A stretch of DNA of 64,000 nucleotides. Source: Imperialibacter sp. EC-SDR9 (GTDB lineage: Bacteria > Bacteroidota > Bacteroidia > Cytophagales > Cyclobacteriaceae). Shown here in pieces: positions 1 to 64,000 of this stretch (position 1 is the first letter of the stretch; each line of letters opens with the position of its first letter). The notes under the pieces were generated by a model, which saw nothing but the letters and a program-made list of their open reading frames with translations, was not told the origin of the DNA and searched no databases. Position numbers and translations under genes: made by a program. Where the stretch lies: the NCBI RefSeq assembly GCF_902498805.1, contig NZ_LR701603.1, forward strand, positions 1-64,000, read 5' to 3'.

Positions 1-176
1 TAGAAACTGTAAACGATGAACTCAAGAACATCTGTCAAGTCGAACATTCCAGACATAGGTCTTTCGAAAACTTCATCACCAACCTTATTTCAGGATTGAT
101 TGCCTACTCCTTCTTCCCCAAAAAGCCTGCAATCAAATATCAACCCGTCAAAACAAGCCAATTAGCCGCTTTTTAA
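1..176 (+). CDS. IS982 family transposase, C-terminal end (runs off the window)
   Basis: Reading from base 3, the partial frame gives [20 protein letters not shown], then a segment ending [12 protein letters not shown] and a basic tail to a TAA at 174-176. The [15 protein letters not shown] pattern followed by AYSFFPKKP is typical of the C-terminus of IS982-family DDE transposases in Bacteroidota. The first visible glutamate may be the last acidic residue of the catalytic triad, but the rest of the catalytic domain is outside the window, so neither this nor intactness can be checked. The enzyme would cut and move the element by its terminal inverted repeats. The family assignment is from recognition of this pattern, not a search. 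Confidence 0.75.
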
Positions 177-192
177 AATCGAACTCAGGTTA
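1..192 (+). mobile_element. Right end of an IS982-type insertion sequence
   Basis: The window opens inside an insertion sequence. It shows the last 57 codons of a transposase and, just after its stop, a terminal sequence reading atcgaactcaggtta near 178-192. That sequence matches, with one mismatch, the inverted ends of the small element at 50765-50970 (atcgaactcacgtta). The left end lies outside the window. Immediately downstream the frame continues into S41 peptidase sequence without a start codon, so the element seems to have inserted into that gene. The family call rests on the transposase C-terminus; the exact boundary is uncertain by a few bases. Confidence 0.7.
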
Positions 193-791
193 ATGGATTT
201 GGGAAGGCGAAAATGTTGGCTGATCACATAGGCTACCTTGAAATCACCGGCTTCCATAACCCTGTTAGCGCCTTCAGGGCCGACTTGACCAAGCAAATGA
301 CGCTGCTGTCAGGAGCCAAAGCCGTGATTCTTGACCTTCGTAACAACGGTGGGGGTTCGCCAGAAGCAGTGCAGCTTATCTCCAGTTATTTTTTCGATAG
401 AAACAAGCCTGTTCATCTTAATACGCTTTATTTCCGGAACAGAGATTCCAGTACCGATTTTTACACTCTACAGAACATTGAAGGGCCCGATCTCCAAAGT
501 AAGCCGCTTTTGATACTTACAAGCGACTACACTTTTTCAGCGGCTGAGGAATTTACCTACAACATGCAGTCGCTTAAGCGAGCCACCATTGTGGGTGAAA
601 CAACGGGCGGCGGGGCGCATCCTGTTAACCGGCACACCATTTCAGAAGCAATTGTGGCCATCATTCCCGTCGGTCGGGCCATCAATCCCATAACAAAAAC
701 CAATTGGGAAGGTGTCGGCATAAAGCCTGACGTGGAGGTTGATGAAGAAAATGCGCTTGATAAGGCAGTAGAGCTGCTTTCCGGCTCCTAA
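193..791 (+). pseudogene. S41 family peptidase, 5'-truncated by the insertion sequence
   Basis: This is the C-terminal part of a tail-specific/IRBP-like S41 serine peptidase, normally an exported or periplasmic enzyme. The frame is open from directly after the transposase stop (VNGFGKAKML...), so peptidase sequence continues up to the insertion-sequence end and the true start has been lost. The first ATG (213) would leave 192 residues. Seen in order: the substrate-groove segment ILDLRNNGGGSPE (residues about 39-51 from that ATG), the nucleophile region TFSAAEEF with Ser about 109, GETTGGGAHP, and the C-terminal INPITKTNWEGVGI-PDV signature of the IRBP-like branch. The N-terminal helical domain is missing. 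Translation from the internal ATG is possible but a working enzyme is unlikely. Confidence 0.75.
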
Positions 792-847
792 TATTTTTTT
801 AGCAAGGACTAATTCCTAATTTGAAATCGACAAATTTCAACTCTTCT

Positions 848-1927
848 ATGTTTACCATCGACGCCCACCTTGACCTGTCCATGAACGCCATGGAATGGAA
901 CAGGGATATAAGACTTCCAGTAGCTGACATCAATAAAAGGGAGCAAGGGCTGACCGACAAACCTGACAGGGCCAAGGCTGTAGTTTCGCTGCCTGAGCTA
1001 CGCCGGGGAAATATCGGCTTGGTGGTGGCCACGCAAATTGCCCGCTATGTATCGCCTGGCAATCCTTTGCCCGGCTGGCATTCACCTGAGCAAGCCTGGG
1101 CGCAAACGCAAGGCCAACTAGCCTGGTACAACGCCATGGAGGAAGCCGGTGAAATGACTCAGATTGCCAACCTCTCCTCACTCGATACGCATATCGCCTT
1201 GTGGAACAATGGGCAGCCAAATGAGAGTAAGCCTGTAGGCTATATCTTGAGTTTGGAGGGAGCAGACTCCATCGTCACCGTTGCTCATCTTGAGAGAGCC
1301 TATGCTTATGGGCTGAGAGCATTGGGCCCGGCGCATTATGGGCCCGGCCGTTATGCTCAGGGTACCGACGCCACGGGAGGGCTCGGCCCAAAAGGCCGGG
1401 AATTGTTGAAAGAAATGGAGCGGCTGGGCATTATTCTGGATGCTACTCACCTGTGCGACCACAGCTTTTGGGAAGCTTTAGAACACTACCATGGGCCTGT
1501 TTGGGCCAGCCACAACAACTGCCGTGCGTTGGTTAACCACAACCGCCAGTTCAGCGATGAGCAAATCAAAGAGTTGATCGACCGGGGTGCTGTCATTGGC
1601 GGGGCGCTGGATGCCTGGATGATGGTGCCCGGCTGGGTGCGGGGCCAATCGACTCCCCGGGCGATGAATTGCAATCTTGAAAAAATGATTGACCACATGG
1701 ATCACATCTGTCAGCTGGCGGGCAATGCTCTGCACATTGGCATTGGATCCGACTTGGATGGTGCCTTTGGGAAAGAGCAATGTCCGTACGATTTGAACAC
1801 CATAGCTGACCTGCAAACAGTGCCAGATTTGCTGGTCAGGCGAGGTTACACGGAAAAAGACATTGAGCACGTGATGCACGGTAATTGGCTTCGGTTTCTT
1901 CAAAAGGCCTGGGCTGGGAAAGATTGA
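848..1927 (+). CDS. Membrane dipeptidase (peptidase family M19)
   Basis: A 359-residue zinc dipeptidase of the renal dipeptidase family, which hydrolyses dipeptides, often with D-residues at the C-terminal side. Metal-ligand motifs visible in order: HLD (His7, Asp9) at the start, the bridging glutamate in LSLEGADS, the histidine of LDATHLCD, SHNNCRAL, and the substrate-side aspartate of GIGSDLDGAFG. Length and motif order are normal for the family. I chose the ATG at 848 because the protein then begins MFTIDAHLDLSMN, where homologues usually begin; an in-frame TTG at 821 would add nine unremarkable residues. No signal peptide is seen, so it is probably cytoplasmic. It stands alone, 57 bases after the broken peptidase gene, with no obvious promoter or terminator of its own. 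Confidence 0.9.
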   Translation: MFTIDAHLDLSMNAMEWNRDIRLPVADINKREQGLTDKPDRAKAVVSLPELRRGNIGLVVATQIARYVSPGNPLPGWHSPEQAWAQTQGQLAWYNAMEEAGEMTQIANLSSLDTHIALWNNGQPNESKPVGYILSLEGADSIVTVAHLERAYAYGLRALGPAHYGPGRYAQGTDATGGLGPKGRELLKEMERLGIILDATHLCDHSFWEALEHYHGPVWASHNNCRALVNHNRQFSDEQIKELIDRGAVIGGALDAWMMVPGWVRGQSTPRAMNCNLEKMIDHMDHICQLAGNALHIGIGSDLDGAFGKEQCPYDLNTIADLQTVPDLLVRRGYTEKDIEHVMHGNWLRFLQKAWAGKD

Positions 1928-2063
1928 CGAGCTAAAGTTTCATTCAAAGCGCTTAAGTCATATATTTAGCGAACCACAATGAGTGATTTAGAAGAGGGTA
2001 GGATAAGTGGCGGGATGCCGCTTATTGTTACAACCTTCAAAAACGCCGTCAACCTTAAGACTC

Positions 2064-3974
2064 ATGTTGCTGAGGAGAGATAATTTTAGACAGTTCATCT
2101 TTCTGAGTAAGAGCGCTGTCTGCCTTCTTTTGCTGGCTCTTTTTCTCCCTGAAAGAGGTGCTGGACAGGGTACGGACAAGCCTGATTCATCCATTGTCGA
2201 TGAGCTTTCGTCAAAAGCAGATGTTGCCATGCTGTCCAATGTGGACTCGGGCTTCTTCTATGCTAAAAAACTGTTGGATCTTGGCGAGCAGCAAGAGTTT
2301 GACTATGCCAAAGCGAGAGGGTATGAGAAGCTTGGCTGGACACACTGGGTGGAGGGAAACTACGCTGACGGGCTGAAAAATGCTTTGGATGCCATCAGGA
2401 TTTTCGAACAGTACGGCCCCTCCGAAGGCCTCGTCAGTGCATTTTTATCTGCCGGGAGAAACCTTTTTGAGCAACGCAGCTACACCATGGCACTGACCTA
2501 TTATCAACGGTCGGAGGTTTTAGCACAAGAACTGGTGCTGGAGAAGCCGCTGATAGAGGCCTACAGAGACCTTGGTGGTATTTCTATCTCTCTTGGCGAC
2601 TACGAAAAAGGCCTTGACTATTGCACCCGTGGCCTGGCGATCGCTAACCGGCTGGGATTGAGGTCATCTATTCCGATATTTTATAGCCATATAGCACTCA
2701 TTCATTTTAATCAGGGCGACGTTGAGCAGTCGGTGGATTATAATTGGCGGGCCATACTGGAAGGGAGGCTGACAGGCAACCGCCGCATAGTGGCACTTGG
2801 CTTTGAGCGCCTGGCCAATATCGATCTTCAGCAGGGGTTGTACGATGAAGCCATCCGCAAAGGAAAAGAAACACTTGAGATGGGGCAGGAGCTTGGTTCC
2901 TCGCTGATAGCCATGCGGGCTTATATGGTGCTTTCCAGAGGGTATGAAGGCAAGCGAGACTATGAGAAGTCCCTCACTAACTACAAGCTATATATTGAGA
3001 TCAGCGATAGCACTTACAACGCTGACAAGGAAAGCATCATAGCGTCCATTGAGGCTGTATATGACCTCGAAAGCAAGCAGGGGGAAATAGAACTGCTTGA
3101 AACGGAAAGGGCGCTTAATGAACAGGAGTCAAAGGCCAAAAACTACTACATCATTCTGTCCCTTGTAGCCATTGGCCTTCTCATTGCTTTGACCTTTGCT
3201 TTGTTCAGAGCTTCCAGGTTCCAGAACGAACACAATAGCGAACTGCAAGCCAAGAACGCTGAAATAGCGGCACAAGCCAAAAAGCTTGGAGAGATGAATG
3301 CCACAAAATCGAAGATTTTTTCGATCATTGGCCATGACCTCCGGAATTCGGTGGCCAATTTGAAACAGCTGCTGGATCTACTGAATAGTAGGAAGATCAC
3401 CTTGAAGGAACTTAAGGAAGTGGCACCCGAGGCAAAACAAAGTGTTGACGCTTCATTTGACGTGCTCGACAACCTCCTTCATTGGGGATTGACACAAATG
3501 AACGGTATAAGAACGAGCATAGCACCTGCGTTGCTTCAACCGATTCTGGCGGAGATCACCTCTCATTTCAAGCTTTTTGTTGAAAGGAAAAACATATCCC
3601 TCACCTTCCAGTCACCCGGTAACCTTATGGTATTGGGTGATGCTCCTCAGCTAACTGTTGTGCTCCGAAACCTGGTTGGCAACGCCATAAAGTTTACCAA
3701 AACTGGTGGGGCTATTGTGGTTCAGGCAAAGGACATGGGAGATAGGGTAAGAATTTGCGTGAAAGACAACGGTGTCGGTATTTCTGAAGACAAACTGAAA
3801 CTCCTTTTTAAGCACGAAACTCACTACTCAGAATCCGGCACCAACGATGAAAAAGGAACCGGCTTAGGCTTGCTTCTATGCTACGAATTTGTTGAGAATA
3901 TGGGCAGCCACCTTCAGGTGGAAACCGCCGTTGGCAAGGGCACCACCTTCTTTTTTGATATGAAAAAAGCCTGA
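2064..3974 (+). CDS. TPR-containing sensor histidine kinase
   Basis: A 636-residue membrane kinase with no response regulator beside it. A signal peptide (about 1-35, hydrophobic core AVCLLLLALFL) leads into a periplasmic region of tetratricopeptide repeats (about 60-340, with repeated A-x-x-Y-x-x-A helices such as DYEKGLDYCTRGLAIA). One transmembrane helix follows (YYIILSLVAIGLLIALTFAL), then a short coiled coil, a HisKA-type dimerisation helix with phosphoacceptor His424 in IGHDLRNSV, and the ATPase domain (N-box NLVGNAIKF, G1 DNGVGIS, G2 GTGLGLLL). This layout is common in Bacteroidota for sensing through protein-protein contacts. A GTG at 2007 would extend the N-terminus by 19 residues; the ATG at 2064 gives a normal signal peptide. 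Ligand and partner are unknown. Confidence 0.88.
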   Translation: MLLRRDNFRQFIFLSKSAVCLLLLALFLPERGAGQGTDKPDSSIVDELSSKADVAMLSNVDSGFFYAKKLLDLGEQQEFDYAKARGYEKLGWTHWVEGNYADGLKNALDAIRIFEQYGPSEGLVSAFLSAGRNLFEQRSYTMALTYYQRSEVLAQELVLEKPLIEAYRDLGGISISLGDYEKGLDYCTRGLAIANRLGLRSSIPIFYSHIALIHFNQGDVEQSVDYNWRAILEGRLTGNRRIVALGFERLANIDLQQGLYDEAIRKGKETLEMGQELGSSLIAMRAYMVLSRGYEGKRDYEKSLTNYKLYIEISDSTYNADKESIIASIEAVYDLESKQGEIELLETERALNEQESKAKNYYIILSLVAIGLLIALTFALFRASRFQNEHNSELQAKNAEIAAQAKKLGEMNATKSKIFSIIGHDLRNSVANLKQLLDLLNSRKITLKELKEVAPEAKQSVDASFDVLDNLLHWGLTQMNGIRTSIAPALLQPILAEITSHFKLFVERKNISLTFQSPGNLMVLGDAPQLTVVLRNLVGNAIKFTKTGGAIVVQAKDMGDRVRICVKDNGVGISEDKLKLLFKHETHYSESGTNDEKGTGLGLLLCYEFVENMGSHLQVETAVGKGTTFFFDMKKA

Positions 3975-4028
3975 TACAGCTTTTCTAACTTATGCTATTC
4001 TTTCTTGAGAATGGGCTAACTTTGTGCT

Positions 4029-5474
4029 ATGGGTGAGCATGTGAATAAAATACTCAGCATTTTGGAGAACGACCCAGTGTTTGCCATTGTTGGTAAAGCT
4101 GCAGACGAGCTGGGTGTGGAGGCGTACGTTGTTGGTGGGTTTGTGAGAGATATTTTTCTGAATCGTCCATCCAAGGATCTTGATTTTGTATGTGTTGGCA
4201 GTGGTATTGCGCTCGCAGAGCAAGTGGCCAACAGCATCAAGGGCAAATCAAACCTCAGTATTTTCAAAAACTTCGGCACTGCTCAGGTCAAGTGGGGTGA
4301 GTATGAGCTTGAGTTTGTTGGAGCCCGCAAGGAAAGCTATCGATCCGACAGCCGTAAGCCCCTTGTAGAAGATGGCACCCTGCAGGATGATCAAAACCGC
4401 AGGGACTTCACCATCAACGCCATGGCCATTTGCCTGAACAAGAAGAGGTTTGGCGAGCTTGTCGACCCTTTCAATGGCATTGAAGACCTGCGCAAAAAAA
4501 CAATCAGAACACCGCTGGATCCCGATATCACTTTTTCGGACGACCCCTTGAGAATCATGCGGGGCATCAGGTTTGCTGCGCAGCTTGGCTTCGATATTGC
4601 GCCCGATACCATGGAAGGCATCACCAGAAATGCCCATAGGCTAGAAATTGTTTCAATGGAGCGGGTAACAGATGAGTTAAATAAAATCATTCTTTCAAAC
4701 CCGCCTTCTTATGGCTTCCAGCTCATGTTTCATGCCGGTGTCCTCAAGTTTGTCTTTCCTGAAATGGTTGATCTTTATGGCGTAGAGGTGATCAATGGCA
4801 AGGCACACAAGGACAACTTCTTTCATACCCTGAAAGTGCTCGATAATGTTAGTCGGGTTACCGGCGACCTGTGGTTGCGCTGGGCAGCCATTATGCACGA
4901 CATCGCCAAGCCAGCCACAAAGCGCTTCAACGACAAAGTGGGTTGGACCTTCCACGGCCACGAAGACAGAGGTGCCCGCATGGTACCCAAAATTTTCAGA
5001 AGGATGCGCCTGCCCATGGACTTAAAAATGAAGTATGTGCAAAAGCTGGTCAGGCTGCACTTAAGACCAATAGCGCTTGTAAAAAGGGAAGTGACTGATT
5101 CTGCCATCCGTCGCCTGTTGTTCGAAGCGGGGGATGATGTGGAGGACTTGATGAAGCTATGCAAGGCCGACATTACCAGCAAGGATCACAACCGGGTGCA
5201 GCGCTACCTGAGTAATTTTGAACTGGTAGAACAGAAAATGGCGGAGGTAGAAGGTAAAGACCATGTTCGGAACTTCCAGCCACCAGTTTCCGGCGAAATG
5301 ATCATGGAGGCCTTTGGCATTCCTCCTTCCAAGCCCATTGGGGAGATCAAAGAAGTGATCAAGGAAGCGATCATGGAAGGAGAAATCCGCAATGAATTTG
5401 AGCCTGCCTATGAGCTGATGCTGAAAACAGGGCTGAAGATGGGCCTGAAGCCCGTAAAGGAGTTGAAAAACTAG
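4029..5474 (+). CDS. cca: CCA tRNA nucleotidyltransferase with HD domain
   Basis: A 481-residue class II nucleotidyltransferase that adds or repairs the 3' CCA end of tRNA. The head domain shows GGFVRD (36-41), the metal-binding pair KDLDF (Asp50, Asp52), RRDFTINAMA (124-133) and the DDPLRIMRGIRFAA block that belongs to the ATP/CTP-selecting neck. A C-terminal HD phosphohydrolase-like domain follows (HTLKVLDN, then HDIAKP at about 290-295, and HGHEDRGA). This is the usual Bacteroidota arrangement. The family also contains poly(A) polymerases, but a single-copy gene of this length and layout is most simply the CCA-adding enzyme. It lies 54 bases after the kinase gene and may share its transcript. 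The cytoplasmic location is inferred from the absence of a signal peptide. Confidence 0.9.
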   Translation: MGEHVNKILSILENDPVFAIVGKAADELGVEAYVVGGFVRDIFLNRPSKDLDFVCVGSGIALAEQVANSIKGKSNLSIFKNFGTAQVKWGEYELEFVGARKESYRSDSRKPLVEDGTLQDDQNRRDFTINAMAICLNKKRFGELVDPFNGIEDLRKKTIRTPLDPDITFSDDPLRIMRGIRFAAQLGFDIAPDTMEGITRNAHRLEIVSMERVTDELNKIILSNPPSYGFQLMFHAGVLKFVFPEMVDLYGVEVINGKAHKDNFFHTLKVLDNVSRVTGDLWLRWAAIMHDIAKPATKRFNDKVGWTFHGHEDRGARMVPKIFRRMRLPMDLKMKYVQKLVRLHLRPIALVKREVTDSAIRRLLFEAGDDVEDLMKLCKADITSKDHNRVQRYLSNFELVEQKMAEVEGKDHVRNFQPPVSGEMIMEAFGIPPSKPIGEIKEVIKEAIMEGEIRNEFEPAYELMLKTGLKMGLKPVKELKN

Positions 5475-5626
5475 CAGACTGGCTAAATCGTGTAGCCGGG
5501 CTGACTGCCTATCGATTTAGGTAGCAGGATCGGTTAAATGTTGTTAAATCGTGCGGAAATATTTCGTGATTCAACTGAGGAAGTTAATTTCGGGATTGTT
5601 AAAGAAGCTTATTAATTAAGAAAAAT

Positions 5627-6319
5627 ATGAAAAGAGTAGTTGGTACGTTGATGTTGGTGTTTTTTGGAGCGGTTGCAGCCTTTGCTCAGGATTCGCCTCA
5701 GTCCACGCCTGAGTTCAAAAGGAACAAGCAAGTGTTTGAAATGGCCTCTTTGTTCAACGATGCTGCCGTAGCCAGAACAGCGCTGTATAACATGATTGCC
5801 ATTGATAGCAAAAATCCAGCGCTACTAGACTCACTGGCTCTTTTATACTACGAATTTCAAAATTATTCATCTGCCGCCATCGTGACTCAGGCAGCACTGC
5901 GGGCCAACCCCAGCAACCCATTGATGCTGGAACTTTCTGCTATTTGCTACGAAAGCCTTGGCTTGCCCGACAGAGCACTCGCACAGTACGAAACGCTTTA
6001 CATGAAAGAAAATAACCCTTTGACACTCTACAAAATGGCGTTTCTTCAGCTACAGGTGAAGCACTACGTGGAAGTAAACACGTCAGCGGATATTCTGCTG
6101 GCAAAGCCGGAATTGAAGGAGACCAAGATTGTGTTTCCTAAAGCAGATGAAACCACGCAGGAAGTAAGCATGCATGCTGCTTTATATAACCTCAAAGGGC
6201 TGGCCGCGAAGGCTCAGGGAGACAATGTTGGAGCCAAAGCCATGTTTGATAAAGCGCTGGAGGTGTCCCCCGATTTTGAAATAGCTTTGAAAAACGCTCA
6301 GGAAGCAGTCTCTAAGTAA
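5627..6319 (+). CDS. Secreted tetratricopeptide-repeat protein
   Basis: A 230-residue protein with a clear signal peptide (MKRVVGTLMLVFFGAVAAFAQ, cleavage after AFA). The mature part is mostly helical and contains about four TPR-like units, for example YNMIAIDSKNPALLDSLALLYY, AALRANPSNPLMLELSAICY and a C-terminal GAKAMFDKALEVSPDFEIAL. It probably acts in the periplasm as a binding scaffold. No enzyme motif is visible. Its last 22 bases overlap the end of the convergent ceramidase-like gene on the other strand. I do not recognise a named family; the call rests on repeat pattern and export signal. Confidence 0.78.
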   Translation: MKRVVGTLMLVFFGAVAAFAQDSPQSTPEFKRNKQVFEMASLFNDAAVARTALYNMIAIDSKNPALLDSLALLYYEFQNYSSAAIVTQAALRANPSNPLMLELSAICYESLGLPDRALAQYETLYMKENNPLTLYKMAFLQLQVKHYVEVNTSADILLAKPELKETKIVFPKADETTQEVSMHAALYNLKGLAAKAQGDNVGAKAMFDKALEVSPDFEIALKNAQEAVSK

Positions 6320-7032
6320 ATCTCACCTTTCAAATTCTCCAGCCTGCGGAATCTATAAAGGAATTCTGCCAGGTAAAAAGCGCCTACACCGGTGGAGATA
6401 TGCCATAGAAAATGCGTGCCCATGGGCAGTGCATTTTCCTTCCAGGCATCCAGCTCCCTGAAAACAAGCGCTAGCACGAACAGCGCTATCGAAGCCCCTA
6501 TTATTCCCGCATAACGGTACTTAATCTTGTTTAGCAGCAGCAAAATTGGCAGAAAAAGGAGGGTGCCTGTGATGGCGTATGAGATATTGAGTGCGGTATG
6601 AGGTGACACAATAAAATACATGCCATACCTGATGCCCGCCGCAGGCACAATGATATAGATGATTTGCCACCACTTGGGCAATACTTTGATCCAAAAGTAA
6701 ATGCTGAGCGAGATGGTCAAAACGGCTGTGGGGAAGACGTCCAGCCACAGGAAAAACTCACTATTGCGGAATGCATGAAAGAGTGTGCTGCCAAGTCCGC
6801 CCAAAAACAGTAACGGCATGCAGTAAGCAAGGAAAAGGTAGTTCTTCAACTCTTTGTTAAGCTTGAACGCCCAATAAACTGCCGGGAGTAGAATGAGCAG
6901 CGAGGAAATAGCATTCCATGGCTCTACTATGATCCATTCAGGATGAAATTCATGGTACACGGGCCCCCCGTCAGGCAGGCTGGCAAAGTACCGTGCATGC
7001 TCTGTATTGTTGGGTAAATCAATTACCTGCAT
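6298..7032 (-). CDS. Ceramidase-like integral membrane hydrolase (CREST superfamily)
   Basis: A 244-residue membrane protein with about seven hydrophobic helices. It carries the spaced polar residues of the alkaline ceramidase/CREST superfamily: EPWNAISSL (about 37-45), STLFH (Ser82, His86), an aspartate in LWLDVFP (Asp98), and HFLWH near the C-terminus (His207, His211), together giving the Ser/His/Asp/His/His zinc site expected of these hydrolases. The substrate is not visible from sequence; sphingolipids occur in many Bacteroidota, so a ceramide-type or other lipid amide is plausible. The gene is convergent with the TPR gene and overlaps it by 22 bases. No signal peptide apart from the first helix. 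Confidence 0.75.
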   Translation of the reverse strand: MQVIDLPNNTEHARYFASLPDGGPVYHEFHPEWIIVEPWNAISSLLILLPAVYWAFKLNKELKNYLFLAYCMPLLFLGGLGSTLFHAFRNSEFFLWLDVFPTAVLTISLSIYFWIKVLPKWWQIIYIIVPAAGIRYGMYFIVSPHTALNISYAITGTLLFLPILLLLNKIKYRYAGIIGASIALFVLALVFRELDAWKENALPMGTHFLWHISTGVGAFYLAEFLYRFRRLENLKGEIYLETAS

Positions 7033-7221
7033 AGTTAATCACCTCATTTACTTCTACTTGCGTCCCGTTGATCGGGGATATGTGCCGAACACATAAAGTT
7101 CTGAACAAAATAGACGTTAAAACACTTACTAAATAGTATACCAGGCGACAGGAAGTGATGTTCATCATTTGTTTCAGGCAAATTTTCGCACTTCTCATTC
7201 GCTTAACAACACAAAGTTATC

Positions 7222-9663
7222 ATGAATTTATCACGCCCAACAATATTCTTTATTGCAGGACTCATTTTATTTACTTCAGCGGATATTGCCGCTCAAAGGG
7301 AAGGAGGAAAAGCGGATGTTGTAGGGAAGATCGTTGATGCAGGTAGCGGCGACCCTCTGGAATTTGCTACGGTTTCCTTCTATACGCCCGACTCCAGCCT
7401 TGTATCCGGCGTTGTTACCGACCTCCAGGGCCAGTTTAAAATTGAGCTGGCACCCGGGTCTTATTACAGCCTGGTGCAGTTTGTTTCATACGAAGACAAG
7501 TATTTCTCAGGAATAACCTTAGCGGAGGGGCAGAAACGTATGAATCTGGGCACCATAGCTGTGGAAGCAGACAGTGAAACCTTGCAGGAAGTGGTGGTGG
7601 AGGCAGAGAGAGGCCAAATGGAAATGAGCTTCGACAAACGCATATTTAACGTGAGCAAAGACCCAAGCAATGTGGGACGAACTGCCACACAACTGCTCGA
7701 CAACGTGCCGTCAGTTACCGTTGACACCGATGGAAATGTGGCGCTTCGGGGAAGCCAGAACGTAAGAATTTTGATTGATGGAAAACCATCCGGGCTGGTG
7801 GGGATCAGCGGTTCAAACGGGCTCCAGTCGTTGCAGGGAAGCCTGATCGAAAGCATTGAAGTAGTGACAAATCCTTCGGTTCGTTATCAAGCGGAAGGAT
7901 CGGCGGGTATTATCAACATCGTGCTGAAAAAGGATGATAGAAACGGGGTAAATGGATCTTTTGAATTGAATGCTGGCTACCCGGCCAACTATGGAGCCAG
8001 CGCCAATGTCAACTTTCGCAGAGAGAAAATAAACTACTTTGTCAACTACGGGGCTAACTACCGGGAGAGCCCGGGCGGAGGTAGCTCCTTTCAGCGATAT
8101 ACGCTTCCCGACACCTCATTTATTACACGAAGAACCGAAGACAGGACCAGGGGAGGCTGGGCACACAACCTGCGAGCCGGAGCCGATTTCTTTGTGACCC
8201 CAAAAGACATCATTACAGTATCGGGAGTGGTGAGGTACGAAGACGGAGAGAATGTGAATAATCTGATTTACGAAGACTTTAATAGCAACGACGTGTTGCA
8301 GAACAGAACGGGTCGGGTCAATACCGAGCAGGAAAATGAACTGAACTCAGAGGTGACGCTGAACTACGAGCGGTCGTTTGACGATAAAGACCGCAAACTA
8401 ACGGCATATGCCCAATTCAGGGATAATAACGAAACAGAAGACTCTGATATCGAACAACGTTTACTCGAAGGCGAAGACATAGATATGATTATGTTGCGCC
8501 AGCGGTCGCTCAATGATGAAACGGAAAGGAACATTCTGATTCAATCCGACTATGTGCATCCTTTTTCAAAGGATGGCAAGTTCGAGGCAGGGTTCAGGAG
8601 CACATTGAGAAGAATCAATACCAGTTATCTGGTAGAAGAGCAGGACTCGGTTGGCACCTGGAATAATCTCGTGAACTTCACCAATGATTTCAGATATACG
8701 GAGAATGTGCATGCTGTGTACGGCCTGATCGCTAATCGCCATGGCAAGGTGTCGTACCAGGCTGGTTTGAGAGCCGAGCTATCCGATATCCAGACGTTGT
8801 TGCTGCAAACCGACGAAACAAACAATCGGCTTTATGCCAACCTTTTCCCAAGTATCCATGCCAACTATCATCTCAACGAAACCCACTCCTGGCAGGTAAG
8901 CTACAGCCGCAGGATCAGTCGGCCAAGGTTCCGGGAGCTGAACCCTTTCTCTTCTTTTAGCGATGCAAGGAACATACGCACGGGTAATCCGAACCTGAAT
9001 CCCGAATTCACCAACAGCTATGAAATTGGCTATTTGGTCAATGGAAAAACGTCTACCATATACGCTGGCGTGTACAACCGCCGAACCAGTGACGTGAGCC
9101 AGAGAGTGAATTACGTGGATTCCGATGGTGTAACGTTCTCACAGCCGCTCAACCTCGCTTTCGAAAATGCTTTTGGCGTAGAGTCAAATATTTCCAAAGA
9201 CTGGTTTGACTGGTGGACATCAAGCGTCAACTTTAACTTCTACCGGAGTATCATAGAAGGGGACTTTAATGGAGAGTCGCTCAACGCCGACACCTACACG
9301 TGGAGTGGGAGGGTAAACTCCAGGGTGACACTTTGGAAGAAAATCAACTACCAGGTGAATGCTTTCTACAGAGCGCCTCAAAATACGCCTCAAGGTGAAA
9401 GGCTGGCCTACTATGCCATCGACATGGGGCTGAACAGAGACATCCTCAACGGCAATGGCACTATCAACTTGAGTGTGAGGGATATACTCAACTCCAGAAA
9501 GTGGAGGGGCATCACTCAGGGAGAAACATTTTATCAGGAAAGCGAATTTCAGTGGCGTGCCCGCCAGTTTATGGTCAGCTTTGTTTACCGCCTCAACCAA
9601 AAGAAAAGAGGAGGAGGCCGGGAGGAAAGAGAGGACTTCGAAGGTGGCGAAGGCGACTTCTAG
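7222..9663 (+). CDS. TonB-dependent outer-membrane receptor (OMP_b-brl_3 type)
   Basis: An 813-residue outer-membrane receptor. After a signal peptide (about 1-25) comes a carboxypeptidase-regulatory-like domain (about 30-115: VVGKIVDAGSGDPLEFATVSF ... GSYYSLVQFVSYEDK). A plug domain follows (about 130-230) with RTATQLLDNVPSVTVDTDG and VRILIDGKPSGL ending in IINIVLKK, then a long barrel rich in aromatic and alternating residues, including the conserved SRPRFRELNPF and GNPNLNPEF-NSYEIGY segments of this receptor class. The C-terminus is an odd charged tail (KKRGGGREEREDFEGGEGDF). No SusD partner is adjacent, so it is not a classic glycan-uptake pair; the substrate cannot be inferred. Energy would come from TonB-ExbBD encoded elsewhere. 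Confidence 0.88.
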   Translation: MNLSRPTIFFIAGLILFTSADIAAQREGGKADVVGKIVDAGSGDPLEFATVSFYTPDSSLVSGVVTDLQGQFKIELAPGSYYSLVQFVSYEDKYFSGITLAEGQKRMNLGTIAVEADSETLQEVVVEAERGQMEMSFDKRIFNVSKDPSNVGRTATQLLDNVPSVTVDTDGNVALRGSQNVRILIDGKPSGLVGISGSNGLQSLQGSLIESIEVVTNPSVRYQAEGSAGIINIVLKKDDRNGVNGSFELNAGYPANYGASANVNFRREKINYFVNYGANYRESPGGGSSFQRYTLPDTSFITRRTEDRTRGGWAHNLRAGADFFVTPKDIITVSGVVRYEDGENVNNLIYEDFNSNDVLQNRTGRVNTEQENELNSEVTLNYERSFDDKDRKLTAYAQFRDNNETEDSDIEQRLLEGEDIDMIMLRQRSLNDETERNILIQSDYVHPFSKDGKFEAGFRSTLRRINTSYLVEEQDSVGTWNNLVNFTNDFRYTENVHAVYGLIANRHGKVSYQAGLRAELSDIQTLLLQTDETNNRLYANLFPSIHANYHLNETHSWQVSYSRRISRPRFRELNPFSSFSDARNIRTGNPNLNPEFTNSYEIGYLVNGKTSTIYAGVYNRRTSDVSQRVNYVDSDGVTFSQPLNLAFENAFGVESNISKDWFDWWTSSVNFNFYRSIIEGDFNGESLNADTYTWSGRVNSRVTLWKKINYQVNAFYRAPQNTPQGERLAYYAIDMGLNRDILNGNGTINLSVRDILNSRKWRGITQGETFYQESEFQWRARQFMVSFVYRLNQKKRGGGREEREDFEGGEGDF

Positions 9664-9679
9664 ACTCCAGCCGTTTTAA

Positions 9680-11323
9680 TCACTCCTTCATAAATACCGG
9701 CTTTCCACCCACAAACGTAGCTATCACTTTGGTGTTTCGGATTTCATCGCCTGGGATGGAAAGAATATTTTTATCCAACACCACAAAGTCGGCTAGCTTT
9801 CCCGGCTCAAGGCTGCCTTTTATATTTTCCTCAAAAGAGGCGTAGGCAGCATCAACGGTATAAGCCCGGAGCGCCTGCTCCGCTGTTATCTTTTGCTCAG
9901 GCACCCAGCCGTCCGGGTCGGCACCGTCCAGGGTTTGACGGGTGACGGCGGCATAAATACCTTCCAGTGGAATGGGGGGTGCTACAAACCAGTCGCTGCC
10001 AAAAACTACCCTGGCCCCGGCATCGAGCAATGATTTGAAGGCGTAAGTTCGTTTAATGCGCTCAGCGCCAATTACTTTTTCAGCCCATCGCCCGTCGTCT
10101 ATGGCGTGATAGGGTTGCACTGATGCAATGATGTTTAGCTCAGCAAACCGCACGAAATCATCAGGAAGAATATGCTGTGCATGCTCAATGCGGAAACGAC
10201 GGTCTTTTGATCCGTTTTCTTTTTCTACTTCTTCAAAAATACCGAGCAGCGTGTGTATGGCTCTGTCGCCAATGGCGTGTACCATCACTTGCAGATCGGC
10301 TGAGTCGGCACTCTTGATCCACCGATGGAGGTCATCTGGCGTATTGACAAAAAAACCGGAGTCGGTGGGTGTGTCGGAAAATGGCTCGTAGAAAGCGGCT
10401 GTGTGCGAACCCAGGGAGCCGTCCACAAAGCCCTTCACGCCACCAAACCTCAGCCACTTGTCACCGCCTTTGTACGCTTCTGCATCTTTCAGGGCATTGC
10501 GCCAGCTAGCCAGCGAACCTGTCACATAAACCCTGGTGGTCATTTCTTCTTCTTTATGAAGCTGAGCATAGGCCTCGTTCATATCGTTGAGCGCATGTAC
10601 CGAGGTTACACCGTGAGAGGCCACATATTCCATAGCAGTTTTGGCCGCTCTTAGCTGTTGTTTGAGAGAAGGGTCAGGCAACACTTTGTAAAAAGGTCTC
10701 CTGGCGTTGTCCTTAAAAATGCCTGTAATATTACCGGCTTCATCTCTTACAATAGTTCCTCCGGCAATATCTGCCTGCTGGTTGCTGACATTTGCCAGTT
10801 CCATGGCTTTGCTGTTGACCAGCACCATATGACCGTCCAGCCGGTTGATGAACAATGGATTTTTGGCTGTTACGCTGTCGATCCAACTTTTTTGTGGCAG
10901 TTCGCCACCCCAATTTTCGTGGTTCCAGTCACCGCCCAGTATCCACTCGCCCGGCTCAATGGTGGCTGCATAGGCTTTGATACGTTCAATAAATTCTTCG
11001 GGCGTGCCGGCGTCTCTGAGCTGCACCGACAGCAGGTTATAGCCACCGTCCATAAAGTGGGTGTGGGTATCAATGAAACCAGGGATGATCATCTGGTTAT
11101 CGTAAGCTTCCATGGTAGTGTTGGAGCCTTTGTAGGCCAGCATTTCTTGCAGACTGCCTACGGCAAGTACCGTGTCGGCCTTAACCGCCATGGCTTCTGC
11201 CTGTAGATTGCTCTCATCGCCTGTCCAGATAAGCTTGGCACTCACGATCAGATCGGCTTCAATGCCCCTGGAGCACCCAACGCTAATTATTAAAATGGCA
11301 ATAAGTGCAAATAATTTATTCAT
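9680..11323 (-). CDS. Amidohydrolase lipoprotein, YtcJ/Amidohydro_3 type
   Basis: A 547-residue metal-dependent hydrolase exported as a lipoprotein: the N-terminus MNKLFALIAILIISVGCSRG has a lipobox with Cys17. Visible active-site elements are the HTHF metal site (His87, His89 in PGFIDTHTHFMDGG), GDWNHENWGG, VMVHAIGDRAI, FRIEHAQHI, and VFGSDWFVAPP with the late aspartate, followed by the C-terminal GSLEPGKLADFVVLDKN beta-sandwich segment. These match the YtcJ-like amidohydrolases, whose substrates are mostly unknown amides or cyclic amides. It is convergent with the TonB receptor, 16 bases apart. Whether the two cooperate is not shown by the sequence. Confidence 0.88.
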   Translation of the reverse strand: MNKLFALIAILIISVGCSRGIEADLIVSAKLIWTGDESNLQAEAMAVKADTVLAVGSLQEMLAYKGSNTTMEAYDNQMIIPGFIDTHTHFMDGGYNLLSVQLRDAGTPEEFIERIKAYAATIEPGEWILGGDWNHENWGGELPQKSWIDSVTAKNPLFINRLDGHMVLVNSKAMELANVSNQQADIAGGTIVRDEAGNITGIFKDNARRPFYKVLPDPSLKQQLRAAKTAMEYVASHGVTSVHALNDMNEAYAQLHKEEEMTTRVYVTGSLASWRNALKDAEAYKGGDKWLRFGGVKGFVDGSLGSHTAAFYEPFSDTPTDSGFFVNTPDDLHRWIKSADSADLQVMVHAIGDRAIHTLLGIFEEVEKENGSKDRRFRIEHAQHILPDDFVRFAELNIIASVQPYHAIDDGRWAEKVIGAERIKRTYAFKSLLDAGARVVFGSDWFVAPPIPLEGIYAAVTRQTLDGADPDGWVPEQKITAEQALRAYTVDAAYASFEENIKGSLEPGKLADFVVLDKNILSIPGDEIRNTKVIATFVGGKPVFMKE

Positions 11324-11543
11324 GGTTATAAGGGATAAGTAGTAGACTTTGAGTAAATATGCAATAAAACTGTGATTGAATAAATAGAAAAGGCTTCCTG
11401 ATTTTTTGCAGAGAAATGGAAGCTTTCAACTGGAAGGATTGTCTTTTAGTAAGTGCTGTTTGCTTTATTTTTTTGGTGAGCTGTTGCAAATGCCCTGGGT
11501 TTTACATGAACTGAACCATTAGTATATCCCTAATCATGATCCA

Positions 11544-11996
11544 ATGAAGGCTATTTACTCTTTTGTTTGCCTCGCTTGTTTGCTGGCTTCCTGCGCAAGC
11601 CAACCCGATAACTACGAACTCATCGAAGGCGAATGGAGGAATGTGTCGCTGCAACTGATCCAGCATACTATCGCCAACGGCTCAGCTGACTCCACACTGA
11701 CCATCAAGAATGGCGACTGGGACAGCGTTCTCCAAATGCGCCCGATCCGAACTACCTTCAATAGCGATGGTACCTACATGTCCCGCTACTATAACCTTAG
11801 CGACTCTCTGATTTTTGAGTCGGGAGGGCATTGGCATTTCATTGGCGACAGCCTCTACCTGTCGTCCGACGAGGGCGACAATAGCTACCTTTTTCAAGTA
11901 CTGGAAAACAACCAGGCCAGGTTCGTTTCCCGCCTCGACTGGGACAATGACGGCCATCCGGACGATGAGTACGACGGTATTCAGCAAAAACAATAG
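11544..11996 (+). CDS. Small lipoprotein, lipocalin-like
   Basis: A 150-residue lipoprotein (lipobox LLASCASQ, Cys17). The mature part is beta-rich and has the pattern of small Bacteroidota lipocalin-like lipoproteins: LIEGEWRNVSLQL near the start, a TFNSDGTYMSRYYN strand pair, GHWHFIGDSLYL, and a late strand with DDEYDG. No catalytic residues are apparent. It sits alone between the divergent amidohydrolase and the sigma-factor operon. The ligand and role are unknown; the lipocalin-like label is only a fold-pattern impression. Confidence 0.65.
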   Translation: MKAIYSFVCLACLLASCASQPDNYELIEGEWRNVSLQLIQHTIANGSADSTLTIKNGDWDSVLQMRPIRTTFNSDGTYMSRYYNLSDSLIFESGGHWHFIGDSLYLSSDEGDNSYLFQVLENNQARFVSRLDWDNDGHPDDEYDGIQQKQ

Positions 11997-12072
11997 AACA
12001 ATTTTTCACATTTAACCTCCTCATGCAACCCTCTATTTCTCCCAAGGTCTTTGGTATAGAATTTCGAAAGTT

Positions 12073-12696
12073 TTGGAGAAAGCAATTGCATACAGGTTGG
12101 AGGATTCACAAGCATATACAGTGACGGAGGAAGGGAAAAGCGCCGTTGTCAATATCCATCAGTCCCTTATCGACAGTTGTCGGGAGGGGAGCAGAGAGGC
12201 GCAATACCAGCTTTACAAACTGTATAACAAAGCCATGCTGAATGTGGCATGGCGGATAGTGAACAACCAATCTGATGCAGAAGACATCCTGCAGGAGTCT
12301 TTCTTAAGTGCCTTTCGCAATATTCAGTCGTACAAGGGCGACGCCACCTTTGGTGCCTGGCTAAAGCGAATAGTGGTGAACAAAGGTATCAACCACCTTC
12401 GCAAGCGAAAGCTGGAAATGAGTGACCAGGAAATTGGTGAAGTGGACGTGGCCGAAGAGCAAACTTCGGTTGAAAATGATCCTGAAGTTTTGTTAAGTGT
12501 GGAAAGGATCAAGAGAGCCATTCCACAACTTCCAGACGGTTTCAGAGCGGTGTTGTCGCTTTACCTGTTGGAAGGCTACGATCATCGTGAAATTGCGGAC
12601 ATATTGGGCATAACAGAATCAACATCGAAGTCGCAGTTTAATAGGGCAAAAAGCAGATTGAGAGAAATTTTGAAGTCGGAGGTGAATTATGAGTAG
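12073..12696 (+). CDS. ECF-type RNA polymerase sigma factor
   Basis: A 207-residue extracytoplasmic-function sigma factor. Region 2 is clear (YNKAMLNVAWRIVNN with the DAEDILQESFLSAFRNI core-binding and -10 recognition helices, about 50-90), and region 4 shows LPDGFRAVLSLYLLEGYDH followed by the helix-turn-helix EIADILGITESTSKSQ (about 155-195). No ATG exists in the upstream frame; TTG at 12073 or GTG at 12121 are the possible starts, and the first is taken because it keeps the whole frame. The stop overlaps the start of the next gene by 8 bases, which suggests coupled translation with the presumed anti-sigma protein and then the DUF4097-like gene. Confidence 0.9.
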   Translation: MEKAIAYRLEDSQAYTVTEEGKSAVVNIHQSLIDSCREGSREAQYQLYKLYNKAMLNVAWRIVNNQSDAEDILQESFLSAFRNIQSYKGDATFGAWLKRIVVNKGINHLRKRKLEMSDQEIGEVDVAEEQTSVENDPEVLLSVERIKRAIPQLPDGFRAVLSLYLLEGYDHREIADILGITESTSKSQFNRAKSRLREILKSEVNYE

Positions 12697-13240
12697 TCGT
12701 TTAGAAGAATTTATTCGCAACCACAAGGGGGACTTTGATGACAAGGAAGCCTCCGATAAGGTATGGGCCAACATTAGCAAAGGGCTTGATAAAGACAAAA
12801 AGGAACCTGTTCCCATGTGGAACTGGACATGGAGAGTAGCGGCAGTGTTTTTCTTTCTTACCAGTTCCTGGTTTGCGGTGGAAAAAGTGATGCAGTACAG
12901 GGAAAACGGAGGAAATGAAGTGGCTGTAAGTGAAGAGTACAAGGAGTTTGTGGAGGCTGATCACTATTACACAACATTGATCAGCCAGAAGAAACAGGAG
13001 ATAGAAGACTTTCGCCTGGCCAATAGCGATCTCGAAGAAGAGTTTTTGCAGGATGTGGAGAAACTTGACTCCATGTACATGGACTTAAAAAATGAATTGA
13101 AAAGCTTTCAATATAATGAGAAACTGATGGATGCAGTAATTCGCAATCTCCAATTGCGTGTCGAAATTCTAAATCAACAAATCAGTCTTCTGCAGCGGAT
13201 TCAGCAGAAAAAAGCGCAGGAGGAAGCAGTTTCTATTTAA
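12689..13240 (+). CDS. Membrane-anchored anti-sigma-like protein with coiled coil
   Basis: A 183-residue protein. Residues 1-45 are cytoplasmic and charged, one transmembrane helix follows (about 46-65, WRVAAVFFFLTSSWFAV), and the remainder (about 80-180) is predicted periplasmic and strongly heptad-like (KKQEIEDFRLANSDLEEEFLQ ... LQLRVEILNQQISLLQRIQQKK). Position and the 8-base overlap with the sigma gene make an anti-sigma factor the best reading. It has no recognisable ZAS zinc motif, so the name rests on context. The coiled coil could sense envelope state or dimerise. It is followed after 10 bases by a DUF4097-like secreted protein. Confidence 0.65.
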   Translation: MSSRLEEFIRNHKGDFDDKEASDKVWANISKGLDKDKKEPVPMWNWTWRVAAVFFFLTSSWFAVEKVMQYRENGGNEVAVSEEYKEFVEADHYYTTLISQKKQEIEDFRLANSDLEEEFLQDVEKLDSMYMDLKNELKSFQYNEKLMDAVIRNLQLRVEILNQQISLLQRIQQKKAQEEAVSI

Positions 13241-13250
13241 GAGAAAGATC

Positions 13251-14321
13251 ATGAAAAAAGGAATGTATAAACATTTGAAATATTCGGCACTGGTTCTTTG
13301 TCTGCTGTTCGTGGCAGACCTGGCGAGTGCTCAGGGCTCTGAAAAAGAGAAGAGGGTGTCGAAATCGTACAAGGTAAATGACAACCGCCTCGAGTTTTCG
13401 GTAAGGAATAAGTTCGGGAAAGTGGAGATTTCTACCTGGGACAAACCACAAATAGACGTGGAGGTGGTGATCAAAGTAGATAACCGAAATGAATCCAGGG
13501 CCATGAAGATGCTTGACCAGATCAATGTCACTATCATGGAGTCGTCGCAGGCGATTTCGTTTGAGACGAGAATCGACGGCAGTTTGAACAACCGCAACAA
13601 CGAAGAGTTCGAGATCAACTACACGATTAAAATGCCTTCGAACCTGCCGCTCATAGTGAAGAACAGCTTTGGCGACACCTACATTGGTTCCTACGATGGC
13701 CCGGCCACCCTTGACATTGCTTATGGCAATATCAAAGCCGAAACATTTTCGAACGATCTCAGGCTGGAGCTATCGTTTGGTAGCGGCGACATTGCCAGCA
13801 CCAAAAAGACCGATATGACGGTGAAATACAGTAAGCTCGATGTGGGCAAAGTGGGCAACGCTACTATCAATAGTCAGTTTTCGGACCTCGATATTGAAGA
13901 GCTGCTGGACGTGAACCTCGACGCCAAATATGGCAGTGTGGAATTCGGCTCGCTCAACAACATCACAGGTAGGGTGAGCTTCTCGGGCTTTGAACTCGAC
14001 CTGCTTCGGAAGTCAATGGATCTGACCACCAGCTACTCTGGCGACTTCACAGTGCGCAAGGTGAGCAAGGGCTTTCAGCGCATCAGCCTCGACGGTAAGT
14101 TTGGGTCGTTTGATATTGGATTGGAAAGTGGAGCCAACGCTTCAGTAGAAGCCAACCTGAAGTACTGCGACATGTCGTACTCAGGTGTGCCCTTCGAATT
14201 CAATTATGTGGTGAAAGACCACAACAGCAAGGAGTACCGTGGCAAGCTGGGCACGGGCCAGGGTGGCACCATCAACCTCAGCAGCGACTACGGTGATGTA
14301 AGAGTAAGAACAGTGCAGTAA
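13251..14321 (+). CDS. Secreted DUF4097-like beta-repeat protein
   Basis: A 356-residue exported protein (signal peptide about 1-28, ending ADLASAQ). The mature part consists of short parallel beta repeats typical of DUF4097/putative auto-adhesin proteins: repeated V-x-NSFGDTYIGSYDG, IAYGNIKAETFSNDLRLELSFGSGDI, KYGSVEFGSLNNITG and LSSDYGDVRVRTVQ units, predicted to stack as a right-handed beta-helix. No enzyme motif. Its place as third gene after an ECF sigma factor and an anti-sigma-like protein suggests it is an envelope-facing member of that regulon. A strong intrinsic terminator follows about 23 bases after its stop, closing the operon. Confidence 0.75.
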   Translation: MKKGMYKHLKYSALVLCLLFVADLASAQGSEKEKRVSKSYKVNDNRLEFSVRNKFGKVEISTWDKPQIDVEVVIKVDNRNESRAMKMLDQINVTIMESSQAISFETRIDGSLNNRNNEEFEINYTIKMPSNLPLIVKNSFGDTYIGSYDGPATLDIAYGNIKAETFSNDLRLELSFGSGDIASTKKTDMTVKYSKLDVGKVGNATINSQFSDLDIEELLDVNLDAKYGSVEFGSLNNITGRVSFSGFELDLLRKSMDLTTSYSGDFTVRKVSKGFQRISLDGKFGSFDIGLESGANASVEANLKYCDMSYSGVPFEFNYVVKDHNSKEYRGKLGTGQGGTINLSSDYGDVRVRTVQ

Positions 14322-14343
14322 TAAGCATATAATTCAAGTCCTT

Positions 14344-14377
14344 AAAGGCCGTGCCAGTGGAAACTGGGCGGCCTTTT
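14344..14377 (+). terminator. Intrinsic terminator of the sigma-factor operon
   Basis: An aaaggccg / cggcctttt stem encloses a smaller ccagt / actgg stem with a ggaa tetraloop and is followed by a short T run. It ends the 12073-14321 operon. Confidence 0.7.
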
Positions 14378-14587
14378 GTGCCTTTTCCCGTCACCACTGA
14401 CGCCAGATATATTTAACCCTTTGTCAGGCTTTATGTAGTTGTGCCTGGAACTATACCTTTCCATTATGTTTGCTCGTTCAGCTAATTTCTCTAAAATTGC
14501 GAGCGGGCTTTTGCTAGCAATTGCTTTCCCCTGGAACCATCAAGTTTTTTCTTTAAAAGTTCTATCAAGAATTTTCGTGCAACCACT

Positions 14588-17050
14588 ATGTATATACCCG
14601 AGGAGAACGACCGTCACGCTCCTGATTTACTAAAACCTGGTCAGTTGAATAAGCTTTTACAGCGCCAGCTTGAACAGTTTCTTTCTGCTGGTGAAACGAT
14701 ACCCCCGCATCTTGAAGGGTTCCTGCAGACCGTTAGCGAAACCTACGAAAATTTTGAAAAGCAGCTGCCTGGCGAAGAAATCCGTTCTCTCGTGTCTCAG
14801 CAAATCGGCAGTATGGGTACCTGGGAATTGACTTTGGACAGCCAGAACCCTCTGAGAGGACAGTTGGATTGGTCAGAAGAGATGTACGGGATTTTCGGGT
14901 ATGCCAGAAATGAGGTGCCGGTAACCCTGGAGCTCTATTTTGCTCACTTGCTACCTGCCGACAAACGGCTGGTGGAGACCACTCTTGGGCAAATGATTGC
15001 ATCGGGAGAAGATTGCCGCATGGAACACTGGCTGATCAGAAAGGACGGTAGCGAATGCTTCGTGTGTCAGAGGGGAACGCTCGTGCGTGACCCGGAAAGT
15101 GGTGAGCCCCTTCGGCTGATTGCCATAGTGCACGATATTACGGACCAAAAAAGAGCGCAGGAGGAGATACAGAATAAGGAGACTCATCTTAGTATGACTC
15201 AGCGTATTGCCAGGGTGGGTAGCTGGGAGATGGGCCTGCAACAGTCGCTGAATTCGCTTGCCGGCTCTCTTCGGTTGTCTGACGAGTGTTATCGGATTCT
15301 TGGCTATGAACCAGGAGAGATTGTTCCTGACGTTCATGTAATCACTTCGCACATTCACCCGGATGATAGAAAAAGGGTGCACGCAGTAGTTGGGGAAGCA
15401 ATGGCGGTATCGTCGCCTTTTGAGGTAGAATGCAGAGTGATTACCCGGCAGGGCCAGTTGCTTCATGTAGTTGGCCGTGGTGAGATAATCATTAACGGCT
15501 TGCGCAACAAGCCAGTGAAAGTGATTGGTATATTGCAAGACGTAACCGAGCAGAAGCGAGCATCTCTGTCACTGGAAGAGGCCAAGGCCAATTTTAAAAA
15601 CATTCTCGAAAATACCGATACAGCATTTGTACTGCTTGACGCTGAAAGAAGAATTCTATTGTTCAACCGGCAAGCCGATGAATTGGCCAGAAGAGAGGCT
15701 GGATATGCAATGATTATTGGTGAAAAATACGAGGACATCGTGCTGCCAGGCAGGAAGGAAATAGTAAGGCAAGCACTGGAAAGTGTAGCGCTTTCGAAGC
15801 AAAAGTTGGTCTACGAGTCCCACTACGCAAATGCTGACCGCCCGGAATGCTGGTTTTCTGTAAGCATACATCCCATTGTAAGTGAAAATGATGAGCTCAT
15901 CGGTATGAGCGTAGCCACCCATGAGATCACGAAAGAGAAAAATCATCTTGAGCAAATCAAGGTGAGCAATGAGAGGTACGAGTTGGTCACCAGGGCTACC
16001 AAAGATGTGATTTGGGACTGGAATCTGATGGATGACATGGTGTATCGTTCAAATACTTTCATTGAAGTGTTTGGAGGAATAAGCGTAGCCGATGAAATGC
16101 TCAAAGATGGATGGATAGAACAGGTGCATGAGGAGGATCAGGCTCGTGTGCACCAGCACATGATGAGCTGCATAGAGGACCCCCGAGCCAATGTGTGGGA
16201 AGATGAGTATCGGTTTTATCGGAAAAATGGTGAATTGGCCTACGTCAGCGACAGGGGCCTGATTATTCGCAACAGCCAGGGCCAGGCGGAGCGAATGGTA
16301 GGGGCCATGAGAGACATAACTACTCAAACGCTGCTTGAAAAGGAAAGAGACAAAATCACCAACGACCTGCTGCAACGAAACGTGGCACTTGAGCAGTTTA
16401 CTTATATAGTTTCACATAACCTGAGAGGGCCTGTTGCCAACATACTTGGGCTTTCGGGGTTGCTAAAGTCCTCTGCGCTGGACGAGCAATCCTTTCAGAT
16501 GTGTTTAACCTCCATGGAGTCCACCACAAAAAAACTCGATCAGGTCATTAAAGACCTGGACCAGGTATTACAGGTGCGTCAGCAGCTCACACAAACAAAG
16601 GAAAAAATAGGCCTGCGTGGACTGGTGGAAGAAATTCAAGTGATGATAGGGCATGAGCAGGGGCACAATGATATTTGGATAAATATTGATTTTTCAAAAA
16701 CAGATGAGGTGTACAGTTTAAAGAGCTATTTGCACAGCATTTTTCACAACCTCATTACTAATAGTGTTAAGTACAGAAAACGTGATCAACCGCTGACTAT
16801 CGACATAAAAAGTGATCAATCAAACGGGTACACCGTGCTTACCTTCAAAGACAACGGCACAGGCATAGACCTGAAAACCAATGGGGAAAAGGTTTTTGGA
16901 CTGTATAAGCGATTTCATGAAAGCGTCGAAGGAAAAGGTGTGGGATTGTTTATGACCAAGACGCAGGTAGAATCGCTGGGAGGAAGAATTCACCTCCAAA
17001 GTGAACTGGGTGGTGGCACAGAGTTTACCGTCGAGCTGCCGCTTGGTTGA
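14588..17050 (+). CDS. Multi-PAS sensor histidine kinase, soluble
   Basis: An 820-residue kinase without transmembrane segments. After an N-terminal helical stretch come four PAS/PAC units (about 75-190, 200-320, 330-445, 455-575), each with recognisable PAC ends such as LIAIVHDITDQKRAQ, VIGILQDVTEQKRAS and MVGAMRDITTQTLLE. A HisKA domain carries phosphoacceptor His610 (IVSHNLRGPVANILGL) and the ATPase domain has HNLITNSVKYR, DNGTGID and GVGLFM. The SHNLRGPVAN H-box resembles that of light- or redox-sensing kinases of the HWE/HisKA border type seen in Bacteroidota. No response regulator is adjacent. A long hairpin with a T tail about 100 bases downstream likely terminates it. Signals bound by the PAS domains cannot be inferred. 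Confidence 0.9.
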   Translation: MYIPEENDRHAPDLLKPGQLNKLLQRQLEQFLSAGETIPPHLEGFLQTVSETYENFEKQLPGEEIRSLVSQQIGSMGTWELTLDSQNPLRGQLDWSEEMYGIFGYARNEVPVTLELYFAHLLPADKRLVETTLGQMIASGEDCRMEHWLIRKDGSECFVCQRGTLVRDPESGEPLRLIAIVHDITDQKRAQEEIQNKETHLSMTQRIARVGSWEMGLQQSLNSLAGSLRLSDECYRILGYEPGEIVPDVHVITSHIHPDDRKRVHAVVGEAMAVSSPFEVECRVITRQGQLLHVVGRGEIIINGLRNKPVKVIGILQDVTEQKRASLSLEEAKANFKNILENTDTAFVLLDAERRILLFNRQADELARREAGYAMIIGEKYEDIVLPGRKEIVRQALESVALSKQKLVYESHYANADRPECWFSVSIHPIVSENDELIGMSVATHEITKEKNHLEQIKVSNERYELVTRATKDVIWDWNLMDDMVYRSNTFIEVFGGISVADEMLKDGWIEQVHEEDQARVHQHMMSCIEDPRANVWEDEYRFYRKNGELAYVSDRGLIIRNSQGQAERMVGAMRDITTQTLLEKERDKITNDLLQRNVALEQFTYIVSHNLRGPVANILGLSGLLKSSALDEQSFQMCLTSMESTTKKLDQVIKDLDQVLQVRQQLTQTKEKIGLRGLVEEIQVMIGHEQGHNDIWINIDFSKTDEVYSLKSYLHSIFHNLITNSVKYRKRDQPLTIDIKSDQSNGYTVLTFKDNGTGIDLKTNGEKVFGLYKRFHESVEGKGVGLFMTKTQVESLGGRIHLQSELGGGTEFTVELPLG

Positions 17051-17148
17051 CACTAGGGGGGCATGTCGTGCCAATGTGAGCTGAGTCGTTTTTTTTTGCA
17101 TCAATCTGTATTTCTGGGGATCGAGTGTTTGGTTTGTGTGGTTAGATA

Positions 17149-17212
17149 AAAAAGCAAAACTGGTTCAATGCGTCTCGCCCGGCCAGGATAGGCTTGGACC
17201 TTTTGCTTTTTC
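17149..17212 (+). terminator. Long hairpin with T tail after the PAS kinase
   Basis: Perfect 11-bp arms aaaaagcaaaa (17149-17159) and ttttgcttttt (17201-17211) extend inward through ggttcaa/ttggacc with a G-U pair. The stem ends in a T run on the plus strand. It probably terminates the 14588-17050 transcript. Confidence 0.55.
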
Positions 17213-17331
17213 ATGACCACTTGGGACATTGGGTTTAAAGGTTAATTTCCCCAGATTTTCCGCTTGATCCGTTTTTTTTGTGGATTTTGCCCACAGCTTA
17301 TGCATATAGCTAAATGCAGGTAAGTAAATAA

Positions 17332-17360
17332 AAACCCCGCATCAAAATGACACGGGGTTT
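17332..17360 (-). terminator. Terminator of the repeat lipoprotein gene
   Basis: Stem aaaccccg (17332-17339) / cggggttt (17353-17360). On the minus strand it is followed by ttttattt, so it fits the end of the 17447-19249 gene. Confidence 0.65.
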
Positions 17361-17446
17361 ACCTGTGCTGCCAACTTGTTTTATCGTGATTACCTTTTTA
17401 TCGGATTTTTCATTTATCCAGTAGATTTTATTCGGATAAAACCTTC

Positions 17447-19249
17447 TTATCCGCCATACCAGTTGCTTTCCCAGCCTTTGCTGATGCCCAACTTTAATCC
17501 AATAGGATGTTTGTTGAGGTACACCACTACTGGGTATTCGGTGCCTGTGGCGTCGCCCTTGAATTCAAATCCGTTCAATACGTAAACCTTGCGATTGTCT
17601 GTATTTACCTGTTTCACAAAGGAAACGGTGTTTTGAACGGGCTCGGGGCCTGGGTATGGTTGCTCAAAACCCACTTTCAAAACATCTTCATTGTGGCTAA
17701 AACCAGCGATTTCCATTTGAAAGTCCCATGTTTTTCCTCCGTCTGTTGTGGTGGTGATAATGGAAATCTCCTGCTCCTTTTCCTCCACTATCACATCACT
17801 TGTATAAGGCTCCCCGATGGCGCTACCGTCGGCACGGAGCATGGTAGCGGTAATGCTATAGATTGTCTCAATTGGCCTGGCTTTGCCCTCAAAGGTGAGC
17901 GGCTTGTACACGTAGGTATGGCGTCCTTTTTCAGGGTTGGAGTTGGTTAAGGTCAGGACAGCAGTTCCAGGTATTGGCGCCGGATTGCCGTACGTGTCGT
18001 TGAACTTCACCTGCACATAGGAGGCGGGCTCATTCGTTGGGTCAGTGTTTTCTTCTACGATGATGCGGAAATTGGTTCCACTGTTGTTTTCTCTGATCCT
18101 GATCCTGTGAATCCGGCCGCAGCACGGCCGTTCCACCAACACGTTCTCAGTAAAGGCGCTCACGGGTTTTCCATCAAAGCCCATCAGGATGGCCGTTACG
18201 CTGTAGGCTTTGTCTGTTTCCAATAAGTCGCCAGGGCCCTGGGCCACGTAGGTGGTGCCACCGTTTTCATCGTTCTCAATACTTCGGGCTGTGGGGTAGG
18301 CAACTTGCTCTATTATGCCGTTTTCAGTTTTGATCATCAGTTCGATGCGTTCTACTATGCTCGAAGCACTGTTGCCATCCAGTACTATCGACGTTCTGAA
18401 GTAGTTGTCTTCACGGCGCCTTCTGATCTTTACCCTTTTGACACGGCCTGTGAAATCGGCTTTTTGAATGACGGTTTGTCCGCCACCTGGTTCCCCGATA
18501 ATTATTCCTTCCAAGTCGGCCATGGTCACAGTAGTGGTGAAGATGCCGCCTGTAGGATCAGTGGGTGTCCAGACAAGACTGTTTACTGTGCCAAGCTTTT
18601 TCTGTAGCTCGCTTAGTGTAATCTTCTCCGGCGGCTTCATGCCGCTCATGGATTCCGTGAAGGCTATGTCTATCTTGCTCACCACACTTGCCGGGTCGTT
18701 GTAAATGGGAATGGATACAGCTAGCTGGAAGCCCTCTTTGCCGCTGGCACCTGTGCTGAGAATAGTTAGGTCACCAAGGCTTGGCGCCTGCAAGATAGCT
18801 TTGCCCCTTTCGTCCACATAGGCATCATAGTGGTGCGATTGCACCAGGCTGCCTTTGCTGTCAAAATACTGTAGGTCGATAGTGACCACCGAGCCTTCAT
18901 ACCCATTGTCGCCGGGGCTGTAGGGAATGGAATACTGTGTGTCAATTTTATCGAAGTTTAAAGAGAGGTGCTCGCTCCCTCCGTGGTTGCCTTTGGAACT
19001 GATTGTAAGCACGGTCTTTCCCTTTTCGTCGGGCACCACCGAATTGTCTCTCACTACCACTTTGCGTTTGCCTTTATGGGTTGTTCGGAAGACCACGGTG
19101 GGGATGCCCTGGTCGTTCATTTCGAGGTCGTCGTCGGTCAAAGCCTCGGTCAGCAGGTTGATGTCCTGCGGCTCGATGAGCTCGATCTGTTGCTGGCAAC
19201 CTGCCAGCAGAAGAAGCATAACAAAAAATCTCAATACTTTAGTTTTCAT
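17447..19249 (-). CDS. Repeat-containing surface or periplasmic lipoprotein
   Basis: A 600-residue lipoprotein (MLLLLAGCQQQ, Cys18) of unknown family. It is beta-rich and built of repeating Ig-like modules of about 110 residues. The clearest internal repeats are TGRVKRVKIRRRREDNYFR (about 267-285) versus CGRIHRIRIRENNSGTNFR (about 377-395), and YSVTAILMGFDGKPVSAF versus YSITATMLRADGSAIGEP. Each unit ends in a V-x-VE-(R/E) strand. No catalytic motif is seen. It is a single-gene unit flanked by its own terminator. A binding or adhesion role is only an inference from the modular beta architecture. Confidence 0.7.
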   Translation of the reverse strand: MKTKVLRFFVMLLLLAGCQQQIELIEPQDINLLTEALTDDDLEMNDQGIPTVVFRTTHKGKRKVVVRDNSVVPDEKGKTVLTISSKGNHGGSEHLSLNFDKIDTQYSIPYSPGDNGYEGSVVTIDLQYFDSKGSLVQSHHYDAYVDERGKAILQAPSLGDLTILSTGASGKEGFQLAVSIPIYNDPASVVSKIDIAFTESMSGMKPPEKITLSELQKKLGTVNSLVWTPTDPTGGIFTTTVTMADLEGIIIGEPGGGQTVIQKADFTGRVKRVKIRRRREDNYFRTSIVLDGNSASSIVERIELMIKTENGIIEQVAYPTARSIENDENGGTTYVAQGPGDLLETDKAYSVTAILMGFDGKPVSAFTENVLVERPCCGRIHRIRIRENNSGTNFRIIVEENTDPTNEPASYVQVKFNDTYGNPAPIPGTAVLTLTNSNPEKGRHTYVYKPLTFEGKARPIETIYSITATMLRADGSAIGEPYTSDVIVEEKEQEISIITTTTDGGKTWDFQMEIAGFSHNEDVLKVGFEQPYPGPEPVQNTVSFVKQVNTDNRKVYVLNGFEFKGDATGTEYPVVVYLNKHPIGLKLGISKGWESNWYGG

Positions 19250-19411
19250 AAGACTGATGATGTTTGTGAAAACTAAAGTAAGGTTTGCATACGCCTGATT
19301 TTCGCCAAATGAGGAAGTGCCGGGGGTGAGTGAGTATTCGTTAGGGGAAGGTGATTTTCAGGCGCCGCCTGTAGTGTGTTTTGTAGCGCTTATAGCTACC
19401 TCAGAAGAGGC

Positions 19412-19951
19412 TTAGCCGAGGCTGATTCTAAAGCACTTTCCTTCCCTCGTCAACAGCCCATTATCGCTTGGTGAGGCGTAAGACGCTATTTCTTTTCCAA
19501 ACTTCTCATAGAAACCAAACGACTTTGGGTGGCTGGAGCTAAGGTAGATGTCAGTGAAGCTCAGCTTTCCATAGTAGGGTATGATAACCTCCTTCAGCCA
19601 TCGCTGCCCAATGCCCTGACCCTGCTCCATGATATGGAAGTATTTGAGGATAAGAGATTTTTCGGGCTTCGGTATCGGATACCTCGATTCAATTGTTACC
19701 AGCTCGCCATGCACCATAAAAAGAGCGCCCTTCAGTTCTTCGCCCTTCATCAGTAAGTGCGAATCTACCCCCAGGGTCGCTTTCTTTTGCAGTTGATTAA
19801 AAAAGTAGGTAGCATGGGTCAGCTCATTGTAGTCGTCCCAGTCGTTGGCAAGTTTCCATTGTACATAGTACCCTGTCGGGGCCAGGAATTCAGAATGGAA
19901 TACCTTACTGAGTAGAAACGACCAGTCGCCTGAGGTGTACAGTGTTTGCAT
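19412..19951 (-). CDS. GNAT family N-acetyltransferase
   Basis: A 179-residue acetyltransferase. The acetyl-CoA motif is EQGQGIGQRWLKE (about 110-122, the Q-x-x-G-x-G/A loop), preceded by the beta4 strand SLILKYFHIM and followed by TDIYLSSSHPKSFGFYEKFG, the usual beta5-alpha4 region with Y-E-K-F-G. The substrate is not recognisable. No signal peptide. It lies downstream of the SH3 lipoprotein on the same strand, separated by a terminator hairpin, so it is probably independently transcribed. Confidence 0.8.
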   Translation of the reverse strand: MQTLYTSGDWSFLLSKVFHSEFLAPTGYYVQWKLANDWDDYNELTHATYFFNQLQKKATLGVDSHLLMKGEELKGALFMVHGELVTIESRYPIPKPEKSLILKYFHIMEQGQGIGQRWLKEVIIPYYGKLSFTDIYLSSSHPKSFGFYEKFGKEIASYASPSDNGLLTREGKCFRISLG

Positions 19952-19974
19952 AACACCACAAAAGAAGTAAATAT

Positions 19975-20000
19975 ATGGTTCGCCCGGTAGAGCGAACCAT
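19975..20000 (-). terminator. Terminator of the SH3 lipoprotein gene
   Basis: Perfect 9-bp arms atggttcgc and gcgaaccat with an 8-base loop. On the minus strand they are followed by a U-rich stretch, just after the stop at 20014. Confidence 0.6.
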
Positions 20001-20013
20001 GCAAAAGCGGGGA

Positions 20014-20766
20014 TTACTGCTGCGCAGCCACACTGTCGGCCGGTTCAGCCATTGGGTCAATACTCATTCCTTCCAGCTCGCCCTCCAGCCTGGGAATAAA
20101 CGTGGAGCCAGAGAAGTCAGGGTTGTTCACAATATCCGAAATGGCTTGCTTTCTCTTTTCCATGTCCTTTTCGTTCAGTGCGATCCTGCCAAATTTGGCG
20201 GCTGCAATGTCAACAGGCTTTGGCGACAAGTTTTCTTTTTTTACCCAGCCTGTTTCTATCCAGGTGCCCTCGTTGCGTTTGCCAACAACTTCCGCCCAGT
20301 CGTCCTGCAGGCTTTTTATGGCTACAATATCCATTTGGCTGAAGCTTTTGTCGGACTTGGTGAGCAGATCGGGCCTTTTATAAATCGACACATCATCGGT
20401 GAACACAGCAGCCATGCCTCCCTCAATCACCAGCAGGCTTTGTGCCCAGCCTTCTTTGCCATCAGCCAGGCTCACCCTGGCATAGGCCCGGTTGTTGTCG
20501 CTGGAGTCAACAGCAGACTCTCCCAGCAGGGTTAGCGTTTCACCGATACTAATAGAGGTGATGTACTTGCTTTTAGCATTGGGCTCAGCCCTTACGGAGA
20601 GATTGTCCCACACGCATACCGCAGCAAGTGGTTGGGCACCCGCTTCGCTTTGGTCGGTACTAGCCTCACCTTCCATCGCCTTATCACCGGTGGCGGAAGT
20701 TTTTTCTGTTTGTGAGCATGCTGTCAGGAGAAAGGTTGACAGAAAAAAGAATGCTATCTTTTTCAT
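20014..20766 (-). CDS. SH3-domain lipoprotein
   Basis: A 250-residue lipoprotein (MKKIAFFFLSTFLLTACSQT, Cys17). After a low-complexity acidic linker it has a bacterial SH3-like module (about 50-115: DNLSVRAEPNAKSKYITSISIGETLTLLGES ... EGWAQSLLV). A second, weaker SH3-like unit follows (about 118-180: DVSIYKRPDLLTKSDKSF ... GTWIETGWVKKENL). The C-terminus is helical. Such proteins bind cell-wall or protein ligands in the periplasm; no enzyme domain is attached here. It ends in a strong hairpin, so it appears to be a single-gene unit. Confidence 0.75.
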   Translation of the reverse strand: MKKIAFFFLSTFLLTACSQTEKTSATGDKAMEGEASTDQSEAGAQPLAAVCVWDNLSVRAEPNAKSKYITSISIGETLTLLGESAVDSSDNNRAYARVSLADGKEGWAQSLLVIEGGMAAVFTDDVSIYKRPDLLTKSDKSFSQMDIVAIKSLQDDWAEVVGKRNEGTWIETGWVKKENLSPKPVDIAAAKFGRIALNEKDMEKRKQAISDIVNNPDFSGSTFIPRLEGELEGMSIDPMAEPADSVAAQQ

Positions 20767-21005
20767 AGTTAGGTTGGTTTGGTTGTAGTAGTTAGATAAT
20801 TATTTCTTCAAAATAGAAATAATAAAGATGTAATGAATCATCTATTTCAAAAAAATCCACATGGAAACTACAGCCAGATCAATTGGATTGAAATACTTGC
20901 ACTACCATAATTCCCTGTAAAGGCAGTGAGAAAAGGATGCAAAAACGAAAGCATTGCGATCTGACGCAGCCGAATAGTTTCAAAAACTAAGGAGGTAGAT
21001 TAACT

Positions 21006-21032
21006 AAAGCCGGTAGAAACACCGGCTTTTTT
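21006..21032. terminator. Terminator hairpin next to the DUF5916 gene
   Basis: Arms aaagccggt (21006-21014) and accggcttt (21021-21029) lie six bases past the stop of the minus-strand DUF5916 gene. The T run is actually stronger on the plus strand, so it may act in both directions. Confidence 0.6.
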
Positions 21033-21037
21033 GTGCG

Positions 21038-23233
21038 TTAAATATTCCACCAGTAAGTAAACTTCAGCACAATGGCTCTGTTCTTTACATTGAACAGTCC
21101 CGACTCATAGGGCGTTGGCAGGTAATTGTCGGTATACACTATGAACAAGTCGGAGGCCGGCGCATAGCGCCACTGTATCCTGGCATTCAGGTTAACATTG
21201 TCCTGTTGATCGTTGTACTGCAAAAAGCCCGTGAGATAGAGCTTGTTAGTCATAGTCACGTCGAGGCGTGGGCCAATCAGCCAGAAGTTGGTAGTGTTCC
21301 ATGGCTCGTCCATCACTATCTTGTTGTAGCTCGAGCTTAGGGCTATGCTTACATAGGGCTGGAACCGGTAGCCAATATCGGTGGTAAAGTTGAATCTTGT
21401 GCCATCGTTATAGTAGCCGCCATAGCGGGTGCTGAACCCATAGGTGAAAACACTTTGTGGCCGACTGCTAAACTCAGTGCCCCATGAGGCCCAATTGTGT
21501 TTTGTTCCTGTTTGTAGGCTGTCTTTGCCTGAGTTGGTGGGGTCAAATGGGAATAGCAGCTCCACATAGTCAAAACCCCGCCACACTGTAAATCTCTCCT
21601 GCTTTCTGAAAACGAAATTGTAACTACCAAAGGTTGTGTTGTCGGTCAGGTAGAAGTCAGGTTTGAACACGGTGTACGTGCCCAATGTAGGGCCATGGCT
21701 GAGCAGCAGCTTGCCTTTTGGGAAGAAGTTGTAGCTCACCTGGGGCGACAAACGAATAAAATTTTTGCGGGGCACATAGCCTGCCTCTGCTGTGAAGTTT
21801 TTGCCTACATACTCGTGCTGCCATGCCACTGTCAGTTTTCTGCCAGAGTATTGCAGATTGGCTGCCTGGGTGAAATCCTGCCCTTTCACGTCGGGGCTAA
21901 ACGACTTAAGAAAGAGCGCTTTGCCGGTAAGTTTGTTGTTAGACGTGGCAAGGTTGTATTCCAAGCCTAGGTTTCGGTTGTATTGCGAGTAAACCGGCTT
22001 ATCTGAACTGAGGTCGGGTGTGTAGTTGATCGACTCCTTGTTCACAAACAGAAAGCCGATGTTAGAGCGGGCAAACACCCGGCGTTGCAGAGCCATTACA
22101 GCAAAGTTTTGTGCAGGAAGCGCTGTTTCTCCTACTTTCCCTGTTTGCATATCCATCAACCCTACCCGCCAGTTTCGGTTAATTCTTCCGCTGAGTCTGG
22201 CACCAAACTGAATAGGCACTCCCAGCCCAACTCGCCGGGAAAAGAAGGGGCGAATGGAGGAGTAGCCAAAATTGGCAAAGAGGTCGCCGTTTTCCAGAAA
22301 AAACTGTCGTCGTTCGGGAAAAAATAACTCAAACCGATCAAGGTTGGTCACTTGTCTGTCTACATCCACCTGCGAGAAGTCGGGGTTGATAGTGAGGTCG
22401 AGGTTCAGCGACGAGGTGAGGGCAATTTTGGCATCGGCTCCCACGTCGCCGGTCACGTCGGCATCGGTACCTTCTTCGTAATTTTTGGCCACTCGACCGA
22501 GTGTGTAGGGAATCACCGAGATGTTGGGGCCCGCTGCTGGTGGCGGCTGGTCCCAAACGAGTATGCCGGTGTAAGCCAGCGAAGCACTTGGAAACTGCCG
22601 TGGCACAGGCGCCCAGCTCGACTTCTCAGTCGTTTTCAGGTCGAGGCGACTGAAGTTGATGCCCCAATTGGTGATGCCATTTTTGTATCGGATGCTTTTG
22701 AAAGGCACGGCCATTTCGAACACGTAGCGGTCGTCGTAATTTTTCACCGCCGAGGTCCATTTGTTGTCCCAGCTGAGGTCCACCGAGCCCCCGTTGTACA
22801 TAATGCCATCCCATTGTGCACCTGCTGCATTGGCGCCAAAACTGAAGCCATTGGTTTGGTCATCGAACGGATCCATAAACAGCAGGAAGTTGTCGTTTTT
22901 GCCGAAGCTGAAATCTCTTCTCAGGGACTCCACATAGTACGGGCCTTCTATTGGGCCATGAAAGCAGGTGGCGACAAGGTAGAGAGTGTGGTCGTCGTAG
23001 GTCATGCGGACATCAGTGCGCACTTTGGCAAAGCTGGTATCCATAGGTAGAATACTAAAGAAGTCGGTAGCGACATCTGCATCGAGCCAGGCCTGCTCGT
23101 CCATGGCACCGTCGATGACAACGGGAGATGAGGCTTTTTGGATATGCAGCTTGTAATCCTCATTCTTTTTTTGAGCGAGGGAGGTGTTTAATGCAAAACA
23201 GCAGGTCGTTAAAAGGAATAAGAAATGCTTCAC
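21038..23233 (-). CDS. DUF5916 outer-membrane protein with CBM9-like domain
   Basis: A 731-residue exported protein. After a signal peptide (about 1-20, ending TSLAQ) comes a carbohydrate-binding family 9-like beta-sandwich (about 33-215: VVIDGAMDEQAWLDADVATDFF ... VRMTYDDHTLYLVATC ... YVFEMAVPFKSIRY). A long segment typical of DUF5916 follows, with LTINPDFSQVDVDRQVTNLDRFELFFPERRQFF-like sequence and a beta-barrel-like C-terminus that ends in alternating hydrophobic residues (RAIVLKFTYWWNI), as in outer-membrane proteins. The family is widespread in Bacteroidota. The substrate is unknown; glycan binding is suggested only by the CBM9 fold. It is transcribed alone and ends in the hairpin at 21006. 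Confidence 0.85.
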   Translation of the reverse strand: MKHFLFLLTTCCFALNTSLAQKKNEDYKLHIQKASSPVVIDGAMDEQAWLDADVATDFFSILPMDTSFAKVRTDVRMTYDDHTLYLVATCFHGPIEGPYYVESLRRDFSFGKNDNFLLFMDPFDDQTNGFSFGANAAGAQWDGIMYNGGSVDLSWDNKWTSAVKNYDDRYVFEMAVPFKSIRYKNGITNWGINFSRLDLKTTEKSSWAPVPRQFPSASLAYTGILVWDQPPPAAGPNISVIPYTLGRVAKNYEEGTDADVTGDVGADAKIALTSSLNLDLTINPDFSQVDVDRQVTNLDRFELFFPERRQFFLENGDLFANFGYSSIRPFFSRRVGLGVPIQFGARLSGRINRNWRVGLMDMQTGKVGETALPAQNFAVMALQRRVFARSNIGFLFVNKESINYTPDLSSDKPVYSQYNRNLGLEYNLATSNNKLTGKALFLKSFSPDVKGQDFTQAANLQYSGRKLTVAWQHEYVGKNFTAEAGYVPRKNFIRLSPQVSYNFFPKGKLLLSHGPTLGTYTVFKPDFYLTDNTTFGSYNFVFRKQERFTVWRGFDYVELLFPFDPTNSGKDSLQTGTKHNWASWGTEFSSRPQSVFTYGFSTRYGGYYNDGTRFNFTTDIGYRFQPYVSIALSSSYNKIVMDEPWNTTNFWLIGPRLDVTMTNKLYLTGFLQYNDQQDNVNLNARIQWRYAPASDLFIVYTDNYLPTPYESGLFNVKNRAIVLKFTYWWNI

Positions 23234-23359
23234 GTAGTAAGGTGTCGTTTAAGAGGTTCCGGCAAAAGTATCACCTTATTTGAAGTATTTAATCATCGAT
23301 ATGACCAACGGCTGATAATCGAAATGACAGCCGGGTGTTTATCTCTGGTCGCTGGCGAC

Positions 23360-24718
23360 CTATTTACCCTGCAGAAGTGCTTTTAAGGGTTTGTGCAGGG
23401 CCGCAATGGCTGCCGCCAGGGCGAGCAGGCTGATTGGCCATAGCCACCCGCTTGCCGCACCGGCAGACGAAAGATAACTTTTGATCAGGCTTGCAAGCCA
23501 GAAACCGATGGTCACAAGGCACAGATTGTAGAAAAAGTCAAAAAGGCCAAGCCGTTTACTGCCAAATAGCCTGACTGCAATGAGGACTAAAACCGTGCAG
23601 ACGGCCGTAATGCCAGTGTAATAGGTTTCATTGGGCCAGCCATTTTCTTCTGTCAATGATGGTGCGGTTGTCAGCTCATTTTCAAGCAGGTACTTCCCTG
23701 CAAGGCTGTTGATCAGGATGTTTGTCTTTTTGTTAAGAATTTCCTGGCTGATTTCGTAATAAAATTTCTGATGATTATATGCCACCTGGTAATTACCCTT
23801 GCTGACATATATTTCCCTCATTAGTTCGTGTGATTCTTTTTTTCGATTTTCCAAACCCAGTCTTTCCGCTATTTCCAGGCTTTTATTGGCATAAAACAAA
23901 GAGGTGTCGGCCATGCCCGTTTTCAGGTAGGCCTTGCCCAGGTTGTAAAATGTTGGGCAAAGCGAAGCATCGCCCATAGAGATTTGCCGCTTGAGGTAAA
24001 GTGCCTCTTTCAGGTAGTTGATGGCTTCGTTATGCTTTCCCAGGATATTGTGGGAAAAGCCCAGGTTGTTGAGGGTTCTGGCGATGTCTAAAGAGTCGTT
24101 CATGTACTCGCCAAGCACGATGGCTTTGTCGAAGTAGCGCCGGCTGCTGTCGGGGTAGCCGAGTGCAGCATATGTTACACCGATTCGATTGTAGAGCTCT
24201 GACTGGTCTTTGGGACTTTCCATGAAGTTGAGAAGACTCAGCGACTGGAAATAATACTTCAGTGCTTCTTCTTTGTTTTCAATATTGAACAAGAGGTATC
24301 CCAGTGATTTAAGCACCAAAGCCTCTCCATTTTTATCCCCTACCGACTTGAATATGCTGATCGATTCTGTGTAGCTGTCGGAGGCGAGGTTATACTGCCC
24401 CACTTCAAAGTAGCACTTACCCAACTGGTATCTTCCATAAGCTTCGTCATGCTTTGATTGGTTGTTTTTGGCAGTTAGAGTGTGATGTAAAGCGTAGGAA
24501 AATGCGGAGTCTGGATTTGCCCTCATCAGGGAGTCGGCGGTTTTCAGAAAGGTTGATTTACTGAAGTTGCCAGGCTCGAAGGCTTCCAGGGAGTCTTCCT
24601 CTCCGATGGACTGACTAAAACATGGGCCGACGAAGACCAGATGAAAAAGTAGAGTTATTGCTGGCAGAAAATTAGTTGTAGAAATTTTTTCTAGCGTGCA
24701 AAGGGTTTGCTTAATCAT
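23360..24718 (-). CDS. TPR membrane protein without kinase domain
   Basis: A 452-residue protein with an N-terminal signal or anchor (hydrophobic about 17-35). About seven tetratricopeptide units follow (about 80-320, for example AYGRYQLGKCYFEVGQYNLAS, AINYLKEALYLKRQ and TFYNLGKAYLKTGMADTSL), then three or four transmembrane helices at the C-terminus (about 365-450). The periplasmic part resembles the sensor part of the TPR histidine kinases elsewhere in this window, but the C-terminal domain is only membrane helices with no HisKA or ATPase motif. It may be an accessory sensor or a scaffold. Divergent from the CHASE3 kinase at 25011, with a 292-base AT-rich gap between them. Confidence 0.7.
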   Translation of the reverse strand: MIKQTLCTLEKISTTNFLPAITLLFHLVFVGPCFSQSIGEEDSLEAFEPGNFSKSTFLKTADSLMRANPDSAFSYALHHTLTAKNNQSKHDEAYGRYQLGKCYFEVGQYNLASDSYTESISIFKSVGDKNGEALVLKSLGYLLFNIENKEEALKYYFQSLSLLNFMESPKDQSELYNRIGVTYAALGYPDSSRRYFDKAIVLGEYMNDSLDIARTLNNLGFSHNILGKHNEAINYLKEALYLKRQISMGDASLCPTFYNLGKAYLKTGMADTSLFYANKSLEIAERLGLENRKKESHELMREIYVSKGNYQVAYNHQKFYYEISQEILNKKTNILINSLAGKYLLENELTTAPSLTEENGWPNETYYTGITAVCTVLVLIAVRLFGSKRLGLFDFFYNLCLVTIGFWLASLIKSYLSSAGAASGWLWPISLLALAAAIAALHKPLKALLQGK

Positions 24719-25010
24719 AGGATTAGACCGTTGTTTTATGGAGAGTGTATGGTTTTAGTTGATAGATGGTAAAAAGTTTGCTTGCAAATTTTTCTAAATT
24801 TATAACAATAAGTTATTTGACCAGGAGGCTGATTGAATAGCGTCTCCGTCATAAATTATTGATAATTTACAATTATTTTATTAGATAGTTACATAATATT
24901 ACCATCTCTCAACTTAGCTAGTGGACTTTTAGGAAAAAAATTTGGTCATTATAACTAAGGTTGGGCTATCGACCGTCTTGTCGGGCCCGTCTCTTTTTTT
25001 GAATTAGGAA

Positions 25011-26726
25011 ATGCTATCGGAGGTTGACAAACGGATTATCGTGGGATTTGCAATGGCACTAGTGCTTTTGGTGATCACTATTTTCTTCTCTTATAGAAAT
25101 ATGTCGCAGCTAAGGAATGTTACGCTTGAGGTGACACACACCCATGATGTATTGTTTCGGATTGAGGAAATCTATTCACAACTCCTTGAAATTGAATCGA
25201 ACAAACGTGGTTTTTTACTCTATCACGATCAATCTTTTGACGAAGCCAAGCTTGCTGGAATCGAGACAATATACTTGCACCTGGATACACTGAGGGATCT
25301 TATTGGTGGCAATGGTGCACAAACACAAAGGTTTGATACCCTTCAGCGCCTGATTTCCCAAAGAATTGCCTTGTCTCAAGACATTGTCAATGACAGCCTG
25401 GCACCACGGGTTCCCTCCCGTTCAACCGACTACTCTCTCAGAGGGAAGCGCCTCACCGATGCCATCAAGCGAATAGCTGGGGAGATGAAGAACGATGAAA
25501 GAGATCTTCTTAATGGCAAGATGCGCCTTGTCAATGCTTCCCATCGACAGTTCTATCAATTGTATGTGGCGTTTGGCTTAGTTATCCTCCTTATTTTCAT
25601 TTTTGTGGTTTACATCATTCGTGCCCGGGTGCAGGAGCGAATTGCCACCGAAGACTTTCTTAGGCGGCGCTCTGACGAGATAAAAGACCTTTACGACAAC
25701 GCACCCTGCGGCTATCATTCAGTGGACGGCGATGGCAATTTTATTGAAATCAACAACACCCTGCTGAGCTGGCTTGGCTACAGCAAAGATGAGGTGCTCC
25801 ATAAAATGAACTTTTCAGACTTTTTGAGTGAAAATGAAAAGGAGGTCTTCCTGGACAACTTTGACCGGTTTAAAGCTGAAGGTGTTGCCAGTTCCGTCGA
25901 ATTTGAGATGCTGAGGAAAGATGGAACCACCTTTCCTATTATATTGAATGCTACAGCTGTTTATGACGGGCGGGGGGGCTTTGTAAAGGACAGGGCAACC
26001 ATCTTTGATATTTCACTCCGAAAAGAGGCTGAGGACAAAGCCAGGTTTTTGAATGCGGAGATGGAAGCTTTCAGCTACTCTGTTTCCCATGACTTGCGGG
26101 CCCCATTGAGGTCTATCGACAGCTATACGAAGATCATAGCGGAAGAGTACCGGGACAAGTTCGATGACGAGGGACAAAGGTTAATAAATACAGTGCTGAA
26201 GAACTCAGCCAGAATGGCCCGCCTGATCGACGACCTGCTCGACTTTTCACGGGTGGGAAGAAAAGAGCTGATCAAGTCGTCTTTCAGTATGAAACTGTTG
26301 GTGCAAAGCGTGCTGGAAGAGATGGAGATAGGCGCCAACGATGCGAGCAAGGCTATCAACAATCAGATAGACCTCGACGCCTGGGGTGACAAAAGCACCC
26401 TTCGGCAGGTTTGGCACAATTTGATTTCCAATGCTGTGAAATACTCATCGAAGACACCCCGCACTGAAATAGACTTTGGATCCTATGCTGATCCCTCGGG
26501 CCACATCTTTTTTATCCGGGACCATGGTGTGGGGTTCGATATGGCTTATTACGACAAGCTGTTTGGTGTTTTTCAGCGATTGCATAGCTCAAGAGAGTAT
26601 GATGGAACGGGCGTGGGGCTTGCGCTGACCCAACGCATAGTTACCAAGCATGGAGGAGAAATATGGGCGGAGTCGCAGCCGAACCAGGGAAGTACCTTTT
26701 ATTTTAGTTTGCCGCTTAAAGATTAA
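25011..26726 (+). CDS. CHASE3-PAS sensor histidine kinase
   Basis: A 571-residue membrane kinase. Two transmembrane helices (about 10-28 and 184-202) bracket a periplasmic CHASE3 domain with the usual ESNKRGFLLY motif. Cytoplasmic part: a PAS domain (about 222-340: LYDNAPCGYHSVDGDGNFIEIN ... DISLRKEAEDK), HisKA with phosphoacceptor His360 (YSVSHDLRAPLRSID), and ATPase domain (HNLISNAVKYS, DHGVGFD, GTGVGLAL, and the C-terminal GGEIWAESQPNQGSTFYFSLP). This is the bacteriophytochrome-like kinase type often paired with Rcp-like single-domain regulators, and such a regulator starts four bases downstream. First gene of a three-gene operon ending at 28313. Confidence 0.92.
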   Translation: MLSEVDKRIIVGFAMALVLLVITIFFSYRNMSQLRNVTLEVTHTHDVLFRIEEIYSQLLEIESNKRGFLLYHDQSFDEAKLAGIETIYLHLDTLRDLIGGNGAQTQRFDTLQRLISQRIALSQDIVNDSLAPRVPSRSTDYSLRGKRLTDAIKRIAGEMKNDERDLLNGKMRLVNASHRQFYQLYVAFGLVILLIFIFVVYIIRARVQERIATEDFLRRRSDEIKDLYDNAPCGYHSVDGDGNFIEINNTLLSWLGYSKDEVLHKMNFSDFLSENEKEVFLDNFDRFKAEGVASSVEFEMLRKDGTTFPIILNATAVYDGRGGFVKDRATIFDISLRKEAEDKARFLNAEMEAFSYSVSHDLRAPLRSIDSYTKIIAEEYRDKFDDEGQRLINTVLKNSARMARLIDDLLDFSRVGRKELIKSSFSMKLLVQSVLEEMEIGANDASKAINNQIDLDAWGDKSTLRQVWHNLISNAVKYSSKTPRTEIDFGSYADPSGHIFFIRDHGVGFDMAYYDKLFGVFQRLHSSREYDGTGVGLALTQRIVTKHGGEIWAESQPNQGSTFYFSLPLKD

Positions 26727-26730
26727 CTAT

Positions 26731-27183
26731 ATGATTCAAGAAACAGAAGACCAACCGTATTTGTTACTAGCTGATGACAGCGAAGAAGATGCCGACCTGA
26801 CTGCCCGGGTGCTGAGAGGGGGGAAACTCATCGAGCACGTTGTGCACTTTTATGATGGTGCCCAGCTACTCGATTATGTGTTTTCATCATCGTTCAGGGC
26901 TCACCCACTGCTTCTGTTACTTGATCTGGACATGCCAAAAACACATGGACTGGAAGTGTTGCGCAAAATGAAGGGAGATGGGGACAAGAAGCACATTCCC
27001 GTGGTAGTAATGTCGGGTTGTAGCGACGAGGGTGTGATTAAACAGACCTACGAGCTGGGGGTCAACGGGTTTGTTAGAAAACATACGCAGTTTGAAAAAT
27101 TCAAAGAGGAGATTTTACATGTGGGGGAGTTTTGGTTGAAGACCAACTACTATCCCGGCTTTTGGAATAGCAGGCAAGTATGA
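26731..27183 (+). CDS. Single-domain response regulator, Rcp type
   Basis: A 150-residue receiver domain without an output domain. Acidic pocket DDSEEDAD near the start, phosphoacceptor Asp65 in LLLDLDMPKTHG, the conserved Ser/Thr in VVVMSGC, and Lys in FVRKHTQF. The ATG at 26731 starts a protein (MIQETEDQPYLLLADD) of normal size; an in-frame ATG at 26650 lies inside the kinase gene and would add a foreign extension. The gene follows the kinase by four bases and overlaps the next gene by four (ATGA), so the three form an operon. It probably takes phosphate from the CHASE3 kinase and passes it on by protein contact. Confidence 0.9.
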   Translation: MIQETEDQPYLLLADDSEEDADLTARVLRGGKLIEHVVHFYDGAQLLDYVFSSSFRAHPLLLLLDLDMPKTHGLEVLRKMKGDGDKKHIPVVVMSGCSDEGVIKQTYELGVNGFVRKHTQFEKFKEEILHVGEFWLKTNYYPGFWNSRQV

Positions 27184-28313
27184 GCGACCATTTGAAAATA
27201 TTGATATTAGAGGATTTTGAAGAGGACGCTGATCTTTTGAAGATTAATCTGAAGCGACAGGGACTACTGTTTGAGTCAGTCGTTGTTGATAACCGGGACG
27301 ATTATGTCCGGCAGTTGGTGGCCTTCTGCCCGGAGGTGGTGTTGTCTGATCACCAGCTTCCCCAGTTTGATTCAACGGAGGCCCTGCAAATTTGCAGGGA
27401 GAAAACAGACAATATTCCATTTATTTTGGTTACAGGCACGGTGTCGGAAGAGTTTGCTGTGCTGTGTATCAAGCAGGGTGCTGATGATTATATACTCAAA
27501 AACAACCTTACCCGGCTTTCTTCAGCTATATTCAGCGCACTCAACCAGCGGGAGGAAGAGAGAAAGCGAAAAGAGGCTGAAGAGAACCTGAGAGAGCAAA
27601 ACAAGGAACTCACCAAACTCAATGGGGAGCTGGATAGCTTTGTGTACAGGGTTTCTCATAATCTCCGGGCACCTCTTACTTCCGTGCTGGGCCTTATTCA
27701 GCTTTCTAAACTGAATGGTGTTTCGCCTGCTGAAATAGAAAGATACCTGGGTTTGATGGAGCAGAGCATTGTGAAGCTCGATCATACTGTGCGGGGCATT
27801 CTTGACTACTCACAGAATACCCGCAAGGCCCTTGAGAGTGAAGAGGTCGTTTTCGACACGGTGGTCGACGAAAGCATCGCCAATTTCCGGTACATGGAGA
27901 AGTTTGATACCGTTAGTATCAGGAAAGAAATCGATCAAACCACCGCTTTCCACTCGGATACACTCAGGTTGGCCTTCATTTTTGATAACCTTATTTCCAA
28001 CGCTATCAAGTTTTCAAAAAAGCTGACAGACGAGGCTCGTTTTGTCAGAATTGCGGTCAAGGTTGCGAAAGAGGAGGCGGTCATTGTTTTGGAGGACAAT
28101 GGCATAGGCATTGAACCTGAATATATCGGGAAGGTATTTGACATGTTCTTTAAAATGGGTGAGTCAGGTGCGGGCCTCGGTTTGTATATTGTCAGAGAAA
28201 CGGTGGAAAGGCTGAAGGGTAGCATAGTACTGACCTCCGAGCCCGACAAGGGAACAACCATTACGATAACGCTTCCGAATCAGCTTCAGGAGTCGTTTGA
28301 GGCCAATCAATAA
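27180..28313 (+). CDS. Receiver-histidine kinase fusion
   Basis: A 377-residue soluble protein with the order receiver (about 5-122, phosphoacceptor Asp57 in LSDHQLPQF), a coiled linker (EREEERKRKEAEENLREQNK-like), HisKA with His160 (YRVSHNLRAPLTSVLGLIQL) and ATPase domain (DNLISNAIKFS, DNGIGIEPEYIG, GAGLGLYIV). Receiver-first kinases like this usually act as relay or feedback elements. It overlaps the preceding response regulator by four bases and presumably exchanges phosphate within the operon. Its last 53 bases are antisense to the end of the radical SAM gene. No transmembrane segment or sensor domain other than the receiver. Confidence 0.9.
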   Translation: MSDHLKILILEDFEEDADLLKINLKRQGLLFESVVVDNRDDYVRQLVAFCPEVVLSDHQLPQFDSTEALQICREKTDNIPFILVTGTVSEEFAVLCIKQGADDYILKNNLTRLSSAIFSALNQREEERKRKEAEENLREQNKELTKLNGELDSFVYRVSHNLRAPLTSVLGLIQLSKLNGVSPAEIERYLGLMEQSIVKLDHTVRGILDYSQNTRKALESEEVVFDTVVDESIANFRYMEKFDTVSIRKEIDQTTAFHSDTLRLAFIFDNLISNAIKFSKKLTDEARFVRIAVKVAKEEAVIVLEDNGIGIEPEYIGKVFDMFFKMGESGAGLGLYIVRETVERLKGSIVLTSEPDKGTTITITLPNQLQESFEANQ

Positions 28314-29193
28314 TGCTGTCGGGCAGGGCGTATTGCCGTGACAGCTCCTTCATCTTCTTCTGCAACGCATCCAGATAGTAATCGGGCATGGCAGTTTTTC
28401 CTTCAAAAAAGCGGCGGTACTTCTCCGTTAGGTCAGGGAAGTGCTTGCTAATGGCCCTCATCACCAGCACTTTGCTACCGGAAGGCCCGTTGCCAAACAG
28501 GGTTAGGCTGGCCGGCATCACGTATCTGGCTCCTACTCTTTGAAAACTGCCCATCATTTCGTGAAGGTGCTTGCTGGTGTCAGAAATGTAGGGTAGTAGC
28601 GGCATGAGGCTTACACCGGTATGAAAGTCACCGCTGAGGCACCGGGCCATTGCATTGAGCCTTGCTGAAGGTGGAGTGGCACCTGGCTCAAAAATATGAG
28701 CAATGGCATCGTTGGTTGTGGAAAATGAAAACGTGATGAGCACGCCTGAAGGAGCGAGGCCGGTGAGGTCACTCGGCAAAATGGCCTGGTTCTTAATTTC
28801 ATCCAACAAATCGAAATCCCTGACAATAAGGTCTGACCTGGTGATGACGTGGAGAGGGAATCTGTGCTTCAGGATCACTTCCAGCAAGACCCTGGTGATC
28901 CTGGTGTCTTTTTCGATCTGGAGGTAAGGGTCTGTGGCCGACGACAGCACAATGTAGCCGTACTGACCTTTTCGGGCACGCAGGGTTAGGGCTTTGTCGA
29001 GGAGGGCTGCCGCATTTTCCTTCACAGCCAGCTTTTCCTCCATATGGACGCCGTACTTGCTGCCCCGGATATAGCAAAACAGGCAGTTGAACGAGCAGCC
29101 GCTATACGGGTTGATGGTGTAATCGTCCAGAAACCAGGAATCCCGCCGTTTGGTTTTATTGAGAATGGATTTGGCCTGGATGAAATGTGGCAT
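28261..29193 (-). CDS. SPL-family radical SAM protein
   Basis: A 310-residue radical SAM enzyme. The iron-sulphur cluster motif is C-x3-C-x2-C (Cys33, Cys37, Cys40 in YSGCSFNCLFCY), followed by VLSSATDPYLQIEK and TRSDLIVRDFDLL, which is the pattern of spore-photoproduct-lyase-like and PA0069-type proteins. These proteins are common outside spore formers, and their substrates are mostly unknown; nucleic-acid repair is suggested by the family but not shown here. It is five bases from the Nudix gene on the same strand, which suggests co-transcription, and overlaps the kinase gene on the other strand by 53 bases. Confidence 0.85.
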   Translation of the reverse strand: MPHFIQAKSILNKTKRRDSWFLDDYTINPYSGCSFNCLFCYIRGSKYGVHMEEKLAVKENAAALLDKALTLRARKGQYGYIVLSSATDPYLQIEKDTRITRVLLEVILKHRFPLHVITRSDLIVRDFDLLDEIKNQAILPSDLTGLAPSGVLITFSFSTTNDAIAHIFEPGATPPSARLNAMARCLSGDFHTGVSLMPLLPYISDTSKHLHEMMGSFQRVGARYVMPASLTLFGNGPSGSKVLVMRAISKHFPDLTEKYRRFFEGKTAMPDYYLDALQKKMKELSRQYALPDSIIDWPQTTPEADSEALS

Positions 29194-29198
29194 AGGGG

Positions 29199-29696
29199 CT
29201 ACTTTGACACGATTACCTTTCCTTCAATGTCCTCAGTCATTCTCAGCAGCTCAAGGTTTTCGTTGAAATCGGCCTGGAAAGCGAATGGCTTACTTTGCAC
29301 CACATACTGGTAAATATGCCAGTCTGTTTCGGGGGTAGGCATGTCCGGCACCTTGTCAAGGGCTATCCATTCAAGTGTGCCCTCGTTACAGAGTGGTGGC
29401 GGAAGGCGGTCAATGTCTGCCACGTACACAAAGCTGCACCAGTTGTATTTGGTGGGAGACGTTTCCACAAGGATTCCACAATACTGCATGTGAGACAGCT
29501 TGATGCCTGTTTCTTCTAAGGTTTCTCTTATTGCTGCCTCGTAGGGGCTTTCAAAGGGATCGAGCTTGCCTCCCACTGGCGTGTACATGTCTTTGTTGGG
29601 CTCTTTTAGCCTGTTCAAAAGCAGAAACTCTTCTTTGTGCCTAAGAATGCAAAGCACGGCGGTCTTCTTCAGACCTTCTGGTACTGAAAACTTCAT
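29199..29696 (-). CDS. Nudix hydrolase
   Basis: A 165-residue Nudix enzyme that hydrolyses nucleoside-diphosphate-linked compounds. The full Nudix box is present at about 43-65: GGKLDPFESPYEAA followed by RETLEETGI, matching G-x5-E-x7-RE-U-x-EE-x-G-U. The layout (VLCILRHKEEFLLLNRLKEP before the box, and YNWCSFVYVADI after it) resembles 8-oxo-dGTP diphosphatase-like proteins, but the substrate is not certain. ATG at 29696 is chosen because earlier in-frame starts lie inside the neighbouring response regulator gene. It precedes the radical SAM gene by five bases; a joint role in nucleotide damage control is an inference. Confidence 0.88.
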   Translation of the reverse strand: MKFSVPEGLKKTAVLCILRHKEEFLLLNRLKEPNKDMYTPVGGKLDPFESPYEAAIRETLEETGIKLSHMQYCGILVETSPTKYNWCSFVYVADIDRLPPPLCNEGTLEWIALDKVPDMPTPETDWHIYQYVVQSKPFAFQADFNENLELLRMTEDIEGKVIVSK

Positions 29697-29715
29697 AGTT
29701 GGACGGCAATATTGC

Positions 29716-30132
29716 TCAAGTGTTTGGAAAATAGTGGGTAACGATATCCTGAACCATTTTGACAGATAATGGCTTTGTTCTGAATCCTGAAATAGCTGAC
29801 TCACTCTCCGCTCTTGACTTGTCGTCGGGATTGAGTGATGTGGTCAGCATTACAAGGACTATTTTGCTTTTTTGATCTTCCCGAAGCTCTCTATACCTTT
29901 CGAGGAAGGTCCACCCATCCATTACTGGCATGTTGATGTCTAGAAAAATAAGGTCTGGAGGTGCTGACTTGTCAGTTTGCACCCCGTTGGAAAGGTAGTC
30001 GATGGCTTCCTTTCCATTCAATTTAATCGTTAGGGTATCGGTGACCTCGGCCTTTTGGATAACCATTTTGTTGATAAAATTGGTTGCGTGATCATCATCC
30101 ACAAGTAAGATGTTGTTAAGTTTACTAGTCAT
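29716..30132 (-). CDS. Single-domain response regulator
   Basis: A 138-residue receiver domain with no output domain. Acidic pocket VDDDHATN, phosphoacceptor Asp65 in LIFLDINMPVMDGW, conserved Thr in VMLTTSLNPDD, and Lys in FRTKPLS. It belongs to the CheY-like/Rcp class frequent in Bacteroidota. It follows the PAS kinase after five bases on the same strand, so the two are a pair. Where the signal goes next is not visible. Confidence 0.9.
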   Translation of the reverse strand: MTSKLNNILLVDDDHATNFINKMVIQKAEVTDTLTIKLNGKEAIDYLSNGVQTDKSAPPDLIFLDINMPVMDGWTFLERYRELREDQKSKIVLVMLTTSLNPDDKSRAESESAISGFRTKPLSVKMVQDIVTHYFPNT

Positions 30133-30137
30133 GTTGA

Positions 30138-31409
30138 TTATGCTATTGGTATTGTGAAAAAGAAAGTGCTGCCTTTACCAGGGCTTGATTTTGCCCATAT
30201 TTCCCCACCGTGTAGCTCCACAATTTTTTTGCAGTGGGCCAAACCAATACCAGTGCCTGGGAATTCGTCCCGATTGTGGAGGCGTTTGAAAATCATGAAC
30301 ATACCTTCGCTGCCATCTTTTTCAAAGCCAATTCCGTTGTCTTTAACAGAAAACTCCCAGGCTTCAGCTCTTTTCTTAGCCGATATCCTTATCGTTGGCT
30401 TGGTAGCCTCTTCCCTAAACTTAATGGAATTGGCAATTAAATTTTGGAACAAAAGACTCAATTCCGCGGCATAGCCTTTTAGAGTTGGCAAAGTGCTTGA
30501 GTTTATATTTGCCCCTCCCGCTTCGTTGATCGCAACCCTTAAGCCATTTAGCACAGCTTTTAAGATTTCGTTGCAATCAACAACCTCCATCTCCTTGTCT
30601 TTACCAATTCTGGAGTAGTCCAGAAGCCCTTTCACTAACTGCCTTAACCTGTTGGACGAGTCAACGATATACTTCAAACAGAGACTGGTTTCCTCACTGA
30701 GGCTACCATCCAGGTCATTTTCAAGAAGCTCGACTAAGCTGAGCAACGAGCGCAAGGGTTCCTGGAGGTCGTGAGATGTGATGTAGGCGAACTGGGCGAG
30801 CTCTTTGTTTTGTTGAACCAGAATGGTATTCTTCAGGAGAAGTTCTTTTTCGCTTTTTTCAATTTTTTTGGTTCGTTTAACCACTTCTTTTTCAAGTGTC
30901 TCATTTAACAGGTGAACTTCTTTGGAACGCTTGATGATCTCCATCTCCATTTTGTGGACGGTGCTGTGCAACGCCTTCGCCAACTCTTGTTTTTCCTTGT
31001 TTTCTGTCGTCAACTTGAGATAGTCAGTCACATCTTCCACTTTGTGAACGATACAGATCAGCTCATTTTTCTCATCAAGAACAGGTTTATTCACGGGGCT
31101 CCAGTACCTTACCTCAAAGGTGCCGTCTCTTCTGGGGATGTCGTATTTTACCACTCCCATATTATGCACTCGTTTATTTTTCAGGACAAATGAAAGGGAT
31201 TTTTTTAGGGCGGAGGGGCCGTCATTTTCCGGCTTATCAGGGTTGGCTGGAAAAACTTGAAATAAGTCTTTTCCTATTACCTCCTCTTTTCTGATCATAG
31301 TGGTAGAGGCATAGGAGTCAGTAAGATCCAAGATGGTCAGATCCTTGGATAGGATTAAGTTGAGACCTGGTAAAGCCTGAAAGAGGATTTGATAGTTAAT
31401 ATTGTTCAT
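30138..31409 (-). CDS. PAS sensor histidine kinase, soluble
   Basis: A 423-residue kinase without membrane helices. An N-terminal PAS domain (about 5-132; LPGLNLILSKDLTILDLTD ... VHKVEDVTDYLKL) is followed by a long coiled coil (about 140-200), HisKA with His213 (YITSHDLQEPLRSLLSLVEL) and the ATPase domain (FQNLIANSIKFR, DNGIGFE, GTGIGLAHCKK, and GGEIWAKSSPGKGSTFFFTIP). The HDLQEPLR box marks the bacteriophytochrome-type family. The partner is the response regulator five bases downstream. The PAS ligand is unknown. Confidence 0.9.
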   Translation of the reverse strand: MNNINYQILFQALPGLNLILSKDLTILDLTDSYASTTMIRKEEVIGKDLFQVFPANPDKPENDGPSALKKSLSFVLKNKRVHNMGVVKYDIPRRDGTFEVRYWSPVNKPVLDEKNELICIVHKVEDVTDYLKLTTENKEKQELAKALHSTVHKMEMEIIKRSKEVHLLNETLEKEVVKRTKKIEKSEKELLLKNTILVQQNKELAQFAYITSHDLQEPLRSLLSLVELLENDLDGSLSEETSLCLKYIVDSSNRLRQLVKGLLDYSRIGKDKEMEVVDCNEILKAVLNGLRVAINEAGGANINSSTLPTLKGYAAELSLLFQNLIANSIKFREEATKPTIRISAKKRAEAWEFSVKDNGIGFEKDGSEGMFMIFKRLHNRDEFPGTGIGLAHCKKIVELHGGEIWAKSSPGKGSTFFFTIPIA

Positions 31410-31732
31410 TTTGCCAGTTGTCGACTAACAATTGCTTTGTAATGGGGGAGTGAGAAACGCACACCTTGCATCAAATAGCTGGCAATAATATCGAATGAAT
31501 TTATTAATCTTTTTGAAAAAAATGAATTGGAACGAAGAAAAATATTAGACTCTGAGAACTATCTAAAATAGATACTGACCGAGTTAATCACCTTTTCTCC
31601 CAATTGTTCAGTAAGGAGTGGTCGTCGTTACAGCATTTTTCAAAATACAAATAGCAGCTTTTTTTGACATGGCTAGGTTCAAGGGAAGTTAAGATGAACT
31701 GTATTTCCTGGGAAAGGGCAACGCTGGCAGGC
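31410..31732. other. Intergenic region without recognised features
   Basis: 323 AT-rich bases between the start of the PAS kinase and the end of the FtsE-like gene, both on the minus strand. No convincing promoter box, RNA or terminator was found; a 69-codon frame here overlaps the ATPase gene and lacks any protein-like pattern. Confidence 0.5.
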
Positions 31733-32446
31733 TTACAAGTCTTCTGTGGAGAGACTGAAGCTGTCTTTTTTGGAATCGAGTAAACGCCCGGCCTCACATT
31801 TGAGCACCCGGCCCGGATATTTTTTCAGAAAGGCGTGGTTGTGAGTTGCCATCAGAATGGCTGTACCGCTGTTGTTGATTTCCAGAAAAAGTTTGAAAAT
31901 GCCATCAGAAACGTCCGGGTCAAGGTTACCGGTAGGCTCGTCGGCCAGCAGAATGGCCGGCTCGTTGATTAGTGCCCGGGCGATGACTACACGCTGCTGC
32001 TCACCGCCTGAAAGCTGGTGGGGCATTTTGCTGCCTACGGAGCCCAGGCCAACTTTCATCAGCACTTCCGACTCACGGGCCTTCATTTTCGATCGGTCTG
32101 TCCATCCGGTTGCCTTCATCACGAAGTTCAGGTTTTCGGAGACGGTTCTGTCGCTGAAAAGCTGAAAGTCCTGAAACACGATGCCTATTTTCCTGCGAAG
32201 GTAAGGTACTTTTGAGCTTTTGATGTTTCGGATTGAGTGACTTGCCACCGTGGCGTCGCCAAGTCTTAAAGCAAGGTCGGCGTAGAGGGTTTTAAGCAAA
32301 GATGACTTTCCGCTTCCTGTTCTTCCAATCAGGTAAACAAACTCGCCTTTTTCAATCTCAAATGTAATGTCATTTAGCACTGTGCTGTTTTCCTGAAACA
32401 CAGTAGCATTACTTATCGCAACAACGGGTTCAGAACTAAATGACAT
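31733..32446 (-). CDS. ftsE: FtsE-like ABC transporter ATP-binding protein
   Basis: A 237-residue ABC ATPase of the FtsE/LolD group. Walker [10 protein letters not shown] (41-49), Q-loop [13 protein letters not shown], signature LSGGEQQR (145-152), Walker B ILLADEP (165-171) and switch His in MATHNHAF. In other bacteria FtsE works with FtsX to control cell-wall hydrolysis at division. No FtsX permease is adjacent; this is the usual separated arrangement in Bacteroidota. It is the only complete ABC ATPase in the window, so it could in principle serve the orphan permeases at 44437-63691, but nothing in the sequence shows that. It follows the 81-residue gene by two bases. Confidence 0.82.
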
Positions 32447-32448
32447 TT

Positions 32449-32694
32449 TCAGAGGCTTAGCTTTTGGAGCTTGCCAAAAGGCAGCTCAGTGATCAATTTT
32501 TGAAGTGCTTCTTCCTTCCCCTCCAATCCGTACTTTTCAATGTTTTTCAAAGGCCTGTCAGCCCTGAAATAGGCAATAAGCACAAAATTATCATCCCTCA
32601 GCTGGATGTAGTCAGGAATCTTGGCCTTGCCTTTTACTTTGATAATATACATATCTTCAATGGTAGATGAAGATACAACTGCTGAGACACTCAT
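32449..32694 (-). CDS. Conserved hypothetical protein, 81 residues
   Basis: A small soluble protein of mixed alpha/beta pattern: an N-terminal strand pair (TIEDMYIIKVKGKAKIP), then YIQLRDDNFVLIAYFRADRP, and a C-terminal helix ending in GKLQKLSL. I do not recognise the family. It is tightly packed between fructose-6-phosphate aldolase/transaldolase (three bases upstream) and the FtsE-like ATPase (two bases downstream), so it is almost certainly translated from the same transcript. No signal peptide or membrane segment. Confidence 0.7.
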   Translation of the reverse strand: MSVSAVVSSSTIEDMYIIKVKGKAKIPDYIQLRDDNFVLIAYFRADRPLKNIEKYGLEGKEEALQKLITELPFGKLQKLSL

Positions 32695-32697
32695 TTG

Positions 32698-33354
32698 TTA
32701 GGAGTTGCCTTTTTTGTAGTCAGCCAGGAACTTCTCCAGACCACTGTCTGTCAACGGGTGCTTCAACAAGGCAGTTATTACGTTAAGTGGACAAGTAACA
32801 ACATCGGCACCTATTTCAGCACATTTGATCAGGTGCATGGTGTGGCGAACTGAGGCTGCCAGGATCTGCGTTTCAAAAGCATAGTTGGTGTAAATCTGCA
32901 CCATTTGTTCAATCAGATCAAGCCCGTCGTGCGAGATGTCGTCGAGTCTTCCGATGAAAGGAGACACATAGCTGGCTCCAGCCTTCGCTGCCAGAATAGC
33001 CTGGCCTGAGCTAAATACCAATGTGCAGTTGGTTCTGATGCCCTCAGCAGAGAAAGCTTTGATGGCTTTCACACCGTCACGGATCATCGGCACCTTTACT
33101 ACAATTTTGTCATCGATTTTAGCAAGCTCTTTTCCCTCCTTCATCATGCCTTCGAAGTCGGTAGAGATAACTTCAGCACTTACGTTGTCATCCACAATCT
33201 TGCAAATGGCTTTGTAGTGAGCCAGAATATTTTCTTTGCCTGTGATGCCTTCCTTGGCCATCAGGCTTGGGTTGGTGGTTACACCATCCAACACGCCCAG
33301 GTCATTGGCTTCTTTAATCTCGCTAAGGTTCGCTGTATCGATGAAAAATTGCAT
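32698..33354 (-). CDS. fsa: Transaldolase / fructose-6-phosphate aldolase
   Basis: A 218-residue class I aldolase of the short transaldolase group. The Schiff-base lysine is Lys87 in KIVVKVPM, and the family motifs [33 protein letters not shown] and SYVSPFIGR are all present. The length is typical for the FSA/TalC type, which either transfers dihydroxyacetone units in the pentose phosphate pathway or cleaves fructose 6-phosphate; the sequence does not decide between them. A TAGCTTTG box about 28 bases upstream of the start fits the Bacteroidota -7 element. First gene of the operon with the 81-residue protein and ftsE. Confidence 0.9.
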
Positions 33355-33381
33355 AGTATGAGGGGGTTTTAAGAATGCTTA

Positions 33382-33389
33382 CAAAGCTA
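33382..33389 (-). promoter_or_regulatory. -7 box upstream of the transaldolase operon
   Basis: On the minus strand this reads TAGCTTTG, a full match to TAnnTTTG, the -7 element of primary sigma promoters in Bacteroidota. It lies about 28 bases upstream of the ATG at 33354. No clear -33 TTG is found. Confidence 0.5.
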
Positions 33390-33428
33390 GTTAATCTCTG
33401 CTAAATTGTAAGGAGGGAAATAAAAAAT

Positions 33429-33519
33429 GGCAAACCGAATATCGCACCGCTACAACCGCTTACCCTTGCTTCCTTCCGGACCTGGGGGATTCAGCAGGAG
33501 CTGGTCGTACCGATTTGCC
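33429..33519 (-). ncRNA. ffs: Signal recognition particle RNA, small bacterial type
   Basis: On the minus strand the sequence contains the invariant SRP domain IV loop (GGTCCGGAAGGAAGCA) within the usual CTGCTGAATCCCCCAGGTC context. Ends ggcaaatcg and cggtttgcc can pair, giving a single hairpin of about 91 nucleotides, and a T run follows the 3' end on the minus strand. The RNA binds Ffh for co-translational targeting of membrane proteins. A promoter directly upstream fixes the 5' end near 33519. It sits between fsa and the 77-residue protein gene, on the same strand. Confidence 0.92.
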
Positions 33520-33523
33520 GCTG

Positions 33524-33555
33524 CAAAGTTATGGAATTATTAATGGTAAAATCAA
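33524..33555 (-). promoter_or_regulatory. Promoter of the SRP RNA gene
   Basis: On the minus strand a TTG (33553-33555), 21 bases and TAACTTTG (33524-33531) match the Bacteroidota -33/-7 consensus. The predicted start falls at the 5' pairing end of the RNA, which supports both calls. Confidence 0.65.
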
Positions 33556-33583
33556 ATAGAAAACAAACTTTGATGGGATTGCC

Positions 33584-33817
33584 TTATTCCACCAGGCCTT
33601 TGAGGTACAGATTAAATTCGAGAGGGCTGCCTTCTTTGAATTCATCCGCCGCCAGGTCTTCAAAAATATCTTTGTCAAATACCCTTTTGGTTTTTTCTAT
33701 TTGCCCATTGGCATGGACAATGAGTTCCGTGCCCCTCAAGCTCTCCGGGTTGACCTGAACCAGTATTTTGAAGCCCTCAAGTTCCTTTTTGTAATATTGA
33801 TGAATGATGTCTTTCAT
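33584..33817 (-). CDS. Hypothetical protein, 77 residues
   Basis: A 77-residue soluble protein (MKDIIHQYYKKELEGFKILV ...) with an alternating strand/helix pattern and no signal peptide. Residues around ESLRGTELIVHANGQIEKTKR look like a beta hairpin, followed by an acidic helix (DKDIFEDLAADEF). I do not recognise the family. It is 27 bases downstream of a 55-residue acidic protein gene on the same strand, and the two may be co-transcribed. A normal codon pattern and a good ATG make it likely real. Confidence 0.65.
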   Translation of the reverse strand: MKDIIHQYYKKELEGFKILVQVNPESLRGTELIVHANGQIEKTKRVFDKDIFEDLAADEFKEGSPLEFNLYLKGLVE

Positions 33818-33844
33818 ACCTGGGGTAAAGGTATGAAATGGAAA

Positions 33845-34012
33845 CTACAGATCGTCTATTCTTCTGTAACTGCTCTCCCGGCTAACCGACACATCGTAAA
33901 ATGTGTCGTCGTCTTCATCGTCCGTGTCTTCGCTGGTTACAACCACCGTCTTTTCGTATGTGTTGTCCCACAGGTCAAAGTATAAATCGTCGAGTTCTCT
34001 TTCTGCTTCCAT
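33845..34012 (-). CDS. Small acidic protein, 55 residues
   Basis: A short frame with ATG at 34012 and TAG at 33845. The product begins MEAERELDDLYFDLWDNT and carries an acidic run (TSEDTDDEDDDTFYD), ending RRIDDL. It is predicted soluble and negatively charged. I do not recognise it. Support for being real: good start, codon use like the neighbours, position 27 bases before the 77-residue gene on the same strand, and no competing frame. It could be a small partner or inhibitor of that protein; this is inference from position only. Confidence 0.5.
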   Translation of the reverse strand: MEAERELDDLYFDLWDNTYEKTVVVTSEDTDDEDDDTFYDVSVSRESSYRRIDDL

Positions 34013-34096
34013 GTGCTATTGTTTGGAAGCAAGGTATGGTTGGTGGTTTACAACTATCGAAATTATTTTTTAATCTTAAGTGAAATATTGGTAACA

Positions 34097-34648
34097 ATGA
34101 CCGCACCTCAAGTGAAGGAACAGTTTGAGACAGAAAGATTGAAAATAAGAAAGATTGTGCCCACTGACACGCCCTATGTGTTCAATACTTATGCGTCCGT
34201 TAAAAAATCCACAAGGTACATATCGTGGCTCACTCACAAGTCCGTAGAAAAGGATACACTGCCATTTGTGGACTATGCGCTGCAGGCATGGAATGCGGGC
34301 ACCGACTTCACTTACCTGATTTTTGACCTGACTGGCACCCCTGTTGGTTCAATTGGCTTTATCAATGAAAAGGGCAGAGTGTCTTTTGGCTATATTCTCG
34401 GCCCGGCCTTTTGGGGCAAAGGGTTTATTGTGGAGGTGCTAAACGAAATGCTGCCCTGGTTTGCTGCTCAGGTTTGGGTGTATCGCCTGTGGGCGTGCTG
34501 CGATGTGGACAACGTTGCTTCGAAGCGGGTGCTGGAAAAGGCTGGACTTCAATTTGAAGGGCGAATTGCCGATTGGGCTGTATTTCCCAATCAAAAATTC
34601 AAAAGCAAAGACTGTTTCTTTTTTCACTATCCTTTAAAGAAGAGATAG
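34097..34648 (+). CDS. GNAT family N-acetyltransferase, RimJ/RimL type
   Basis: A 183-residue acetyltransferase. It begins QFETERLKIRKIVPTD, the usual N-terminus of RimJ/RimL-like enzymes, has the substrate-side YLIFDLTGTPVGSIGFI strand pair, the CoA loop GPAFWGKGFIVEVLNEML (about 107-124), and the C-terminal CDVDNVASKRVLEKAGLQFEG-type signature. The likely activity is N-terminal or side-chain acetylation of a protein or small molecule; the target is unknown. ATG 34097 is preferred over a start at 34013, which would add a hydrophobic, atypical extension overlapping the small gene on the other strand. Its last 15 bases overlap the end of the next, convergent gene. Confidence 0.85.
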   Translation: MTAPQVKEQFETERLKIRKIVPTDTPYVFNTYASVKKSTRYISWLTHKSVEKDTLPFVDYALQAWNAGTDFTYLIFDLTGTPVGSIGFINEKGRVSFGYILGPAFWGKGFIVEVLNEMLPWFAAQVWVYRLWACCDVDNVASKRVLEKAGLQFEGRIADWAVFPNQKFKSKDCFFFHYPLKKR

Positions 34649-35110
34649 CACCTTTTCAGCGGGCTCAGTAGCATCAGAAATATTCACTTTGTCGAGCAGC
34701 TCATCTTCCAAAGCCGATGCCCATGTTGTCAGGTACTTCACCACATCGTCCCGATAGTTGTGGCGAAGGTTCCTTTCGGTCAGGGGGAGCTTGCAAAGCA
34801 CTTCCTGGTCAGAGAGCCTTTCGAGGTGAACAAGGTCTTCCCTGTCAAGTCCTGCGCTTAACATTTCGCTGATGAGCAAGTCCATTGGCATGCCACTGGT
34901 AGGGCAGAAGTCGTTGATTTGATCCGCCCAGTCGCCATGGTCCCTCATTGCATAGGCGTGAATACTGGCCCTTGTTAGCTGAGTAATTTCCTGAGCCAGG
35001 TTGCCGCAATTACAACTGCCCATATGACCCCACATGTAGTCGTTGCCCTTTTTTAGTTTTTCAGCCGTGCGTCGAATCGCCTGAATGAGGGCCGCATTTG
35101 CTCTAGCCAT
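34634..35110 (-). CDS. Conserved hypothetical protein, 158 residues
   Basis: A soluble protein with a helical pattern and a conserved-looking cysteine-containing segment (YMWGHMGSCNCGNLAQEITQ, about 25-44), then INDFCPTSGMPMDLLISEML and a C-terminal helix. Three cysteines (33, 35 and one in DFCPTSG) could bind a metal, but no known motif is complete. I do not recognise the family. It overlaps the acetyltransferase gene by 15 bases at the convergent ends and lies upstream of the PepSY gene on the same strand. Confidence 0.7.
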   Translation of the reverse strand: MARANAALIQAIRRTAEKLKKGNDYMWGHMGSCNCGNLAQEITQLTRASIHAYAMRDHGDWADQINDFCPTSGMPMDLLISEMLSAGLDREDLVHLERLSDQEVLCKLPLTERNLRHNYRDDVVKYLTTWASALEDELLDKVNISDATEPAEKVLSLL

Positions 35111-35160
35111 TCTCTCGTGTTTTGAGTGAAAATTTAATCATCTCCTTGAGATTTTGCTAA

Positions 35161-35754
35161 CTATGCGAGAACCTTATTTGTTTGCTTTCTCATGACTTTC
35201 GGCCCATACCAGAGCCAGAAGCCCGTGATGGTGAACACAAGAAGGGCCAGGCCAGTAACTGTGGTATATGCGAGCTTAAAGAGGCCTTTCTGCCATCCGA
35301 AGGCGTCGTCGATAATGGAACCGTCGTGGATGTGCTCAATCAAATCCGATAATCTGGTTTCGGTATGCAGCACCTCACCGGTGGTGCAGTCTATCTGAAA
35401 ACTCTTGTAATGATCAGCGAAGAGAACTTTCACTATCCCCTTGTCCTGTCGAATATCAAGCCTGTCGATCACTGGGGAAAGCGAAGCATCGATAGAGTCG
35501 AGAAGATATGCCTGGGCGATCAGCGTTATTTCATTTATTGATTTCCATTCTTGTGGATCGGCTGACTGTCCGGTTCTGGTTTTGGCCAGAATCAAATCAC
35601 CTGAATGTTTTTTCCACCCGAGTAGTAAGCCTGATATGGACACAATGAAGAAGAATACAAAGAGAAATGCACCAGTTAGGCGATGCACCTTTCGGAAAAC
35701 CCTCAACACCTTTGCTTGCGCTTTGCGGGATGTGTTGTTTTCGGAATTACTCAT
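35161..35754 (-). CDS. PepSY-associated transmembrane protein
   Basis: A 197-residue membrane protein with an N-terminal transmembrane helix (about 26-45, GAFLFVFFFIVSISGLLLGW) and a second near the C-terminus (about 163-186). The periplasmic segment between them has the PepSY pattern (IDRLDIRQDKGIVKVLFADHYKSFQIDCTTGEVLH). The HRLTGAFL start and GFWLWYGP end are typical of the PepSY-TM family, which is often linked to iron or siderophore handling in Bacteroidota. No TonB receptor is adjacent, so the function is left open. Confidence 0.82.
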   Translation of the reverse strand: MSNSENNTSRKAQAKVLRVFRKVHRLTGAFLFVFFFIVSISGLLLGWKKHSGDLILAKTRTGQSADPQEWKSINEITLIAQAYLLDSIDASLSPVIDRLDIRQDKGIVKVLFADHYKSFQIDCTTGEVLHTETRLSDLIEHIHDGSIIDDAFGWQKGLFKLAYTTVTGLALLVFTITGFWLWYGPKVMRKQTNKVLA

Positions 35755-35894
35755 TTTAGTTTACTTTCTGTTTCTGCGAAACTATCGGATACTGGAATTT
35801 ATTCCCTCCCGGCTATGGAAATTGTGAAAGGAAGTTGCGAGTTCATGGCTGGAAACCGGCAATGGTACATTCGTCGTGAAGGAACCACTAAAAT

Positions 35895-35924
35895 TTGCTA
35901 ATATTGCACTTCAACTTAAATTTG
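35895..35924 (+). promoter_or_regulatory. Promoter of the ribosomal protein THX gene
   Basis: TTG at 35895-35897, exactly 19 bases, then TAAATTTG at 35917-35924: a complete match to the Bacteroidota -33/-7 consensus. Predicted start about 35930, giving a leader of about 15 bases before the ATG at 35945. Confidence 0.65.
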
Positions 35925-35944
35925 CACCGCAAAACATAACGAAA

Positions 35945-36064
35945 ATGGGAAGAGGAGATAAAAAGACGAGAAAAGGAAAAATTACAATTGCTTCTCACGG
36001 CAATTCCAGGCCAGCTAAAGAGAAGAATGAAAAAACCAAAATTCAAAGCCCAAAGGAGTCATAG
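35945..36064 (+). CDS. 30S ribosomal protein THX
   Basis: A 39-residue, very basic protein beginning MGRGDKKTRKGKITIASHGN, which is the conserved N-terminus of the THX/S31e-type small ribosomal protein; the C-terminal part is Lys/Glu-rich and variable as usual. It binds the head of the 30S subunit and stabilises 16S rRNA. The ATG at 35945 is chosen because the family starts MG(R/K)GD; an upstream in-frame start at 35876 would precede the promoter. A consensus promoter lies immediately before it. Confidence 0.9.
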   Translation: MGRGDKKTRKGKITIASHGNSRPAKEKNEKTKIQSPKES

Positions 36065-36154
36065 GCTCTTTAAAGGTTTTTGGTACTTATGAATGTCTCA
36101 TAGGAAAGACAATAAATCTTGCCTTTGAGACATTTTAATTTAAAAGGAATCCAA

Positions 36155-36883
36155 ATGAGGCTTTTTCGGATTTTCATCTTCATTGCGGCGTGTCTGTCTG
36201 GGGTTTCTGTATCTGGACAGGAAACAGATAAAACGGCTACAGCCCCCACTGGCAGCAGCAAAGGAGGCGCATGGGGCTATTTTGGCTTGCGTGGAGGTGC
36301 GCATTTCAGTGAAGTGCTTTTCAGCGATACGTTCAGGCCTGTGAATATGCAGACGAGCTTTGTTTACGGTAAACAATATGGTGCTGTTGGAAAGCTCTTT
36401 CTGGCGGAACATGCGGGTATTCAAGTGGAAGTAAACTACATCGAGAAAGGCTACAAGCAGCTCCTCGACTCGGGTTTTTATACCACCAAAATGAATTATT
36501 TGGAAATCCCTTTGCTGATGAATGCCTATCTCGGAAAGCAAAAGACCCAATTTTTTGTGAACATGGGGCCCTACCTGGAGATATTCCTCAATCAGAAGGA
36601 CGAACTGCAGGGAGTGGTGAAGGATGGCGAAGAGTTTTATCGGTTTGATCCGAATGTGGATCGAACCATAGGTTATGGGCTGAGAGCATCGGGAGGGCTC
36701 AACAGACTATTCAGCTTCGGGCTGCTACAGCTTGAAGGAGGTCTGGAGGTCACCATCAGCGATATGATTTTTTCAAACAGGCTCCTTTCTACTATCCCCG
36801 ACAGCTCCAAGCACCTGGTAGGCTTTGTGTCTTTGGCCTACATGATTCCCATAGGCAAAAAGCCTGACACTGGCGGACAGTAA
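36155..36883 (+). CDS. Outer-membrane beta-barrel protein (PorT-like)
   Basis: A 242-residue exported protein: signal peptide about 1-24 (MRLFRIFIFIAACLSGVSVSG), short linker, then eight or so amphipathic strands (GYFGLRGGAHFSEVLFSD ... QTSFVYGKQYGAVGKLFLAEHAGIQVEVNYIEKGY ... YLEIPLLMNAYLGKQKTQFFVNMGPYL). This is the pattern of the outer-membrane beta-barrel family 2 found throughout Bacteroidota. The YLEIPLL and GPYL segments are typical. The ATG at 36155 gives a clean signal peptide; an upstream TTG frame does not. No partner genes are adjacent, and the role is unknown. Confidence 0.8.
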   Translation: MRLFRIFIFIAACLSGVSVSGQETDKTATAPTGSSKGGAWGYFGLRGGAHFSEVLFSDTFRPVNMQTSFVYGKQYGAVGKLFLAEHAGIQVEVNYIEKGYKQLLDSGFYTTKMNYLEIPLLMNAYLGKQKTQFFVNMGPYLEIFLNQKDELQGVVKDGEEFYRFDPNVDRTIGYGLRASGGLNRLFSFGLLQLEGGLEVTISDMIFSNRLLSTIPDSSKHLVGFVSLAYMIPIGKKPDTGGQ

Positions 36884-37081
36884 TCCCCACGTTTTCAAAT
36901 TTACATCACAACCAGAAAGAAAGCAGCACCCCTGCTATCGGGACGTGATGCTGAGTTCGTTATGGCCCCTTTTTGCCGATCTTAAAAGATCCGCCCAGAG
37001 TTTTTGAAGAAAAAGAGTACCTGCAAATGGTTACGAAATCGTTTGCTGAATTAAATTTGTGTTAACATTATTTATTATTCT

Positions 37082-37113
37082 TTGTATATTATCTAATGAA
37101 ATGATTAATTTTG
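37082..37113 (+). promoter_or_regulatory. Candidate promoter of the 86-residue protein gene
   Basis: TTG at 37082-37084, 21 bases, then TAATTTTG at 37106-37113, matching TAnnTTTG. A second box, TAAATTTG at 37052-37059, lies further upstream. The start codon at 37159 is about 45 bases downstream. Confidence 0.45.
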
Positions 37114-37158
37114 TGCGTAATTAATAAAAATATCATCACTCTATTAAGCATTACTATT

Positions 37159-37419
37159 ATGGCTACTTCGGCTAATGAGAAAATTGAGATGGCTTGCGTT
37201 GAGGCACGTGAGAAACTCGCACAACTAGGGATTGAAGAGAAAATTCAAGCGGAGCTGGACTGGGTACTTGGAAGTTTCAGGAATGACCAAAACTCGTCTG
37301 GATTGTATGAGATAGGAGCAAAGGCCTTGAAGGCACTTGTGAAATATAAAAAAGACAAACCCAAAGCCATCACCAAGAAAATGATTGATGAGCTTGAAAA
37401 AGCATTGAAAGCGAAATAA
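37159..37419 (+). CDS. Small helical protein, 86 residues
   Basis: A lysine/glutamate-rich helical protein beginning MATSANEKIEMACVEAREKL. Middle region EEKIQAELDWVLGSFRNDQN and C-terminal KAITKKMIDELEKALKAK are strongly amphipathic. No membrane segment or known motif. The ATG at 37159 follows the candidate promoter; upstream in-frame starts overlap it. Its size, charge and predicted strong promoter suggest an abundant small protein, perhaps nucleic-acid- or protein-binding. Downstream lies a long hairpin with a T tail. Confidence 0.65.
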   Translation: MATSANEKIEMACVEAREKLAQLGIEEKIQAELDWVLGSFRNDQNSSGLYEIGAKALKALVKYKKDKPKAITKKMIDELEKALKAK

Positions 37420-37436
37420 AATATTTTCTACACACA

Positions 37437-37550
37437 GAGCTGTTTCAATAGACAGTTGCGAATTTGGCGGTAGACCAAATGTCGATATTTTGAAAGCGAA
37501 CCTCCCTTTTAATCAGGCTCGTCAGTCAACTATCGTTGAAACAGCTTTTT
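37437..37550 (+). other. Long-range inverted repeat with T tail, terminator or small RNA
   Basis: Arms agctgtttcaa (37438-37448) and ttgaaacagct (37536-37546) pair perfectly and extend weakly inward (cagttg / caacta). Within the 87-base loop a second stem atttgg/ccaaat is seen, and a T run follows. It could be the terminator of the 86-residue gene, a structured 3' RNA, or the remnant of a small palindromic element. Confidence 0.45.
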
Positions 37551-37661
37551 CTTCACTTCCCATCCCAAGACTTCACAAACCTTTAATCACAGTTCTGTTA
37601 GGTACTGTATCATAATTGCTATTTTTGCTGTGTCAGTGATTTTAGGCGCACCCATGCTTCA

Positions 37662-39584
37662 ATGAAAGGAAGGAAGATACTTTTTATACTATTGTTCTTG
37701 ATGAGTGGGTCGGTGCCCCCCTTGTTTGGGAAACACTCTTATCAGGAACCAGCGAAACCATCTCAAGATCACGTCTCGCTTGTCGACAGCATTAATCATC
37801 TTGCCAGCGTTTTTCTTAGAACTGAGCCCGATTCAGCACAAGTACTGATCACCGAAGCGCTGGAAGTTTCCCGGCAGTATGACTATACGGGAGGCGTTGC
37901 AAGGGCGTTATTTCTACAGGGCAACTACTATCAAAACAGAGGTCAGCTAGAGCTTGCTTACAGGACTTTTTACGAATCGCTTCAACTACATGAGGCTCAG
38001 AAAGATAAAAAAAGTGTTGCGGGATGTTATAATAGTATTGGCGATGTTTTCAGGAGACAAAGGAACTACAGGGAGGCAAGCAGAAACTATGATTTATCCT
38101 TTGCGTTGGCCAACGAAATAGGAGACTCGGCGCTCGTTTCGGAGAATATCAATAATTTTGGGGACGTTTTCAGAGATCAAAAAGACTACGATGCGGCAAT
38201 TCTTCGGTATAACGAAGCACTCGAAATTGATCTGAAAATAAACAATGGATATGGCGTAACCGATGGTTATAATAACCTGGGCGATGTGTATCTCTATCTG
38301 GCGGACTATGACCAGGCCATATCGTATTATAATCGTGCCCTAAGGCTGGCTGAGTCAATGAATAACCAGCTGGAAGTAGCAGACAACCTCAATAAACTGG
38401 GCCGGGCTTATGCTGCAAAAAACGATCTGGAAACTGCTTTGTTTTACTCGAAGCTGGCAGCCACGGTAAGCGGCAGAATCAGGCTTACCGAGGAGCTTAT
38501 GGAAGCCTACTACAGCCTGGCGGAGGTGTACCAACGGGTGGGCAGGTACGACAAGGCACTTGAAAGCCATATGCTGTATTCCAAGTTTCAGGATTCACTA
38601 CTCGACGTCAGGTCTGTTCGCAAAATATCGGAACTACAGTTTTTGTTTGAATCGGAGCAGAAAGACAGTGAAATTCTATTAAAAGAGGCCGAACTTGAAA
38701 CTCAGTCTGTTCAGCTCAAATGGCTGATTACGGCGGTGATACTGCTGATAATTTTGGCACTGGTGTTTTATAGAAACTACATTTCAAAGCAAAGAGTTAA
38801 CAACAAGTTGATAGCTCAGCAGGAGGAAATCAAACACCAGACCGAAAGCCTTGAAGAAAAGAACCGACAGCTGAAGATCATCAATGAAGAAAAAAATGAG
38901 ATCATTGGCATGGTGGCGCACGACCTGAGAGCTCCAATCAACCAGGTCATGTCGGTGGTTAACCTTATGCACTATGAAAAGGAAGCCTTTTCCGACGATA
39001 TGGTTTCCTATCTGAGTATTATGGAACGGGCTACGACGAGGATGAAATTCATGGTGAGTGAGATTCTTGATGCAGAAGCGATAGAAAACACTACTTTCAA
39101 CATGGATATTGAAAATGTCGACCTGTGTGAAATTATTGAAGAGGAGAAGAAGAATTACCGGTTATATGCCGATAAGAAGAAGTTAAAACTGACTACCGAA
39201 CTAGTGGGAAACCCGGCGTGCGCCAGGGTTGACAAAAATATTTACCGGAATATAATAGAAAACCTTGTTTCCAATGCGCTGAAATACTCTCCCGAAGGAA
39301 AAGAGATCAAGTTGATCCTTCGGTTTGAAGCTGACAAAGTGATCACTTCGGTGAAGGACGATGGGCCTGGGCTTAGTGATGAAGATATGAAGAGGGTTTT
39401 TGGAAAATATCAGAGGCTAAGTGCTCAGCCAACGGGAGGAGAGGAAAGCATCGGACTTGGTTTGTCGCTGGTGAAAAAATTCACAGAAGCCATGAACGGA
39501 GAGGTGTGGTGTGAAAGCACAGAAGGAAATGGTGCCGAATTTTTTGTGTCATTTGAAAAAGTAACTTCCAATTCAAACAAATAA
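37662..39584 (+). CDS. TPR-containing sensor histidine kinase
   Basis: A 640-residue membrane kinase. Signal peptide (about 1-24), periplasmic tetratricopeptide repeats (about 60-320) with repeated YNNLGDVYLYLADYDQAISYYNRAL-type units, one transmembrane helix (about 350-368, WLITAVILLIILALVFY), a coiled coil, HisKA with His420 (GMVAHDLRAPINQVMSVVNL) and ATPase domain (IENLVSNALKYS, DDGPGLS, SIGLGLSLVKKF). The architecture is the same as that of the 2064-3974 kinase. The alkaline phosphatase gene begins seven bases after its stop, so the two are very likely co-transcribed; no response regulator is nearby. Confidence 0.9.
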   Translation: MKGRKILFILLFLMSGSVPPLFGKHSYQEPAKPSQDHVSLVDSINHLASVFLRTEPDSAQVLITEALEVSRQYDYTGGVARALFLQGNYYQNRGQLELAYRTFYESLQLHEAQKDKKSVAGCYNSIGDVFRRQRNYREASRNYDLSFALANEIGDSALVSENINNFGDVFRDQKDYDAAILRYNEALEIDLKINNGYGVTDGYNNLGDVYLYLADYDQAISYYNRALRLAESMNNQLEVADNLNKLGRAYAAKNDLETALFYSKLAATVSGRIRLTEELMEAYYSLAEVYQRVGRYDKALESHMLYSKFQDSLLDVRSVRKISELQFLFESEQKDSEILLKEAELETQSVQLKWLITAVILLIILALVFYRNYISKQRVNNKLIAQQEEIKHQTESLEEKNRQLKIINEEKNEIIGMVAHDLRAPINQVMSVVNLMHYEKEAFSDDMVSYLSIMERATTRMKFMVSEILDAEAIENTTFNMDIENVDLCEIIEEEKKNYRLYADKKKLKLTTELVGNPACARVDKNIYRNIIENLVSNALKYSPEGKEIKLILRFEADKVITSVKDDGPGLSDEDMKRVFGKYQRLSAQPTGGEESIGLGLSLVKKFTEAMNGEVWCESTEGNGAEFFVSFEKVTSNSNK

Positions 39585-39590
39585 ACATCA

Positions 39591-40676
39591 ATGTATCTAG
39601 CTAAAAGAATTCTTGTGCTGCTGTTGGTAACAGTGGCATCCTGCAATCCCCCAAAGGAGGTTCCCACTCAGCCTGAGAAAAAGGCCGTGAAGAATATAAT
39701 CTTCATGGTGGGCGATGGTATGGGATTAACCCAGGCAACCGCCGGTCTTGTTGCCAACAACTTTAAGCTTAATCTTGAGCGGGTGCAGTATGTGGGGCTA
39801 AGTAAAACTTTTTCCAGCGATGCACTGATAACTGACTCAGCTGCTGGTGCTACAGCTTTTTCTATTGGTGAGAAGAGCTACAATGGAGCCATTGGTGTTA
39901 TGCCTGACTCCACTTCCCGAGAAACCATACTCGAAACAGCTGGCAGTAAAGGCCTGGCAAGTGGCCTGATCGCAGTTTGCACGATTACACATGCTACTCC
40001 TGGTTCCTTTTATGCCCACCAGCCTTCCCGAAATATGCATGAAGAAATTGCTTCAGATATGATTGACTCACCACTCAATTATTTTGTCGGTGGAGGGAGA
40101 AAGTATTTTGCAACCCGAAAGGACAGCACTAGCATATTGCCGGCGCTGGAGGAAAAAGGATTCAGTTTTGTTGAAAGCCTGGACGCATTCAAAAGCAGTT
40201 CGTCAGAGAAAATTGGCTATTTTATAGCCGATGGTGACCCTGCCCCTGTGGCTAAAGGCAGAGGGCCAATCTTGAGCGACGCTGTAGAAGCGATGCTGCC
40301 AAAGCTTGCGAATGACCCCGAGGGCTTCTTTTTGATGGTAGAAGGTTCTCAGATTGATTGGGGTGGGCACTCCAACGATTCTGACTATATCACCTCTGAG
40401 ATGATCGATTTTGACAACGCCATAGGCAAAGTGCTCGACTTTGCTGCGAAAGATGGTAACACCCTGGTGGTGATTACTGCCGATCATGAAACCGGTGGCT
40501 TCTCCATTGCTGAGGCAGAAGACCCATGGAAGTTTGAGCCCAAGTTCACTACGGGTCATCACACTGGTACTATGGTTCCTGTATACGCATTTGGTGCTGG
40601 GTCTGAAGCCTTTGCCGGCATCTACCACAACACCGAGATTTACCACAAGATGATGAAGGCCTACGGCTGGAAATAA
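39591..40676 (+). CDS. Alkaline phosphatase (lipoprotein)
   Basis: A 361-residue alkaline phosphatase of the PhoA-like family, which hydrolyses phosphomonoesters outside the cytoplasm. Lipobox VTVASC (Cys18) anchors it. Active-site elements: FMVGDGMG with metal ligand Asp42, nucleophile Ser83 in DSAAGATA, THATPGSFYAHQ, VEGSQIDWGGH with acidic and histidine ligands, and TADHETGGF followed by GHHTGTMVPV. The length is slightly short but all ligand regions are present. It is co-transcribed with the TPR kinase, seven bases upstream. A regulatory link to phosphate supply is possible but not shown. A bidirectional terminator follows. Confidence 0.92.
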   Translation: MYLAKRILVLLLVTVASCNPPKEVPTQPEKKAVKNIIFMVGDGMGLTQATAGLVANNFKLNLERVQYVGLSKTFSSDALITDSAAGATAFSIGEKSYNGAIGVMPDSTSRETILETAGSKGLASGLIAVCTITHATPGSFYAHQPSRNMHEEIASDMIDSPLNYFVGGGRKYFATRKDSTSILPALEEKGFSFVESLDAFKSSSSEKIGYFIADGDPAPVAKGRGPILSDAVEAMLPKLANDPEGFFLMVEGSQIDWGGHSNDSDYITSEMIDFDNAIGKVLDFAAKDGNTLVVITADHETGGFSIAEAEDPWKFEPKFTTGHHTGTMVPVYAFGAGSEAFAGIYHNTEIYHKMMKAYGWK

Positions 40677-40683
40677 CCTAGAA

Positions 40684-40730
40684 AGTGTTTTGAGCTTCCG
40701 ACACATTCTGGCTGGAAGCCCAAAACATTT
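40684..40730. terminator. Bidirectional terminator between alkaline phosphatase and T9SS cargo
   Basis: Arms tgttttgagcttcc (40686-40699) and ggaagcccaaaaca (40714-40727) pair with one mismatch and are flanked by T/A runs on both sides, between two convergent genes. Confidence 0.7.
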
Positions 40731-40741
40731 GCTTCAAAATG

Positions 40742-41584
40742 TTACTTGATAATACTCACTTCGCCTTTCCATGTCTTACCCTTTATCGAGTTGGTGAGCG
40801 TATAAAAATAGACACCTGACGGCCAGTCTCCGCCAGCCCAATCATTTTGATAGTCTTCAGTTTCAAAAGCTATGTCGCCGTCTCTGCTCACTACCTTGAG
40901 AGAAGACAAAGGCTTGATTCCTTTGATAAAAAACTGATCATTGAATCCGTCCCCATTAGGTGTAAAAGCTGTGGGAATAATCAGGGGTTCTTCAATTAGA
41001 TTAAAATTATCGATAAGGATATTGCCATTGGTTGTGCGATTGCCTTCGGGCGTTGCGACGAACACCAGGTACCTCAAATTGTCCATTTCAGGTCGGATTA
41101 CTTCCTCAAAATGTATCCACTCAGTGTTGTCTATCAGGGGAGACTCCCATAAAAGCTCCTCCGTAAGGCAGCTTTCTGTGCCCCCGTACACGGTAAGCTT
41201 GATCGGTCGGTTGACCCATATGAAAGTGTTATTGTCGTCATATCCCATGCTATCAGCGTGAGCCAGGCTTACGCTAATCACATAAGGAAAACCTGCAATC
41301 ATGGGAAGGTTGAGCCTGGTTTCCATGTCTTCCCTCACTTCGAAGGGTTCGACAGGAAGGCTTCTGGTAACAATACCGATATACGTGTTGCCATCATCGG
41401 CAGGCAAGGTCACACCATATGAAAAAGGCTGGGTGTCAGGGGTGCTTTCTGACGAACAAGGGTACCAGAAAGCTGGTGGTCGGTTCGGGCGATTGGCTCC
41501 TTCAAATGATTTGTTGTTGACCAGCTGGGCCCAGCCGGTCTGTTGAAACGTACAAGCAAATAATAACAATACCAGGTTCTTCAT
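40742..41584 (-). CDS. Secreted protein with gliding-motility/T9SS C-terminal domain
   Basis: A 280-residue exported protein. Signal peptide about 1-19 (ending QTGWAQ), a beta-sandwich region (about 20-195) and a C-terminal CHU_C domain (about 202-280) starting IIPTAFTPNGDGFNDQFFIKG and ending SGVYFYTLTNSIKGKTWKGEVSIIK. This domain type directs proteins to the type IX secretion system and cell surface in gliding Bacteroidota. The N-terminal part (CSSESTPDTQPFSYG, and VNRPIKLTVYGGTESC) has no recognised enzyme motif and may be a binding module. Presence of this signal implies the organism has T9SS, encoded elsewhere. Confidence 0.85.
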   Translation of the reverse strand: MKNLVLLLFACTFQQTGWAQLVNNKSFEGANRPNRPPAFWYPCSSESTPDTQPFSYGVTLPADDGNTYIGIVTRSLPVEPFEVREDMETRLNLPMIAGFPYVISVSLAHADSMGYDDNNTFIWVNRPIKLTVYGGTESCLTEELLWESPLIDNTEWIHFEEVIRPEMDNLRYLVFVATPEGNRTTNGNILIDNFNLIEEPLIIPTAFTPNGDGFNDQFFIKGIKPLSSLKVVSRDGDIAFETEDYQNDWAGGDWPSGVYFYTLTNSIKGKTWKGEVSIIK

Positions 41585-41668
41585 TCAGTTAAATATTGCC
41601 TGAGGCTTTTCAATTCAATGACAATTTCTGGCTCTACACAAACACCTAAAGGTAAACAGAATTTAGCC

Positions 41669-42949
41669 TTATTTTGAAACTATCTTGGTCAAAGCGTCTA
41701 TCAGTTTATCAAGCTCTTTAATGGAGGTATACAAATGCGGAGCAATCCTGGCGCCCTGTATATCATCGTTATCGATTGCCACCGTAAATATCTTGTATTC
41801 GGAATAAAGGGTATTTACCAGCTCATTCGGAGACATTCCTTCAATGCCTATATTGCAAATGGCATAGGACTGACCTTCCCCCAACGGTGTGTTTATCTTT
41901 ATTTTGGGCAGGCTTTTTACCTTACTCACCCAGTAGTGTTTGAGGTAGTTCAGTCGTGATGCTTTTAGCTCACTGCCAATGCTCTCGTGAAACCTGATGG
42001 CTGCTGCTATCGATAGTTGATTGGAGCAGGGTTGCGTGCCAAAGTGCTCCAGCTTTTTGATGTCGTCTTCTTTAAAATCAGTGTCGCCGAAAAGTGGCCA
42101 AACTTTGCTTACGTTTCCTTTTTTCACATAGAGCAGGCCGTTGCCCAGTGGGGCGCATAACCACTTGTGCAAACTGCATGCGAAGTAGTCGCAGTCCAGT
42201 TCGGATATTTTGAATGGCACATGGGCAAAAGCGTGGGCACCGTCCACAATCACTTCAATGCCCTTTTTATGGGCCATGGCACATATTTCCTTGATTGGCA
42301 GCACCTGGCCGGTCAGGTAGGTCATGTATGATACCAGCACTACTTTGGTCTGGCTGGTGATTGCTTTTTCTATAAGCTGCACAATTTGCCCTTGCGAATC
42401 GGGTATCAGTGGAAGGGAAGCCACCTTTATCGGCGTGCCAAATCTCTTCTGCCGTTGATCGAGCGCCTGAATCATGCTCGGGTACTCTCTGTTGGTGCGG
42501 AGAATCTCCTCGCCTTCTTTTAGCTTCAAGCCCTGAATGACTATGTTGAGCGATTCAGTTGTGTTTCTGGTCATGATGAGCTCATCGGCTCCGCAGCCTG
42601 CAAAACCTGCTAGCTGCTGCCGTAAGGCGTCTCTTTCTTCAAACTGCCTCCGCCTCATGTAGAAGCTCGGCGACTCATTGATCATCCGAACATTGTCAAT
42701 TTGATCCTCCAGGGTCACGTTGGCAGCCGGGCTAAAGTAGCCAGCCTCCAGATTGATAAAATGTGGGTTCTGCACATAGCATTGCTGCACCTGGTACCAA
42801 AACGATTCGTCGGTTACCAGTTCAGCGTCAGATTTATCTAAGGGCCTTTTCAAGGTGAGCGAGCTGTTTCTTGAGCTAGCCAGTGGAAGAAATGCAGCGC
42901 CAAGGGCCGCTTCACCTGTTTTTGTTAAGAATGATCGCCTGTCAATCAT
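41669..42949 (-). CDS. Aminotransferase class V-fold PLP enzyme, Tat-exported
   Basis: A 426-residue pyridoxal-phosphate enzyme of the aminotransferase class V group, resembling isopenicillin-N epimerase-like proteins. Visible: phosphate-site region MTRNTTESLNIV, cofactor-ring Asp in VIVDGAHAFAH (Asp236), Schiff-base Lys262 in CSLHKWLCAPLGNG, and a C-terminal small domain. It begins MIDRRSFLTKTGEAALGAAF, a twin-arginine signal, so it is exported folded. ATG 42949 is chosen for that reason; an upstream start at 43081 would bury the signal. The reaction is not clear from sequence; cysteine desulphurase activity is unlikely given the export. Transcribed alone. Confidence 0.85.
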   Translation of the reverse strand: MIDRRSFLTKTGEAALGAAFLPLASSRNSSLTLKRPLDKSDAELVTDESFWYQVQQCYVQNPHFINLEAGYFSPAANVTLEDQIDNVRMINESPSFYMRRRQFEERDALRQQLAGFAGCGADELIMTRNTTESLNIVIQGLKLKEGEEILRTNREYPSMIQALDQRQKRFGTPIKVASLPLIPDSQGQIVQLIEKAITSQTKVVLVSYMTYLTGQVLPIKEICAMAHKKGIEVIVDGAHAFAHVPFKISELDCDYFACSLHKWLCAPLGNGLLYVKKGNVSKVWPLFGDTDFKEDDIKKLEHFGTQPCSNQLSIAAAIRFHESIGSELKASRLNYLKHYWVSKVKSLPKIKINTPLGEGQSYAICNIGIEGMSPNELVNTLYSEYKIFTVAIDNDDIQGARIAPHLYTSIKELDKLIDALTKIVSK

Positions 42950-43073
42950 GGATATTTTTTGTTCAATAAAGCAAATTCTTCGGATGTAAGCACGGTCGTT
43001 TAGGGGTATGTTACAGAAAGTTTGTCTTATAGGTACTTTCCAAGAAATACATAGGTTTCTTGTTTTCTGTATA

Positions 43074-43108
43074 AATACCACCCTTGCATTAGCGGGTGGT
43101 ATTTTTTA
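43074..43108 (+). terminator. Strong intrinsic terminator in a divergent intergenic region
   Basis: Perfect 10-bp arms aataccaccc (43074-43083) and gggtggtatt (43094-43103) followed by a T run on the plus strand. There is no annotated plus-strand gene directly upstream, so it may end a small unannotated transcript or act as a leader attenuator for 43196. Confidence 0.65.
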
Positions 43109-43195
43109 TGCCCGATGGTTTCTGCAAAGAGATATCTTTCTCATGTGATTTTGCGTTATATTCCCAGACATTTTTTCTATTTCAATTCCAAGACT

Positions 43196-43879
43196 ATGAA
43201 TCTCAACAAGGTACTTTGTGCCGCACTCCTGACCCTTCTTTTTTTTCCGGCTCTTTCACAATCCTTTAATGGTCGGAACCTCGCCGATCACATGCTGATC
43301 AAGATAATGGATAAAAGCCTATACAAGCAGGAATATCCTGTCGATGGCTCTCCTTATTTGAATCCAGAGTTTATTGAAGGAGAAGTTTACACCAGCAAGG
43401 GGAATTATGCTGAGGTGCCTTTGCGATACAATATTGATTCGGATGTGATAGAGTTTAGTCAAAACGAAGCCGTTTATGCGCTTGATCCAGAGCCGAGGAT
43501 AAAGAAAGTGGTGATAGGGGGAAATGTGTTTGTGGTCGACAAAGGAGAAATAATAGGTAAAATGAATGATAGCTTTTATTTGCGGCTTGACAGTGGTAAG
43601 GCGCAGTTGCTGATGAAAAAAGCAGTGTCGTTCAGAGAAGCTCAGCCGGCTCAGGCCATGCAGGCGGCGTCCACCCCGGCCAGGTATCAGAAGATGCCAG
43701 ATCAGTATTTTTACAAAATAGGAGATGGCGGGGTAATGAAAATCGGCAGTATCAAGAAATTGATCGAAGAGTTTCCTGACAAACAGGAAGAGCTCAGTGC
43801 TTTCGCCAAAAAGGAAAAGATATCTCCTAAAAATGAGAAGGAGCTGATCAGCTTTTTTCAGTATTACAATTCTCTCTAG
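43196..43879 (+). CDS. Secreted hypothetical protein, 227 residues
   Basis: A protein with a signal peptide (MNLNKVLCAALLTLLFFPALSQ). The mature part is mainly beta (EGEVYTSKGNYAEVPLRYNIDSDVIEF ... RIKKVVIGGNVFVVDKGEIIGKMN), followed by a helical C-terminus with EEFPDKQEELSAFAKKEKISPKNEKELISFFQYYNSL. The front half resembles small Bacteroidota proteins of unknown function in which a hypothetical surface value is stored in a beta barrel-like fold, but no named family is certain. ATG 43196 is chosen for the signal peptide. The gene is unrelated to the following PadR-permease array and is separated by about 150 bases with operator-like repeats. Confidence 0.68.
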   Translation: MNLNKVLCAALLTLLFFPALSQSFNGRNLADHMLIKIMDKSLYKQEYPVDGSPYLNPEFIEGEVYTSKGNYAEVPLRYNIDSDVIEFSQNEAVYALDPEPRIKKVVIGGNVFVVDKGEIIGKMNDSFYLRLDSGKAQLLMKKAVSFREAQPAQAMQAASTPARYQKMPDQYFYKIGDGGVMKIGSIKKLIEEFPDKQEELSAFAKKEKISPKNEKELISFFQYYNSL

Positions 43880-43969
43880 GCCAACACAGCATCGTTTCTT
43901 TTCAGCTAGGCACACTTCACTTGCTCTCCTCATTTCATTTGTAAACAGGAAATAAATAATCGACATATC

Positions 43970-44019
43970 ATTTGGTTTTAGGAATCAAATCTGCTTACAT
44001 TAGATTTGGTTTTAGGAAT
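43970..44019 (+). promoter_or_regulatory. Direct-repeat operator and promoter of the first PadR gene
   Basis: The 16-base sequence atttggttttaggaat occurs twice, at 43970-43985 and 44004-44019, 34 bases apart. The second copy overlaps TAGATTTG (44001-44008), a full match to the Bacteroidota -7 box, so a regulator bound there would block transcription. The PadR start codon is at 44034. Confidence 0.5.
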
Positions 44020-44033
44020 ATAATACGTAGACT

Positions 44034-44357
44034 ATGAAGTTAGGAGCATTTGAAGAATTGGTATTACTAGCTGTAGGCTCACTGGGCGATGAGGCTTATG
44101 GAGTAGCGATAAAGGAAACGCTACAGCAAAAAATTGGCAAAAATCCCAGCATTGGTGCCCTGCACTCTGCCCTTTACCGGTTGGAGGATAAGGGCTGTGT
44201 AACGTCTGAGGAAGGCGGTGCGACAACAGAACGGGGTGGTCGCCGGAAGAAGTTTTATAAGCTGACGGCCTATGGCATTACCATGCTGGAAGAAGCCAAT
44301 CAATTGCGAATGGAGTTTGCCCGTCAGGTGCCAGGGCTAAACTTAAGCACGGAGTAA
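44034..44357 (+). CDS. PadR family transcriptional regulator (array unit 1)
   Basis: A 107-residue PadR winged-helix regulator. It begins MKLGAFEELVLLAVGSLGDEAYGVAI, the standard helix-1/2 start, followed by recognition helix region IGALHSALYRLEDKGCVTSEEGG, the wing ERGGRRKKFYKLTAYGI and a short C-terminal helix for dimerisation. No effector domain. PadR proteins usually repress their own operon and a membrane transporter. It is 79 bases upstream of the first prefix-permease gene. The direct-repeat operator candidate lies immediately before it. Three other PadR genes in this window share the start -FEELVLL- or -LEELVLL-. Confidence 0.92.
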   Translation: MKLGAFEELVLLAVGSLGDEAYGVAIKETLQQKIGKNPSIGALHSALYRLEDKGCVTSEEGGATTERGGRRKKFYKLTAYGITMLEEANQLRMEFARQVPGLNLSTE

Positions 44358-44436
44358 GTCGTGCCCACAGCGACAGATCAGATTTTTTCGCTGTCAGTTT
44401 ACTCACAAGCTGGTGGCACGACTTATAGAAAAAGCC

Positions 44437-47004
44437 ATGTCAAATAGAAAGATACATCCACCCCGCCTCGCCGACCGCTTCCTGCAGTGGTTCTGCTCTG
44501 AAGAAGTGCTGGAAACGCTTCAGGGGGATTTGTATGAGCTATATGAGAGGCGGAGAGAGAGAAGGGGAAAGCTGCTGGCCGATATTTACTACGCATTCGA
44601 CGTGCTAAGTGCACTTCGGCCATTTGCATTTGAAAGGAAAAGGTCAAACTCAAATTATACAACGATGTTTCAACATTACTTAACCATTTCGTGGCGAAAC
44701 CTTCGGGTCAACCGCCTCTACTCGCTTCTTAATATATCGGGACTGGCCGTCGGTTTAACCTGCGGCATACTTCTGCTATTGTGGATTTCGCATGAGCTGA
44801 GTTATGATACTTTTCATAAAAACCAGCCAAACATCTACCAATTGATGCGTCATGAGGTAATGAGCGGTGAATACTTCACAGGCGATGTTACGCCTGCACC
44901 ATTAGGGCCGAGCCTCAAGAGTGGCATGCCCGAAGTAGTTTTTGCTACCCGTACGCTTGGGGCTGGCAAACAGCTGGTGAACGCAGGGCACGAAAACACC
45001 TATGAAGCGGTACTTTATGCGGATCCCGATTTTTTTAACATAATGACCTTCCCGTCTGTTACGGGGAATGCGATAGAAGCTTTAAATTCTCCCGGCAGTG
45101 TGGTCATTACCGAGCGAACTGCCAAAAAGTTATTTGAGCATACGGACCCAATAGGAAAGGCGATCACCGTTAATAATACCGACGAATTTTTGGTGGCGGC
45201 AGTGGTCCGGGACGTTCCCACCAATAGCTCCATCCGGTTTGATATTGTCGCTCCGTTCAGCGGATATGAGCAAAACAGAAAGCTTAAATGGGATAATAAT
45301 TCCTTCCAGACATGGATAATGCTTGCTCCGGCCACGAATTTGCTTGCCTTTAATGAAAAAATAGATGGCGTGGTTGAAGAGCATTTGGACAACGAAGAGG
45401 TTCATTTGTTTGCTTTTCCCATCGAACGCCTGCACCTCTATGGCCACTTTAACAACGGAAAGCCCGATGGTGGCAAGATAGTCTTTGTGTACCTTGTAGG
45501 AGCCCTGGGAGTGTTTATTTTGTTGCTTGCCTGTGTGAACTTTATGAACCTGGCCACGGCACGTTCTGAACGGAGGGCAAAGGAAGTGGGGATCAGGAAG
45601 GTGATAGGGGCGCAACGAAGGATCATTGTTGGCCAGTTTTTAACTGAGGCAATGATGATCACTTTTTTTGGCCTGTTCTTAAGCATTGTAGCGGTCAACC
45701 TCCTGTTGCCATCATTTAACGAACTCACAGGTAAGGACCTGTCAATGTCACTGGCCAACTGGCAACTATGGTCGTCTGTGTTGGCTCTCGGCTGGGTTAC
45801 CGGCATGGTGGCTGGGAGCTATCCGGCATTTTTCCTCAGTGGCTTCAAACCTGTACAAGCCGTAACGGGTCTGGGTAAAGCTGGAAAGGGAGCTTCTATT
45901 TTCCGTCGTGCGCTGGTAACGTTTCAATTTTTTGTGTCCATCTTCCTGATTATATCTACCATTGTCATTTATGTCCAACTCGACCACATTCAGGGCCGGC
46001 CACTGGGATACGACCAGGAAAACCTGATCGAACTACCGGTGCGTGGAGACATGGCCAAAGCATTTGATCTTTTTAAGAATGACCTGCTACAAGTGCAGGG
46101 CGTAACGGCGGTATCTGCCGGAGGAGATAATCTCATCAGGGTAGGTGGAGGCCTCACTGGTTTTCAGTGGCCGGGAAAGGGGCCCGACGAAGATTTCCCC
46201 ATCAACATTACCTGGGTGCATTACGATTGGGTGGAAGCAAGTGGCTTGACAATGGCAGATGGCAGAGATTTCAGCCCGGCGTTTGGCGCCGACTCCCTGG
46301 CTTGTTTAGTCAACGAAACCGCCGCCAGGCGAATGAGGTTGGAACAGCCTGTGGGAACTCACCTGGGCGACAATAATTACATTGTGGGTGTGGTAAAGGA
46401 TTTTGTATATAATGACCCCACCAGCGATCCCGAGCCCCTTGTAATTTACCTTGGAACTAACCGGATCAGCCATATTTTTGTGCGCTTTCAGAACGACCAG
46501 GACTGGCAGAAGAGAATTGGTCAGATTGAGGAAATATTCGGGAGCTACTTTCCGACTTATCCCTTCGAAATGCATTTCACCAAAGATGAGTATCAGAAGC
46601 GCTTTGAGGTGATTCGGTCAATGCGTGGCATGGCCATTCTTTTTAGTGGATTAGCCATCTTCATCGCCTGTCTGGGCTTGATAGGTCTTTCAGCTTACGT
46701 GGCCGAACGACGAAAAAAGGAAGTGGGTATTCGTAAAGTGCTGGGTGCCACAATTTCGAATATAAGTATCGCTCTTTCTGTGGATTTCCTTAAGCCTGTA
46801 ATTTTGTCCTTTCTTTTGGCAGCGCCCCTGGCAGGATGGCTGTTTGACACGGGATTGGACGATATTGACTATAGGATAGAGCTCTCCTGGTGGATATTTG
46901 CCCTGGCCGGGGGGCTGGCTTTGTCGCTGGCATGCCTGATGGTGAGTTATCATGCTATTAAGGCGTCAACAGCCAATTCTGTAGAGTCCCTGAGAACTGA
47001 GTAA
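44437..47004 (+). CDS. Prefix-domain ABC transporter permease (array unit 1)
   Basis: An 855-residue permease of the MacB/FtsX group. Residues about 1-75 form a cytoplasmic helical prefix (PPRLADRFLQWFCSEEVLETLQGDLYELYERR), followed by an NSNYTTMFQHYLTISWRN junction. Then come TM1, a periplasmic MacB-core domain (about 125-360), an FtsX domain with three helices (signature ARSERRAKEVGIRKVIGA), a fifth helix, a second periplasmic domain (about 525-730) and a second FtsX domain (AERRKKEVGIRKVLGA) ending SVESLRTE. Eight helices in all. NCBI names this architecture permease prefix domain 2. No ABC ATPase is adjacent. A GTG at 44413 would add eight residues; ATG 44437 is preferred. The substrate is unknown; antimicrobial peptide or envelope export is a family-level guess. 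Confidence 0.85.
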   Translation: MSNRKIHPPRLADRFLQWFCSEEVLETLQGDLYELYERRRERRGKLLADIYYAFDVLSALRPFAFERKRSNSNYTTMFQHYLTISWRNLRVNRLYSLLNISGLAVGLTCGILLLLWISHELSYDTFHKNQPNIYQLMRHEVMSGEYFTGDVTPAPLGPSLKSGMPEVVFATRTLGAGKQLVNAGHENTYEAVLYADPDFFNIMTFPSVTGNAIEALNSPGSVVITERTAKKLFEHTDPIGKAITVNNTDEFLVAAVVRDVPTNSSIRFDIVAPFSGYEQNRKLKWDNNSFQTWIMLAPATNLLAFNEKIDGVVEEHLDNEEVHLFAFPIERLHLYGHFNNGKPDGGKIVFVYLVGALGVFILLLACVNFMNLATARSERRAKEVGIRKVIGAQRRIIVGQFLTEAMMITFFGLFLSIVAVNLLLPSFNELTGKDLSMSLANWQLWSSVLALGWVTGMVAGSYPAFFLSGFKPVQAVTGLGKAGKGASIFRRALVTFQFFVSIFLIISTIVIYVQLDHIQGRPLGYDQENLIELPVRGDMAKAFDLFKNDLLQVQGVTAVSAGGDNLIRVGGGLTGFQWPGKGPDEDFPINITWVHYDWVEASGLTMADGRDFSPAFGADSLACLVNETAARRMRLEQPVGTHLGDNNYIVGVVKDFVYNDPTSDPEPLVIYLGTNRISHIFVRFQNDQDWQKRIGQIEEIFGSYFPTYPFEMHFTKDEYQKRFEVIRSMRGMAILFSGLAIFIACLGLIGLSAYVAERRKKEVGIRKVLGATISNISIALSVDFLKPVILSFLLAAPLAGWLFDTGLDDIDYRIELSWWIFALAGGLALSLACLMVSYHAIKASTANSVESLRTE

Positions 47005-47039
47005 TCTCTAAAAACAATTTATTCTTGCCTTCGGTACGG

Positions 47040-47107
47040 TTGATATATGTTATATATAGTATAACATATATCAACTCTTTCCGTATATTTGTTATACTAT
47101 ATATAAC
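47040..47107 (+). promoter_or_regulatory. Double operator and promoter of the second PadR gene
   Basis: A palindrome with perfect 15-bp arms (ttgatatatgttata 47040-47054; tataacatatatcaa 47060-47074) contains GTTATATATAGTATAAC at 47049-47065. The exact reverse complement of that 17-mer lies at 47091-47107. Between and abutting them is TATATTTG (47084-47091), a -7 box. The arrangement predicts two operator copies flanking the promoter, 10 bases before the ATG at 47117. Confidence 0.65.
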
Positions 47108-47116
47108 TAATAGCAA

Positions 47117-47452
47117 ATGGAAAAGGAATACATAGGTGAACTGGAAGAGCTGGTGTTGCTCTTGATCGTTATGCTGAAGGATGATGCCTATGGGCTGGCC
47201 ATCCGCAAAGCATTGAAGGAACAGGCGAGCCGCACGGTAACCATTGGGGCTGTGCATGGGACAGTGAATCGCCTTGAAGGCAAGGGGTTTATTGAATCGA
47301 GACTTGGTGGTGCCACCGAGGAAAGAGGTGGCAGGCACAAAAGGATTTTTAGCCTCACCGCTTCTGGCAGGAAAGTGTTGGAAAGGAGCCGTGATGTGAA
47401 GGTGAATTTGTGGAGGCAGATTCCTGAATTGGCCATCAATAAGCTGGGATAA
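47117..47452 (+). CDS. PadR family transcriptional regulator (array unit 2)
   Basis: A 111-residue PadR regulator starting MEKEYIGELEELVLLLIVMLKDDAYGLAI, with recognition-helix segment VTIGAVHGTVNRLEGKGFIESRLGG and wing EERGGRHKRIFSLTASGRKVLERS. No ligand-binding domain beyond the short C-terminal helix. Its start follows a palindromic double operator by ten bases, the strongest regulatory signal in the window. It precedes the permease gene by only six bases, so regulator and permease are a single transcript and the permease level should feed back on PadR synthesis. It diverges from the other PadR copies outside the core, so it is not a recent duplicate. Confidence 0.92.
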   Translation: MEKEYIGELEELVLLLIVMLKDDAYGLAIRKALKEQASRTVTIGAVHGTVNRLEGKGFIESRLGGATEERGGRHKRIFSLTASGRKVLERSRDVKVNLWRQIPELAINKLG

Positions 47453-47458
47453 TAGTCT

Positions 47459-50059
47459 ATGGCTGCATCCAAAAATCAACGACCTCCCAAGTCGGCAGAC
47501 AAACTCCTTTCATGGTTCGTCAAAGACGACCTGCTGGATGAAATCCTGGGCGACCTCTCAGAATACTACCTGGAGCTTGCTGACCGGCCCAAGTGGAAGA
47601 GGAGCCTTTTCTACTGGTTCCATGTGCTCCATTTTCTGCGGCCATTTGCACTGAAAAGATTCATAAGGTCAAACTCAAATTATACAACCATGTTTAAGCA
47701 CTATTTCAAAATTTCCTGGAGGAATCTCCTTCGGAACAAAGGCTACTCTCTCATCAACATTGGTGGATTGGCGGCTGGGATGACGGTAGCCATCCTCATC
47801 AGTCTGTGGATCTACGACGAACTCTCTTTTAATAAGTATCACAAAAACTACGACACTATCGCTAAAGTCTACCGTACCAATAAATTTGACAGTTTCGCCA
47901 GCACGGTTCATGCGCCGGGGCTTGCCTCTGTACTCAAGACCGACTATGGAGATTTTTTTGAAGACGTGGCACTTGTGAGAGCCAGGCTGGAGGAACGGGT
48001 TATTGCTGTTGGAGAAAAGAAGTTTTCACAAAGCGGCTACTTTATGCAGGACGGTGGGCCGCAAATCCTGACGCTTGACATGAAATACGGCAGCCAGACC
48101 GGGCTGAAAGAAATGAACTCCATTATGTTATCGTCATCACTTGCTGGCAAGCTTTTCGGCGAGGCAGACCCTGTTGGGGAGATGGTGACCATGGATGCCA
48201 CCACCAGCCTACAGGTGACTGGTGTGTATGAAGACCTTCCGAAAAACACTGAATTCAGTGAAGCGTCCTACCTGGCACCTGCCGAGCTATATGTAAATGG
48301 CTGGACAACACTCAATGTGTGGGATAATTACTTTACCTACATCTATCTCCAAATCAAACCAGAGCATTCGTTTGATGAGATATCAGCTACCATCGCTGAG
48401 GCAATGATGCCTCATGTTGACGAAGAAACAGCAGAGTCAGAGCCGAGAATATTTCTTCAGCCAATGAGCCAGTGGCATCTTTATTCGGAATTTGAGAACG
48501 GCACGCCGGTGACAAGCCAGAGGCTGAAAGCCGTTTGGTACAATGGCATCATTGGCGCATTCGTGTTATTGCTGGCCTGCATCAATTTCATGAACCTCAG
48601 CACAGCCAGGTCCGAAAAACGTGCCAAGGAAGTTGGGATACTCAAAGCTCTTGGTTCGCACCGCAGTCAGCTGATACAGCAGTTTTTTGGTGAGTCCATG
48701 CTGGTCACTTTACTTGCCTTTATAGTCGCCATTTTCTTAGTAGTGCTCACGCTGCCCTGGTTCAATGTGGTGGCAGCGAAGGCCATGGTATTCCCATGGA
48801 CAAACCCTCTCTTTTGGCTGGCCGTTTTATCGATTGTTCTGGCAACGGGATTGTTGGCTGGTAGCTATCCTGCTCTCTTCCTTTCATCGCTTAATGCTGT
48901 AAAGGTACTGAAGGGAACTTTCAAGGCCGGTCGTTTAGCATCGTTGCCCAGGAAGGTGTTGGTGGTCATCCAATTTACCGTGTCGATCAGCCTGATCATT
49001 GGCACGCTGGTAGTGTATCAGCAACTGGAATACGCCAAGAACCGGCCTGTTGGCTATTCCAGGGAGGGATTGATCTCGCTGAGGAGTGCTTCGAAGGAGT
49101 TCAAAGGAAAGTACCTGGTGCTAAGAAATGAACTGAAGCAAACAGGCATGGTGGAGGAAATTGCCCAGGCCAACTATTCGGTGACTGACACCAGGGGCTG
49201 GAATGGTGGATTTGCCTGGCATGGAGAAAAATATGAGCAGACATTCAACACTATTTTTGTGACGTATGAGTACGGCAAAACCGTCGGGTTGCAATTCGTT
49301 GATGGCAGAGACTTTTCCAGAGACATAACGAGCGATAAAAGTGGCATCATCATCAACGAGTCAGCCGCTAAGCTATTTGCGCTGGAAAATCCCGTCGGCG
49401 AAGAGCTAACATGGCAGGATAGGGGCTCATATACCATTCTCGGCGTAGTAAAAGACATGGTCAAAGGTTCCCCTTACGAACCCACCGATCCGTCAGTCAT
49501 GTTCTTGGGAGAGTTCGATATGTCGTGGTTGTACATCCGCCTCAATCCTGATGTAAGCACACATGAGGCCCTCCCGAAAATTAGAGACGTTTTTGCAAAA
49601 CTGACACCTGCCACACCCTTCGACTACACATTTGCTGACGAGGCTTATGCACTCAAGTTTGCAGAGGAGGAGCGAATTGGTAAGCTCGGGTTTGTGTTTG
49701 CTGGCCTGGCCATTCTGATTAGCTGTATGGGATTGTTGGGACTATCAGCTTTTGTAGCTGAGCAACGCATCCGGGAAATTGGGATAAGGAAAGTACTGGG
49801 AGCATCCGTAGCGAACTTATGGCAAATGCTGTCGAAAGACTTTGTGGTGCTTGTCGTTATTTCCTGCCTGGTTGCCATGCCTTTGGCTTGGTATTTTATG
49901 GACAGATGGCTGGATAGCTTCGTATACCGATCTACGATAAGCTGGTCGGTTTTTGCCATTACCGGTGCCATTGCCTTGCTGATTACCCTGGCTACCGTAA
50001 GCTTTCAGGCTATCAAAGCAGCAACGGCTGATCCGGTGAAGTCATTGAGGACAGAATAG
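47459..50059 (+). CDS. Prefix-domain ABC transporter permease (array unit 2)
   Basis: An 866-residue member of the same class as unit 1. Prefix about 1-75 (PPKSADKLLSWFVKDDLLDEILGDLSEYYLELA), junction SNSNYTTMFKHYFKISWRN with in-frame ATG at 47690, TM1 (INIGGLAAGMTVAILISLWIYDEL), first periplasmic domain, FtsX domain with STARSEKRAKEVGILKALGS, second periplasmic domain and terminal FtsX domain (AEQRIREIGIRKVLGA), ending DPVKSLRTE. It most resembles unit 6 (61076-63691), for example in the VFPWTNPLFWLAVLS and ASLPRKVLVVIQFTVSI segments. It follows its PadR by six bases. No ATPase is encoded nearby. Confidence 0.88.
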   Translation: MAASKNQRPPKSADKLLSWFVKDDLLDEILGDLSEYYLELADRPKWKRSLFYWFHVLHFLRPFALKRFIRSNSNYTTMFKHYFKISWRNLLRNKGYSLINIGGLAAGMTVAILISLWIYDELSFNKYHKNYDTIAKVYRTNKFDSFASTVHAPGLASVLKTDYGDFFEDVALVRARLEERVIAVGEKKFSQSGYFMQDGGPQILTLDMKYGSQTGLKEMNSIMLSSSLAGKLFGEADPVGEMVTMDATTSLQVTGVYEDLPKNTEFSEASYLAPAELYVNGWTTLNVWDNYFTYIYLQIKPEHSFDEISATIAEAMMPHVDEETAESEPRIFLQPMSQWHLYSEFENGTPVTSQRLKAVWYNGIIGAFVLLLACINFMNLSTARSEKRAKEVGILKALGSHRSQLIQQFFGESMLVTLLAFIVAIFLVVLTLPWFNVVAAKAMVFPWTNPLFWLAVLSIVLATGLLAGSYPALFLSSLNAVKVLKGTFKAGRLASLPRKVLVVIQFTVSISLIIGTLVVYQQLEYAKNRPVGYSREGLISLRSASKEFKGKYLVLRNELKQTGMVEEIAQANYSVTDTRGWNGGFAWHGEKYEQTFNTIFVTYEYGKTVGLQFVDGRDFSRDITSDKSGIIINESAAKLFALENPVGEELTWQDRGSYTILGVVKDMVKGSPYEPTDPSVMFLGEFDMSWLYIRLNPDVSTHEALPKIRDVFAKLTPATPFDYTFADEAYALKFAEEERIGKLGFVFAGLAILISCMGLLGLSAFVAEQRIREIGIRKVLGASVANLWQMLSKDFVVLVVISCLVAMPLAWYFMDRWLDSFVYRSTISWSVFAITGAIALLITLATVSFQAIKAATADPVKSLRTE

Positions 50060-50116
50060 TTGGCTATTCCTAAAAGCTGAGAATTTCGTATATTTCACTA
50101 GTAAAAGTGATTTGCT

Positions 50117-50674
50117 ATGGCTACAGAAGTAATGAAGCGGTTGATTAATGTAGACGAATACTACAAAATGGCAGAGGTGGGCATACTGAAGCCAGGTGAT
50201 CGTGTGGAGTTAATTAACGGTGAAATATATGAGATGAGTCCTATTGGAAATAAGCACTATAGCGCAGTTAATAAGGCCAGTAACTTTTTGAAAGAGGTAT
50301 TGCTTAAAAGCGTGATTGTCAGTGTGCAGAACCCCATCAGAATCAATGAGGGAAATGAACCGGAGCCTGATATTTGTTTGCTAAAGCCCCGAAGTGATTT
50401 TTATGTCAATCAATTTCCGGGGCCTAATGATGCTTTACTTATTATAGAAGTAGCTGATAGCTCACTTCAGTTTGACAGGGAAGTAAAAAGTGTCACATAC
50501 GCACTGGCAGGCATACCTGTTTATTGGATTATTAACCTGAAAGAAAACGTTCTGGAGGTTTATAGCGATCCGGGGAAAGGCAGATACCAATCATCTTCGT
50601 TCAAAAATATAGACAGTAAGGTATCCCTTCCAATCATTGATTTGGAAATACCTGTTAGTGAAATAATGATTTGA
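50117..50674 (+). CDS. Uma2 family endonuclease-like protein
   Basis: A 185-residue protein of the Uma2/DUF820 family, which adopts a PD-(D/E)xK nuclease fold. Visible motifs: RVELINGEIYEMSPIG (about 30-45), the metal site region EPEPDICLLKPRSDFY, and the core DALLIIEVADSSLQFDREVKSVTYALAGIPVYWI with the acidic and lysine residues. The real function is unclear: the family is abundant in cyanobacteria and some Bacteroidota, often as mobile or selfish genes. It sits between permease unit 2 and the MITE and is followed by a broken second copy of its own start. It does not look like part of the permease operons. Confidence 0.8.
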   Translation: MATEVMKRLINVDEYYKMAEVGILKPGDRVELINGEIYEMSPIGNKHYSAVNKASNFLKEVLLKSVIVSVQNPIRINEGNEPEPDICLLKPRSDFYVNQFPGPNDALLIIEVADSSLQFDREVKSVTYALAGIPVYWIINLKENVLEVYSDPGKGRYQSSSFKNIDSKVSLPIIDLEIPVSEIMI

Positions 50675-50681
50675 GATTCAC

Positions 50682-50726
50682 ATGGCTGTAGAAGTAATGA
50701 AGCCACTCCTTCCCAGAAGTGATTAA
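50682..50726 (+). pseudogene. Remnant of a second Uma2 gene
   Basis: A short frame MAVEVMKPLLPRSD then TAA, clearly matching the start of the preceding gene (MATEVMKRLI). It lies eight bases after that gene's stop. It looks like the beginning of a tandem copy that has lost everything after 14 codons. Confidence 0.5.
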
Positions 50727-50757
50727 TAGCCTCTCTCAGAGGCTATTATTTTTTTGT
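50725..50757 (+). terminator. Terminator after the Uma2 gene
   Basis: Arms aatagcct (50725-50732) and aggctatt (50740-50747) with a seven-base loop, followed by a long T run to 50755. Confidence 0.75.
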
Positions 50758-50764
50758 ATCTATT

Positions 50765-50970
50765 TAACGTGAGTTCGATATAAGAATGTAACAAAACATC
50801 ACCGAGGGGCGTCATTGCGGAAATTTTCTTCAGATATTTTTCTCATCTGAAGAAAATTATCCGCAATCTCTGCCCCCAAGACATTTGAGATTCCGGACAA
50901 ATATTGGCCTGTTTGAATTCTAGGCCAATATTTTCCGGAATGACGACATTTTTATATCGAACTCACGTTA
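50765..50970. mobile_element. 206-bp MITE with IS982-like ends
   Basis: Perfect 19-bp terminal inverted repeats taacgtgagttcgatataa (50765-50783) and its complement (50952-50970) frame a sequence with no gene. Two large internal hairpins lie at 50814-50867 and 50890-50941. The flanking attt on both sides (50762-50765 and 50970-50973, overlapping the repeat edge) is compatible with a short target duplication. The ends match the IS982-type end at 178-192 in 14 of 15 bases, so the element is probably mobilised by such a transposase in trans. It sits in the leader region of the third PadR gene. Confidence 0.75.
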
Positions 50971-51022
50971 TTTACTTAACAAAACTGAAACTAATATATT
51001 ATCTTCACGTTTGTTAAGTAAA
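50971..51022 (+). promoter_or_regulatory. Inverted-repeat operator of the third PadR gene
   Basis: Perfect 13-bp arms tttacttaacaaa (50971-50983) and tttgttaagtaaa (51010-51022), centres 39 bases apart, flank an AT-rich core. The second arm covers the expected start region (CACGTTTG near a -7 box), 12 bases before the ATG at 51034. The left arm begins directly at the MITE end. Confidence 0.55.
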
Positions 51023-51033
51023 TGAAATGGCAA

Positions 51034-51360
51034 ATGAAGGAACAATCAATCGGTGAATTTGAAGAGTTGGTGCTGCTGATGGTAGCTGCGCTTCACGACG
51101 AAGCATACGGGGTCGCAATACTCGAAAACCTGGAAGAAAAGCAGGGTAAAAAGGTCAACATAAGTGCGATTCACGTAACACTGAAGCGACTGGAAGACAA
51201 AGGTTTTGTCATATCCAGGTATGGCGGAATTACTGGTGAGCGGGGCGGTCGCAGAAAGAAGTATTACATCATTACTGCGCTGGGTAAAAAGCTGCTCGAC
51301 AGCCAGTATGCCCTTCGCACCAGCCTGTACCAGCAAATTCCAAAAATATCTTTTGGATGA
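51034..51360 (+). CDS. PadR family transcriptional regulator (array unit 3)
   Basis: A 108-residue PadR regulator beginning MKEQSIGEFEELVLLMVAALHDEAYGVAI. Recognition region VNISAIHVTLKRLEDKGFVISRYGG; wing ERGGRRKKYYIITALGKKLLDS. The ATG at 51034 is preferred because an upstream ATG (51022) lies inside the operator arm and because the other copies start at the same distance from -EELVLL-. Its stop overlaps the permease start by four bases (ATGA), giving translational coupling. First gene of the longest operon in the array (51034-59232), which holds permeases 3, 4 and 5. Confidence 0.92.
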   Translation: MKEQSIGEFEELVLLMVAALHDEAYGVAILENLEEKQGKKVNISAIHVTLKRLEDKGFVISRYGGITGERGGRRKKYYIITALGKKLLDSQYALRTSLYQQIPKISFG

Positions 51361-54005
51361 GGAGCGTCCAGCCCCCCAAATACCCCCTCCGCTTCCTCCG
51401 CTGGTTTTGCCGGGAAGACTACCTCGATGAGATAGAAGGGGATCTGATTGAGCTTTTCGAAAAGAGAGTGGAGAAATCGCCAAAGATGGCGAGGAGGAGG
51501 TTTGTGTGGGATGTGGTGAAGTCGTTCAGGTTAAGGAATATCAGGTCGTTTAGAAGTCAAAACTCAAATAATACTGTTATGCTGAAGAATTATCTCAAAG
51601 TGGCCTGGAGAAATATGCTCCGCCAAAAAATGTATTCGGCGGTGAAGGTCGGTGGATTTGCCGTTGGGATCGGCGCTTGCGTGCTCATTTCATTATTTAT
51701 CAGGGATGAACTGAGCTACGATCTTCAATATCCTGACAACGACCGGATTTACAGGGTGATTGGCGAATACTACGAAACAGGTATCCCGGACAGACAGAGT
51801 TTTCTGCAGCCTCCGCTTGCCAAAGCGCTGAAGGAAGACTTCCCCGAGGTGGAAGAAGCGGGCAGGTTTTTATCGAGCAACCTTTTTGGTGCTGGAAGTA
51901 GCGAAGTCCGTCCTGCCGGGAGGGCACAGAATACCTATGAGAAAGGGTTTATTTTCGCTGACCCGGAATTTTTCCAAATCCTTGGTCTTCCTCTCATTTA
52001 TGGTGACCCGGCCAGTGTGCTGACCGAGCCGAACACTCTACTGATTTCGAAAAGCAAAGCCGAAAAGTATTTTCCTGGTGAGAACCCCTTGGGCAAAGCC
52101 ATTATTTTGAACAACAATACAGGAAATCCATATAAGATAGATGGTGTTTTTGAAGACTTTCCGAAGAACTCTCACCTCCGGTACGACTTTATCAGAACGC
52201 TGCGGGGAATGGAATTTGGAAAAGGCGAACAATATTTTTGGGGATCAAACAATTACCACACATACATCAAAATTCGGGCTGGATCAGATGCTTCTAAACT
52301 GGAAGGCAAACTGTCAGACATCACAGATAAATACATTTTACCTGCTTTGAAAGCAGGCGGTCAGCCGAACGCAGAGGAGATAGCAGGTCGAATTGGCTTT
52401 AAATTGCAACCAGTCGCAGACATCCACCTTAGGTCTGAGGGTATTAAAGACCGTCTTTCGCATGGTGATATCAGGTTTGTTTGGATATTCGGTGCGGTGG
52501 CGGCATTTATTTTGCTTCTGGCGGCCATTAATTTCATCAATCTGTCGACCGCCAAGTCTGCCAACAGGGCCAAGGAAGTTGGGCTTCGAAAAACACTAGG
52601 TTCTCAGAGCAGTAACCTTATCAGCCAATTCCTGACAGAATCGCTGCTGTTTAGTTTTTTTTCGTTCATGATCGGTGTTTTGTTGGCCACCGTTCTTCTT
52701 CCTTATTTCAACGAGTTATCTGGTAAGGCCCTGACAATGCCCTGGGCTGATTGGCAGTTTATCCCCCTGCTGCTGGCAGCGGCGGTAGTGGTAGGGTTGC
52801 TGGCAGGCATATATCCCGCCTTCTATCTGTCGGCCTTTAAACCGGCAGCTGTTTTAAAAGGAAGTGTGAGCCGGGGTACCAGGAGTTCTCGTTTGAGGGG
52901 CGGTTTGGTTATTTTTCAATTTGCCACATCTATCATTCTCATCGCTGGCACCTTCATCATTTACCGGCAGATGGAGTTTATTCTTAACCAGAAAATAGGC
53001 TTCGACAAAGAACAGGTATTGCTCATTCAGGGATCGAATTCGCTCGGCGACAATGCTGCGACCTTCAAAAATGAACTGCTGCGGTTGCCTGATGTGAAAA
53101 GTGCCACCGTCAGCGACTATCTGCCGGTGTCAGGCACCAAAAGAAACTCCAATGGATTTTACGAGGAGGGAAAAACGTCGGAAGGTGAGGCTGTCTACGG
53201 CCAGATATGGCGGGTGGATCCCGATTATGTTCGAACAATGGGGATGAAGATGGCTGAAGGAAGAGACTTTTTTGATCAAATGCCATCCGAATCTCAGTCG
53301 GTCATTATCAATCAAACCATGGCCAAACAGTTTGGATTTGAGGAGCCATTAGGTGAACGGATCACCAACGGTGGTGGTACGTGGAATGTGGTTGGGGTGC
53401 TGGAAGACTTTCATTATGAATCAATGAAAGAGGAAATACAGCCGCTTTGTCTGGTACTGGGAAATAGCCCACAGACCATCGCTGTAAAGGTAACGTCTTC
53501 AGACATGGCCAGTACAACGAAGGCGGTTACGGCTCTTTGGGACGAATTTGTGCCGCAGCAGCCTATCCGGTATTCATTTCTCGACGAGAGTTACGCCCGC
53601 ATGTACGACGACCTTCAGCGGACGGGCAGTGTTTTTACCACCTTTGCCATTTTAGCTGTTTTGGTAGCGTGCCTTGGATTATTTGGACTTTCAGCTTTTG
53701 TGGTTGAGCAGCGGGGCAAGGAGATAAGCATCAGAAAAGTGCTGGGTGCTGGCCTGGGAAGTATCTTCCGGCTCGTGTCGATAGATTTTCTCCAGCTGGT
53801 GGTCGTTGCTTTCATAATTGCTACTCCCATTTCATGGTATTTCATGGAACGATGGCTTGAAGACTATATCTACCGGATTGACATTACCTGGGATGTGTTT
53901 GCTCTGGCGGGTCTTTTGTCGGTGGCGATTGCCCTGATTACTATCAGTTCAGAGTCGGTCAAAGCAGCTTTCATCAACCCCGTAAAGAAACTTAGGTCAG
54001 AGTAA
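51357..54005 (+). CDS. Prefix-domain ABC transporter permease (array unit 3)
   Basis: An 882-residue permease with the same order as the others: prefix about 1-72 (PPKYPLRFLRWFCREDYLDE then IEGDLIELFEKR), junction QNSNNTVMLKNYLKVAWRN (in-frame ATG at 51579), TM1, periplasmic domain 1, FtsX domain (TAKSANRAKEVGLRKTLGS), helix 5, periplasmic domain 2 and terminal FtsX domain (VEQRGKEISIRKVLGA), ending NPVKKLRSE. It overlaps its PadR by four bases. Its prefix DNA is almost identical to that of unit 5 and very close to unit 4, while the bodies have diverged. No ATPase. Part of a four-gene operon with PadR and two further permeases. Confidence 0.88.
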   Translation: MRSVQPPKYPLRFLRWFCREDYLDEIEGDLIELFEKRVEKSPKMARRRFVWDVVKSFRLRNIRSFRSQNSNNTVMLKNYLKVAWRNMLRQKMYSAVKVGGFAVGIGACVLISLFIRDELSYDLQYPDNDRIYRVIGEYYETGIPDRQSFLQPPLAKALKEDFPEVEEAGRFLSSNLFGAGSSEVRPAGRAQNTYEKGFIFADPEFFQILGLPLIYGDPASVLTEPNTLLISKSKAEKYFPGENPLGKAIILNNNTGNPYKIDGVFEDFPKNSHLRYDFIRTLRGMEFGKGEQYFWGSNNYHTYIKIRAGSDASKLEGKLSDITDKYILPALKAGGQPNAEEIAGRIGFKLQPVADIHLRSEGIKDRLSHGDIRFVWIFGAVAAFILLLAAINFINLSTAKSANRAKEVGLRKTLGSQSSNLISQFLTESLLFSFFSFMIGVLLATVLLPYFNELSGKALTMPWADWQFIPLLLAAAVVVGLLAGIYPAFYLSAFKPAAVLKGSVSRGTRSSRLRGGLVIFQFATSIILIAGTFIIYRQMEFILNQKIGFDKEQVLLIQGSNSLGDNAATFKNELLRLPDVKSATVSDYLPVSGTKRNSNGFYEEGKTSEGEAVYGQIWRVDPDYVRTMGMKMAEGRDFFDQMPSESQSVIINQTMAKQFGFEEPLGERITNGGGTWNVVGVLEDFHYESMKEEIQPLCLVLGNSPQTIAVKVTSSDMASTTKAVTALWDEFVPQQPIRYSFLDESYARMYDDLQRTGSVFTTFAILAVLVACLGLFGLSAFVVEQRGKEISIRKVLGAGLGSIFRLVSIDFLQLVVVAFIIATPISWYFMERWLEDYIYRIDITWDVFALAGLLSVAIALITISSESVKAAFINPVKKLRSE

Positions 54006-54020
54006 GCCAAACGCCTGCGA

Positions 54021-56650
54021 ATGAACAGACCCCCTAAATATCCCCTCCGCTTCCTCCGCTGGTTTTGCCGGGAAGATTATCTCGACGAGATAGAAGGAGA
54101 CCTCATTGAGCTTTTTGAAAAGCGGGCGGAAAAGTCGCCAACAAAGGCCAAAAGGAGATTTGTATGGGATGTACTGAAGTCGTTCAGACCTGTCAATTTT
54201 AAAACTTTCAAAATAAATAACTGGGCCATGAGCACACTCCGAAATTATACCACCGTCTATTTCCGGCGGTTCAGGAAGGAGACCACGCACTATCTCGTCA
54301 ATATTCTGGGTCTCGCACTTGGGTTCATGGTGTTCTTTTTTGTACTGATGTACGTTTACGACGAACGAACCATTGATACCTACCACAGCAAAAGCGACCG
54401 CATTTACCGTGTCTTGTGCAAGCGAACCGACCCCGGAGGAGAAGTGCAGCACCTCAGCGTCACTTCCAACATGCTTTCAGAAGGGCTGAAAAATGACTTT
54501 CCCGCCATTGAGGAAACAGCCCGTATGATCAATCTCGGATCTTCAGGTTTTACCTACAACAATACGCAGTTCAATGATCGCAACTATGCAATGGCTACCA
54601 GCAGCATTTTCAAAATACTTGACTTTAAAATACTGGCCGGTGACCCACTCCGTCAATTTAGCGGGCCAATGGCGCTCGCACTTAATCAAACCACCGCAAA
54701 AAAGCTGTTTGGCGATGAAGATCCCATTGGAAAAGTAATTGATGCCTGGGCTGAAAACGTAGAAGTAATAGCCGTTTACGAAGATATTCCAGGGTATTCC
54801 ACTTATCAGTTTAACGCCCTCTACGTTACCAAATTCGATCAATTCAGACAGATTGACGAGGAATTTCACGACTGGATGAATTCGTATGAAAGCCGTGGCA
54901 TGACTACCTGGGTGCTCTTAAAGGAAAATGCAAGCCCGGAATCTATTATGGCGGGGAAAACAAAGTCATGGACAAGTACTTCAAAAAGGAGTCGCAGCCG
55001 ATGCAGGATTTTTACTTTCAGCCAATAAGTGACATACACCTGAACTCAGGCCACCTGTCGTACTGGGGAGATGAGGTGCCGCAGACGATCCCCTATTCCA
55101 ACCGCCAGTTTGTTGCCATCGCCTTTTTGGTGGGGTTGTTTGTTATCGTAATAGCCGGGCTCAACTACATCAATCTTTCGTCGGTGCAGGCGCTGAAGAG
55201 AACGCTGGAAGCGGGTATCCGAAAAGTAAATGGGGCATCGGTGGGTCAGCTTAGGTTGCAGCTGTTCCTGGAGACGTTCATTACGCTGGTACTCTCCTAC
55301 GGCATCTCAATTCTGCTTGTGCTGCTGCTCTATTCACAATTTGCCGAAGTTGCCGGCAAGAATGTCCCGGTCGACAGGTTTTTCCTGGCTGAGCTGTTGT
55401 ATTACCACGTTGCCGTTTTTCTGATCATCTGGTTACTCTCGTCGCTCATACCGGCACTTTACTACTCCCGACTGAACAGGTCGCTTGTTCTTAAGAAAAA
55501 TGCTTTTTCGGGCAAAGGAGATGTACTGCGCAAAACGTTTGTGGTAGTACAGTACGGAATCTCGCTTTGTCTCATCATCGGCTCAATCGTGTTGTACAGG
55601 CAGCTGTCTTTCGTGCAGAAGAAAGATCTTGGATTCAAAAACGAAAACCTGCTGACGCTGGATATCAATAGCGGTGCCGCCAGGGACCACTTCAAAAGTA
55701 TGGTAAACGACCTGCTGGAGAATTCAAATGTCGTCAATGCAAGCGCATCGTCACGGGTGCCCGGCGAGTGGAAAACCCTGCCCTCGGTCGATATTTCTCT
55801 TTCGCAAAATGAAAACCCTTTGGGAGCATCTCACTATGCTGCCGACGATCGCTGGCTGGACACTTACAATATGACACTGGCTGCTGGCCAAAATTTCAGC
55901 GGACTGGCCGACTCAGACACACTCAAGGTGATCCTGAATGAAACGGCTGTACGGATGATGGGACTTGAAGATCCTGTTGGGCAGTCAGTTTGGGTGAAGG
56001 AAGACACCCTTTCAAAGATGCAGGTCATTGGAGTGGTGAAAGACTTTCATATCGAATCGCTTCACAAACAGGTTGGCCCGGTTGTCATCACAAGCTGGAA
56101 CAACCCGGTGCGGGGTATCGATTATTTCACAGTCAAATTCAGTAGCAATGTTTCGGAGGTTATAAGCCATATCGAAGCCGTTCAGCAGAAGTATGATCCG
56201 GAGACGCCCGCAGAGATTAACTTCCTCGACGAGAGGTGGGAGCGATATTATCTGGCCGACCAGACCAGAAGTTCCCTGATACTGATAGCAACTGTTATTT
56301 CTATTCTCATCTCGGCGTTCGGGTTGTTTGGGCTCGTCAATTTCACTGCGGAGCGCAAAACAAAAGAGATTGGGATACGAAAAGTTCTTGGAGCTTCTGA
56401 GCTCAATATCATGCGGATTGTGCTGAAGGATTATGTGGTACTTTTTCTGATCGCCTTCGTGCTGGCTGCTCCGCTGGCATGGTTGGTGTTAAGTCGCTGG
56501 CTGTCCGATTTTGCGTATAGAATAGATATGTCTATCGGCGTTTTTGCATTTGCATTTACGGTAGTGCTGCTTGTGTCGTTCACTACAGTCATTTCAAGAG
56601 TTTACCGGTTGGCAAAATCAAACCCCATTGACTCAGTCAGGTACGAATAA
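54021..56650 (+). pseudogene. Prefix-domain ABC transporter permease with a frameshift (array unit 4)
   Basis: Two frames together cover one permease of about 875 residues. The first (54021-about 54955) carries the prefix, TM1 and most of periplasmic domain 1; the second (from about 54956, annotated start 54968) has the rest, with FtsX signatures ALKRTLEAGIRKVNGA and AERKTKEIGIRKVLGA and the end NPIDSVRYE. The break is in atggcggggaaaac at about 54949-54962: inserting one G restores GENKVMDKYFKKE. This could be a true single-base deletion, a sequencing error in a G run, or a slip site. The permease body differs most from the others (shorter second periplasmic domain). It starts 15 bases after unit 3 and its stop overlaps unit 5 by one base. 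Confidence 0.75.
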
Positions 56651-59232
56651 TGTGTCTTTCACCCCCCAAATACCCCCTTCGCTTCCTCCGCTGGTTTTGC
56701 CGGGAAGACTACCTCGATGAGATAGAAGGAGACCTTATTGAGCTTTTCGAAAAACGAGTGGAGAAGTCGCCGGGAAAAGCAAAGCGGAGATTTGTGTGGG
56801 ATGTGGTGAAGTCGTTTCGCTGGAGAAATATCAGATCATTTAGTAGAAGTCAAAACTCAAATTATACTGCGATGTTAAAACACACCATTATTCTGTCTTT
56901 CCGAAGCTTTAGAAAGTACAAAACCACATTTCTTATCAACCTTGCCGGGCTTACCTCGGGTTTGACCTGCGTTCTGCTCATTTATCTTTGGGTGAACCAC
57001 GAACTGAGAGTCGATAAGTTTTACAAACATGCAGATCGCCTTTATCAGGTTTTCGAAAACAGGGAGCAATCGTACGGAATATGGACGGCGGAAACCAATT
57101 CGGGGCCCATGGCTGCCGACATGCAGACAGATTTTCCGGAGGTTGAATACGTAACGGGAGCGGCTTCAAGAGGCAAAGCCACGCTGACGATAGGGGAGAA
57201 AAATATCAAGAGTGATTACATATATGCGGGAAAGGATTTTTTCAACGTCTTTTCTGTCACGCTGCTTGAAGGTCAGGCTGATCATGTGTTGGCAGATAAA
57301 AGCTCCATAGTAATATCGGCCGATATGGCCGAAAGATTGTTCGGCGACGCCAGCAATGTTGCCGGTAAAACTGTTCGCTTCGAGCACGAACGGGATTTTG
57401 TGGTGTCTGGTGTTTTCGAAACAGCACCGCCCACGTCCTCGTTTCAGCATGATATTATCATTTCTATTGATCTGATAAAAGACCAGTACGCTCCTGTCTG
57501 GAACTACAACAACACATTTGTGAAGACTTATATGCTCCTTAAGCCAGGAACTGACGCAGATGAATTCAATAAGAAGCTCGAAGGGTATATCGCCAGCAAG
57601 GTCAAGGGAGAAACCAATCGAACCGCATTTGTGGCACTGTATCCGGACTATTACCTGCACGGAAAGTATGAGAATGGACAGATGGTGGGAGGGCGAATCA
57701 CCTATGTAAAGCTATTTTCCATCATCGCTGGCTTTATTCTGCTTATCGCCTGCATCAATTTCACCAATCTAAGCACCGCCAGAGCATCCCGAAGGATGAA
57801 AGAGGTGGGCATTAAAAAAGCGATGGGATCGGGTCGTACGGCACTGATTTATCAATACCTGGGCGAGTCGATTTTGGTTGCCGTTATTTCTCTGATGCTT
57901 GCATTGCTGACGGCCTATCTCTTTTTACCTCAGTTCAATGTCGTCACAGGCAAACAACTGGCCATCGATTTTGACTTGAAAATGATCGCCGGGGCATTAC
58001 TCATTGCCGTTGTTACAGGCTTTTTGGCTGGCAGCTACCCGGCTTTTTACCTATCCGGATTTAGTTCGTCGACGGTGCTGAAGGGGCAGCTGCATCGCTC
58101 GATTGGTGAACTATGGGCACGGAGGGGGTTGGTCATCTTTCAGTTTGCGATTACCATAGTGCTCATCACCTCTGTGCTGGTGGTGTACAAACAAATGGAC
58201 ATGCTTCAATCAAAAGACCTGGGCTACAACAAAGACCAGGTGCTCATCTTCCCAAGGGAAGGAAAGCTTGAAAGTATTTCGACGACGACTACCTTCCTGG
58301 CTGAAGTAAAAAACATACCCGGCGTTATCAATGGTTCCAGCACTGACCACGACATGACGGGCCATAACAGTGGAACTTCAGGGATTTACTGGGAAGGAAA
58401 AGATCCGAACGATAGGTCTGAGTTTGAAAACCTGTCTGTCAATTATGACCTGATGGAAACGCTTGGAATAGAGCTCAGGGAAGGCCGTACTTTCGACAGG
58501 ACTTTTGGTGCCGACAGCTCCAAAATTATTTTCAATGAAACCGCCATCCGCTACATGGGCCTTGAAAACCCCCTGGGAAAGACCATCAAGCTTTGGGGTG
58601 AAGACCGGCAGATAATTGGCGTGGTAAAAGATTTTCATTTCGAATCTCTTCACTCAGCAATAAAGCCCGTTTTCTTTATACTGACAGGCGAGGAAGGCGA
58701 AAGCTTTATGGTCAAAATTGCGGCGGGCAGGGAAAAGGAAGTAGTAGGCAAACTCGCCGAGCTTCACACCAGCTTCAACCCCGGTTTCCCATTTGAGCCC
58801 CGGTTCCTTGATCAGGACTATCAGGGGCAGTATCAGGCAGAAAAAAGGGTGAGTACTTTGTCCGGGTATTTCGCCAGCCTGGCCATCATCATTTCATGTA
58901 TGGGCTTGTTTGGGCTTGCAGCGTTTGCGGCCGAGCGAAGGCTGAAGGAGATCGGGATCAGGAGAATATTGGGCTCCAGTATCGGGCAGATTGTCTACAT
59001 GCTCTCTGCCAGCTTTAGCAAGATGATTTTGGTGGCGATCGTTATCGCCATTCCTTTCAGCTACTACATAGCCAGTAGCTGGCTGGCGGGTTTCGCATAT
59101 CGAATTGACCTGGAGTGGTGGTATTTTGGCGTGTCGGGAATATTGGCGCTGGCTATTGCCTGGGCCATCGTGGGCTGGCAAACTTTCAAAGTGGCGTCGA
59201 TAAACCCAACAAAATGCCTGCGGGATGAATAA
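56650..59232 (+). CDS. Prefix-domain ABC transporter permease (array unit 5)
   Basis: An 860-residue permease, last gene of the operon. Prefix about 1-72 is nearly identical in DNA to that of unit 3; junction QNSNYTAMLKHTIILSFRS (in-frame ATG at 56872), TM1 (LAGLTSGLTCVLLIYLWVN), first periplasmic domain, FtsX domain (TARASRRMKEVGIKKAMGS), helix 5, second periplasmic domain and terminal FtsX domain (AERRLKEIGIRRILGS), ending NPTKCLRDE. It starts in the TAATG overlap with unit 4. A strong terminator follows 27 bases after the stop. Same absence of an ATPase as the other units. Confidence 0.88.
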   Translation: MCLSPPKYPLRFLRWFCREDYLDEIEGDLIELFEKRVEKSPGKAKRRFVWDVVKSFRWRNIRSFSRSQNSNYTAMLKHTIILSFRSFRKYKTTFLINLAGLTSGLTCVLLIYLWVNHELRVDKFYKHADRLYQVFENREQSYGIWTAETNSGPMAADMQTDFPEVEYVTGAASRGKATLTIGEKNIKSDYIYAGKDFFNVFSVTLLEGQADHVLADKSSIVISADMAERLFGDASNVAGKTVRFEHERDFVVSGVFETAPPTSSFQHDIIISIDLIKDQYAPVWNYNNTFVKTYMLLKPGTDADEFNKKLEGYIASKVKGETNRTAFVALYPDYYLHGKYENGQMVGGRITYVKLFSIIAGFILLIACINFTNLSTARASRRMKEVGIKKAMGSGRTALIYQYLGESILVAVISLMLALLTAYLFLPQFNVVTGKQLAIDFDLKMIAGALLIAVVTGFLAGSYPAFYLSGFSSSTVLKGQLHRSIGELWARRGLVIFQFAITIVLITSVLVVYKQMDMLQSKDLGYNKDQVLIFPREGKLESISTTTTFLAEVKNIPGVINGSSTDHDMTGHNSGTSGIYWEGKDPNDRSEFENLSVNYDLMETLGIELREGRTFDRTFGADSSKIIFNETAIRYMGLENPLGKTIKLWGEDRQIIGVVKDFHFESLHSAIKPVFFILTGEEGESFMVKIAAGREKEVVGKLAELHTSFNPGFPFEPRFLDQDYQGQYQAEKRVSTLSGYFASLAIIISCMGLFGLAAFAAERRLKEIGIRRILGSSIGQIVYMLSASFSKMILVAIVIAIPFSYYIASSWLAGFAYRIDLEWWYFGVSGILALAIAWAIVGWQTFKVASINPTKCLRDE

Positions 59233-59258
59233 GCAACTCAATTATCCGTAAGTTTTTC

Positions 59259-59285
59259 AAAGCCGTGTCGTCACGGCTTTTTTTG
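59259..59285 (+). terminator. Terminator of the third permease operon
   Basis: Perfect 9-bp arms aaagccgtg (59259-59267) and cacggcttt (59272-59280), short loop, long T run. Closes the 51034-59232 transcript. Confidence 0.8.
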
Positions 59286-59415
59286 TGGCATTTTAGTAAA
59301 ATGTGATTGGGAGGGTAGCCCGGCCTCATCTTGAATGAACTTGAACAGCCTTTGAACGCTAAAACCTACGATCTTTTCATTAATTGATACCAATAGGTTC
59401 AAAACAAAAACTCAA

Positions 59416-60192
59416 ATGAAAATGAAAAACCAAAGAAACACAGCCGAAGCCAGCCACGGATACTGGAAAATTGTGCTCACCATTGCAATGGCAATCTTTT
59501 CGCTCAACCATTTAATGAGCCAGTCAGCCAAACACACCATCCTCGTGGATGTGGCTCATGGGCAAAAATTCTACAACAACCCCAACAAGATGAACCCTTC
59601 GGCCGGGAGCGATGCGCCCAGGGTAGAGTACCTTATTGGGGAGTTAAGTAAAAACGCTGGAAGCCTTGGCACTCAGGTGGGATTCTTAAACGGAGCAATC
59701 ACTCCGGCGCAGCTTGCGAAATGTGACCTGTTGTTTATTCACATCCCGTCCAGCACTTACAGCAATGAAGAAGTAAAAGCGATTACCGACTATGTTTCAA
59801 AAGGAGGCTCATTGTTTCTGGTAATGGAAGAAGACTATTGGTCAACACTCAGGCAAACCAATACAAATGACCTGATCCGGCCATTTGGCATTCAGTTTGG
59901 CGAAAACAGTACAGACTCATTGTCAGGCGGCTTTACCAAACCTACTCCGGTTATTAAGAACCCTTTAAAGGTCACCTACCACGGCGGTCGTGTGGTGAAG
60001 GGAGGCACGCCCTTTTGCTTCAACAGCCAAACAAAAGAGCCTTTCGGGGTCTTCACTACGCTGAAAAGCGGCGGAAAAGTAATAGCGATGGGCGATGGCA
60101 TGACGCCGCTTTACATGACCAGTTGGAATGGAGTGGACGACTACCAGTGCAGTGAATTTATGGGCGGAGTGCTGGGGTGGTTGTTGGAGTGA
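59416..60192 (+). CDS. Exported GATase-like/DUF4350-type protein
   Basis: A 258-residue protein with an N-terminal signal (IVLTIAMAIFSLNHLMSQ). The mature part has an alpha/beta Rossmann-like order: HTILVDVAHGQKFYNN, EYLIGELSKNAGSLGTQVGFLNG, AKCDLLFIHIPSSTYSNEEVKAITDYVSKGGSLFLVMEEDYW, and a late GGKVIAMGDGMTPLYMTSWNG. This matches the glutamine-amidotransferase-like fold seen in DUF4350 and the GldG/IFT52 group, where it serves as a non-catalytic module; no catalytic triad is evident. It stands alone between the permease operon and the convergent toxin gene. Confidence 0.7.
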   Translation: MKMKNQRNTAEASHGYWKIVLTIAMAIFSLNHLMSQSAKHTILVDVAHGQKFYNNPNKMNPSAGSDAPRVEYLIGELSKNAGSLGTQVGFLNGAITPAQLAKCDLLFIHIPSSTYSNEEVKAITDYVSKGGSLFLVMEEDYWSTLRQTNTNDLIRPFGIQFGENSTDSLSGGFTKPTPVIKNPLKVTYHGGRVVKGGTPFCFNSQTKEPFGVFTTLKSGGKVIAMGDGMTPLYMTSWNGVDDYQCSEFMGGVLGWLLE

Positions 60193-60618
60193 CTATAGGC
60201 CGTATTGCAGAACAAAATTAAGCGGATCAACAACCGGCAATTCAGAAGCAAAGAAATCGGTGCTGTTGGTGGTGATAAGAACGTCACAGAAGCCACTTCT
60301 GGCGCACGCATGCTGAAGTCCATCTTCATAGTCAGGAAATAGCTCCACTTTTTGTTGCAAAAGCATTTCTGGGTCGAATGGAGTCAATTGAAGTACGCTT
60401 AAATAGGCAAAAGCACGCTGGGCGGCAGCTTTAGGGTTGTTGATCTTCTTGTCAACGAAGTAGAGCAGTTGATAAAAAGTAATTAGGCTGATATAGCCCT
60501 CCCAGCGTTGTTTTTCGATTTCCGAAAAAATGAAATCTATGGCTTTCTGCTGCCGTCTTTCTGCATCATTGAAGTGAAAGGCTATTAAGACATTGGCGTC
60601 AAGGAATAATCTCTTCAT
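60193..60618 (-). CDS. PIN-domain toxin
   Basis: A 141-residue VapC-like PIN ribonuclease. Acidic residues: Asp7 in RLFLDANVLIAF, a middle glutamate/aspartate region, Asp96-Glu98-Asp99 in FPDYEDGLQHACA, and the C-terminal LITTNSTDF. The fold pattern is complete, so it is probably an active RNase that cleaves tRNA or mRNA when freed. It overlaps the antitoxin gene by one base (TAATG) and is downstream of it. It abuts the plus-strand gene ending at 60192 with no gap. Its presence between two permease units shows this zone accepts mobile modules. Confidence 0.85.
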   Translation of the reverse strand: MKRLFLDANVLIAFHFNDAERRQQKAIDFIFSEIEKQRWEGYISLITFYQLLYFVDKKINNPKAAAQRAFAYLSVLQLTPFDPEMLLQQKVELFPDYEDGLQHACARSGFCDVLITTNSTDFFASELPVVDPLNFVLQYGL

Positions 60619-60875
60619 TATTTCATGGATGATTTGCCCACTCTATTCCTTCGTTGTTGGAGGTGGCGTTCAATTTCCTTTGCATTGGGTCTTTGACCAG
60701 GTTGTTTCAAAGACTTAATTTCTTTGCTAAGCGTCACTTTTTTTTCATCAAATTGTATCAACGAATCAATATAAGTCTCAAACAATTGGCTAAGGCTGGT
60801 ATTGTTCATTTTAGCGAAGGACTTGGCCCAGCTTATTTTGCTCTTATCACGAACGCTTAATGTTAACTTCTCCAT
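60618..60875 (-). CDS. Ribbon-helix-helix-type antitoxin
   Basis: An 85-residue protein beginning MEKLTLSVRDKSKISWAKSFAKMNNTSLSQLFETYIDSL, the strand-helix-helix pattern of DUF6364/RHH antitoxins, followed by a charged C-terminal tail likely to wrap the toxin. The ATG at 60875 is chosen because the strand then begins at residue 3; the longer frame to 60968 runs into hydrophobic sequence. It would bind its own promoter, where a perfect palindrome lies 17 bases upstream. Translational overlap with the toxin gene fits a classical type II pair. Confidence 0.8.
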   Translation of the reverse strand: MEKLTLSVRDKSKISWAKSFAKMNNTSLSQLFETYIDSLIQFDEKKVTLSKEIKSLKQPGQRPNAKEIERHLQQRRNRVGKSSMK

Positions 60876-60891
60876 ACGTGTGAATTGTATT

Positions 60892-60905
60892 TTTATGTAC
60901 ATAAA
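60892..60905 (-). promoter_or_regulatory. Palindromic operator of the toxin-antitoxin pair
   Basis: The perfect 14-base palindrome tttatgtacataaa lies 17 bases upstream of the antitoxin start, flanked by two further tacgt-centred palindromic pieces. It is the natural site for autoregulation by the RHH antitoxin. Confidence 0.5.
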
Positions 60906-61043
60906 TATACGTATGCTCATTAAGCAAAGAAAGAATTGGGGGAAGATATTTTCCCCTAAAACTGCCACTTTTTGTCATGGCCGTTTTTGTTTTGAATTTT
61001 CTGGCGATTTTTTCTCATCCTCCTGCAACCTTTCATTTTTTGT

Positions 61044-61072
61044 CAGGTACTATAGACAAAGGTGAAACAAAT
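61044..61072 (+). repeat. Leader element of permease unit 6, matches that of PadR unit 4
   Basis: This 29-base stretch matches 63766-63794 with two differences (both contain AGGTACT, then CAAAGGTGAAACAAAT). It ends four bases before the ATG at 61076. A shared operator or promoter for permease 6 and the fourth PadR gene is the simplest reading. Confidence 0.6.
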
Positions 61073-61075
61073 CTA

Positions 61076-63691
61076 ATGCCGCACGACCAAAGCGAGAACG
61101 AGACAATGCTGGCTCCTCCAAAGTGGATGACGAGATTTTTTACGTGGTTCTGCAACGATCACCTGGCTGACGCAGTGCTGGGCGACTTGCTCGAGCTGTA
61201 CGAATGGCGGTGCGTAAAGCTGGGTAGACGTAGGGCCAACTGGTTTTTCCTTTGGAATGTGCTCCAGTTTCTTCAGCCTTTTGCTTTAAAGAAGTCAAAT
61301 AGATCAATAAACTCAAATAATTATACCATGCTAAAACACTACTTCAAGGTTTCCTGGAGAAACCTGTTCAGAAACAAGGGTTACTCCATCATCAATATCT
61401 CCGGCTTGTCGGCCGGCATGGTGGTAGCCATGCTCATTGGTTTGTGGATTTGGGACGAACTTTCTTTTGATACCAACTTTGAAAACCGCTCCCGACTGGC
61501 TGAGGTGATGGCTCATCAGTCTGACGGAGACATATCCTACACAGGTACGACGGTGGCCATGGCACCAGGAATTGCCCTCAGAGAGCAATATGGCGACCAC
61601 TTTGACGGTCTGTCGCTTGCTTCCAAAAACCAGAGCCATGTGCTCAGCTACGGCGATAAGCTACTGTCGGGTAGTGGCATGTGGGTGCAAAAAGATTTTC
61701 CTGAAATGTTCACGGTTAGGATGACAGAGGGCAGCCGCAATGTTTTGGCAGATCCTTCTACGTTGTTGATTTCATCCTCACTGGCGAAGGCGCTGTTTGG
61801 CGACGCCGACCCGATGGGCAAGACCATCTTGCTCGATGCAACAACTAATTTTGCGGTTGGCGGCGTTTATGAAGATTTCCCACACAATTCAACGCTCTAC
61901 GGCACCAGGCTCCTGCTACCGTGGGAAAGCAAGCAGAACTGGATGAATTCGCCTGATGTTTTATCGAGCTGGACAAATCACTGCGGCCTGACTTATGTGC
62001 TGCTAAACGACCAGGCCAACCTTCCGCAAATCAATGAGCAAATTAAAGGATTGCCACAGCCCTTCATTACCGGATGGAAAGAGGAGCTGCTGATTTATCC
62101 ACTGGCGAAGCTGCATTTGTACAATGGATCCATCGACGGACAAAGTGCCGGAGGTCGCATTCAATACGTTTGGCTGGTGGGGATTATCGGTGTGTTTGTG
62201 TTGTTGCTGGCCTGCATCAACTTCATGAACCTGTCTACAGCTCGCAGCGAGAAACGTGCGAAGGAAGTAGGCATTCGGAAAGCGATAGGCTCGGTACGGA
62301 CGCAGCTGATCTGGCAATTCCTCAGCGAATCGCTTACCATCACCCTGTTCGCCTTTGTTTTGGCTGTTGCTATTACCTGGCTTGCCCTGCCATTCTTTAA
62401 CACGCTTGCCGATAAGCAAATAGTTATTCCCTGGGGGAGCTCGGCCTTCTGGTTGGTGTCGCTCAGCTTCGTGGTCTTCACAGGCGTGGTATCTGGCAGC
62501 TATCCTGCCTTCTACCTTTCGAGCTTTCAGCCGGTGAAAGTACTGAAGGGTGTGATGAGAGGAGGTCGGTTTGCTTCGCTTCCCCGCCAGGTGCTGGTAG
62601 TCATTCAGTTTACAGTTTCGGTGGCACTCATCGTCGGCACAGTCATCATCTATCAGCAGATACAGTATGGCAAAAGCCGACCCGTTGGATACAGCCGCAA
62701 CGGACTTGTATCGGTTAGCATGAACACAACCGATCAACCAGGGCTATTTGCTGCGCTGAAAAACGAGTTGTTACAGACAGGTGCTGTCGAGCAGGTAGCC
62801 CGGTCGTCGCAGTCGGCTGCTCACTTTAGAAATAACAATAGCCTGGACTGGAGAGGAAAAAATGTGGAGTCAGAAGTATTCTTCAGGAATGTGAACATAT
62901 CTCCGGATTTTGGAAAAACTATCGGCTGGAGCATTGTGGAGGGCAGAGACCTTTCCAATGAGCTGGCTTCCGATTCGTCTGCCGCTTTACTGAATGAGGA
63001 ATCCGTCAGGATCATGGGTTTTGACGATCCCGTGGGTGAAGTCATCACGTTTTGGGGCAAGAAATACAACGTAGTTGGGGTAGTGAAGGACATGCTCACG
63101 CAGTCACCTTACGACCCTATGCAACCGGCAGTTTTTCTGGGCGACGGCTGGCAGGGATTGATCACGATGCGGCTGAACCCCGACATGCCGCTGAGGGATG
63201 CGCTGGCAACCATTGAGCCTGTGTTTAAAGAATACAACCCTACTGCTCCTTTCGAGTTCAGTTTTGTAGACGAAGAATTCAACAAAAAATTTGCCGATGA
63301 GGAGCGGGTAGGAAGCCTGGCAGCTTTCTTTGCCATCCTGGCTATTTTTATCTCCTGTCTTGGGCTGTTCGGGCTGGCTTCTTACGTGGCGGAACAGCGT
63401 TCGAAGGAGATTAGCATCCGCAAAGTGTTGGGTGCTTCGGTGGCAACACTGTGGAAAATGCTTTCCCGAGACTTTGTTATTCTTGTCACCATCTCCTGCT
63501 TCATCGCCATGCCGTTAGCTTACTTCTTTATGAGCGACTGGCTGCAAAACTACCAGTACCATACGGCTATCACCTGGTACATTTTCGCACTATCGGCACT
63601 GGGGGCTTTTGCCATCACCTTGCTCACGGTAAGTTTTCAGGCGATCAGGGCTGCGGTAGCTAATCCTGTGAAGTCTTTGAGGGCTGAATGA
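61076..63691 (+). CDS. Prefix-domain ABC transporter permease (array unit 6)
   Basis: An 871-residue permease. Prefix about 1-80 (PPKWMTRFFTWFCNDHLADAVLGDLLELYEWR), junction INSNNYTMLKHYFKVSWRN (in-frame ATG at 61328), TM1, periplasmic domain 1, FtsX domain (TARSEKRAKEVGIRKAIGS), helix 5, periplasmic domain 2 and terminal FtsX domain (AEQRSKEISIRKVLGA), ending NPVKSLRAE. Unlike units 1-3 it has no PadR directly upstream; instead the toxin-antitoxin pair lies there, and its 29-base leader matches that of the PadR gene downstream. A start at 60977 is open but would add 33 residues that include the leader element; ATG 61076 is preferred. Closest to unit 2. Confidence 0.88.
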   Translation: MPHDQSENETMLAPPKWMTRFFTWFCNDHLADAVLGDLLELYEWRCVKLGRRRANWFFLWNVLQFLQPFALKKSNRSINSNNYTMLKHYFKVSWRNLFRNKGYSIINISGLSAGMVVAMLIGLWIWDELSFDTNFENRSRLAEVMAHQSDGDISYTGTTVAMAPGIALREQYGDHFDGLSLASKNQSHVLSYGDKLLSGSGMWVQKDFPEMFTVRMTEGSRNVLADPSTLLISSSLAKALFGDADPMGKTILLDATTNFAVGGVYEDFPHNSTLYGTRLLLPWESKQNWMNSPDVLSSWTNHCGLTYVLLNDQANLPQINEQIKGLPQPFITGWKEELLIYPLAKLHLYNGSIDGQSAGGRIQYVWLVGIIGVFVLLLACINFMNLSTARSEKRAKEVGIRKAIGSVRTQLIWQFLSESLTITLFAFVLAVAITWLALPFFNTLADKQIVIPWGSSAFWLVSLSFVVFTGVVSGSYPAFYLSSFQPVKVLKGVMRGGRFASLPRQVLVVIQFTVSVALIVGTVIIYQQIQYGKSRPVGYSRNGLVSVSMNTTDQPGLFAALKNELLQTGAVEQVARSSQSAAHFRNNNSLDWRGKNVESEVFFRNVNISPDFGKTIGWSIVEGRDLSNELASDSSAALLNEESVRIMGFDDPVGEVITFWGKKYNVVGVVKDMLTQSPYDPMQPAVFLGDGWQGLITMRLNPDMPLRDALATIEPVFKEYNPTAPFEFSFVDEEFNKKFADEERVGSLAAFFAILAIFISCLGLFGLASYVAEQRSKEISIRKVLGASVATLWKMLSRDFVILVTISCFIAMPLAYFFMSDWLQNYQYHTAITWYIFALSALGAFAITLLTVSFQAIRAAVANPVKSLRAE

Positions 63692-63765
63692 TGCCTCGGA
63701 ATAGAGACTTTTTAACATGCATTGAAAAATAAATTTTATTACTACTGAAACCTTTTACCTCGATG

Positions 63766-63794
63766 CAGGTACTTTAGGCAAAGGTGAAACAAAT
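63766..63794 (+). repeat. Leader element of PadR unit 4, matches that of permease unit 6
   Basis: Second copy of the 29-base leader described at 61044-61072, 27 of 29 bases identical, six bases before the PadR start at 63801. Its presence at both genes predicts co-regulation, probably by this PadR. Confidence 0.6.
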
Positions 63795-63800
63795 AGACAA

Positions 63801-64000
63801 ATGAAGGGAACATACCTGGGTGAATTTGAAGAGCTTGTATTGCTAACTGTCGGCATTCTGCACGACGATGCCTATGGCCTGGCCATTGTGGATGAGCTGG
63901 AAAAGCAAACAGGCCGCAATGTGATGATCAGCTCGGCGCACAAAGCGCTGGTGAGGCTGGAAGACAAAGGCTACCTCAAATCCAAAATGGGGGGAGCCAC
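63801..64000 (+). CDS. PadR family transcriptional regulator (array unit 4), cut by window end
   Basis: The first 66 codons of a PadR regulator: MKGTYLGEFEELVLLTVGIL, DDAYGLAIVDELEKQTGRN, ISSAHKALVRLEDKGYLKSKMGG, the same start, helix and recognition-helix pattern as the three complete copies. The wing and C-terminal helix lie past the window edge, so further permease genes may follow. Its leader matches that of permease unit 6 upstream. Confidence 0.88.
   Translation, partial: MKGTYLGEFEELVLLTVGILHDDAYGLAIVDELEKQTGRNVMISSAHKALVRLEDKGYLKSKMGGA

Follow-up and report, generated by a model that had tools for sequence, protein, structure and literature searches.

A pair of palindromic putative operators at the −7 promoter of a PadR–permease unit in Imperialibacter sp. 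EC-SDR9

The unit-2 locus and its promoter

The window, by which we mean the whole 64 000-nucleotide stretch of DNA that was analysed, holds three PadR–permease units, whose PadR genes lie at 44034, 47117 and 51022, and a fourth PadR gene (L018, match from 63864) crosses its end. In unit 2, a PadR regulator of 111 residues is encoded on the forward strand at 47117–47452 (PF03551, 38.2 bits against a cut-off of 27), followed on the same strand at 47459–50059 by a permease of 866 residues with permease prefix domain 2, MacB_PCD and FtsX domains, which scores 51 bits against the permease prefix domain 2 transporter model NF038404 (cut-off 35). Because only six bases separate the stop codon of the PadR gene from the ATG of the permease gene, the two probably form one operon with a common promoter. 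The upstream permease gene has its stop at 47004, and the first palindrome described below begins 35 bases after it. Elsewhere in the window, at 50751–50984, between unit 3 and an ORF at 50117 which we take to be Uma2-like, two arms of 39 nt, 82% complementary and separated by 156 nt, enclose two perfect inverted repeats; nested hairpins or a small mobile element without coding sequence may account for them. An inverted repeat with 18-nt arms (89%) at 36092–36134, just upstream of an ORF at 36155, is a possible operator or hairpin.

The unit-2 regulator is a PadR protein by profile and by fold, a winged helix with a further helix at its C terminus. Its sequence-profile matches to PadR chains reached an E-value of 5.1e-9 at best, and a Foldseek search with its AlphaFold2 model (mean pLDDT 84.2; helix 3 at residues 43–56, wing strands at 59–63 and 76–80) gave PadR or LmrR structures as seven of the best eight matches (E 2.2e-4 to 5.2e-4, TMq 0.56–0.70, rmsd 3.4–9.1). 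The eighth was an unnamed archaeal regulator and, lower down, RosR and one Orc1 also had E ≤ 0.001.

The region before this gene carries a 17-mer, GTTATATATAGTATAAC, at 47049–47065 (forward strand) and, as the earlier note had described, its exact reverse complement downstream, at 47091–47107, with a gap of 25 bases between the two. Each 17-mer is itself a palindrome, GTTATA-N5-TATAAC, and because of this the 'inverted copy' amounts mostly to one operator present twice. Taking the limits from the 20-locus footprint given below, we delimit two 25-bp palindromes as putative operators, neither assigned to a strand: operator 1, ATATGTTATATATAGTATAACATAT, at 47045–47069, built on the first core and lying over the −33 region, and operator 2, ATTTGTTATACTATATATAACTAAT, at 47087–47111, built on the second core and overlapping the −7 box and the predicted transcription start. 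The −7 box, TATATTTG, at 47084–47091 on the forward strand, follows the Bacteroidota sigma-A consensus TAnnTTTG. The two copies said to flank this box are real, but the box does not lie wholly between them, its last G being the first base of copy 2. Around operator 1, perfect arms reach further (47039–47075, no strand assigned), and at 47039–47054 and 47060–47075 they measure 16 bp rather than the 15 bp first counted; they could form an RNA hairpin. Copy 1 is flanked in the window by ATAT, the consensus flanks being ATTT and AAAT, and the long arms arise from these ATAT flanks together with six further matching bases outside each side.

A loose match to the core is uninformative, because GTTATA-N5-TATAAC at up to two mismatches occurs three times in the window against 1.19 expected, a count that 12 of 100 shuffles also reach. 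The only exact matches in the window are the two unit-2 copies, and these are likewise the only exact matches in the whole genome (6 800 159 bases), even when the pattern is widened to GTTMTA-N5-TAKAAC. Allowing one mismatch gave 21 further places in the genome and no enrichment of the kind a wider regulon would produce, the reversed control pattern being commoner (95 vs 23). A wider regulon defined by this operator in its own genome was rejected on these grounds, namely no further exact site and no enrichment over the reversed control.

Conservation of the pair in related genomes

The exact double pattern was found in three of 98 genomes (the genome itself, one of the same genus and one of another genus of the family), and each of them has a PadR gene that begins 68 bases past the start of copy 1 and encodes the same recognition helix. 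A protein search at E ≤ 1e-35 gave 15 loci, two of them in the own genome, in 10 of the 98 family genomes, and by eye every one of the 15 has a similar pair, the weakest being that at L077. A scan of one genome per species yielded at least 80 loci, by title mostly from Cyclobacteriaceae, Flammeovirgaceae and other Cytophagales; three of the 80 genome-contig loci were lost through a misfit of the start motif (L107, a fragment with the same helix, L111 and L117), and five of 146 promoters were removed for having identical last 60 bases. After pooling and deduplication, 22 distinct loci among the matches listed carried the helix TIGAVHGTVNRL or a near form, two pairs among them being orthologues within the genus Imperialibacter. 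The pair lies in register at 20 of the 22, a footprint that is partly circular, as helix sequence decided the choice of loci and these then served to refine the motif; the centre spacing is 41–44 bp, and exactly 42 at 15 of the 20. The other two, L102, which fits at 43 after manual re-registering, and L150, which carries three copies, were excluded from the column counts. A search for the 17-mer near other PadR genes of related genomes had been suggested as a check; the pair is kept before PadRs with the same helix in other genera.

Column counts over the 20 loci gave a symmetric 25-bp unit, ATTTGTTMTA-YWWWR-TAKAACAAAT, occurring twice, with high information at the core positions and little at most linker and outer-flank positions. 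At the −7 place of the registered loci, 15 of 20 have TATATTTG and 18 of 20 have TAnnTTTG. The left flank of copy 2, ATTT, coincides with the end of the −7 box, where the conservation of flank and box is indistinguishable; we assign ATTT to the operator because copy 1 has the same flanks without a −7 box. Most related loci have ATTT and AAAT as flanks, and the six bases at the outer end of each arm are not retained even in the genome of the same genus, whether judged by eye or from the columns. What is conserved is the 25-bp palindrome rather than the extended arms, and the long perfect arms are in part incidental.

The arms also bear on a reading in which the first palindrome serves the upstream permease gene, chiefly as a hairpin for transcript ending or RNA stability, and resembles copy 2 only secondarily. 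The palindrome does stand 35 bases past the permease stop, with a predicted RNA fold of −23.6 kcal/mol (z −7.1 against shuffles), but it is followed by no T run and is absent from the terminator scan, its outer arm is not shared by related loci, a different gene precedes the pair in the related genome G012 and the core is conserved jointly with the copy at the −7 box. We consider this reading exceedingly unlikely. Termination as the main role of the palindrome was rejected for want of a T run, of a listing in the scan and of conservation in the outer arm, while a side role as a hairpin in Imperialibacter sp. EC-SDR9 alone is possible.

In addition, 390 family genomes were searched with a query of DNA only, GTTMTA-N5-TAKAAC ... 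GTTMTA-N5-TAKAAC. This gave 13 places in 11 of the 390 genomes, and the reversed-pattern control gave none; the search is less circular than the helix-chosen footprint but partly dependent on it, at least six of the 11 genomes having been seen earlier and the M and K widening having come from earlier loci. At twelve of the 13 places the start codon of a PadR gene follows after 2–9 bases, and the encoded helix is VTIGAVHGT[VL]NRL. The thirteenth, L177 (G222 C42:145934–145992, minus strand), lies just after an FtsX-type permease gene and precedes two DUF2306 membrane-protein genes, approximately 3 kb from the PadR promoter L184 on the same strand of the same genome. From the distance, we infer that the permease before L177 is part of the L184 operon, and this genome seems to have gained a second target of the pair. 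L177 is the only hint of a wider regulon for this operator type.

Sister promoters and the probable regulator of the pair

The genome contains 30 small PadR genes of this kind, 28 obtained by Pfam search and two more by protein search, with six PadR matches of another type (L001–L006) excluded; a genome of the same genus (G001) contains 28. Most of their promoters have repeat pairs of other kinds than unit 2, although some pairs are shared. The unit 1 promoter has ATTTGGTTTTAGGAAT twice, as a 16-base perfect direct repeat with a spacing of 34 (43980–44033) that is also present in the same-genus genome, and the unit 3 promoter is a near-complete dyad with 27-nt arms at 50970–50996 and 50997–51023, 85% complementary and without a gap. 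At both ends of the unit 3 dyad (50970–51023) stands ATTTACTTAACAAA. Measured against shuffles, the best repeat pair reached p ≤ 0.05 at 21 of 30 promoters in the own genome and 19 of 28 in the other genome of the genus, compared with 4 of 41 control promoters (seven of 48 controls had been excluded as lying inside PadR–permease operons), although the test scores the best pair of any kind and 21 of 30 overstates the clean doublets; at p ≤ 0.01 the counts were 14 of 30, 14 of 28 and 2 of 41. For L015 and L026 the test picked a GC-rich hairpin that lies upstream of the promoter, for unit 2 (L020) the self-palindrome instead of the two copies, and for L050 a pair that may not be its operator pair. 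Nine of the 30 own-genome PadR promoters were not significant in this test, four of them (L017, L018, L029 and L046) with p > 0.3. Conservation of the doublets between the two genomes was judged by eye, over 26 reciprocal-best pairs. Among the significant promoters, a −7-like box (five of six fixed bases) overlaps the second copy in 12 of 21 in the own genome (5.8 expected) and 14 of 19 in the same-genus genome (6.2 expected); overlap with the first copy is seen in 6 of 21 and 4 of 19, respectively.

When whole 95-bp promoters were compared, −7 box included, 9 of 435 pairs in the own genome were alike above the 99.8% shuffle level (0.87 expected); by this likeness 13 of the 30 units are linked in five groups, unit 2 with L012 and L031, and 17 are single. 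With nine pairs alike and 13 units grouped, the idea of fully private operators holds only in part.

The relation between promoter and protein was followed with a partial Mantel test of promoter likeness against the identity of the adjacent PadR, part by part, controlling for the rest of the protein, in a sample of 141 distinct promoters from which pairs at least 65% identical were left out (9305 of 9870 pairs used). Two peaks were obtained, at residues 43–51 (r 0.18) and 61–81 (windows with r 0.12 to 0.16), and helix 3 and the wing each gave p 0.005, the floor of 200 permutations; over helix 3 and the wing r is only 0.07 to 0.18, and shared ancestry is incompletely removed from these correlations. 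The other parts were not significant in the 141 promoters (N-terminal p 0.63, helix 2 p 0.12, C-terminal p 0.06), the C-terminal part coming close both here (p 0.060) and in the 74-promoter genome-contig set (p 0.073). In repeat runs limited to pairs below 55% identity, made without the clade and its nearest kin (112 promoters), or made on the genome-contig set alone (74), helix 3 and the wing gave p 0.003, the floor of 300 permutations. Among the 30 paralogues of the own genome helix 3 was significant (p 0.004) and the wing was not (p 0.115); in the same-genus genome (26 after deduplication) the values were 0.003 and 0.025. The AlphaFold2 helix 3 and wing strands of the unit-2 protein coincide with the two peaks, and helix 3 and the wing are the DNA contacts reported in PadR proteins (PMC6457526, PMC3506622). 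Such co-variation is what would be expected if each PadR binds its own promoter. That the approximately 30 sister operons of a genome mostly carry operator doublets which have diverged together with the helix and wing of their own PadR, and that most of these promoters are insulated from one another, is a view towards which we lean slightly.

The earlier note had named the regulator from adjacency. Its identification is helped by the conservation of the pair, by 12 of the 13 places found with DNA only and by a promoter similarity that tracks the DNA-binding surface, and these comparisons support the adjacent unit-2 PadR as the protein that binds the pair. The main binder could instead be a different regulator, perhaps a sister PadR, and cross-binding is plausible in view of the likeness of the unit 2 (L020), L012 and L031 promoters above the 99.8% shuffle level; however, the pair travels with the adjacent padR in other genomes and the exact core is confined to the unit-2 promoter in its own genome, so that we think another main binder very unlikely.

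Proposed autorepression and relation to known PadR systems

The Bacteroidota −7 box TAnnTTTG occupies −12 to −5 (PMC9723704), and the unit-2 transcript would on this basis start at about 47096, 21 bases before the ATG at 47117. Relative to this predicted start, the core of copy 1 extends from about −47 to −31 and that of copy 2 from about −5 to +12. The geometry first proposed, with one copy upstream of the promoter and one overlapping the start, agrees with the position of copy 2, but copy 1 lies over the −33 region and is not clear of the promoter.

From this arrangement, the padR–permease operon is very probably held low by autorepression through two PadR dimers on the 25-bp palindromes. 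Each palindrome is the predicted site of one dimer; the dimer at copy 1 would lie over the place of the −33 element, and at copy 2, where the end of the −7 box serves as the left arm, the predicted start would be covered. Dimers at both sites would block RNA polymerase and the operon would stay low, until a ligand loosened the PadR and released it. With the sites approximately 42 bp (four helical turns) apart, both dimers would sit on the same face of the DNA, and the spacing of 41–44 bp is kept in the unit-2 clade; as a general rule, helical phasing finds no support outside this clade, the significant pairs at the other PadR units of the genome (four doubtful pairs omitted) being spaced by 26 to 55. 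Repression is the natural reading because both copies compete with RNA polymerase, and Listeria offers precedents in small PadRs that bind their own promoters or repress them (PMC6457526, PMC6624303). We infer repression rather than activation, a shared transcript and release by an inducer; going by the family, one might guess at multidrug or envelope stress as the setting in which the permease and its PadR act.

Activation is known from PadR relatives such as AphA, and the window has no TTG at the expected −33 place. The unit-2 PadR might then activate, or act both ways, a dimer at copy 1 helping the polymerase at a promoter without a −33 box. We regard this as decidedly improbable, since a dimer at copy 2 would lie across the −7 box and the start and so stand in a blocking position, autorepression is on record for LftR, LltR and LstR (PMC6624303), and a missing −33 TTG says little given the global data on Flavobacterium johnsoniae cited in PMC7366714.

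If the sister doublets have diverged with their own PadRs in this way, the sister units would be largely independent repressor–operator pairs from which the DNA-recognition code of PadR proteins could be read, and which could supply separate pairs for Bacteroidota, where to our knowledge repressor–operator tools are scarce. From sequence comparison we obtain a 25-bp putative operator, the way in which it is placed on a Bacteroidota promoter, and numerous sister promoters whose sites seem to change along with the binding surface, and the question of how paralogous repressors avoid each other becomes directly testable. Few members of the PadR family have been studied in depth, by the account given in PMC3506622.

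Like LftR and the other Listeria PadRs, LmrR of Lactococcus and bcPadR1 of Bacillus cereus, the unit-2 regulator has a minimal PadR fold of approximately 110 residues; LmrR chains match it by sequence profile and fold, and Rv3488 and bcPadR1 (BC4206) by fold. Small PadR-2/PadR-s2 regulators, LftR with 108 residues among them (PMC6457526), are autoregulated through a partly palindromic site in their own promoter (PMC6457526, PMC3506622, PMC6624303). The unit-2 protein shares the short chain of this group (111 residues, against approximately 100–110) and keeps the helix-2 tyrosine as Y25, but lacks the helix-3 signature tyrosine, which is replaced by H47 in the profile alignment with 5dym, leaving the two-tyrosine signature incomplete. 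H47 is invariant in group A2 (11 of 11), and position 47 is H, Q or R in the 30 sister PadRs of the genome. In the PadR gene at 47117–47452, His47 is coded at 47255–47257. The operator differs too, not being the inverted motif ATGT-N8-10-ACAT: copy 2 is without it, and in copy 1 ATGT (47047–47050) and ACAT (47064–47067) are 13 bases apart. A histidine, or another residue that is not tyrosine, at the helix-3 signature place may explain the unusual operators. In contrast with the small PadR-2/PadR-s2 members, unit 2 also has a −7 promoter of the Bacteroidota type that bears two putative operators in a fixed arrangement, and its padR is followed directly by an FtsX/MacB-type permease gene.

In the acidobacterial system, which belongs to another phylum, expanded PadR regulators (TIGR03433) adjoin expanded, duplicated ADOP permeases (TIGR03434). 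Both models match unit 2, but far below their curated cut-offs, the PadR with 35.2 bits against 101.8 and the permease with 277.2 against 622.3. Bacillus subtilis PadR with operator DNA (5x11; Foldseek rank 49, E 3.1e-3) is alike in its winged-helix DNA binding but belongs to the PadR-1 subfamily and is longer, with 181 residues in the matched chain. In the open-licence PMC literature we found no paper on Cytophagales PadR operators or Bacteroidota PadR–permease operons, which argues only weakly that none exists. A PadR that regulates itself through its own operator is known and ordinary; what appears to be new is the type of operator, its doublet on a −7 promoter and the set of sister promoters that seem to have diversified together with their regulators.
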